Shown here piece after piece: positions 1-32,714 of a stretch of 32,714 bases of DNA. Numbering within the stretch: position 1 is the stretch's first letter; each line of letters begins with the position of its first letter. The DNA comes from a virus. Location of the stretch: the IMG/VR virus record IMGVR_UViG_3300017748_002017, positions 1 through 32,714 of that record; one strand, 5' to 3'. The position numbers were made by a program, and so were the translations under genes. The notes below the pieces were generated by a model that was not told where the DNA came from, ran no database searches, and saw nothing but the letters and a program-made list of their open reading frames with translations.

Positions 1-1
1 A

Positions 2-706
2 TATCTATTTATACTTATGGTCTGCGTACCTATTTATGCAGCTGACAATGAGATATTCATTGATCAAAGTTCAGGAGCATCTAATTCAAATATAGATTTA
101 GAGCAACTTGGTTCTGGTAACATTATTGGCGGTGCTGATGCTGCAGCAGGCTCTATGACAGATTTAAATCTAGTAGGAACAGGACTCACTTTAGACATTA
201 ATCAAATCGGAGATACAAATAAATTTCTTGGAGATATTGTGTCAGACTCATACACAGGGTTTTTTGAGTTTGATGGTAACAGTAATACTTTTAACATGAA
301 CACAGACAAGACAGCAACATACGGAGCAGATAGCTCTAATGTTAATGTTGATGTGACAGGTAATAGTAATACATTTACTTTAAATCAAGCAACTTCTGCT
401 TTAGCAAGTACACTCGATTTAGATTGGATTATAAATGGTTCTAGTAATACTATTACATCTTCAATCAATGTAGATGCTGCTACAAACTATGTTAACATAG
501 ATGGCTCAGATAACGCTTTAACACACACAGCTACTGGTTATGCAGGTAACTATTTTTATTTAGATCACGACGGATCTAATAGAACATTTAACATTACACA
601 ATCATCAACATTAGATAATGACTGGCTTAAAATTCTCAGTTCTGGTACTAGCACTTCTACTGTCTGCGTCATTCAAAACGACCAAGGCACAGGCACAAGT
701 TGTTGA
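2..706 (+). CDS. Secreted curlin-like repeat protein (5' end outside window)
   Basis: The frame is open from base 2 and the first ATG is at 17. The residues before and after that ATG form a hydrophobic run ending in an Ala-type cleavage site (about YAA|DN), so this looks like the end of a signal peptide whose true start lies upstream. The mature part is rich in Asn, Ser, Thr, Gly and Asp, with spaced units such as GNSNTF, GSSNTIT and INQIGDTNKF. These recall the Gly-Asn/Gln ladder of curlin (CsgA/CsgB) repeats, which form beta-solenoid amyloid fibres. Two Cys residues sit near the C-terminus (STVC...GTSC). The last 89 bases overlap the next gene in another frame. The related repeat in that gene suggests the two products interact outside the cytoplasm (inference). 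A phage fibre-like role is an alternative. Confidence 0.7.
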   Translation, partial: YLFILMVCVPIYAADNEIFIDQSSGASNSNIDLEQLGSGNIIGGADAAAGSMTDLNLVGTGLTLDINQIGDTNKFLGDIVSDSYTGFFEFDGNSNTFNMNTDKTATYGADSSNVNVDVTGNSNTFTLNQATSALASTLDLDWIINGSSNTITSSINVDAATNYVNIDGSDNALTHTATGYAGNYFYLDHDGSNRTFNITQSSTLDNDWLKILSSGTSTSTVCVIQNDQGTGTSC

Positions 707-1736
707 TATAGGAAGTATCAGCGAGCTAAAAGGCAATGCTCAGGTTGTGCGGGACAAACCGTATGGTGCTGAGTTAGCCTTCCCTATACAACAACTAGAC
801 AATGTTAAAACAGAAACTGGTCGAGTTGCTTTAACTTTTGTTGATGATACAGTTGTTCGTGTAATGGACCACAGCAAATTAGTTATAGATACATACATAT
901 ATGATCCTAACCCTAAAAAATCTGAAATGGCTCTTAGATTTGCTAGCGGCACTGCAAGATTTGTAACAGGTAAGTTCAATAATAAAAAGAATATATCAAT
1001 CAGTACACCAAGTGCTGATGTATTTGTTAGAGGTACAGATTTTACAATCACTACTACACCAGAAACTGGTTCTTCTTTAGTGATCTTATTACCAGATAAA
1101 TATGGTAACTCTAGTGGAGAAATAGTTGTAGCTACAGCTATGGGACAGGTTATATTAAACCAACCATACCAAGCGACTACAGCCATGACATACAATCAAG
1201 CTCCTTCTAAACCAGTAACGTTAGACATTACTTTAGAGTTTATAGACAACATGTTGATAGTGAATCCTCCTAGTGAAAAAGATAACATGCAAGAAGAAAC
1301 TCAAACAGGCACAACAGCAGACTATTTAGATTTTAATGATTTAGACGTAGATTTTTTAGCAGAGGATTTTTTAGACAATGAAGCTGATTTAGAGTTCACA
1401 GAATTAGATATAAATTATTTAGATGTAAACTTTTTAGAAGACTTACTTAACATTATAGATGCTTTGGCTGTAGGTGAGGAAGAAGATCAATTAAATCAAA
1501 TCGCTACAGGAATAAAAATAACAGGAACACAAATAGGACAAGATAAAGTAAGTCAAATTACAACGATTATTACAGGACAACTTATTAGTCTAAGAAGAAG
1601 CGTAGGTGATACATTTAGAATAGATCTAGACGGTTCAAGTTCGTATACTTTATTATTAACACAAAACGGTGTAGAAAACATAATTAAAGTTAATGGTGGT
1701 TCTTCTAATACGATAACTATAAACCAAGGCAACTAA
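618..1736 (+). CDS. Secreted FecR-domain protein with curlin-like C-terminal repeats
   Basis: The 372-residue product starts with a classical signal peptide: Lys at 5, hydrophobic core about 6-18, and an AQA-type site near 24-27. That supports the start at 618 although it lies inside the preceding gene and has no clear Shine-Dalgarno sequence. Residues about 30-190 read as a FecR domain: an N-terminal 'G.v....' strand, 'V.T...grv.L.F.D.t.v...' and 'ISTPSADVFVRGTDFTI', typical of the FecR periplasmic domain. Residues about 236-275 are a very acidic Leu/Asp/Phe repeat region. The end (about 300-372) has curlin-like units (TQIGQDKVSQ, LTQNGVEN, SSNTITINQ). In bacteria, FecR-domain proteins act in periplasmic or surface sensing and often neighbour CHASE2 cyclases, as here. 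Its stop overlaps the next start (TAATG), so translation is probably coupled. Confidence 0.82.
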   Translation: MTGLKFSVLVLALLLSASFKTTKAQAQVVDIGSISELKGNAQVVRDKPYGAELAFPIQQLDNVKTETGRVALTFVDDTVVRVMDHSKLVIDTYIYDPNPKKSEMALRFASGTARFVTGKFNNKKNISISTPSADVFVRGTDFTITTTPETGSSLVILLPDKYGNSSGEIVVATAMGQVILNQPYQATTAMTYNQAPSKPVTLDITLEFIDNMLIVNPPSEKDNMQEETQTGTTADYLDFNDLDVDFLAEDFLDNEADLEFTELDINYLDVNFLEDLLNIIDALAVGEEEDQLNQIATGIKITGTQIGQDKVSQITTIITGQLISLRRSVGDTFRIDLDGSSSYTLLLTQNGVENIIKVNGGSSNTITINQGN

Positions 1737-3481
1737 TGAAACGTTTACTACTCCCAGCTATATTAATTTTATTGAGTGTCCCTTTAATTTTACAATTCAC
1801 ACTATTAGAAATATTAAAGTTAAAAACCTTTGATTCATTAATTACTGATCAAAAACCATCAGGGTATTTTACAATTTTAAATATTACAGAAGAAGATATA
1901 ACTAATGAAGGCGGTTATCCGTTATCTAGACAAACTCTAGCTCAAATACAGATTAACCTACTAAGAAAAGGTGCGATAGGAGTGGGATGGGTTATTGCGT
2001 TCCCTCAACCAGATAGATTTGGTGGTGATTTTGAATTTACAGAAGCACTAAAGTTTGCCCCCAGTGTGTTAGCTATGTATGAAAATAATACTGACTCATA
2101 TCCTCCAACAACAGGTACAGTTATTTTAGGGGAAGATATAGGTGGTATATACTCTCAAGGTGTTGTAGAAAATATAGATGTATTAAAACATAATGCAAGT
2201 CAAGGACTAGCTGTAGCTAGAACAGATATAGATAATTTAATTCGTAGGCTACCTTTATTAATGCGTACACCAGAAGGCTGGGTGCCATCTTATGGCACAG
2301 AAGTTTTAAAAATATTAGCTGGCGCAGACACATACGTTATAAAAACAAATCAAAACGGATTAGAAGAAATACGTGTAAAAGGCATCCCTTCTGTTCCTGT
2401 AGATTCTTATGGTAGAAAATGGGTTAGTTGGGTAGACACACCTCAGACAGATTTAACTGAAATGAATGTTGAGAATAAATTTGTTTTTGTAGGGTTTACA
2501 GCTAAAGGGATTATGCCTCAACTTGCAACTCCAGTTGGTTTATTAGAGCCACACAAAATACAAGCAGCACTTGCTGAGTCTATATTGATAGAAAACAGCC
2601 CACGAATACCAGATTATTCTTTAGCTGTAGAACTGATTACATTACTGATAACTGTTTCTTTAATATGGTTTATAGTCCTTAATATGGGTATAACCTCAGG
2701 TATTTTATTAAGTACGTCCATATCGCTCCTAACACTCCTTTCTGGGCTTTATATGATACGTAAGGGTATACTTATTGACGTAACTTGGTCTTTAATATCA
2801 CAAATACTAACAGCAAGCGTAGGTTTTTATTTAAATTTTCGTACTCAGTTTAAACTTCGGCAAGAAATTAAAAAACAATTTGAACACTACCTTGATCCAG
2901 CACAAGTTAAAAGATTGCAAGATAATCCTGAACTATTAAAACTGGGTGGAGAAAAAAGATACTGTACTTTTTTATTTACAGATGTACGAGGTTTTACTGC
3001 TTTGTCAGAAACACTAGAACCAGAAGAAGTAACTAAAATTATGAATCAAGCTCTCACTATACAACAACAAGCAGTCCAAAAACATGGGGGCATGGTTGAT
3101 AAATACATTGGTGATGCAATGATGGCTATATTTAATGCTCCTCTTGATTTAGAAAATCATGAAAACAAAGCTGTAGTTGCAGCAATAGAAATACAAAAGA
3201 ATATAAAAGAAGCAGATATAGATGTAGCTATAGGTGTTGGTGTTAATACTGGTTATGCTGTTATAGGTAATATGGGCAGTGAATCACGGTTTGATTACAC
3301 AGCTATAGGAGACGCAGTAAACACTGCAGCAAGGTTAGAAAGTGCAACTAAAGAAGTTGGGGAAGATATATTAATAGGCGAGAATACTAAAAAAAGTTGT
3401 GGAATTAAGTTAAACTTACTAGAACCTATAAAAGTGAAAGGCAAAAAAGATGCCTTAAACATATACACAATACGAGGATAA
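1736..3481 (+). CDS. CHASE2-domain class III adenylyl cyclase, membrane-bound
   Basis: The 581-residue product has an N-terminal membrane anchor (about 4-24), an extracytoplasmic CHASE2 sensor (about 30-285), three predicted transmembrane helices (about 297-315, 320-341, 348-366) and a cytoplasmic class III cyclase domain (about 405-578). All key catalytic positions are visible. The metal-binding Asp pair is D416 (FTDVRGF) and D460 (IGDAMMA). The adenine-selecting pair is K456 and D520 (FDYTAIGD). The transition-state Asn/Arg pair is N529 and R533 (NTAAR). ATP rather than GTP is therefore the expected substrate and the product cAMP. The gene overlaps the FecR gene by one base (TAATG) and is followed after one base by the holin gene. 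Known CHASE2 cyclases sense unidentified extracellular signals. Its presence beside phage lysis genes is unusual. Confidence 0.93.
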   Translation: MKRLLLPAILILLSVPLILQFTLLEILKLKTFDSLITDQKPSGYFTILNITEEDITNEGGYPLSRQTLAQIQINLLRKGAIGVGWVIAFPQPDRFGGDFEFTEALKFAPSVLAMYENNTDSYPPTTGTVILGEDIGGIYSQGVVENIDVLKHNASQGLAVARTDIDNLIRRLPLLMRTPEGWVPSYGTEVLKILAGADTYVIKTNQNGLEEIRVKGIPSVPVDSYGRKWVSWVDTPQTDLTEMNVENKFVFVGFTAKGIMPQLATPVGLLEPHKIQAALAESILIENSPRIPDYSLAVELITLLITVSLIWFIVLNMGITSGILLSTSISLLTLLSGLYMIRKGILIDVTWSLISQILTASVGFYLNFRTQFKLRQEIKKQFEHYLDPAQVKRLQDNPELLKLGGEKRYCTFLFTDVRGFTALSETLEPEEVTKIMNQALTIQQQAVQKHGGMVDKYIGDAMMAIFNAPLDLENHENKAVVAAIEIQKNIKEADIDVAIGVGVNTGYAVIGNMGSESRFDYTAIGDAVNTAARLESATKEVGEDILIGENTKKSCGIKLNLLEPIKVKGKKDALNIYTIRG

Positions 3482-3482
3482 T

Positions 3483-3962
3483 ATGAAAGCATTACTTAAA
3501 AACTTAGTTGGCACAGTAGCTCCAACACTCGGTCAAGCATTAGGTGGACCAATGGGCGGTATGGCTGCAAACATGATTGCAGATGTATTAGGTTGTAAAA
3601 ATGAACCTAAAGAAATACAGAAAGCAATAGATAACGCTACACCTGAACAAATGCTTGAGCTAAAAAAAGCTGAAGCAGAGTTTGAAATTAAAATGAAAGA
3701 ATTAGAAGTAGACGTGTTTAAATTAGAAACAGCAGATATTCAAGACGCAAGAGGAAAATTTGGTAAAGACTGGACAGCTCGTATTATAGGTATTGCTGTA
3801 GTAGGTGGGTTTATGGGCTACATATTCTTAGTAACTATCCAACCTCCAGAGCAGAACAGCGAAGCTTTAATTAATCTTGTTCTTGGTTATCTCGGCGGAC
3901 TAGCCTCAGCTATTATTAGTTTTTATTTTGGTGCATCTAACACACCAAATAAAGATGACTAA
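3483..3962 (+). CDS. GTA-type 3-TM holin
   Basis: The 159-residue protein resembles the 'holin of 3TMs, for gene-transfer release' family. It has a Gly-rich hydrophobic N-terminus (about 8-36, LVGTVAPTLGQALGG...), a charged helical middle (about 40-90, repeated Glu/Lys) and two clear membrane segments (about 100-117 and 130-150). The end is the polar tail seen in this family (YFGAS...). Holins make lesions in the inner membrane that let the lysozyme reach the cell wall. A good GAGG ribosome site lies about 6 bases before the ATG. The lysozyme gene follows directly, which supports a lysis role. Confidence 0.82.
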   Translation: MKALLKNLVGTVAPTLGQALGGPMGGMAANMIADVLGCKNEPKEIQKAIDNATPEQMLELKKAEAEFEIKMKELEVDVFKLETADIQDARGKFGKDWTARIIGIAVVGGFMGYIFLVTIQPPEQNSEALINLVLGYLGGLASAIISFYFGASNTPNKDD

Positions 3963-4005
3963 CAAAAACGGTAGGTGGAATTGGTATGGAGAAAGTGAAG
4001 AAATA

Positions 4006-4449
4006 ATGAATATATCTGAAGAAGGTTTAGCTCTTTTAAAAAAATTTGAAGGGTGTGAGTTAAAAGCTTATCAAGATTCTGTAGGGGTGTGGACTATTGG
4101 ATATGGGCACACTAAAGAAGTTAAAGAAGGGGATCAAATAAATAAAGATGAAGCTGAACATTTATTAGCAGAAGAAATGCCAGAGTATGAAGGATATATT
4201 AACGATATGGTCGAAGTACCTTTAAACCAAAATCAATTTGATTCTTTAGTTTGTTGGGTGTATAACCTTGGACCAACAAATCTTAGAAACTCTACACTCT
4301 TGACAGTTTTAAATCAAGAAAGATATGACGATGTCCCTAGAGAAATAAAACGCTGGAATAAAGCTGGGGGTGAAGTTTTAAAAGGTTTAATAAGAAGAAG
4401 AGAAGCAGAAGCTCTTTTGTTTGAAGGGAAAGATTGGTATGAGGTATAG
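4006..4449 (+). CDS. GH24 lysozyme (T4-type endolysin)
   Basis: This muramidase cleaves the MurNAc-GlcNAc bond of peptidoglycan to release progeny. From the ATG at 4006 the product is 147 residues. It carries the triad E15 (KKFEG), D24 (AYQD) and T30 (VWTIGYGHT), with the same spacing as T4 lysozyme (Glu11, Asp20, Thr26). No signal peptide or SAR anchor is visible, so export depends on the holin, as for classical endolysins. The start is uncertain. The frame is also open from an ATG at 3955 (overlapping the holin stop) that would add 17 polar residues, and from 3928. I chose 4006 because the enzyme fold begins there and a GGAG lies upstream, though at a long spacing. Confidence 0.9.
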   Translation: MNISEEGLALLKKFEGCELKAYQDSVGVWTIGYGHTKEVKEGDQINKDEAEHLLAEEMPEYEGYINDMVEVPLNQNQFDSLVCWVYNLGPTNLRNSTLLTVLNQERYDDVPREIKRWNKAGGEVLKGLIRRREAEALLFEGKDWYEV

Positions 4450-4451
4450 TT

Positions 4452-6317
4452 ATGGCATTAAGCAAATTTATATTTAGACCTGGAATTAATAGAGAGGGAA
4501 CTGATTACGATAACGAAGGTGGCTGGTTTGACGCAAACTTGATACGATTTAAAAACGGTAGAGTACAGAAAATCGGAGGTTGGGTAAAAGACACACTTGA
4601 TACATACTTAGGAAAAGCACGAGCTCTTCATGCTTGGGTTTCCTTAGAGGGCAGTAAATATTTAGGGTTAGGTACAACTTTTAAATACTACATTAAACAA
4701 GGAACTAATTTTGATGATGTTACACCTATTAGATCTACAACTTCAGCAGGCGACGTAACGTTTGCCGCAACTAATGGTAGTTCAACTATCACAGTCACAG
4801 ACACAAGCCATGGAGCAGTAACTAATGATTTTGTCACTTTTAGCGGTGCAGCTAGTTTAGGTGGTAATGTTACAGCTACTGTATTAAACCAAGAATATCA
4901 AATACTGTTAGTTACGGGACTTAACACATACACAATAACAGCTAAAGATACATCAGGAACTACAGTCACAGCGAACGCTAGTGATAGTGGTAATGGAGGT
5001 AGCTCAGTAGTAGGAACTTATCAAATTAACGTGGGGTTAGATGTTTATGTTTCTTCTACAGGGTGGGGTACAGGAACATGGGGAGCTAGTACATGGGGTT
5101 CTGCTAGTGCTATATCTGCCACTAATCAGTTAAGACTTTGGACACATGATCACTTTGGTGAGAATTTGATAATGAATGTGAGGGGTGGCGGTATATATAG
5201 ATGGTTAGAAAATAGCGGTACAAATACAAGAGCTGTTGAGCTTTCTGGAATTACGGGAGCTAACCAAGTTCCTACAGTTGGACTACAAGCAATCACTTCA
5301 GAAAAAGATAGACATTTAATAATTTTAGGTGCAGATCCTATAGTAGATTCTGCACGTACAGGAAGTATAGATCCTATGTTAATAGCTTTTAGTGATCAAG
5401 AAAATGATTTAGATTTTGAACCAAGAAGCACAAACACTGCAGGATCTCTTAGGTTGTCTTCTGGTAGTGCTATAATTGGTGCTGTAAAATCTAGGCAAGA
5501 AATATTAATCTGGACAGACACTGCTTTATATAGTATGCAGTTTATTGGACCACCGTTCACTTTTGGTATAAATTTAATTAATGAAAACTCAGGTTTAATC
5601 GCACCTAAAGCAGCAGTGACTGCACCTAATGGTGTTTTTTGGATGGGCTATGATAATTTTTATGTATACACAGGCTCGGTAAAAAAAGTGCCTTGTAGTG
5701 TGTTAAGTTATGTGTTTGATGATTACAACTCAAGTCAAACATTTAAAACACATGCTTTTACTAATACTCAGTATGATGAAGTGGGTTGGTATTATTGTTC
5801 AGGCAGCTCTGATGAAATAGATAGATACGTTATTTATAATTATGCAGAAAATGTTTGGTCATACGGTCAACTTAGAAGATACGCATGGTTAGATGCTGGT
5901 GTTGAACCATACCCTAGAGCTACAGAAAACTCTTACCTATATGAACACGAAACAGGGTACGATGATGATGGTAGTCCTATGACGAATGTTTTTGTAGAAT
6001 CTAGTGATTTTGATATAGGTGACGGAGAACAGTTTGCTTTTATAAATAAAATGATTCCTGATATACGTTTTTTAAGTAACAGTGATGGCGGTCAGGTAAA
6101 TCTAGTTTTAAAAACACGTAATTTTCCTGGAGACACACTAACAACAAACAGTACTTCAACTATTACGAGTTCTACTCAACAGTCTCACGTAAGAGCTAGA
6201 GCAAGACAAGCAGTAGTAAGAGTGGAGTCAGACGATGACAATACTCCAGCAAACACAGCAACAGGCTGGAGACTGGGAGCTACAAGACTAGACGTAAGAA
6301 CTGACGGCAGAAGATGA
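4452..6317 (+). CDS. Virion structural protein, tail/DNA-stabilisation-like, beta-rich
   Basis: The 621-residue protein begins with the pattern seen in podoviral tail or stabilisation proteins: PGINREGTDYDNEGGWFDANLIRF, then GRVQKIGGW. Residues about 95-190 form a Ser/Thr/Gly-rich inserted beta domain (GSSTITVTDTSHG, FVTFSGA). A repeated beta-sheet body follows, with motifs such as LRLSSGSAIIGA, ILIWTDTALYSMQF and GVFWMGYDNFYVYTG that suggest propeller-like blades. I recognise it as a common marine-phage structural protein, possibly analogous to P22 gp10 or a tail tubular protein. The exact virion position is inference. It starts two bases after the lysozyme stop with GAGG upstream, and overlaps the next gene by ATGA. 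Confidence 0.7.
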   Translation: MALSKFIFRPGINREGTDYDNEGGWFDANLIRFKNGRVQKIGGWVKDTLDTYLGKARALHAWVSLEGSKYLGLGTTFKYYIKQGTNFDDVTPIRSTTSAGDVTFAATNGSSTITVTDTSHGAVTNDFVTFSGAASLGGNVTATVLNQEYQILLVTGLNTYTITAKDTSGTTVTANASDSGNGGSSVVGTYQINVGLDVYVSSTGWGTGTWGASTWGSASAISATNQLRLWTHDHFGENLIMNVRGGGIYRWLENSGTNTRAVELSGITGANQVPTVGLQAITSEKDRHLIILGADPIVDSARTGSIDPMLIAFSDQENDLDFEPRSTNTAGSLRLSSGSAIIGAVKSRQEILIWTDTALYSMQFIGPPFTFGINLINENSGLIAPKAAVTAPNGVFWMGYDNFYVYTGSVKKVPCSVLSYVFDDYNSSQTFKTHAFTNTQYDEVGWYYCSGSSDEIDRYVIYNYAENVWSYGQLRRYAWLDAGVEPYPRATENSYLYEHETGYDDDGSPMTNVFVESSDFDIGDGEQFAFINKMIPDIRFLSNSDGGQVNLVLKTRNFPGDTLTTNSTSTITSSTQQSHVRARARQAVVRVESDDDNTPANTATGWRLGATRLDVRTDGRR

Positions 6318-6643
6318 GCAGACTACTACAAACAAGGCTTCCTATAGAAATGGAAGAGGTTGTTACTCCAGATACATATAACCGTTTAGTAAGAGTATTA
6401 GAAATCAATCTAGGTGAGTTTGACACAGACAACATTCGTCAAATAGACGACACAACTAAAAACACAGCTAAGTTTAATCCAGGAAGTTTAGTTTGGAACA
6501 CGAACAATGAATCATTAGAAGTTTACAGCGGTAATGAGTGGATAACTATCTCTACACCTAAAATAAATAAAGGGTTATCTGCTACTGGTTCTGTAGGTGA
6601 AGTAACATTAAAAATAGCAGGAGCAACGAGCATTTCATTATGA
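6314..6643 (+). CDS. Small tail-associated hypothetical protein
   Basis: This 109-residue protein has no family I can name with certainty. The segment around residues 57-80 (PGSLVWNTNNESLEVYSGNEW) is the 'fNt....l.vy.g..W' pattern frequent in small phage baseplate, fibre or tail-accessory proteins. The end is Gly/Ala/Thr-rich (GLSATGSVGEVTL). It starts within the stop of the large structural gene (ATGA), so the two are probably made together. A virion role is inferred from that coupling and position. Confidence 0.6.
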   Translation: MSRLLQTRLPIEMEEVVTPDTYNRLVRVLEINLGEFDTDNIRQIDDTTKNTAKFNPGSLVWNTNNESLEVYSGNEWITISTPKINKGLSATGSVGEVTLKIAGATSISL

Positions 6644-6648
6644 TATAT

Positions 6649-6681
6649 ACAACGTTGTTCAAATTAGTTATTATTAACTAA
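6649..6681 (+). promoter_or_regulatory. Palindrome and hairpin before the 409-residue virion gene
   Basis: The 60-base gap holds a perfect 10-base palindrome (ACAACGTTGT, 6649-6658) and a perfect 7-base-pair stem (TTAGTTA / TAACTAA, 6664-6670 and 6675-6681) with a four-base loop. There is no downstream T-run, so a terminator is unlikely. It may be an operator, an RNA-processing site or an mRNA-stability hairpin. AGGAG follows at 6685. Both structures are seen directly; the function is unknown. Confidence 0.35.
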
Positions 6682-6703
6682 ATCAGGAGTTAAATAAAAG
6701 GTT

Positions 6704-7933
6704 ATGCAGACCACAGGGCTAGAAAGTTTAGAAAATTTAGCAGATGCTCGTTATGAATTAGCGATGCATGGTCGCTATGGAGATACTACAATAGGTCACC
6801 TTACTCCTGGAGAAATGGTCTTACCTAGACCTATAGCTGATGACCCTGTATTAAAAAGACAACTATTTGATGCTTTTGAGCGTCATGAAATTAACCCTTA
6901 TCAATACCAAGTAGGACATTTTGAAAACTCAATTAACCCACTCACAGGTGCACCTGAATTTGGCTTCTTTAAAAAGTTAGGTAAATCAATTAAAAAAGCA
7001 GCACCTGTAATCGGTCAAGTTATAGGTTTTGCTGTAGGTGGACCAGCAGGTGCAGCAATAGGTGGCGGTATAGGTGGCGGTATAAAAGAAGGAAATCTTA
7101 AAGGGGCTGTCAAGGGTGCTGCTCAAGGTTATGTGATGGGTAACGTGGCAGCAGGTTTCGGTGTCAAAGGTGGTGGTGGATTAGGTTCACTCAACCCTTT
7201 TGATAAATCAGGTATGTTTAGGAGTCTCAACCCAGCGGTTTCTTCAATACAATCAGGTACGCAAGGAACTATAGGTGGCTTCTTTCAAGACATTGGTGCA
7301 TCAGGTGCAGGAATGTTACGTGGAGCAAGTGCAGGTCTACCAGCAGCAGGCTCAAAATTTGCATACACAGGGTTAGGGGATAGTTTTGGTGCGTTAAGTG
7401 GTATGGGTAAAGTAGGTGCAGGTTTAGTAGGGTTAACAGCACTCGGTGGACTTGAAGGTGGTGAAAACAATGCACGTATGCCTGGACCAAGTGGAATACA
7501 GGGTGGTTATTTACAAAACCCACTTAGACCAGCAACGTTACCAACTCAATACGGTATTGAAGGTGTAGGAGCAGGTAGTATGCCTAACTACATGACTTCT
7601 GGTTTAGGTTCTGGAGGAATGATGGATCCAGCTACTGCTGCATATTTACGAGCAACTATGAGTGATGATGAGTACAGTAAACTTATGTTTCCTGAATTTA
7701 ATGAAGGTGGCGTAATGGATATGAGAGCTGTTGGTGGTGATATAGAAGATCCTAACGGTTCAGGAGACGAAGACACAGTGAATGCTATACTTGCAGATGG
7801 TGAGTTTGTCATGACTAAGCAAGCAGTAGCAGGTTTAGGTGAAGGTGACCACGATGCAGGAATCGCAAGACTTTACGCAATGATGGACAAAAACGAAAAT
7901 AAAGCACAAAGTATGGGAATAGGGAGAGCTTAA
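6704..7933 (+). CDS. Glycine-rich virion protein (internal/ejection-like)
   Basis: The 409-residue protein has a long Gly/Ala-rich hydrophobic stretch (about 94-150: VIGQVIGFAVGGPAGAAIGGG...) of the kind seen in phage internal virion or ejection proteins that insert into membranes. A motif typical of phage structural and tape-measure-like proteins occurs twice: IGHLTPGEMVLPRP near residues 30-43 and NAILADGEFVMTKQAV near 364-379. A 'FNEGGVMDM' segment precedes the second copy. An in-frame TAA lies just upstream of the ATG at 6704, which fixes the start; AGGAG at 6685 is rather distant. The stop overlaps the next ATG (TAATG). No enzyme domain is visible. Confidence 0.65.
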   Translation: MQTTGLESLENLADARYELAMHGRYGDTTIGHLTPGEMVLPRPIADDPVLKRQLFDAFERHEINPYQYQVGHFENSINPLTGAPEFGFFKKLGKSIKKAAPVIGQVIGFAVGGPAGAAIGGGIGGGIKEGNLKGAVKGAAQGYVMGNVAAGFGVKGGGGLGSLNPFDKSGMFRSLNPAVSSIQSGTQGTIGGFFQDIGASGAGMLRGASAGLPAAGSKFAYTGLGDSFGALSGMGKVGAGLVGLTALGGLEGGENNARMPGPSGIQGGYLQNPLRPATLPTQYGIEGVGAGSMPNYMTSGLGSGGMMDPATAAYLRATMSDDEYSKLMFPEFNEGGVMDMRAVGGDIEDPNGSGDEDTVNAILADGEFVMTKQAVAGLGEGDHDAGIARLYAMMDKNENKAQSMGIGRA

Positions 7934-9426
7934 TGGCAACAGAAACAGGTTACACTAGAACAGAAACGCTACCAACTAATATGTTGGGACAATTTTATGC
8001 TGGTGTTCCAGGACAAAACGTTCCTGGAATTATGCCTTTGTTGAATCAAGATTTGGTTAATAAAATTATGGGTTTCGGTGTTGAAGGAGCCAACCCATAT
8101 ACATACACAGGTGAACGAATAGCTGGGTTTACCCCAGCACAAGAAGAAGCTTTCCGTCTTACTGCTCAAGGTGTAGGCGGTTATCAACCTTATCTACAAG
8201 GTGCAGAAGATATGATACGTGGTGGTGTAGGAACTGCCAGAGATGCTTTCGGTACTTCTGCAGGTTTGATAGGAGAAGCTATAGGTGCAGGAGAAAGAAG
8301 CACAGCAGAAGGCACAGGACTTTTAAGAAAAGCTCCTAAAGTAGCAGGTGCTGCTACTGGTATGGGGATAGGTCAGTTATTAGGAGCAGGAAGAAACATA
8401 CAAGGTGCACGAGAATTAGCGGAAGGTGCAGGACTTGATTTATCTCCAGCACAAAACATAGTTGGAGGCTCTTTAGGAAACATTGCTGATTCTGCTCTTA
8501 CAGGATATGGGTCTACTAGAATGTTTGATCCTAGAAGTACACAAAGTTTTTATAATCCTTACGAAGAAGACGTAGTACAACAAACATTAAAAGATGTACG
8601 TGAAGGTTTAGCTCAAGGGGATATTGCCAGAAGAGCTAGTGCTATAGGTTCTGGTGCTTTCGGCGGTTCTCGTAGTAGGTTATTAGGAGAAGAAATGACA
8701 GAAGCTGCAGCTAGAGGTGCAGCAGAACAAGTAGGAGCTATTAGAAGTGCAGGTTTTGGTGATGCAGCACGTAGAGCACAATCAGCTTTTGAAACACAAC
8801 AAGCAAGACAGGCAGGTCAAGCCAATCTATTAGGACAACTAGCTGGTCAACAAGCAGGTATAGGAACTCAACTTGGTCAGTTAGGATTGGCTGGACAAAG
8901 AGGACAATTAAGTCAAGCTGGAGCACTAGGACAACTAGCTGGTCAACAAGCAGGTATAGGTACTTCTGTAGCTGGGCTAGGAACTAATTTAGGTAATCTA
9001 CTTGGCAGAACTGCTGGTGGGATAGGAGCATTAGGTGGCAACCTTGCTAATGTTTATGGTCAAGGTGCTAGAGATATTTATTCTGGTGGTGCAGGTCTAG
9101 GACAACTAGGCTTAGGAGCAGGTTCGCAGTTAGCAGGACTAGGTTCACTAGGTAGTAATTTGATGGGTACAGATATTAGCAGACTAGCTGGTATGGGTGG
9201 TATGCAACAAGGATTAGATCAAAGAGGTCTAGACTTAGCCTACGGAAACTTTGTAGGTCAATACAACCTACTTATGCAAACTATCGGTAGTGCTGCAGGA
9301 TTAGCAAGTGGATTAGCTCCGAGCATGGGAGGTACTACAGTACAACAAACTTCAGCAGGAAATAGCACTAATCCATTAATGCAAATGTTAGGTACTGCAG
9401 CCACACTTTACGGAGCAACTAAATAA
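7933..9426 (+). CDS. Gly/Ala/Gln-rich repetitive virion protein
   Basis: The 497-residue protein begins with a Tyr/Pro/Gly-rich segment (residues about 20-60, with PYTYTGERIAGFTPAQEEAF). The long central region (about 80-450) is made of Gly, Ala, Leu, Gln and Arg. It includes imperfect repeats of the type GQLAGQQAGIGT, two of which are encoded by an identical 34-base repeat. Residues about 195-290 (FYNPYEEDVVQQTLKDV...RSAGFGDAARRAQSAF) look like amphipathic helices. Proteins of this type sit beside ejection proteins in marine podoviruses. A structural or ejected role is inferred from composition and from TAATG coupling on both sides. No enzyme motif is seen. Confidence 0.62.
   Translation: MATETGYTRTETLPTNMLGQFYAGVPGQNVPGIMPLLNQDLVNKIMGFGVEGANPYTYTGERIAGFTPAQEEAFRLTAQGVGGYQPYLQGAEDMIRGGVGTARDAFGTSAGLIGEAIGAGERSTAEGTGLLRKAPKVAGAATGMGIGQLLGAGRNIQGARELAEGAGLDLSPAQNIVGGSLGNIADSALTGYGSTRMFDPRSTQSFYNPYEEDVVQQTLKDVREGLAQGDIARRASAIGSGAFGGSRSRLLGEEMTEAAARGAAEQVGAIRSAGFGDAARRAQSAFETQQARQAGQANLLGQLAGQQAGIGTQLGQLGLAGQRGQLSQAGALGQLAGQQAGIGTSVAGLGTNLGNLLGRTAGGIGALGGNLANVYGQGARDIYSGGAGLGQLGLGAGSQLAGLGSLGSNLMGTDISRLAGMGGMQQGLDQRGLDLAYGNFVGQYNLLMQTIGSAAGLASGLAPSMGGTTVQQTSAGNSTNPLMQMLGTAATLYGATK
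8831..8960 (+). repeat. 34-base perfect direct repeat within the coding sequence
   Basis: Bases 8831-8864 and 8927-8960 are identical over 34 bases and lie 96 bases apart, exactly 32 codons, so the same peptide (GQLAGQQAGIG) is encoded twice in frame. This points to internal duplication within the repetitive virion protein rather than a mobile or regulatory repeat. Confidence 0.85.
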
Positions 9427-11924
9427 TGGAGCCTAAATACCCTTTCCGTCCATATGTTGGTCCAGGGGTGACTACTATTACTGGTGATCCTAATAACCCT
9501 TTTGGTGGAACTATTACAGATCAAAACACAAATATGGTCATGCCTGATGAATCACCAGAGCAAACTATAATGAGGTTAGCTCGTAGTGGGTTAGCTGTGG
9601 ATCAAATAGCTCAATTGACTGGGATACCTCAAGATCAAATAGCTATGCAATTATCTGTAATGCAAGGCCAACGACCAAGTACACCTCCTCAACAACCACA
9701 AGGTATAGGAATACAGTCTTTGATGGAAGATAATGAGTCTCAAGAATTAAGCGACTATGTTGAAGACGGTGGTAGTATGTCAGATTTAATTCAATCAACT
9801 ATAGATCCTAATTTAAATCCAGGTGCTTTTCTAACAGAAGGTGCTATAGCTCTTAACCTAGAAGACATGAACTTAGACCTAAGTGATGAAGAAGCAGAAG
9901 CATTAGATGCAGAAAACGACCCAACTAAAAAAGTAATTATGGCATCTGCAGCTGGTGCTGGTGCTAGAGGTGCGGAAGATTCAGAAGCACTTGAAACTTT
10001 TGGAGCAATGGCTGATATTAATACTTCACTTGATCCGCAAGAAAGAATACAAGTGTATAAAGATGCCGCAGCAGAATTTTATAACGTAGACGATATTAAA
10101 AAATTAATAACTAAACCAGACGAAGGCTTACCATTTTTAATAGCAGGTGCTGCACTTATACAATCAGGTGAAAAAGGTGAGAGTTGGGGCACGGCTTTAT
10201 CAACAGCACTTTCTAAATACACTATAAGTAAAAGAAAAGGTGATAAAGATTATGAAAAAACTCTTGATTCTGTAGAAATACAACGACAACAAGGTATAAA
10301 TAATTTTGCTATGCAGTTATACATGTCTGACATTAAAGATCAACGAGCTTTATCAAAAGCCTTAATGACCGCAAAACGTTCGCCGTATAAAGTAGGAGAA
10401 AGTCCTAACCCAGAATACTTAACTGATTCAGAAGTATCTTTTAGAACTCAAAACGGAGAAGCTATTTTGCCTTGGCGAGCTGAAGACGGAGCTACAAAAG
10501 AATACACATTGTTTAAAGATGAAAACTTAGACGGTCAGCCAGATAATAATGCACCTGCAGTAACTAAAATATTAAGTGCAGCTGGTGCTCAAAATGCTCA
10601 ATCAGAAGGGTTCATAGTAAGAGATGGAAACTTAACTAAAAACAAAAAGATGTACATGGTCGACGGTAAATCAAAAATGTTTTCATCAGAAGAACTTGAT
10701 GCATTTTTAACAGAAAACCCAAATGCTAAACCTATGGCTATAGGAACAGCAAGCGTCAAATCTGTTATAGAAAAAGCTACAGGTCAACCTACTTTTGTTT
10801 CTGCTCAAGAACTTATGACTCCTAGAGGTAGAGAACTATATACACCAATTAATGCAAACGAAAACATGGTGGTGTTTGGACCAGACGGTAATCCTGTATT
10901 AGTAAAAGGTGACGGTGGTCTTTTAACAAAAACTCAACAAGGAAAAGAAAAATTAAGAATAACAGGTATGTTACGAGATAATGACATATCTAGAAATAAT
11001 GTTATTAGAACACGTCAAAGTATTTTAGACATATATAACGAAGCAGAAAGAACAGGTGCACCAATAACTTTCGGTACTGCTGGTTCTTTAACTGGTTTAG
11101 GTAAACGAGTAATTGACGAAGTAGATCAAATGAAAAGTATTTTCACTGATCCTAAAGCTGGTTACACTTTATACACAGATACAAACGGTAATGGCGTAAG
11201 AGATCCAGGAGAAGAAGCTCAAAGTTTTGATTCTTATGCAAAGAAATTTGATGAACAAATAACAAACAGCAACTTAGGTAAATTTTTATTGAGCTCAGGT
11301 TTATCTAGAAAAAGAGTCAACAGTTTAGTATTAACACTTGCTCTGCAAAGTGCTGCTACAGATGACCAAAAAAGTCGTGATATATCAGATGCAGATATGC
11401 AAAGATATTTAACTAGAGCTGGTGCATACGCTACTTCTCAAAAAGAATTTTTAACGTTAATAGATGATTTAACTTTATCAGTTATGCAGAAACATGAAGC
11501 TGTTTTAGATGGTGAGCTAAAGTACGCAGCAAAATATCCAGATGCAGACGGACAATATGTTTCTATGATTGATTCATTATTCCCCAATATAGTAGAAGAA
11601 GATAATAATTCAAGACCTTTTAGAGACGCACCATATACAATATCAGAACTTAAAGAACAGTTATCAGGTACTACAGGCGATTATAGAAACAGAAATTATG
11701 TAGACCCACAAGTAGACAGTGGTGCAGAGACCGTGCTCCCTGGAGGAGATGAAGCTTCTGGTGTAGGTAAACAAAGTATTCATGAAATCTATATGTCTTA
11801 TAAAATGGCTGGCGACATAAATCAACAAAACGGATATTTAACACAATTAAGAAAAGAACTTGGTCGAAATTCAGCAGAATATCAAAGTATTAAAAAATAT
11901 ATTGAAAGTCAATTAAATAAATAA
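9426..11924 (+). CDS. Large virion protein, internal/ejection-like
   Basis: The 832-residue protein has no recognisable enzyme domain. The N-terminal 110 residues are Pro/Gly/Gln-rich, with a helix-turn-helix-like stretch near 46-70 (IMRLARSGLAVDQIAQ). A short hydrophobic patch near residues 235-245 (LPFLIAGAALIQSG) is followed by charged helix (SKRKGDKDYEK), a pattern I associate with marine podovirus internal virion proteins. The rest is mixed helical and polar. The C-terminus (about 795-832) looks like a charged helix (YLTQLRKELG...SIKKYIESQL). Coupling to both neighbours by TAATG places it in one translational block with the other large virion proteins. The role is inferred from size, order and composition. 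Confidence 0.62.
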   Translation: MEPKYPFRPYVGPGVTTITGDPNNPFGGTITDQNTNMVMPDESPEQTIMRLARSGLAVDQIAQLTGIPQDQIAMQLSVMQGQRPSTPPQQPQGIGIQSLMEDNESQELSDYVEDGGSMSDLIQSTIDPNLNPGAFLTEGAIALNLEDMNLDLSDEEAEALDAENDPTKKVIMASAAGAGARGAEDSEALETFGAMADINTSLDPQERIQVYKDAAAEFYNVDDIKKLITKPDEGLPFLIAGAALIQSGEKGESWGTALSTALSKYTISKRKGDKDYEKTLDSVEIQRQQGINNFAMQLYMSDIKDQRALSKALMTAKRSPYKVGESPNPEYLTDSEVSFRTQNGEAILPWRAEDGATKEYTLFKDENLDGQPDNNAPAVTKILSAAGAQNAQSEGFIVRDGNLTKNKKMYMVDGKSKMFSSEELDAFLTENPNAKPMAIGTASVKSVIEKATGQPTFVSAQELMTPRGRELYTPINANENMVVFGPDGNPVLVKGDGGLLTKTQQGKEKLRITGMLRDNDISRNNVIRTRQSILDIYNEAERTGAPITFGTAGSLTGLGKRVIDEVDQMKSIFTDPKAGYTLYTDTNGNGVRDPGEEAQSFDSYAKKFDEQITNSNLGKFLLSSGLSRKRVNSLVLTLALQSAATDDQKSRDISDADMQRYLTRAGAYATSQKEFLTLIDDLTLSVMQKHEAVLDGELKYAAKYPDADGQYVSMIDSLFPNIVEEDNNSRPFRDAPYTISELKEQLSGTTGDYRNRNYVDPQVDSGAETVLPGGDEASGVGKQSIHEIYMSYKMAGDINQQNGYLTQLRKELGRNSAEYQSIKKYIESQLNK

Positions 11925-14887
11925 TGGCACAAAACGACGTAATAGACTTAGACAAAATACTAGATGAGTATGAAGCTGGTCTTATGGTTAGACCTGGAGT
12001 TGCTCAAACTCCAGCAGCAAAAGCACTAGACGATCAAAAATTAGCTGAGTTCGGTTATGTAAAACCAGAACCTACTAAAAGTATGAGTCAGTTTGCTCCA
12101 GTAGTAGACTACATGAAGGAAAGAAAAGCAGTTGATGAAGCTACAAAACAAGGAGTATTAGCTGACGATCCATACTTTGTAGAAAACTATATGGATAAAG
12201 TAACTCCTCAAACACGTGCTGAGTACACTGGTGTAGATTTTACAGGTGGTGCTCAAGGTGATGTTATACGTCAAATAGAATTATTACCAGCAGACATAAG
12301 AGTAGATGAAAACTATGTACAGAAAGTTTTACAGAAAAACTATGCTCAAGACTACAATATACCTAGAACATATGATTATGACGTAAGGGTTGAACCTAAT
12401 ACAAAAGAGCTTATTTTTAATGACCCTTTAAATAATAACCAGCCTACCGTAATCAATCCTCCAGGACTCAATAAAGGAGACTTTTTAGCCTTTGTAGAGC
12501 CTGTCGCTGCAGAAATAGCTGCAGGTATAGGCGGTGGTGTACTCGGTGGTTTAGGAACTGGCGGTAACCCTGTGGGTGTTGCTGCTGGTGCAGTAGCTGG
12601 TGAAACTGTAGCAACTTTTGTATGGCGATTAAATAATCTTAACTATTTAAAAGAAGAAGGTTATCTACCACCAGACTACGATATTACAAATAGAGCCATG
12701 AAAGATGCAGGTATGACTGCTTTATTTGGTTTAGGTGGTGTGGCTGCATTCAAGTTAGTTAAACTTGCTGCTGGCATATCAAACGTACCAGAGACTTTAT
12801 TAAAACAAGATGAGTTTTTAAAATCATTTGACACATTAAAAGAAGCAGGTGAAGATACTGCTGCTATGACTGCTCCTCAAGTAATGATTAGAGCAGCAGA
12901 CGAAGGAGTAGAAATAACTTCACCAGCAGAAGGGTTAGAAGCTGGACTGAGACAAGAAGCAGATAGTGCGAGTGAACAAGCACAACCACTAAGAGAAAAA
13001 TATGCAGAACAAGAACGAATGGGTAGGGAGCTTGTGCCACAACCGTTTGAAAGACAAGGTATCACGAGCGAGCTGGTAGAAGAAGAAGCTGGTGCTGGGG
13101 CTAGAGCTTTACGTGGCCAAGAAATAAGAGATATAGCACAAGAAACTATAGAGACTAGTCCTAAGTTTGTACAAGCTGAAAAAGAGCTCGTGGATCTTGG
13201 TGTAGAATCTGATAATTTATTTAGAGGCATAGCTGATGGATCAATAGATCCGTCTGTAGCTGGTTCTCAAATAAGGTCAACGTTTTCCGCAGCAGAAGAT
13301 TCAGCGAGTAAGCTAGTAGACGATGCGTATGAAAACGCTAAACAACTAGCTGACTTTAAACCTAATCAAAAACCTTACGATTACAGTAAACTACTGGCTC
13401 CTACTAAAAGATTTAAAAATATATTAAATCAACAAGCTTTTGCTGACCCACAACAAAAGAAAATAGTAAATGGTATTATAGAAAGTATAGAAAAAGGTGT
13501 CAAAAAATCTGACGCAGTATTTACACAAGACTTATCTAACCTAAGAAGTATTATTAGACAAAACGTTGCTATGGGTAATAATGTAGATGATTTAGTAACG
13601 TTTAGAAAAACTCTAGAAAGCATACGAGCACAAACATTAAAAGACTCTGGCAATAAACAAGCCTATGACGAGTTTATAAAAGCGGAAGGTTTATACAGAC
13701 AAAAGATGGAAGATTTTAATAATGATCAAATAAAACGATTATTAAACCTTCAAACAGTAAGTAATGATTTATATAAACAAGGTGATAAAACTGCTTATAA
13801 TGGTTTCGTAAGTTTCCTTAGAAACAACATAACTCCTCAAGCAGATGGTACTTTTAAAGCACCTAAGTTTGTTGACGATGTATTGTTTGACCCAGAAAAT
13901 ACAGCTGGGTTGTTAGGGCTAAAAGGTGGTCTTCGTAACGCATACATGGATGAAGTAGTAGATACTGTAGGTGGAGTAATGAGACCTAAATCTCCTAGAG
14001 CTCATGAAAACTTTATGGCTAAAAACGATAACATCATTAAGAAGTTTTTCTCAGAAGATGAGATACAAGAGTTCACAAACGCAGAACAGTTTATCAATAC
14101 GTTTAAACAAAGAGAAGTAGCTTTAACTAGAGCAAGAGACGCAATAGCTAAAAATACAAACTTAGCAGATGTTGCTAAAAATTTTAAATCGCCAGAAGAT
14201 TTATTCAATAATACTTGGAGTCCTGGAAAAATTACCGCAACTAAAGAAGTCTTTGATGCTTTAACAAATAACGGTAGTCAAGATTTAGTCAATGCCTATA
14301 AGTCGTATATCTTTAAAGATTTAGCAAATAAAACTCAGAAAAAAGGTGCTCTTAATCAAAATGTTTTTGATGGCGGTAAATTAGAAGAGTATGTAAATTT
14401 AAATAAAGATAATTTAGAAGTTTGGTTCGGTAATAAATTTTCTAGTCAACTTACAGATATAGCTAAAAAGTTAAAAGCTTTTGATGATCCTAGAGTATCT
14501 CGTGTACGAGAAGCAGATAATTTTATGCTAAACTCTTTAAATAGTTTAGCTCGTGCTTATGTAGGTTTATTTACAACTCCAGGTCGTGTGATGACAGCTG
14601 TCAAAAGTATTGTATCTGGTAAAAAAGGCATAAAACAAATAGAACTGCTGAGCAACCCAGACATGATGTATGATGCTATTATGAAAGATAAATGGCAAAA
14701 GAATCCTGTAGTAAAAGGTTTGGTTAGAGAACTAGGTAGAATATACTATAGAGAAGAAATAGCAGAAGAGGAACCAACGTCTGAAGTTACTCCAGAAGAA
14801 ACAGTCAGGTTTGGTCCAGGGTTCCAAAGACCAGAGGGTATGAACACAGGTGGTAGAGTAAAATTAAAATACGGTTACGGAGAATAA
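11924..14887 (+). CDS. Very large virion protein with membrane-active segments, ejection-like
   Basis: At 987 residues this is the largest product here. Residues about 188-235 (VEPVAAEIAAGIGGGVLGG...) and about 262-285 (MTALFGLGGVAAFKLVKLAAG) are long Gly/Ala-rich hydrophobic segments that could cross or disturb a membrane. From about 330 to 900 the protein is predominantly charged and apparently helical, with many Lys, Glu, Asp and Asn. The end carries MNTGGRVKLKYGYGE, a 'GGRVK' tail that I recall on structural proteins of marine phages. Large helical proteins with such segments near the end of a podoviral structural operon are usually ejected with the DNA (compare T7 gp15/gp16, P22 gp16). 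That comparison is by analogy only. TAATG coupling upstream. Confidence 0.6.
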   Translation: MAQNDVIDLDKILDEYEAGLMVRPGVAQTPAAKALDDQKLAEFGYVKPEPTKSMSQFAPVVDYMKERKAVDEATKQGVLADDPYFVENYMDKVTPQTRAEYTGVDFTGGAQGDVIRQIELLPADIRVDENYVQKVLQKNYAQDYNIPRTYDYDVRVEPNTKELIFNDPLNNNQPTVINPPGLNKGDFLAFVEPVAAEIAAGIGGGVLGGLGTGGNPVGVAAGAVAGETVATFVWRLNNLNYLKEEGYLPPDYDITNRAMKDAGMTALFGLGGVAAFKLVKLAAGISNVPETLLKQDEFLKSFDTLKEAGEDTAAMTAPQVMIRAADEGVEITSPAEGLEAGLRQEADSASEQAQPLREKYAEQERMGRELVPQPFERQGITSELVEEEAGAGARALRGQEIRDIAQETIETSPKFVQAEKELVDLGVESDNLFRGIADGSIDPSVAGSQIRSTFSAAEDSASKLVDDAYENAKQLADFKPNQKPYDYSKLLAPTKRFKNILNQQAFADPQQKKIVNGIIESIEKGVKKSDAVFTQDLSNLRSIIRQNVAMGNNVDDLVTFRKTLESIRAQTLKDSGNKQAYDEFIKAEGLYRQKMEDFNNDQIKRLLNLQTVSNDLYKQGDKTAYNGFVSFLRNNITPQADGTFKAPKFVDDVLFDPENTAGLLGLKGGLRNAYMDEVVDTVGGVMRPKSPRAHENFMAKNDNIIKKFFSEDEIQEFTNAEQFINTFKQREVALTRARDAIAKNTNLADVAKNFKSPEDLFNNTWSPGKITATKEVFDALTNNGSQDLVNAYKSYIFKDLANKTQKKGALNQNVFDGGKLEEYVNLNKDNLEVWFGNKFSSQLTDIAKKLKAFDDPRVSRVREADNFMLNSLNSLARAYVGLFTTPGRVMTAVKSIVSGKKGIKQIELLSNPDMMYDAIMKDKWQKNPVVKGLVRELGRIYYREEIAEEEPTSEVTPEETVRFGPGFQRPEGMNTGGRVKLKYGYGE

Positions 14888-14888
14888 C

Positions 14889-15899
14889 ATGGGCTTTTTT
14901 AGAAAACTAGCAAAAAACGTAAAAGATAAAGCAGCACTGCAAGATCAAAGTGTAAGTATAGAAAGACTGCCTACAGAATCAAAAGGGCTTAGGTCTTTAC
15001 TAGGTGGTATGACAAAAAGAAAGAAAAACCCTAACCTAGAAGCTTTCTATAATTCACCGATGTATAAAAATTATCAAGATGAAGGCGGTATAGGAACGAT
15101 GGACATGTATACAGCTAGTGATGGCTCAATATTCGGTTCTGGTTCTGTGGGTAGAATGTATGAAAAATTTTTAGAAGATCAAGCAGCATCAAAAAGTCCG
15201 CCAGCACCCACAGGTATAGAAGCTCTCATTAGACCACAGAGAACAGATCCTAATAATCAACAAGATCTGCAAAGATTAATGGACATGCAACGACAAACTT
15301 TTAGAGGTTTTCTTGCACCACCGCCTGTTGTACAACAACCAACTGCTCCATACATCCCTATTGACGGTGGTGATTTAGGACTACCTATGAATCCAGGAAC
15401 ACCTGCTCCTGGAGGTGTAATTTTTGAAGGCGAGGTAGGCGGTACTCCGATAAACATACAAGAAATAATAGATAATTTACCTAAAGGTGTTGGGGTTGGT
15501 GGCATAGGAAACATACCTATACCAGATATTCCTTATGAAATACCTCAAATAACTGCTCCTGGTGCTCTCCCTATTGATACACCTTTTCAACTACCGCCAG
15601 AATTAGAGCAACAAATCGCTATTCCTCAATTACCTATTGAGTTACCATTTGATTTTAACACTTACGAAAAAGTCCCTGATATAAATCTACAAAATTTTAA
15701 TCCACTCGATAGCGTACCTGCTAATCTACCTTTACAACTACCGCAGATAGAAAATGTTGGGTTACCAGCAATACAACTTCCTTTTGAAATACCTACTCTG
15801 CCTCAAGTTGCTATGATGCCTAGTGTAAGTCCTGTAGCTATGCCTGCTATGAGGATGGCTAGAGTTACCCCTTCAATGAGTGGTCTAAGAGAACGCTAG
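14889..15899 (+). CDS. Proline-rich protein with basic N-terminus, probably virion-associated
   Basis: The first 50 residues of this 336-residue protein are basic (GFFRKLAKNVKDK, GMTKRKKNP). Residues about 105-330 are rich in Pro, Leu, Ile and Gln, with a recurring 'P..LP(F/L)..P' spacing (QLPPELEQQ, QLPIELPFDF, LPLQLPQIE, IQLPFEIPTLP), suggesting extended or polyproline-like structure. I do not recognise a family. It is the last gene of the plus-strand structural block, one base after the preceding stop. Its stop overlaps the 3' end of the opposing helicase gene by four bases. A virion or linker role is inferred from position. Confidence 0.55.
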   Translation: MGFFRKLAKNVKDKAALQDQSVSIERLPTESKGLRSLLGGMTKRKKNPNLEAFYNSPMYKNYQDEGGIGTMDMYTASDGSIFGSGSVGRMYEKFLEDQAASKSPPAPTGIEALIRPQRTDPNNQQDLQRLMDMQRQTFRGFLAPPPVVQQPTAPYIPIDGGDLGLPMNPGTPAPGGVIFEGEVGGTPINIQEIIDNLPKGVGVGGIGNIPIPDIPYEIPQITAPGALPIDTPFQLPPELEQQIAIPQLPIELPFDFNTYEKVPDINLQNFNPLDSVPANLPLQLPQIENVGLPAIQLPFEIPTLPQVAMMPSVSPVAMPAMRMARVTPSMSGLRER

Positions 15900-17338
15900 A
15901 CTAACCAGTCTTTCCATTTTTCTTCACCAAGCACTGTTTGAGCAATGTTTTGTTTTTGACGTAAAGCCTTAACAATTTTTTCATCAACTGTACGCTCACA
16001 AACTATATCTATATATGTAACTTTATTGGTTTGACCTATACGATGAGCACGGTCTTCAGACTGTAGTCGTTTTTCTAGATCATAGTTATTACTGTAATAG
16101 ACAACTGTATTTGCTGCGGTGAGGGTAATACCGTAACCACCTGTCTGTGTATTACCTACAAAAAATCTTAGCGGACTATCAGGGTTTTGAAACTGATTAA
16201 TAACTTCTGCTCTACGCTCTTGATTTACATCTCCGTAATAACTACCCACTGATTCTTCTCCATAGACCTTGGTCAGCTCTGCTTCTATTTTTTGTATGTC
16301 GTGTCTATAGTTTGCCCAGATAATTACTTTACCGTCTGTCTCTTCAAGTATTTCCATAAGCTCAGGTAATCTTTGACTAGGTAGTTCAGTAAGACCTCCA
16401 CCGTCAAGTCCTACAAAACCACAAGAGACTTGATGAAGCCTAATAATTTGTGTTATCAAATGTGTAATAGTTACTGTGCCTTTGCTTAAAGAAGCTTTAG
16501 CTTGCTTTTGTAAATCTTTATAAACACGTTTTTGTTCATCACTCATTTGAATAATTCTTTTGAGATACACTTTATCAGGTAAATCTAAACAGTCCTTTTT
16601 TAGTACTCGACAGCTAAATTTAAGGAGTCCCTCGTTCAGTTCTGTCAAGTTCTTGTAGCCTATCACCTGTTTGAACGTCCTACCGTTCGCTGATTTTTCT
16701 ACTAAATTAGCATATCTGGCTCTAAATGAAAAATAACTACTGAACCCTAATAAACTAGGATCTAAAAAATATGCTTGACTATATAAATCTAATGGACTTT
16801 TAGTAACAGGACTTCCTGTCAATATTCTTTTGTAATATGCATATTTACCTAAACGAACTGCGTTTATAGTTCTTTTTGCTTTATGGTTTTTTATAGTTGT
16901 ACTTTCATCAACTATAAACATAGCTTTCCTTTTGAATAAAAAGTCAGTAACAAACTGAGTGCCTTTTTTAGTACTCAAAGCTTCTATGTTCATTATCAAT
17001 ATATTTAACCTATCTGGTTCTTCTGATAACGTGGCTAATAACTTTTTATTCTTTTGTGTATTAGCGTTAGACCATTTTACTGAATGATAGTTAATCTCAT
17101 CTGGTACGTGGTTCGGTATCTCTTTACTATACCATGTATCGTATACACCTTTTGGTGCTAGTATTAACACACCGTTTATTTTTTCTTGCCTATATAGATG
17201 TACAAAATTATCTATAGCTACTTTTGATTTACCACAACCCATCTCCATAAATAAAGCAAACTCTTCTTTATCGTGTGAAGATTCTAATGCGTCAAGTTGG
17301 TGTTGATATGGTTTAGTTTTAAATAAAAACTCTGTCAT
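15896..17338 (-). CDS. SNF2-like superfamily 2 DNA helicase/ATPase
   Basis: The 480-residue product has the SF2/SNF2 motifs in order: a Q-like start (YQHQLDAL, 11-18), Walker A (MEMGCGKSK, with K37), Walker B variant IVDEST (D144, E145), motif III LTGSP (173-177), a Lys/Leu-rich middle, VIIWANYRHD (motif IV region), GYGITLTAANTVVYYSN (motif V) and QSEDRAHRIGQ (motif VI with Arg fingers). SNF2-type phage proteins move along or remodel DNA during replication, recombination or repair; this one is short and has no accessory domain. It is the only minus-strand gene here, transcribed toward the structural genes. It starts near a short promoter-bearing region shared with the divergent replication operon. 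Confidence 0.88.
   Translation of the reverse strand: MTEFLFKTKPYQHQLDALESSHDKEEFALFMEMGCGKSKVAIDNFVHLYRQEKINGVLILAPKGVYDTWYSKEIPNHVPDEINYHSVKWSNANTQKNKKLLATLSEEPDRLNILIMNIEALSTKKGTQFVTDFLFKRKAMFIVDESTTIKNHKAKRTINAVRLGKYAYYKRILTGSPVTKSPLDLYSQAYFLDPSLLGFSSYFSFRARYANLVEKSANGRTFKQVIGYKNLTELNEGLLKFSCRVLKKDCLDLPDKVYLKRIIQMSDEQKRVYKDLQKQAKASLSKGTVTITHLITQIIRLHQVSCGFVGLDGGGLTELPSQRLPELMEILEETDGKVIIWANYRHDIQKIEAELTKVYGEESVGSYYGDVNQERRAEVINQFQNPDSPLRFFVGNTQTGGYGITLTAANTVVYYSNNYDLEKRLQSEDRAHRIGQTNKVTYIDIVCERTVDEKIVKALRQKQNIAQTVLGEEKWKDWLV
15898..15924 (+). terminator. Weak terminator candidate at the convergent gene ends
   Basis: A perfect 5-base-pair inverted repeat (AGACT / AGTCT, 15898-15902 and 15907-15911, loop AACC) is followed on the plus strand by a T-rich run (TTTCCATTTTTCTT). 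It lies where the structural genes meet the minus-strand helicase. The stem is short, so this is only a candidate for ending plus-strand transcription. Confidence 0.3.
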
Positions 17339-17437
17339 GTTTCTCGTTTCTTATATAGCCTCCCCATAGTATGGTATATATCCTATAAAAAATAAATACA
17401 CGTTTTACCATTATTGCTTAAATACTTTCAATACCCC

Positions 17438-17461
17438 CTCAATAGCTTTCTCAATAGCTTT
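17438..17461. repeat. Tandem 12-base repeat (CTCAATAGCTTT x2)
   Basis: CTCAATAGCTTT occurs twice head to tail without a spacer (17438-17449 and 17450-17461). A related piece (CTTTCAATACC) lies just before it. Two copies are too few to call an iteron array, but the location in the divergent control region makes a protein-binding site plausible. Confidence 0.5.
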
Positions 17462-17529
17462 CAAATCCTCAGGGTTTACAAGCTTTTCCAGAGGTGTCCT
17501 ATTACCTTATTAGCAAATTTAATAATTTT

Positions 17530-17605
17530 TAGGCATACGTCGTATATAAAATTTATATTACTACTATAATAATAGGGTAGTAGTAGGTAGTGGCGGTGAT
17601 GCCTA
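17530..17605. repeat. Nested inverted repeats in the control region
   Basis: An outer pair TAGGCAT / ATGCCTA (17530-17536 and 17599-17605) encloses two perfect inner structures: ATACG-T-CGTAT (17535-17545) and TACTACTA / TAGTAGTA (17559-17566 and 17578-17585, 11-base loop). A TATAAT sequence lies at 17565-17570, at the edge of the inner stem. The arrangement could be operators around a promoter, or a cruciform-type origin element. The repeats are seen; the role is inferred. Confidence 0.45.
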
Positions 17606-17628
17606 TAAGTTTTTTAACACACCGTCAA
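17602..17628 (-). promoter_or_regulatory. Minus-strand sigma70-like promoter candidate
   Basis: Read on the minus strand, TTGACG (17628-17623) and TATAGG (17607-17602) are separated by 15 bases, slightly short for sigma70. It would drive the SNF2-like helicase from about 260 bases upstream. Moderate match only. Confidence 0.3.
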
Positions 17629-17636
17629 CCTAATGC

Positions 17637-17665
17637 TTTACCTTTAAGTTTATAAGGGTTAAAAT
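17637..17665 (+). promoter_or_regulatory. Sigma70-like promoter for the replication operon
   Basis: TTTACC (17637-17642) and TAAAAT (17660-17665) have an exact 17-base spacer and lie about 33 bases before the first gene of the long plus-strand operon. The -10 box matches consensus at five of six positions and the -35 box at four of six. This is the best promoter-like sequence I find in the window. Confidence 0.45.
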
Positions 17666-17697
17666 CGAAGAGGTATTAAGAAATAAGAAACAAGAAT

Positions 17698-18012
17698 ATG
17701 AATCAACCTACAGTCTACGTCGCTCAGCAACCTGACGAAAAGAAAAATATAGTCTCCGCTAATAAGTATGGAGACTTTAAATTCATTTTACCAGAAAAAA
17801 CTAACCTTATGTTTGACACAGCAAGTGCTGTTTCTACTATCAAAAAAGAGTTACGTTATTTCAATGACAGAGACCACCTATTATTAATAGGTGACCCAGC
17901 AGTTATAGGTATCTGTACTGCTGTGGCTGCAGAATATAATCAAGGTCGTGTTAAATTTCTTAAGTGGGACAATCGTGAATATACATATTATCCAGTGGAG
18001 GTAGAAATATGA
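17698..18012 (+). CDS. Hypothetical protein, first gene of the replication operon
   Basis: I do not recognise this 104-residue protein. It is mixed alpha/beta in appearance: a hydrophobic LLLIGDPAVIGICTAVAA stretch near residues 61-78 looks like a buried strand and helix rather than a membrane anchor, and the C-terminus is aromatic (REYTYYPVEVEI). It leads the operon downstream of the promoter candidate and overlaps the next gene by ATGA, so it is probably made early and in step with the DNA-handling proteins that follow. A small regulator or a cofactor of the next genes is possible but not shown. Confidence 0.6.
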   Translation: MNQPTVYVAQQPDEKKNIVSANKYGDFKFILPEKTNLMFDTASAVSTIKKELRYFNDRDHLLLIGDPAVIGICTAVAAEYNQGRVKFLKWDNREYTYYPVEVEI

Positions 18013-18557
18013 GCATAATAGATAAGATGGAAAAAGAAACTCAGCCTGATGTAACGACTGAGGACTTAGGAAACATTAGTGACTTAGGTAGACAACTAGC
18101 AGAGCTAGAGGAAAAAATACAAATAGAAGAAGAACATTTAAAGAACCTGAAAACTGAGTTTCGTAAACTTAGCGAGGACACCTTGCCTAATAAACTACGA
18201 GAGTTAGGAGTCAGTGAATTTAAACTAGCAGATGGTACAAGTATGTCAGTACAGTCGTATTACTCTGCGAGGATTACCCCTGATAACCGTGACGCATGCT
18301 TTCATTGGCTTGAGAATAACGGTTTAGGGGATATAATCAAAAATACAGTATCAGCTAACTTCGGTAGAGGTGAAGATGATGCTGCTAAAGATCTCATGAC
18401 ATCACTAGAAAGTGATGGGCACGACCTAACTCAAAAGAAGTGGGTAGAGCCTATGACTCTAAAAGCGGTAGTCAAAGAGCAGGTGGAAAAAGGGAACGAC
18501 CTACCCTTAGAAACCTTTAACGTTTATGTAGGTCAAAAAATAAAGGTGAAAAAATGA
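18009..18557 (+). CDS. Coiled-coil hypothetical protein of the replication operon
   Basis: The 182-residue product has a long charged helix near residues 24-58 (ISDLGRQLAELEEKIQIEEE... then LKNLKTEFRKL) that looks like a coiled coil. A compact alpha/beta part follows, with 'ELGVSEFKLADGTSMSV' and a basic end (GQKIKVKK). I recall similar proteins next to single-stranded-DNA-binding-like genes in phages, but know of no established function. It overlaps both neighbours by ATGA, so translation is coupled. A scaffold, DNA-binding or nuclease-modulating role is only inference. Confidence 0.6.
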   Translation: MSIIDKMEKETQPDVTTEDLGNISDLGRQLAELEEKIQIEEEHLKNLKTEFRKLSEDTLPNKLRELGVSEFKLADGTSMSVQSYYSARITPDNRDACFHWLENNGLGDIIKNTVSANFGRGEDDAAKDLMTSLESDGHDLTQKKWVEPMTLKAVVKEQVEKGNDLPLETFNVYVGQKIKVKK

Positions 18558-19354
18558 CAGATAAAAATGAAAAAGTAACTGAGGAAAAAGTAACAGAGAA
18601 AACTGAAATAGCGGAAAAGAAAACTACAGCTCTTACCACTGCGTCAGCTTTTGAAGAAGATGCAGGTGGGGGCTTAGAAAACCTTACAGCTGACGATCTT
18701 ACTATACCTCGTTTAAAAATACTTCAAGCGTTAAGCCCAGAAGTAAATAAAAGAGACGGTAAGTATGTAGACGGTGCTGCTGCAGGAGATATTATCAACA
18801 CTGTAACGAGTGAACTCTATACAGAGGAAACTGGTTGTGTAGTAATACCTGTTACATACAAGCGTATGTTTCTAGAATGGCAACCACGTGAAAGCGGTGG
18901 TGGTTTAATTCAACAACACACAGACCCACAAATTCTTTCTCAAACTACGAAAGATAAAACAGGTGCTGATGTGCTAGAGAACGGTAACTATATACAAACG
19001 TCGGCTACTCATTACGTCTTGACGATAAGCGGTGACTCTTATCAACAGGTAATGATCCCTATGGCTGGTACACAGTTGAAAAAGTCTAGGACTTGGAACT
19101 CTGTGATGGCTAGTCTAAAAGTAAAATCTAGTGAAGGTAAGGTATTTACCCCACCTTCGTTCAGTCATAAGTACAAACTAACGACTGTAGCAGAATCCAA
19201 TGACCGTGGTACATGGTTCGGTTGGAGCATAGAAAACCTTGGAGTATTGGAAGAAGCGGAAATGCATTTATATGATGCAGCCAAAAGCTTTGCTGGTAGT
19301 ATCAGCTTTGAGAATAGTTTTGGTTCTACTGATTCATCAGAAGCTCCATTTTAA
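18554..19354 (+). CDS. Putative single-stranded-DNA-binding-like protein
   Basis: The 266-residue protein has a Lys/Glu/Thr-rich disordered start (residues 1-35). A conserved-looking core begins at DDLTIPRLKILQALSPEV (about 47-64), continues through beta-rich segments (CVVIPVTYKRMFLEW, YVLTISGDSYQQVMIPM) and ends in a tail with SSEAPF. The acidic/Ser tail closing in Pro-Phe resembles the C-terminal tip by which bacterial and phage SSBs recruit partners. Together with its position before primase and helicase genes this suggests an SSB or recombination-mediator role. The assignment rests on the tail and context; the core is not a standard OB-fold SSB that I can name. Confidence 0.5.
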   Translation: MTDKNEKVTEEKVTEKTEIAEKKTTALTTASAFEEDAGGGLENLTADDLTIPRLKILQALSPEVNKRDGKYVDGAAAGDIINTVTSELYTEETGCVVIPVTYKRMFLEWQPRESGGGLIQQHTDPQILSQTTKDKTGADVLENGNYIQTSATHYVLTISGDSYQQVMIPMAGTQLKKSRTWNSVMASLKVKSSEGKVFTPPSFSHKYKLTTVAESNDRGTWFGWSIENLGVLEEAEMHLYDAAKSFAGSISFENSFGSTDSSEAPF

Positions 19355-19369
19355 TCATAGGGTAACTTG

Positions 19370-19389
19370 GGTGGGGGTTCGCCCCCACC
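19370..19389 (+). terminator. GC-rich TTCG hairpin between SSB-like and primase genes
   Basis: A perfect 8-base-pair stem GGTGGGGG / CCCCCACC (19370-19377, 19382-19389) closes on the tetraloop TTCG, extended by a G-T wobble. It stands out strongly from the AT-rich surroundings. No T-run follows, so it may be an attenuator, a 3'-end-stabilising hairpin or an RNA-processing barrier rather than a true terminator. The closing pair is G-C, not the extra-stable C(TTCG)G form. Confidence 0.55.
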
Positions 19390-19407
19390 TCAATCGGAGT
19401 GTGACCG

Positions 19408-20919
19408 TTGGAGATAGCAGAAAAATTAAATCAGATCTTTCACGGCTCTAGTAGAGCTCACGGCACTTTTACTGTAGAAAATAATATAATAGGACAAAAG
19501 ACTCAAGGAAAAGCAAAGACTATCAAAACCATAGGTGCTGGAGTTAAGCACTGGCAAGACCATTTAGAAGGTACACAAGGTTTAGGTATTATACCCATTG
19601 ATGAAGATAATTTAGTAAAATGGGGAGCAATAGATATCGATATATATTCTCTTAATTTAGAGAAGTTAGTTAATAAGATAGAAGAATTTAAATTACCTTT
19701 AGTAGTTTGTAGAAGCAAGAGCGGTGGTGCTCATGTATATTGTTTCTTAAAAGAAAAAGCACCTGCTGCAGATATGCAAGATAAGTTAAGAGAAATAGCT
19801 GCAGGATTAGGGTACGGTGGTGTTGAAATATTTCCTAAGCAAAGGGAAGTTTTAGTTGACCGTGGTGATATAGGAAGTTGGTTAAACATGCCTTATTTTG
19901 AAGGCGATGAGTCAATGCGATATGCGTTTGATCAAAAGGCGGAAGCTTTATCGTTAACCAATTTTATAAGTTTTATAGAAGAAAGACTTATCTCTCATGA
20001 AGAGTTAGTTGAATTAGAAGTACCAGTATTAAATGATATAAAAGATGGTCCACCTTGTTTACAGGTATTGTTAAAACAAGGCTTCCCTGAAGGTACAAGG
20101 AATAATGGATTGTTTAATGTGGGTGTTTATCTTAAAAAGTCAAACCCAGAAAACTGGGAACTTGAGATAGAGGAGTATAATCGTAAGTACGTGCACCCTC
20201 CTCTACCTGCTCAAGAAGTTTTGACTTTGATAAGCACATTAAAGAAAAAAGAGTATAACTATAAGTGTAATGATGAACCAATTAAATCATATTGTAATGT
20301 GGCTAAGTGTCGTGGGTGTAAGTACGGTGTTGGTGGCGGTAATAATACGCCAACCTTTTCTAGTCTTTCTAAGCTCGATACCAAGCCACCTTTATGGTTC
20401 TTATCTATAAATGATATGCGGTTAGAACTTAATACTGAGCAGTTACAGAATCAGTTAAAGTTTCAAAGAGCGTGTATGGAAATATTAAATATGATGCCTG
20501 CTCGTATGAACGATAGAGCTTGGCAAACTTTAATACAGACGTTGATGGATAGCGGTATGGAAGTTATAGAAGTAAGTGATGACGTGACTATAGAAGGTCA
20601 GTTTATGGAACTATTAGAATCATTCTGCACAGACATGGCTCAAGCTAATACTAGGGATGAATTATTATTAGGAAAGCCGTGGACTGAGGATGGTAAAACT
20701 TACTTTAGAATCAAAGACTTAAAAGACTATCTAGCTAAACACAGGTTTACAGATATGGAAACTAACCGTATAGCCTCTAAGTTGCGTGACCTAAAAGCTA
20801 AACATAAGTTCTGGAATATTAAAGGTAGAGGTACAAATGTTTGGTACATTGATGAGTTTAGTTATAGTGATGATGAGGATTTATTAGATCCTCAAAAGTT
20901 TGACGAGAGCGAATTATAA
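19408..20919 (+). CDS. Archaeo-eukaryotic-type primase (AEP, TOTE-like)
   Basis: The 503-residue protein would make primers for DNA replication. The AEP catalytic motifs are present: Asp pair D76/D78 (GAIDIDIY), the SGGAH nucleotide motif with H109 (SKSGGAHVYCF) and the third motif with E140 (VEIFPKQ). The last matches the form seen in the AEP domain of TOTE-type systems. A helical primase C-terminal-like region follows (about 210-275, GFPEGTRNNGLFNVGVYL). A Cys cluster comes next (about 284-303, C...SYC..AKCRGC), probably binding zinc or an Fe-S cluster. The C-terminal 150 residues look like a winged-helix-like region. The start is TTG, chosen because GGAG lies about 8 bases upstream, an in-frame TGA blocks extension, and no suitable ATG follows. 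The stop overlaps the helicase start. Confidence 0.85.
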   Translation: MEIAEKLNQIFHGSSRAHGTFTVENNIIGQKTQGKAKTIKTIGAGVKHWQDHLEGTQGLGIIPIDEDNLVKWGAIDIDIYSLNLEKLVNKIEEFKLPLVVCRSKSGGAHVYCFLKEKAPAADMQDKLREIAAGLGYGGVEIFPKQREVLVDRGDIGSWLNMPYFEGDESMRYAFDQKAEALSLTNFISFIEERLISHEELVELEVPVLNDIKDGPPCLQVLLKQGFPEGTRNNGLFNVGVYLKKSNPENWELEIEEYNRKYVHPPLPAQEVLTLISTLKKKEYNYKCNDEPIKSYCNVAKCRGCKYGVGGGNNTPTFSSLSKLDTKPPLWFLSINDMRLELNTEQLQNQLKFQRACMEILNMMPARMNDRAWQTLIQTLMDSGMEVIEVSDDVTIEGQFMELLESFCTDMAQANTRDELLLGKPWTEDGKTYFRIKDLKDYLAKHRFTDMETNRIASKLRDLKAKHKFWNIKGRGTNVWYIDEFSYSDDEDLLDPQKFDESEL

Positions 20920-22412
20920 TGTGGAACGTGGTACTTGGTCCACCTGGAACTGGTAAAACTACCTATCTATTAAACAAGGTAGAGATGTTTTTAGAAGCAG
21001 GTATAAAGCCAGATAAACTTGGTTATGTAGCTTTTACTAAAAAAGCTGCAAACGAAGCATTAGTAAGAGCGGTAGATAAATTTGACTTTGACCCAAAAGA
21101 ACTTGTATACTTCAGAACGCTTCATTCATTGTGTTATCACTGGCTTGGTCTAACTAGAAGTGACGTTATGGCTCGTAGTAATTTACGAGAGTTTAGTAGA
21201 ACGATCGGTGAACGTATAAATTCTGCTTGGGATGGCGAAAATATGATGTCCTTAAAAAGCAAAGGCGATACGATGCTGTTTATAGAAAACATGGCACGCA
21301 ATAGATGTGTAGGTTTTAGGGAGCAGTGGAATCAAGCAGGAAGCAATATTTCTTGGATGCATTTTGATTGGTTTGTAAACAACTACACTAACTATAAAGA
21401 AGGTAACTTTTTAATTGACTACACAGATATGCTAGAGATGTTTTTACATTCAAACGGTAAACCCAACCTTGATGTATTAATAGTTGATGAAGCTCAAGAT
21501 CTTTCTGCACTACAGTGGGAGTGTGTAAAGAAATTAGCCGAAGGTGTAGAAGAAGTTTACATAGCAGGAGACGATGATCAAGCTATATACCGTTGGGCAG
21601 GAGCAGATGTAGAACAGTTTATAGATTTAAAAGGTAAGACTCAATATTTAAAACAATCATACCGTGTGCCTAGAAAAGTTCATGATGTAGCTTTGTCCGT
21701 GGTCAAACGTATAGGTAACAGAAAAGAAAAAGTATGGGAACCTAAAGAAGAAGAGGGCTCAGTTACTCATCACGCTAGTTTTGAACATGTAGATATAGAT
21801 GACGGTGATTGGTTATTCTTAGCTAGAAATAATTACTTACTAAATCAAATAGAAGATTATTTAAAACTACAAGGCAGGGTTTATCAAAAAGGTAACAAGT
21901 CTTCTGTATCCGAAAACTTAATTACAGCCATAAAAGATTGGGAGTCTTTACGCAAAGGAGCACAAGTAGAGGCTGGTAGGATAAGAAAAATATATGGCTA
22001 TATGAAGGTTGACAAAGGGGTAAAAAGAGGCTATAAAACGCTTAAAACAGTCAGAGATGATATACCTTTAAGTATGGATCAGCTTAAAAAAGACTACGGT
22101 TTATTAGTTGATTGTTTGTGGCACGAGTGTTTTGATTCAATCGGTAATACTCAAAGAGAATATGTTATATCTTGTTTAAGAAGAGGTGAAAAATTAATGT
22201 CTTCTAAAATAAAGCTAAACACTATACATGCTGCTAAAGGTGGTGAGTCTGAAAACGTTGTACTACTCACAGACTTAGCTAATAAAACATGGGAAGAATT
22301 ATACATAAACCCAGACAATGAATGCAGGGCATTTTATGTAGGAGTGACTAGAACTAAAAATAATCTGCACATAGTGCAGGGTAAAACACGAAAGGAGTTT
22401 TTGTTTGTATGA
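20919..22412 (+). CDS. Superfamily 1 (UvrD/Rep-like) DNA helicase
   Basis: The 497-residue ATP-driven helicase has all SF1 motifs: Walker A GPPGTGKT (7-14), motif Ia (VAFTKKAANEA), FRTLHSLCY, Walker B IVDEAQDLS (D190, E191), motif III GDDDQAIYRWAGA (217-229), motif IV QSYRVP (246-251), motif V NTIHAAKGGESENVVLL and motif VI FYVGVTRT. It is shorter than UvrD because the 2B-type insertions are reduced, as in many phage versions. It presumably unwinds DNA ahead of the polymerase or in recombination, with the primase encoded immediately upstream. It overlaps the primase stop by one base and the AlkB-like gene by four bases (ATGA). Confidence 0.93.
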   Translation: MWNVVLGPPGTGKTTYLLNKVEMFLEAGIKPDKLGYVAFTKKAANEALVRAVDKFDFDPKELVYFRTLHSLCYHWLGLTRSDVMARSNLREFSRTIGERINSAWDGENMMSLKSKGDTMLFIENMARNRCVGFREQWNQAGSNISWMHFDWFVNNYTNYKEGNFLIDYTDMLEMFLHSNGKPNLDVLIVDEAQDLSALQWECVKKLAEGVEEVYIAGDDDQAIYRWAGADVEQFIDLKGKTQYLKQSYRVPRKVHDVALSVVKRIGNRKEKVWEPKEEEGSVTHHASFEHVDIDDGDWLFLARNNYLLNQIEDYLKLQGRVYQKGNKSSVSENLITAIKDWESLRKGAQVEAGRIRKIYGYMKVDKGVKRGYKTLKTVRDDIPLSMDQLKKDYGLLVDCLWHECFDSIGNTQREYVISCLRRGEKLMSSKIKLNTIHAAKGGESENVVLLTDLANKTWEELYINPDNECRAFYVGVTRTKNNLHIVQGKTRKEFLFV

Positions 22413-23011
22413 AAATAGATCAAGGTGTCATACACATAAGAAAAGCATTAGCAGAGTATGAACCAATTATTACTGATTGGGATGAGCCTGTTATACGAGA
22501 GTTTGACGGTAAAAAAGTTGTCGGCAGACCTACAAAGGCTTATGGAACTAAGTCTTTTGAGTATGCTGGAAAACTTTATGAACCTGAACCATGGTCTGAG
22601 TCTATGTCTATTTTAAAAATGGCTGCTCAAGTATTAGTGTTTAAAGAAATAAACAAGGTTGTTAGATTTAACTTTTGTTTGTGTGGTTATTATAAAGACG
22701 GTAGTGTTTCAATACCTCATCACTCAGATACTGTGCCAACCTTAAATGATATTGTTGTTTCTATTTCTTTTGGTGTTGATCGTATATTTAAACTAGAGAC
22801 ATATCTGCACCCTATAAAAGAAAAAGTAGATACAAGTGAATTATTAGAAGGCTATGAAAAACATCTAAACTACAGGAAATCTTATTTATTACAACACGGC
22901 GACGTTATGATATTTGATGGTCATTCTCAAATGAAAAGTACACACGCTATAGAACGTAACGATAAAATTAAAGGTTCTAGAATGAATCTAACATTTAGGA
23001 CAGGTTTATGA
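22409..23011 (+). CDS. AlkB-like Fe(II)/2-oxoglutarate dioxygenase
   Basis: The 200-residue protein has the AlkB double-stranded beta-helix motifs: iron ligands H105 and D107 (PHHSDTVP) and H179 (STHAIERN), and the 2-oxoglutarate/substrate signature RMNLTFR (R191, N193, T195, R197). FCLCGYYKDG before the HxD motif matches the usual 'N..l.n.Y.dG' region. Known AlkB enzymes oxidatively remove N-alkyl groups from DNA or RNA. Here it could repair alkylated phage DNA. Given the neighbouring modification-type genes, oxidation of a base or editing of a modification is an alternative. ATGA overlap with the helicase; a 58-base gap with a hairpin follows. Confidence 0.88.
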   Translation: MKIDQGVIHIRKALAEYEPIITDWDEPVIREFDGKKVVGRPTKAYGTKSFEYAGKLYEPEPWSESMSILKMAAQVLVFKEINKVVRFNFCLCGYYKDGSVSIPHHSDTVPTLNDIVVSISFGVDRIFKLETYLHPIKEKVDTSELLEGYEKHLNYRKSYLLQHGDVMIFDGHSQMKSTHAIERNDKIKGSRMNLTFRTGL

Positions 23012-23031
23012 TAAAAATTTTAGCAGGATTC

Positions 23032-23066
23032 CTATACTTTCCCTTTACTTGTAAAGTAAAATATAG
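23032..23066 (+). promoter_or_regulatory. Hairpin with TATACT box in the short gap after the AlkB-like gene
   Basis: TTTACTT / AAGTAAA (23044-23050, 23054-23060) forms a perfect 7-base-pair stem with loop GTA. An outer CTATA / TATAG pair (23032-23036, 23062-23066) encloses it. The left arm contains CCTATACTT, which recurs before the last gene of the window. No clear SD sequence precedes the next ATG at 23070. It may be a promoter with an operator, or an RNA structure controlling translation. Confidence 0.35.
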
Positions 23067-23069
23067 CCT

Positions 23070-23537
23070 ATGAATATTTTTAAGTTAGATACAACTCCTC
23101 TGCTTTGTGCTCAAACGCACTGTGACAAGCATGTATCTAAAATGATATTAGAATCAGCTCAGATGCTTTGTACTAGCCTTTGGACTAACGGTCAAAATGC
23201 TCCGTATAAGCCTGTACACGCTAAACACCCTTGTACTCTATGGGCTGGGGAAAGCCTAGATAACTGGGTTTGGTTAAAAGAATTAGCTATATATTTAAAT
23301 GAGGAGTTTTGCTGGCGCTACGGAAGATCAGCTAGTCATAAGTCTATTGACGTAATTAATGAGTTATGTCCCCCACTTATAAAAAGTAAAGGTTTACAAC
23401 AACATCCACAATGCATGCCTGATGAGTATAAAGTCAGTAATGATCCTATATCTGCATATCGTAAATATTATATGGGCGAAAAAAGCAGTTTTGCTAAGTG
23501 GACTAAACGTGAGGTACCAGAATGGTTTCAAGTGTAG
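23070..23537 (+). CDS. Conserved phage protein with Cys/His motifs, function unknown
   Basis: The 155-residue protein belongs to a family I recall as widespread in phages but without a proven function. Recognisable segments are MNIFKLDTTP at the start, CDKHVSKMILESAQML (about 18-33), KHPCTLWAGES (about 51-61), a central helix with an RYGR segment and an end with AYRKYY...FAKWTKREVPEWF. Conserved Cys, His, Lys and Trp suggest an enzyme or nucleic-acid-binding protein. The small size and the YY/K/W end invite comparison with pyrimidine-dimer glycosylases, but that is too weak to assert. It overlaps the hypermodification-like gene by 16 bases. Confidence 0.65.
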   Translation: MNIFKLDTTPLLCAQTHCDKHVSKMILESAQMLCTSLWTNGQNAPYKPVHAKHPCTLWAGESLDNWVWLKELAIYLNEEFCWRYGRSASHKSIDVINELCPPLIKSKGLQQHPQCMPDEYKVSNDPISAYRKYYMGEKSSFAKWTKREVPEWFQV

Positions 23538-24364
23538 AAGGTTTTTATGACTATATTAATGAAAGGCATGCTATTTATTTAAAACGTTTCATAGGAGAAC
23601 CTTTTCCGTGGACTGATGATGAAATACTACAGACCTACAGTTTCTGTAATGTGTATCGTGAGTTAGATAAAGTTACTGTGTGGATACGTGAAAACTGGAA
23701 AGAACCTTATGCTGATCATCCTAACTTACCCTTTGCTATGGCTGTAGCTCGTCAAATAAATTGGCCAGATACTTTACAGGAAATAGGTTTTCCTGAGCAC
23801 TGGAATCCTGAGCGTGTTAAAGCTATTATGCAAGGTAGAATGGATAGAAAAGAAAAGGTGTACACAGGTGCGTATATGTTAACAGGTACATTAGGTGGTA
23901 CAAAGGTTGAGCAAACTATAGATAAGATACTGACACCGCTCTATGAATCACCTCCTGAGATACTACCACACTCTTTAGAAGAAACTTGGAAAAAGTATCT
24001 ACCATATCCTGGATTTAGTGGGTTTATGGCTTATGAAGTAGTTACGGATTTACGACACAGTAAATATTTAGAAGAGGCTGACGATATCATGACTTGGGCT
24101 AACGCTGGTCCAGGAGCAAAACGTGGGTTAAATAGAATACACGGTAGACCACTTGAGCAAACTATAAAACCACTTCAGTTAACTATAGAGATGCAGGAAT
24201 TATTAGATATGGCAGGCGATTACATAGGAAACTTTTTACCCGACCTAGAGATGAGAGAAATAGAACACTGCCTATGTGAGTACGATAAATATGAAAGGGT
24301 ACGTCTAGGTGAAGGCAGACCTAGAGCAAAATTTAAATATACAGGAGAAACAAAATGGCTATAG
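23522..24364 (+). CDS. 5-hmdU DNA kinase helical-domain / aGPT-pyrophosphorylase-like protein
   Basis: The 280-residue protein carries the signature I associate with the helical domain of 5-hydroxymethyl-dU DNA kinases and the related alpha-glutamyl/putrescinyl-thymine pyrophosphorylases. An N-terminal helix (YINERHAIYL) leads to FCNVYRELDKVTVWI (41-55). A C-terminal region follows with MAYEVVTDLRH (about 169-179), ADDIMTWAN and GPGAKRGL (196-203), the last reminiscent of a helix-hairpin-helix. In thymidine-hypermodifying phages such proteins act on hydroxymethyluracil in DNA. No P-loop kinase domain is present, so this is the stand-alone helical form. The neighbours (Nmad1-like, dUTPase, glycosyltransferase, ThyA-family) fit a base-modification pathway. 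The family name is from memory and the reaction is inferred. Confidence 0.72.
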   Translation: MVSSVEGFYDYINERHAIYLKRFIGEPFPWTDDEILQTYSFCNVYRELDKVTVWIRENWKEPYADHPNLPFAMAVARQINWPDTLQEIGFPEHWNPERVKAIMQGRMDRKEKVYTGAYMLTGTLGGTKVEQTIDKILTPLYESPPEILPHSLEETWKKYLPYPGFSGFMAYEVVTDLRHSKYLEEADDIMTWANAGPGAKRGLNRIHGRPLEQTIKPLQLTIEMQELLDMAGDYIGNFLPDLEMREIEHCLCEYDKYERVRLGEGRPRAKFKYTGETKWL

Positions 24365-24684
24365 AACCAAAAGATTTATTTAACCTAGTAGAAGACGACG
24401 TGCGTGAATTAGTACACGCAGAAAAAAGCTACGGAGATAGTTGGCGTAAGCGTGGTGGGGTGGGAGCTTTTATGATGTTAGCACGTAAATGGGATAGGAT
24501 AGAAAACCAGTGCATCAAAGACGGTTACGATATATTCGACACAATATCAAAGGATCCAACCAATACAGGTATCTTAGATGACATACGTGATTTACGAAGA
24601 TACTTAATATTAGTTGAGGACTTTATGACAAAGATTCATATTAAAGAAACAAGAGAGGATAACTATGAAGAAAGTAGAGATTAA
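24355..24684 (+). CDS. Nucleotide modification-associated domain 1 (Nmad1/DUF1599)-like protein
   Basis: The 109-residue protein contains YGDSWRKRGGVGAFMMLARKWDR (about residues 26-48) and ends with ILDDIRDLRRYLILVEDF. This matches my recollection of the small helical family first called DUF1599 and renamed Nmad1 because it accompanies nucleotide-modification genes in phages. Its reaction is not known to me. It overlaps the preceding gene by 10 bases and the dUTPase gene by 20 bases. That tight coupling between a hypermodification-like protein and a nucleotide-pool enzyme suggests a role at the nucleotide level. Confidence 0.7.
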   Translation: MAIEPKDLFNLVEDDVRELVHAEKSYGDSWRKRGGVGAFMMLARKWDRIENQCIKDGYDIFDTISKDPTNTGILDDIRDLRRYLILVEDFMTKIHIKETREDNYEESRD

Positions 24685-25123
24685 AATAATAGACCCAAGT
24701 TTATTTGACCACACTGACCCACACATACTACCAGAGTATGCTACTGTAGGTTCAGCTGGTTTAGACTTACGGTCAGCGGAAGATTATGAGTTGGCTCCAG
24801 GAGAGTCGCATACATACCGTACAGGGTTGGCTATGTACTTAGGTGACTTTGAACTTTGTGGTATGCTTGTGCCTCGTTCTAGTTTAGGTATTAAAAAGAT
24901 ACACTTAACTAATACGCTAGGAATTATTGACGCAGATTATCAAGGTGAGTTAATGGTTCCGTTAACTAATAACGGAGAGGATAATATCCTTATAGAAAAA
25001 AGTCAAAGGATAGCACAGTTAGTTATAGTGCCTGTGGTTCAGGTGCTGTGGCAACCAGTTTTAGATTTTAGTGGTATCACAATGCGTAGTATTGGTGGTT
25101 TCGGTAGCACAGGTACAAAGTAG
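24665..25123 (+). CDS. dut: dUTP diphosphatase (dUTPase)
   Basis: The enzyme hydrolyses dUTP to dUMP and pyrophosphate, keeping uracil out of DNA and supplying dUMP to the ThyA-family enzyme encoded downstream. All five trimeric-dUTPase motifs are visible in 152 residues: AGLDL (31-35), PRSSLG (70-75), GIIDADYQGEL with catalytic D89 (86-96), EKSQRIAQL (112-120) and the C-terminal P-loop-like RSIGGFGSTG (141-150). Length is normal for the family. The start lies inside the end of the Nmad1-like gene with GAGAGGAT just upstream. In a phage that hypermodifies thymine, a dUMP supply would also feed hydroxymethyl-dUMP synthesis (inference). Confidence 0.94.
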   Translation: MKKVEIKIIDPSLFDHTDPHILPEYATVGSAGLDLRSAEDYELAPGESHTYRTGLAMYLGDFELCGMLVPRSSLGIKKIHLTNTLGIIDADYQGELMVPLTNNGEDNILIEKSQRIAQLVIVPVVQVLWQPVLDFSGITMRSIGGFGSTGTK

Positions 25124-25125
25124 TT

Positions 25126-25281
25126 ATGAGAAGAGGAACAAGTAATTTAGAACATAATTTTAAATCAGGTGTTAGAGGTAAAAAAACTTCTATCGGTTTT
25201 GGTAACGTAGGCACTAGCACTATGAATAAAAGTAAGAAACGTATGCGAGGTAAATCTGCATACAGGGGGCAAGGTAAATGA
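25126..25281 (+). CDS. Small basic protein of 51 residues
   Basis: An open frame from ATG 25126 to TGA 25281 fills the gap between dUTPase and the glycosyltransferase. The product is strongly basic with many Lys, Arg and Gly. It has FKSGVRGKKTSIGFG in the middle and KKRMRGKSAYRGQGK at the end, with almost no acidic residues. Its stop overlaps the next ATG in the ATGA form used throughout this operon, which supports translation. There is no recognisable domain. A nucleic-acid-binding role is suggested by charge only. Confidence 0.65.
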   Translation: MRRGTSNLEHNFKSGVRGKKTSIGFGNVGTSTMNKSKKRMRGKSAYRGQGK

Positions 25282-26063
25282 AAATATATATACCAACAAG
25301 AGGTAGACCGTTTAATCAAGAAACTCTCAAATGGTTTCCTAAAGAAATGCAAACTAATGGTCAGGTTGTGTTAGTTATCGACTCAGACGAAGAAGAAAAA
25401 TACTATAACTATAAAGACACACCTAAGATGGTTGTGCCTGAAGATTGTATAGGTATTGGTCCAAAGCGTAAATACATTGTAGAAAATACAGACGACCCAC
25501 GCATGGTTATGTTAGATGATGACTTACGTTTCTATATCCGTAAAAGCCCAATTGATTGGCATTTACGATATTTAGAATCAAATGAGTACCCAGCTTTGTT
25601 CGGTTTGCTTGATGAATGGATGGATCAAGGCTACGCTCATGTAGGTGTAAGTGCTAGAGAGGGTAATAATAGAGTAGAAGATTTATCTGTAGAAAATACA
25701 AGATACATGCGAGTGCTCGGCTATAACCTAGAAGAGTTTCCTAGCGACGTTGAGTGGGGCAGGACTCAAGTTATGGAGGACTTTGATATATCTTTACAGC
25801 TTCTTAGGAGAGGTAAAGCTTGTAAGGTTAGTTACTACTACGCTCAAGGACAAAAGTCTTCTAACGCTGACGGTGGTTGTAGTGAGTGGAGAACTATTGA
25901 TGTACATAATGAAGGTGCTCAAAGGTTACACGACCTTCACCCTACTTGTGTAAAGGTTGTGGAGAAACAAACTAAAACTGCATGGAACGGTTTACCACGT
26001 AAAGATGTAATCATAGGTTGGAAAAAAGCTTACAAAGAAGGAGTAGAAAATGCAGGTAATTGA
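25278..26063 (+). CDS. GT-A fold glycosyltransferase, possibly DNA-base-modifying (TAGT-like)
   Basis: The 261-residue protein starts MKIYIPTRGRP, followed by a strand (VVLVIDSDEE), GPKRKYIVEN and a DxD-like metal/sugar-nucleotide motif VMLDDDLRF (D80-D82). A downstream acidic motif, QVMEDFDISLQLLRRGK (E167, D168, D170), is typical of GT-A enzymes. This pattern resembles the TET-associated glycosyltransferase family described in phage base-modification operons (from memory). Encoded between modification-type genes and the ThyA-family gene, it is a candidate for transferring a sugar to a hydroxymethylated base in phage DNA. Another acceptor, such as host surface glycan, cannot be excluded, but there are no membrane segments and no LPS-type neighbours. 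It overlaps the ThyA-family gene by 14 bases. Confidence 0.75.
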   Translation: MKIYIPTRGRPFNQETLKWFPKEMQTNGQVVLVIDSDEEEKYYNYKDTPKMVVPEDCIGIGPKRKYIVENTDDPRMVMLDDDLRFYIRKSPIDWHLRYLESNEYPALFGLLDEWMDQGYAHVGVSAREGNNRVEDLSVENTRYMRVLGYNLEEFPSDVEWGRTQVMEDFDISLQLLRRGKACKVSYYYAQGQKSSNADGGCSEWRTIDVHNEGAQRLHDLHPTCVKVVEKQTKTAWNGLPRKDVIIGWKKAYKEGVENAGN

Positions 26064-27063
26064 GGTAAGAAACGTTCATGACGCTTTAGTGCGTGGCATG
26101 GATTTACTACACACAGAAGATTTTAAAAATGAAAGTAGAAATGGTAGAGTGTATCAGGCAAGAACCCCAGTGACTACAGTTTATGAAAGATCTAAAGAAA
26201 GAGTTTTATTCTGGGCAGAGCGTGACGCTAACCCATTCTTTCATTTTATGGAAGGTCTATGGATGCTTGACGGTCGTAATGATTTAGAGTTTGTAAAACA
26301 CTTTGCTAAAAGTATGGAGAACTATAGCGATGACGGTAAAAGCCTTTGGGGAGCATATGGTTGGAGATGGCGTAGTTACTTCGGTTACGATCAATTAAGA
26401 GTCATTATAGAAAGGTTAAAGAAAGATGGTGAAGATAGAAGGTCTGTGCTACAGATGTGGGATGCTGAAAATGATTTAGGTAGAGACGGTAAAGATGTAC
26501 CGTGTAACACCTCTATATACTTTAAAGAAGATACTACAGGGTGTCTACAGATGACGGTTAGTAATAGATCTAACGATATTATCTGGGGTGCTTACGGTGC
26601 TAACGCAGTACACATGTCTATGCTTCATGAATATATGGCTTCTAACATAGGCATACCAGTTGGCAGATATTATCAGATTAGTGATAACTTCCATGCCTAT
26701 GAAGAGTTATTTGATAAATTATTAGATAAATTAATTGGCAGAGATGCTCTAGATTTTTATACACAAAGAACAGCTATGAAAAATAATCCATATCTTAGAG
26801 GAGAAGTTGCACCATACTCTATGATAAACGTTAGCCCAGATTTATGGGACATAGACTTAGTTAATTTTTTAGATAGAGTACCTTTTGAAGACATAGAATT
26901 TAATGATAGATTCTTTACAGAGGTTGCTGTACCAATGCAAGATGCTTTTTGGTTACATAAGTTAGGTAAGACAGAAGAAGCTATAATAGAAATACAAGAA
27001 TGTGCTGCTACAGATTGGCGTAAAGCATGTTTTGAATGGTTAGACAGAAGACTAAATAAATAA
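26050..27063 (+). CDS. ThyA-superfamily enzyme: thymidylate synthase or dUMP hydroxymethylase
   Basis: The 337-residue protein is of the folate-dependent ThyA fold. Visible features are the general-acid Glu region FHFMEGLWML (E68), LWGAYGWRWR (about 99-108), the nucleophile Cys152 in DVPCNTS, RSNDIIWGAYGAN (173-185) with N185 at the position that reads uracil, and FHAY (H215, Y217) for the deoxyribose. In standard synthases the Cys is followed by His (PPCH) and the Asn motif is LPFN; here both differ. It could therefore be a thymidylate synthase, or a hydroxymethylase making 5-hydroxymethyl-dUMP, the usual first step of thymine hypermodification. AAGGAG 7 bases upstream supports the start. 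The dUTPase in the same operon supplies its likely substrate. Confidence 0.85.
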   Translation: MQVIEVRNVHDALVRGMDLLHTEDFKNESRNGRVYQARTPVTTVYERSKERVLFWAERDANPFFHFMEGLWMLDGRNDLEFVKHFAKSMENYSDDGKSLWGAYGWRWRSYFGYDQLRVIIERLKKDGEDRRSVLQMWDAENDLGRDGKDVPCNTSIYFKEDTTGCLQMTVSNRSNDIIWGAYGANAVHMSMLHEYMASNIGIPVGRYYQISDNFHAYEELFDKLLDKLIGRDALDFYTQRTAMKNNPYLRGEVAPYSMINVSPDLWDIDLVNFLDRVPFEDIEFNDRFFTEVAVPMQDAFWLHKLGKTEEAIIEIQECAATDWRKACFEWLDRRLNK

Positions 27064-27072
27064 GGAGATAAC

Positions 27073-27753
27073 ATGATACCTCAATGGTCATATAGTAGAT
27101 TAAGTTGTTTTGAAAAATGCCCCAAACAGGCGGAATTTAAATTCATTAAAAAGATAAAAGAACCTGGAAGCCCAGCAATGGATAGGGGTAAAGATATTCA
27201 TAAATTATGTGAAGATTTTATAAGGGGTAGTATAGAAGAGATACCTGCTCAGCTACAAGACTTTGAAGATGCCTTTGTATTGCTCAAAGATTTATACCTA
27301 CATGGTCACGTTATTTGTGAAAGTGATTGGGCGATAGATAAAAACTGGGCGAAGACTGGTTGGTTTGAAGACGATACTTGGGGTAGAGCAAAAGTAGATG
27401 CTTTTGTATACGAGGAAGGTATCAGTAAAGAGGCTAGAGTTATTGACTTTAAAACAGGTAGATACGACGGTAACCAAGAAGTACACAGAGAACAGTGCGA
27501 GCTTTACGGTGCTATAGCTTTAAGTCGTTACCCTGAACTAGAAAGTATAACTACAGAGATGTGGTATTTAGATCATGGTAAGATTGACCGTTACATCTAT
27601 ACACCAGAAAGTATTAAAGTAAAACAAGAAAGATTAAATCTAAGAGCTATTGCTATGACTACAGCAGAAGAGTTTCCAGCTAACCCATCTACATTTAAAT
27701 GTAAGTGGTGTTACTTCGGAAAACAGAATATGTGTAGAGAGGCAGCAGTATGA
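27073..27753 (+). CDS. RecB/Cas4-like PD-(D/E)XK exonuclease with Cys cluster
   Basis: The 226-residue nuclease begins with WSYSRLSCFEKCPKQ (about 5-19), typical of the PDDEXK_1/RecB-like group. The catalytic core is visible: H43 (GKDIHKL), D109 (AKVDAF) and VIDFKTG with D125 and K127, followed by a Gln/Tyr helix (QCELYGAIAL). C16 near the N-terminus and C210, C213, C221 near the C-terminus form the one-plus-three layout of Cas4/AddB iron-sulfur nucleases. It probably processes DNA ends in replication or recombination. No CRISPR repeats or other cas genes are present. GGAG lies 5 bases before the ATG. ATGA overlap with the polymerase gene. Confidence 0.87.
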   Translation: MIPQWSYSRLSCFEKCPKQAEFKFIKKIKEPGSPAMDRGKDIHKLCEDFIRGSIEEIPAQLQDFEDAFVLLKDLYLHGHVICESDWAIDKNWAKTGWFEDDTWGRAKVDAFVYEEGISKEARVIDFKTGRYDGNQEVHREQCELYGAIALSRYPELESITTEMWYLDHGKIDRYIYTPESIKVKQERLNLRAIAMTTAEEFPANPSTFKCKWCYFGKQNMCREAAV

Positions 27754-29642
27754 CACAAATGATTATGGAGTTTTTAAAACCTGAAACTGAGTGGCGACCA
27801 CCACCTTCTTTTCCTGATTTGACTAATCAAAAAGAGATAGCTATTGATTTAGAAACTTGTGATCCGTGGTTGAGGTCTCATGGTCCAGGATGGGCTTGTA
27901 AAGATAGGGGTTATATTATAGGTATAGCTGTAGCAACGGAAGGGTGGCGTGGATATTTTCCCGTGGCTCATACTACTGGGGCTAATCTAGACAAGGGTGT
28001 GGTTCGTAGGTGGCTACAGAAACAGTTAGATGCACCAAACGCTAAGATATTTCATAATGCTCAGTATGACGTAGGTTGGTTAAAAGCAGAAGGATATACA
28101 ATCAATGGTGAGATACACGATACTATGATGGCTGCTCCGTTACTAAATGAAAACGAATATAGTTACTCTCTTAATAGTCTAGGTAAGATGTATCTTGATG
28201 AGGTAAAAGATGAAACTATGCTTACAGAAGCTGCACAAATATTTGGAGTTGACCCTAAGTCTGAGATGTATAAACTAGCCCCTGAATATGTAGGCATGTA
28301 CGCAGAACAAGATGCTGACCTTACTTATAGACTTTGGCAAATATTAAAGAAAGGCATTAGCGAAGACAATATAACTGAGATTTATAATCTAGAGCGTTCA
28401 TTATTACCTGTGCTTATAGATATGAGATCAAAAGGTGTGCGTATAGATACAGATAAAGCACAACAGGTAAAGCAGCAACTTAAAAAAGATGAAGATAAAG
28501 TAATTAAAGAGATTAAAAACTGGTATGGTATAGCACCTGATTTATGGGCAGCACAATCTTTAGCACAAGTGTTTGATAGGGCAGGTCTTGAATATCCTAA
28601 GACACCTAAAACACAAGCACCTAGTTTTGTAGCTAATTGGTTAGAGGCTCACGATCATAAATTACCTATGGCTATAGCTAAAGCTAGAAAGCTTAACAAA
28701 GCTAGAACTACGTTTATAGATAAGATGATACTAGAGCATTTAGTTGACGGTAGAATCCACGGAGAGCTACATCCTCTGAGGTCAGATAGTGGCGGTACAG
28801 TAACAGGTAGGTTTAGTTGTAGTAACCCAAACCTTCAACAAGTACCAGCTAGAGATCCTATGATAGGTAACTTAATAAGATCATTATTTATACCAGAAGA
28901 AGATAAACACTGGGGATGCTTTGACTACTCTCAACAAGAGCCTAGACTTACCGTACATTATTCTGTACTAACTCAACAAGATGGCGCAGAGGAAGCAGCA
29001 CTAGATTACCACGACGATGACGCAGACTTTCATCAGATAGTAGCAGACATGGCTAATATAAGCCGTAAGGAAGCCAAAATTATTAATTTAGGTTTAAGCT
29101 ATGGTATGGGTAAAGATAAGTTAACAACTCAGTTAGGTATCAGTAATGAAGAAGCTGAGATACTTTTTGATCAGTATCATGAACGAGTACCTTTTGTCCG
29201 TGGATTGCGTGACTCTGCTGCTCGTCAAGGAGCTAATAGAGGTTATGTCAAAACTATTTTAGGTCGTAAGTGTAGGTTTAATTTATATGAGCCTCACGAT
29301 AGAAGAGAGCTACCGTTACCTTTTGATAAAGCCATGGATGAATATGGCGGTAGGTTAAAAAGAGCCTACACCTATAAAGCTATGAATAAACTTATACAAG
29401 GATCAGCTGCAGATATGACAAAGCAAGCTATGCTTGATCTATATAAGGAAGGGTTACTAGCCCACACCCAAGTACACGATGAACTTAATATATCTGTAAC
29501 TGATAAAAAAGAATGTGAGAAAGTTGTAGAAATAATGAGAGACTGTGTAGAATTAAAAGTACCTAATAAAGTAGATGCAGAGATTGGTCCAAGCTGGGGC
29601 AACGTTAAACATTACGAGGATTATTTTAATGAAGAAAGCTGA
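27750..29642 (+). CDS. Family A DNA polymerase with 3'-5' exonuclease
   Basis: This 630-residue replicative polymerase lacks the 5' nuclease domain, as usual for phages. The proofreading domain has Exo I (IDLE, D33/E35), Exo II (HNAQYD, D107) and Exo III (YAEQD, Y184/D188). The polymerase domain has motif A FDYSQQEPR (D392, E397), motif B RKEAKIINLGLSYG (R439, K443, L447, Y451) and motif C HDE (H576, D577, E578). The position equivalent to E. coli Phe762 is Leu447. Motif A reads QEPR rather than the common IELR. Both features are frequent in marine phage polymerases. No DnaJ-like insert is seen. It is coupled to the nuclease upstream (ATGA) and overlaps the HTH gene by 14 bases. Confidence 0.96.
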   Translation: MTQMIMEFLKPETEWRPPPSFPDLTNQKEIAIDLETCDPWLRSHGPGWACKDRGYIIGIAVATEGWRGYFPVAHTTGANLDKGVVRRWLQKQLDAPNAKIFHNAQYDVGWLKAEGYTINGEIHDTMMAAPLLNENEYSYSLNSLGKMYLDEVKDETMLTEAAQIFGVDPKSEMYKLAPEYVGMYAEQDADLTYRLWQILKKGISEDNITEIYNLERSLLPVLIDMRSKGVRIDTDKAQQVKQQLKKDEDKVIKEIKNWYGIAPDLWAAQSLAQVFDRAGLEYPKTPKTQAPSFVANWLEAHDHKLPMAIAKARKLNKARTTFIDKMILEHLVDGRIHGELHPLRSDSGGTVTGRFSCSNPNLQQVPARDPMIGNLIRSLFIPEEDKHWGCFDYSQQEPRLTVHYSVLTQQDGAEEAALDYHDDDADFHQIVADMANISRKEAKIINLGLSYGMGKDKLTTQLGISNEEAEILFDQYHERVPFVRGLRDSAARQGANRGYVKTILGRKCRFNLYEPHDRRELPLPFDKAMDEYGGRLKRAYTYKAMNKLIQGSAADMTKQAMLDLYKEGLLAHTQVHDELNISVTDKKECEKVVEIMRDCVELKVPNKVDAEIGPSWGNVKHYEDYFNEES

Positions 29643-29928
29643 GCTAAAAGATATATACTTTAATATCTATATGACTTATACAAACAGTTACACAACGCTT
29701 GAAGATATAGGCTACAAGTATGACATATCAAAACAACGAGTGTGGCAGATAATACGTTATTGTAAATTAGGTGATGGTAATTATTATAAAGGTTTAGAAT
29801 CCTATAATACAGCACACAAAAAGATGAAAGACACTTTTAAAGAGCAAGGTTCTAAAACAGTTAATGAAGCTATGAGAAACTGGTTAGAATCAGAAGGTGT
29901 TAGACTAATAAAAACAAAACATGGGTAA
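29629..29928 (+). CDS. Small HTH protein resembling sigma region 4
   Basis: Starting at ATG 29629 with GAGG about 9 bases upstream, the product is 99 residues. The segment TTLEDIGYKYDISKQRVWQIIRY (about 22-44) fits the helix-turn-helix of sigma-70 region 4 (T..EIG..lgvSrqRVrQi). The rest is Lys/Asn-rich helix. It could be a transcription regulator or sigma-like/anti-sigma-binding factor that switches host RNA polymerase to later phage genes; no phage RNA polymerase is seen in the window. The frame extends upstream to 29575 inside the polymerase gene, but the inner start has the better ribosome site. It overlaps the nuclease gene by eight bases. Confidence 0.7.
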   Translation: MKKAELKDIYFNIYMTYTNSYTTLEDIGYKYDISKQRVWQIIRYCKLGDGNYYKGLESYNTAHKKMKDTFKEQGSKTVNEAMRNWLESEGVRLIKTKHG

Positions 29929-30319
29929 AATAAATTCAAGAAATAAAGGAGCTTCTTTTGAACGTGAGGTGGCTAAACTTATCAATGAGTACTTTGATGA
30001 AATAGGCTACGACTATAAAGTTAAGCGCAACTTAGAACAGTATCAAGAAAAAGATTTGGGTGACTTAAACATACCGAATCACACACTTGAATGTAAACGT
30101 TATGCTTCTGGTAACTGGTATAAAGAAGAGTGGTGGAAACAAGTGTGTGACTCTTGCGGAGATACTATTCCTGTTCTGATCTGGAAATATAATCACCAAC
30201 CAATAAGAGTATGTGTTCCTTTGTGGTCTATGGGTCAAGATTGGGGTAAAGATAATTCAGTTACGGTAGTCCTTACATTTGATAACTGGTTAAATTATGA
30301 ACTTGCCTATAATCTTTAA
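29921..30319 (+). CDS. PD-(D/E)XK endonuclease, Holliday-junction-resolvase-like
   Basis: The 132-residue protein has the layout of small phage resolvase-type nucleases. An N-terminal helix has NKGASFEREVAKLIN (about 8-22, with the conserved Glu). A core strand DLGDL (about 46-50) and LECKRY (56-61) give the D...ExK catalytic set. A Cys pair follows (CDSCG, about 76-80), and the end is Trp/aromatic. It probably cleaves branched DNA made during replication and recombination, or host DNA. It is the last gene of the long replication operon; its stop codon lies inside a hairpin that may be the operon terminator. Confidence 0.8.
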   Translation: MGKINSRNKGASFEREVAKLINEYFDEIGYDYKVKRNLEQYQEKDLGDLNIPNHTLECKRYASGNWYKEEWWKQVCDSCGDTIPVLIWKYNHQPIRVCVPLWSMGQDWGKDNSVTVVLTFDNWLNYELAYNL

Positions 30320-30331
30320 GATTATGCTTTT
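30309..30331 (+). terminator. Terminator candidate at the end of the replication operon
   Basis: ATAATCTT / AAGATTAT (30309-30316, 30318-30325) is a perfect inverted repeat around one base, followed by GCTTTT. The stem is AT-rich and includes the stop codon of the nuclease gene, so strength is uncertain. It separates this operon from the DUF932 unit. Confidence 0.4.
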
Positions 30332-30406
30332 ATCCTTAACGCTTTTATATAAAGTAGTACCTATGTTTAGTAATTATACGAAGACATTTATAGAAAGGAG
30401 AAAGAT
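30326..30406 (+). promoter_or_regulatory. Leader of the DUF932 gene with strong ribosome site
   Basis: This 81-base gap between a terminator candidate and an excellent Shine-Dalgarno (AAAGGAG, about 7 bases before the ATG at 30407) should hold a promoter. ACCTATGTTTAG at 30359-30370 resembles ACCTATACTTAG at 32107-32118, before the last gene. No good sigma70 pair with 17-base spacing is visible. Confidence 0.35.
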
Positions 30407-31435
30407 ATGGCTGATGCTGTAGAAACGATGGCTTATGCTGGGGAAACCCCTTGGCATGGTCTAGGTGTACAGGTTGAAGATAACCTAACACCACAAGAGA
30501 TGCTTGTTGCTGCTGGACTTGACTGGACAGTAAGTAAAAGGCATTTATTTACCCACGCTGACGCAGACGTAAACGCTAGTGATGATATCATTGGTGTAGA
30601 AAATTACTCTGTGTTAGTCCGTGATAGTGATAACAAGACCTTTGGTCCATGTGGTCCAAGGTTTGTCCCTAGTCAAAACTCAGAGGCTTTTGAGTTTTTC
30701 AAAAAGTTTACTGACGCTGGACACATGAAAATGGAAACTGCTGGGTCACTGAAAGGTGGTGAGCAGGTTTGGGGTTTAGCTAATGTCAGTAAAGACTTTA
30801 CGCTTCCTGGTGATGACCGTGTACTAGGTTACTTATTAGTAAACGTGTCTCATAAATGGGGTAAGTCTAACGAGATTAGGTTTACACCTATCAGGGTAGT
30901 TTGTAATAATACGTTGACCATGGCTTTGTCTGATAAAAGTACTGCTGGTTTTAAGATGCCTCATGTTAAGGCTCTTGACCATCAAGTATTTGCTTCAGCA
31001 GAGCAGGCTTTAGGTCTAGCTGGTAACCGTATGGATGAGTTTAAGCAGAGTGCTGAGTTTCTCAGTGGTAAACGCTTTAATAAAGACTCAGTGGTTAACT
31101 ACATTGCTGACCTGTTTCAACCTGAGTTACTCGTAGCACAAGCTGAGATAGAAAAAATGAGTAATGTCAAAGCGATAGCGACACGTCAATCTATGGTTGA
31201 TGAGTTTAAACGCATACCATCTTTGGTACACCAAGCGATTGAGGAACAGCCAGGAGCTAACCTTAAATCATCTAAGGGTACATGGTGGGGTGCTATGAAT
31301 GCTGTTACTTTCGTAGTTGACCATAAGTGGGGTCATGACCGTGACGCGTCTTTACATAATGCTTGGTTTGGCGGTCGTGCTTCGTTGAAGCAGAAAGCTA
31401 TGACTAAAGCTATTGAGTACGCTAACGTTGCATAA
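30407..31435 (+). CDS. DUF932 family phage/plasmid protein
   Basis: The 342-residue protein belongs to the DUF932 (TIGR03299-like) family found in phages and plasmids. It has the characteristic start ETMAYAGETPWHGLG (about residues 6-20), followed by a TPQEML segment, V.RDSDNK..G.....VPSQNSEAF and FTPIRVVCNNTLTMAL (about 158-173). The family's function is unknown to me. Its conserved Trp/His and Cys-Asn motifs suggest nucleic-acid or nucleotide interaction, unproven. It has its own leader, a near-ideal ribosome site and a strong terminator, so it is probably expressed at high level as a single gene. Its bases are somewhat richer in G than the neighbours. Confidence 0.88.
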   Translation: MADAVETMAYAGETPWHGLGVQVEDNLTPQEMLVAAGLDWTVSKRHLFTHADADVNASDDIIGVENYSVLVRDSDNKTFGPCGPRFVPSQNSEAFEFFKKFTDAGHMKMETAGSLKGGEQVWGLANVSKDFTLPGDDRVLGYLLVNVSHKWGKSNEIRFTPIRVVCNNTLTMALSDKSTAGFKMPHVKALDHQVFASAEQALGLAGNRMDEFKQSAEFLSGKRFNKDSVVNYIADLFQPELLVAQAEIEKMSNVKAIATRQSMVDEFKRIPSLVHQAIEEQPGANLKSSKGTWWGAMNAVTFVVDHKWGHDRDASLHNAWFGGRASLKQKAMTKAIEYANVA

Positions 31436-31443
31436 CTGTGTAT

Positions 31444-31472
31444 GGAACGGTGTTTCATAACACCGTTCCTTT
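31444..31472 (+). terminator. Intrinsic terminator after the DUF932 gene
   Basis: A perfect 11-base-pair stem GGAACGGTGTT / AACACCGTTCC (31444-31454, 31459-31469) with loop TCAT is followed by TTT. It begins nine bases after the DUF932 stop. This is the strongest terminator-like structure in the window, though the T-run is short. Confidence 0.82.
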
Positions 31473-31503
31473 ACACTATCTTAATCATAACTAAACTAAA
31501 GCT

Positions 31504-32076
31504 ATGAAATTAACTGAATTAAAAGAAGTGAAGGTTATCGCCTTTGTCAATAACACAGCCGATGGTCCAGACTATAAAAGGGCTGTCATCACAACAGTTG
31601 GAGAAGTACATAAAATAAAAGGTGGCTCACCTTTGTTATACGACCCTGATAGATTTAGTGGTCGTACTTGGTTAAACGCAGAAAAACATTTTATGCTGTA
31701 TAACATGTACAGTAAAAAGAAATTAAAAAAACCTGCTAAACTTAATGGCGATAGACAAAAAATGTCTCATCAGCTATGGCAATTAATAAACCCTCATGCT
31801 GTCAAGCCAGCAGAGAAAGATATGACGGGAGCAGTTATAGAAACTCCTGAGAAAAAACCTAAAGTAAAAAAGAACACACCTGTAAAATCAAACTCAGTAG
31901 TAAACGAAAGTAGCATTATTCAAGCTACAGGTAAGGAAGCTAAGTCTGAGAAAAACGCAGCACGTCATAGGCTGTATAAGAAAACAAAAGTAAAAACATT
32001 ATTAAGCAAGAACACTATAAAACTTGCTGATATAAAGTATGATATCAAGTCTGGTTATGCGGAAATAGTGGGCTAA
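31504..32076 (+). CDS. Lys-rich hypothetical protein
   Basis: I do not recognise this 190-residue protein. Residues 1-100 look folded, with alternating strands (EVKVIAFVNN, RAVITTVGEVH) and aromatic segments (GRTWLNAEKHFMLYNMY). Residues about 105-155 are a low-complexity Lys/Pro/Ser/Thr linker (EKKPKVKKNTPVK). The last 35 residues form a second small basic unit (HRLYKKTKVKTLL...) ending IKYDIKSGYAEI. It follows the DUF932 terminator with only a weak ribosome site and no obvious promoter. A DNA-binding or modulatory role is suggested only by charge. Confidence 0.65.
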   Translation: MKLTELKEVKVIAFVNNTADGPDYKRAVITTVGEVHKIKGGSPLLYDPDRFSGRTWLNAEKHFMLYNMYSKKKLKKPAKLNGDRQKMSHQLWQLINPHAVKPAEKDMTGAVIETPEKKPKVKKNTPVKSNSVVNESSIIQATGKEAKSEKNAARHRLYKKTKVKTLLSKNTIKLADIKYDIKSGYAEIVG

Positions 32077-32154
32077 ATGCAGCCCCTTAGAGCGTTGAAA
32101 ATAATAACCTATACTTAGGTATACCCTAGCTAAAAACAATTAAATGGAGCCCTT
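32077..32154 (+). promoter_or_regulatory. Leader with palindrome and TTGAAA box before the 2OG oxygenase gene
   Basis: TTGAAA (32095-32100) and TATACC (32120-32125) are 19 bases apart, a weak sigma70 match. CCTATACTT (32108-32116) repeats the motif at 23031. GGTATACC (32118-32125) is a perfect palindrome that could bind a regulator. GGAG lies 6-7 bases before the ATG at 32155. Confidence 0.35.
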
Positions 32155-32714
32155 ATGCAAACCCCTCCGTACTTGATTAAAAACTTTTTACTTACTATTA
32201 AAGCTGAGTGGATGCTAGATAAAACTACTCTTGAGTTAACTAAAGACTCTATGAAAAGTTTACAAGAGTTTCAGTTAAGTGATGGTCAAGGTGATGTAAA
32301 AAACGTATTACAAGAATACGTCACTAATCATGGTCATGATATCTATTCCGTGCCTTTATTTACGCAAGAGTTTTGTGACACTATGTTAGATGAAATAGAG
32401 AATATGAAACAACATTTGGCTTTTGAGCCTAACACAGATGAAGATGAACTCAGGCAAATACCAGAAATAGTACTGCACGAAAAAGCACCAGAACTATTTA
32501 ACTCGATGCTTGGCGTAGTTTTTAATGTCATGAACCCTATCTTTATGTCAGTATGGCAACGCTACAGTAATGCTGCTGCAACTATACAGATTGCAAACTA
32601 TAACGTAAAAGATAAAAAGCAAGGTGCGTGGCACCATGACCAGACTGCGGATATTAGTATGGTTGTACCGTTAAACACTGGCAACTATAAAGGTGGGGGA
32701 ACTGAGTTTCATAA
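32155..32714 (+). CDS. Fe(II)/2-oxoglutarate oxygenase, prolyl-hydroxylase-like (3' end outside window)
   Basis: An open frame runs from ATG 32155 with a GGAG ribosome site to the end of the window (186 codons, no stop). The N-terminal 60 residues are helical. From about 68 (YSVPLFTQEFCDTMLDEIENM) it resembles phage prolyl-4-hydroxylase-type 2OG oxygenases. The core has IQIANYNV, the iron-binding HxD in WHHDQTAD, SMVVPLNTG and GGGTEFH just before truncation; the distal His and 2OG-binding Arg/Lys should lie beyond the window. Such enzymes hydroxylate protein side chains or other substrates; the phage substrate is unknown. It is distinct from the AlkB-like enzyme at 22.4 kb. Confidence 0.85.
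   Translation, partial: MQTPPYLIKNFLLTIKAEWMLDKTTLELTKDSMKSLQEFQLSDGQGDVKNVLQEYVTNHGHDIYSVPLFTQEFCDTMLDEIENMKQHLAFEPNTDEDELRQIPEIVLHEKAPELFNSMLGVVFNVMNPIFMSVWQRYSNAAATIQIANYNVKDKKQGAWHHDQTADISMVVPLNTGNYKGGGTEFH

Follow-up and report, generated by a model that had tools for sequence, protein, structure and literature searches.

Type VIII secretion (T8SS, curli) modules are known from marine phages infecting SAR11 and OM43 (PMC9599517, PMC9004378). A module that includes FecR and an adenylate cyclase was described in 2022 in HTVC023P-type podoviruses and in myoviruses; csgE was reported to be absent from these pelagiphage modules, and one or two "histidine kinases" ("HK, sometimes two") were placed before csgF (PMC9599517). 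The copy of the curli operon in Melnitz has also been described (PMC9004378). In bacteria, FecR-CHASE2 pairs with a histidine-kinase output are found in a Burkholderia biofilm operon (PMC5192318). In S. meliloti, the outer-membrane barrel NsrA mediates the response of CHASE2 cyclases to a protein signal (PMC13001267), and CyaD1 from the same organism produces cAMP constitutively when its CHASE2 domain is missing (PMC5498481).

The window analyzed here is the whole of a linear IMG/VR virus record of 32,714 bases. Its DNA polymerase A is 49-51% identical to those of HTVC023P-type phages, and a virion protein, a UvrD helicase, a thymidylate synthase and a dUTPase are encoded elsewhere in it; megablast of the window against named phages returned no match. 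The first three reading frames overlap one another and lie directly 5' of two lysis-type genes (Table 1). A first-pass annotation of this DNA had described three coupled genes, encoding a curlin-like protein, a FecR protein and a CHASE2 cyclase, with holin and lysozyme genes directly downstream, and the reading frames, their overlaps and the Pfam matches bear this out, the curlin being a putative call from homology, position and a structural model. The same annotation had read the genes as an envelope-sensing and cAMP module and named no characterized phage system of this kind. They are not a stand-alone FecR/cyclase module but almost certainly the 3' end of a T8SS module of the pelagiphage type, which is annotated in HTVC008M and Melnitz and has been published (PMC9599517), so the system itself is not new. 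The order of the module is one or two small membrane coiled-coil proteins, csgF, csgG, curlin, FecR, an optional second curlin and the CHASE2 adenylate cyclase, and its carrier here is an HTVC023P-like marine phage in which it stands beside lysis genes. What is new is that the small proteins before csgF have no kinase domain, that lysis genes follow the cyclase in 48 of 65 loci, and that FecR ends in a conserved curlin-like strand.

Two other parts of the window deserve mention. Positions 23522-27063 carry matches to a 5-hmdU DNA kinase helical domain, a TET-associated glycosyltransferase (TAGT), dUTPase and thymidylate synthase, a gene set that suggests thymine-base hypermodification of the phage DNA. 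A protein with a TOTE-type archaeo-eukaryotic primase domain and a SNF2-type helicase are encoded at 19408-20919 and 15896-17338, the helicase on the strand opposite to nearly all other genes.

Table 1. Features of the curli module and its 3' neighbors; positions are those of the window unless a locus is named.
Feature	Position	Strand	Remarks
Curlin-like secreted protein (CsgA/B-type)	2..706	+	5'-open; 5' end and most of the signal peptide lost at contig end
FecR-domain protein, 372 aa	618..1736	+	N-terminal hydrophobic signal segment, FecR domain, acidic disordered linker, C-terminal beta domain
FecR domain, residues 62-148	801..1061	+	PF04773, E=6.8e-11
FecR C-terminal beta domain, residues 300-372	1515..1733	+	I368 and Q370 invariant in 50 homologues
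CHASE2 class III nucleotidyl cyclase, 581 aa	1736..3481	+	Predicted adenylate cyclase, class IIIb-like
CHASE2 periplasmic sensor domain, residues 11-306	1766..2653	+	PF05226, E=1.6e-25
Cyclase catalytic domain	2960..3472	+	Guanylate_cyc PF00211, E=1.7e-20; D416, D460 (metals), K456/T522 (base), N529/R533
Holin-like protein (phrog_1544)	3483..3962	+	Two C-terminal TM segments; neighbor, not a curli component
Phage lysozyme (endolysin)	3928..4449	+	Phage_lysozyme PF00959, E=4.3e-49; neighbor
Small pre-csgF proteins	L011:6699-7049; L053:6461-7017; L072:3166-3716; L002:3126-3407; L003:3210-3848		

The window opens inside the curlin gene, and the start of this gene, csgF and csgG are missing from it, lying beyond the contig end. 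In the near-identical contigs L005, L006 and L011, csgF and csgG are found upstream of curlin; in L011, whose cyclase is 94% identical, CsgF (E=8.3e-19) and CsgG (E=1.8e-49) are encoded downstream of a tail-fibre gene, and a full-length homologue of the curlin-like protein (L011:8243-8971) is 96% identical to the copy in the window. The curlin-like reading frame has no Pfam match of its own, including none to Curlin_rpt, and its putative assignment draws on position, on homology to the curlin genes of HTVC008M and Melnitz and on the model of the L011 copy, which is predicted with high confidence to adopt an all-beta repeat fold (pLDDT 86.5, pTM 0.84); a fold search with this model gave no significant PDB match. 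The gene order recurs in marine viral contigs. Among the 80 IMG/VR loci kept, csgG is present in all 34 with at least 3.2 kb of upstream sequence and FecR lies upstream of the cyclase in 71 of the 74 with visible upstream sequence, both tallies including the window itself, and the possibility raised earlier that the genes would be absent from related phages is contradicted by these counts. Relatives of the window cyclase number at least 587, confirmed among the first 600 IMG/VR stretches matched by pattern, and the module is widespread in marine viruses. OR851715.1, a very short record (1,499 bp) under the name Salmonella phage S.Kent 1-2-1, contains a csgG-like gene and is perhaps a piece of bacterial csgG deposited as phage.

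Directly before csgF, 35 of 42 loci encode one or two proteins of about 80-116 amino acids, each with one transmembrane segment and a coiled coil; six of the seven exceptions are contigs that start at or within csgF. These small proteins (phrog_18771 family) precede csgF in podovirus- and myovirus-type modules alike. They show no HisKA or HATPase match and no kinase domain, and since they correspond in number and place to the "HK, sometimes two" of PMC9599517, calling them histidine kinases, as published, is probably wrong. The discrepancy is likely a problem of naming in the description and not the absence of a gene.

The FecR protein of the window has no cytoplasmic anti-sigma domain, its N-terminus consisting of a hydrophobic signal-like segment only, and therefore a role as a classical FecI/FecR-type iron regulator was rejected. 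Its model matches FecR-type anti-sigma (CSS) domains (4m0h, E=1.3e-4; PupR 6ovk, E=9.6e-4), with an overall pLDDT of just 62 that falls below 50 in the final 13 residues. The last residues of the protein, which include the two invariant positions, resemble a curlin repeat strand. Both phrog_37870 (FecR) and phrog_35576 (cyclase) match the respective window proteins over almost their full length, and thus phage homologues of both are already in the PHROGs library.

The layout of the cyclase fits that of a CHASE2 receptor, in which the extracytoplasmic CHASE2 domain is set between membrane segments and the output domain faces the cytoplasm; hydrophobic segments (residues 9-27, 296-314 and 323-341) lie around and after the CHASE2 domain. 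Across 83 cyclases, D416, D460, K456 and R533 are kept in all and N529 in 82, and the partner in base recognition, T522, is Thr in 70, Ser in 12 and Asp in one. Threonine as the base-specifying partner is a trait of class IIIb adenylate cyclases. Most of the nearest solved structures belong to class III adenylate cyclases, and we predict from the sequence that the window cyclase is active and converts ATP to cAMP. In the Melnitz cyclase (L003:7917-9968), the transition-state Asn is replaced by Ser and the base-specifying residue is Asp, and the activity of this enzyme may therefore differ or be weak. No cNMP-binding protein was found in 13 related viral records or among those window proteins that were scanned, and so a cAMP receptor would have to be the host's. 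In a single SAR11 MAG we observed two cNMP-binding matches, both in large ABC-exporter-like proteins that are perhaps contaminants.

These observations suggest a possible mode of action for the module. Late in infection, the curlin-like protein would be exported through an outer-membrane pore built by CsgG and CsgF, and periplasmic FecR would contact the pore or the fibre subunits through its FecR domain and its curlin-like C-terminal strand. By analogy with bacterial CHASE2 systems, FecR may then report the state of the pore, the fibre or the envelope to the CHASE2 domain of the inner-membrane cyclase, which, once switched, would make cAMP that acts on a host receptor. The phage could benefit through aggregation or a block to superinfection, through uptake by way of the pore, or through the timing of lysis. 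The relay from FecR to CHASE2, its trigger, the cAMP receptor and the benefit, taken together, are tentative and may well prove otherwise, and for the explanation as a whole, curli module and relay included, we lean cautiously in favor. Several observations count against it: a viral cNMP-binding protein was not found, Melnitz has Ser at the transition-state Asn, the curlin-like protein has no Pfam match and no significant structural match, and clumping of infected cells was not seen in the Melnitz study (PMC9004378).

It seems conceivable, if unlikely, that infection leads to curli fibres which clump host cells or prevent superinfection, with FecR and the cyclase serving only to regulate fibre production. 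The complete csgF-csgG-curlin set with a secreted curlin agrees with such a role, and sibling capture and superinfection defence have been hypothesized for the module (PMC9599517). However, the lack of clumping with Melnitz and the reported absence of csgE speak against it, as does the fact that no CsgD-like regulator was identified in the window.

Still less probable, in our judgment, is that the module is a lysis-timing device, in which the envelope is watched over by the curli pore together with FecR and the cyclase, and holin, endolysin or spanins are triggered with the help of cAMP or of the opening of the pore. Lysis genes lie on the same strand within 1.6 kb 3' of the cyclase in 48 of the 65 loci with enough sequence, loci that are not phylogenetically independent, and comprise a holin-like gene with lysozyme (22 loci), Rz/Rz1 with lysozyme (18) or Rz/Rz1 alone (8), spanins (Rz/Rz1) being assigned via PHROGs. 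The main text of PMC9599517 mentions neither "holin" nor "lysozyme". The small proteins before csgF bear weak similarity to holin families, and CsgGF has been proposed as a pinholin-like pore (PMC9004378), both of which would suit a function in lysis. However, 17 of the 65 loci, including those of HTVC008M and Melnitz, have no lysis gene 3' of the cyclase, and in phage DSL-LC04, which has no annotated curli genes at this place, a holin and an endolysin already precede the same virion gene; the adjacency may therefore only mark an insertion slot. In the window, the holin-like call is a putative one, based on its two transmembrane segments, weak homology and the same position as the "Holin of 3TMs" of DSL-LC04, and the true start of the lysozyme is likely to be an ATG near 4006. 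In L007, whose cyclase is 93% identical, Rz/Rz1 spanins (L007:2181-2901) stand where the window has its holin-like gene, an exchange of genes right at the boundary between cyclase and lysis genes. A bolder form of the argument, that FecR and the CHASE2 cyclase would act as a trans-envelope sensor of the assembly of the curli pore or fibre and time lysis via cAMP, as a phage-encoded second-messenger lysis clock within the lysis cassette, is a long shot.

That the left end of the window is a host-derived segment, a misassembly or decaying cargo, the first two of which the first-pass annotation had considered, is very improbable even though FecR/CHASE2-cyclase pairs occur in bacteria. Its junctions are repeated in L004 and L005 (100% and 97% cyclase identity) from other metagenomes, and its gene order is seen again in numerous viral contigs that are independent of it; the cyclases of the phages group in a single clade, and the genes are under strong purifying selection. 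In a maximum-likelihood tree that clade has 100/100 support and stands apart from the bacterial CHASE2 cyclases sampled. The two bacterial entries within it (L107 and L103) come from a Flavobacteriaceae MAG that carries the phage contig L089, to which L107 is identical. Relative to the window, FecR has a Nei-Gojobori dN/dS of 0.04-0.13 and the cyclase one of 0.05-0.12, values that resemble or lie below those of the lysozyme and the virion protein; dS is saturated in the more distant pairs. The intact catalytic residues and this selection also argue, at the level of sequence, against an inactive cyclase.

A scan of genome contigs gave six matches, four of which (L084-L086 and L089) carry curlin, FecR and cyclase. 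These four are assigned to MAGs of Pelagibacter, Neomarinimicrobiota, Maricaulis and Flavobacteriaceae and are probably viral contigs wrongly binned. The remaining two are CHASE2 cyclases, 31-32% identical, without curli genes. Recent acquisition from a sequenced chromosome was rejected on this basis.

We conclude that the three genes are real, conserved and selectively maintained, and that the cyclase is probably an active signaling part of the curli module. The adjacency of lysis genes and the correction of the histidine kinase label sharpen existing hypotheses and do not reveal a new kind of system. The hosts of these phages are very abundant, streamlined marine bacteria, and the retention of an enzyme of cAMP synthesis equipped with a periplasmic sensor raises the question of what a phage gains from cAMP.

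In bacteria, pairs of FecR and CHASE2 cyclase, which the first-pass annotation had mentioned, are present in four alphaproteobacterial plasmids, with FecR directly before the cyclase in three and across a divergent intergenic gap in the fourth, and two of these loci adjoin an NHLP exporter. In Paracoccus pAMI5 and Shinella p1 the FecR-domain gene directly precedes the cyclase as it does in the window, in Shinella beside an exporter; however, the FecR proteins are larger, no curli genes are present in the stretches seen, and cyclase identity is about 30%. The CyaD1/CyaD2/CyaK-NsrA-Clr pathway of S. meliloti can be likened to the phage module in that its CHASE2 cyclases are activated through an outer-membrane barrel protein (PMC13001267), but it serves symbiosis and has a known cAMP regulator, Clr. 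Among named phages, Pelagibacter phage HTVC008M and four Melnitz phages alone gave tblastn matches to both proteins, cyclase and FecR, that covered most of the query; these phages carry, as annotated, csgF-csgG-curlin-FecR-curlin-cyclase. The Melnitz operon (PMC9004378) thus has the same kind of order, but it belongs to a T4-like myophage, its cyclase has Ser for the catalytic Asn, and no lysis genes follow the cyclase. The pelagiphage T8SS (PMC9599517; HTVC008M, NC_020484) shares a putative curlin gene, FecR and adenylate cyclase with the window in the same order and also includes csgF and csgG. In comparison with HTVC008M, the window cyclase is 33% and its FecR 37% identical, the window is cut inside curlin, and its cyclase is preceded by no second curlin gene and followed by the holin-like and lysozyme genes.
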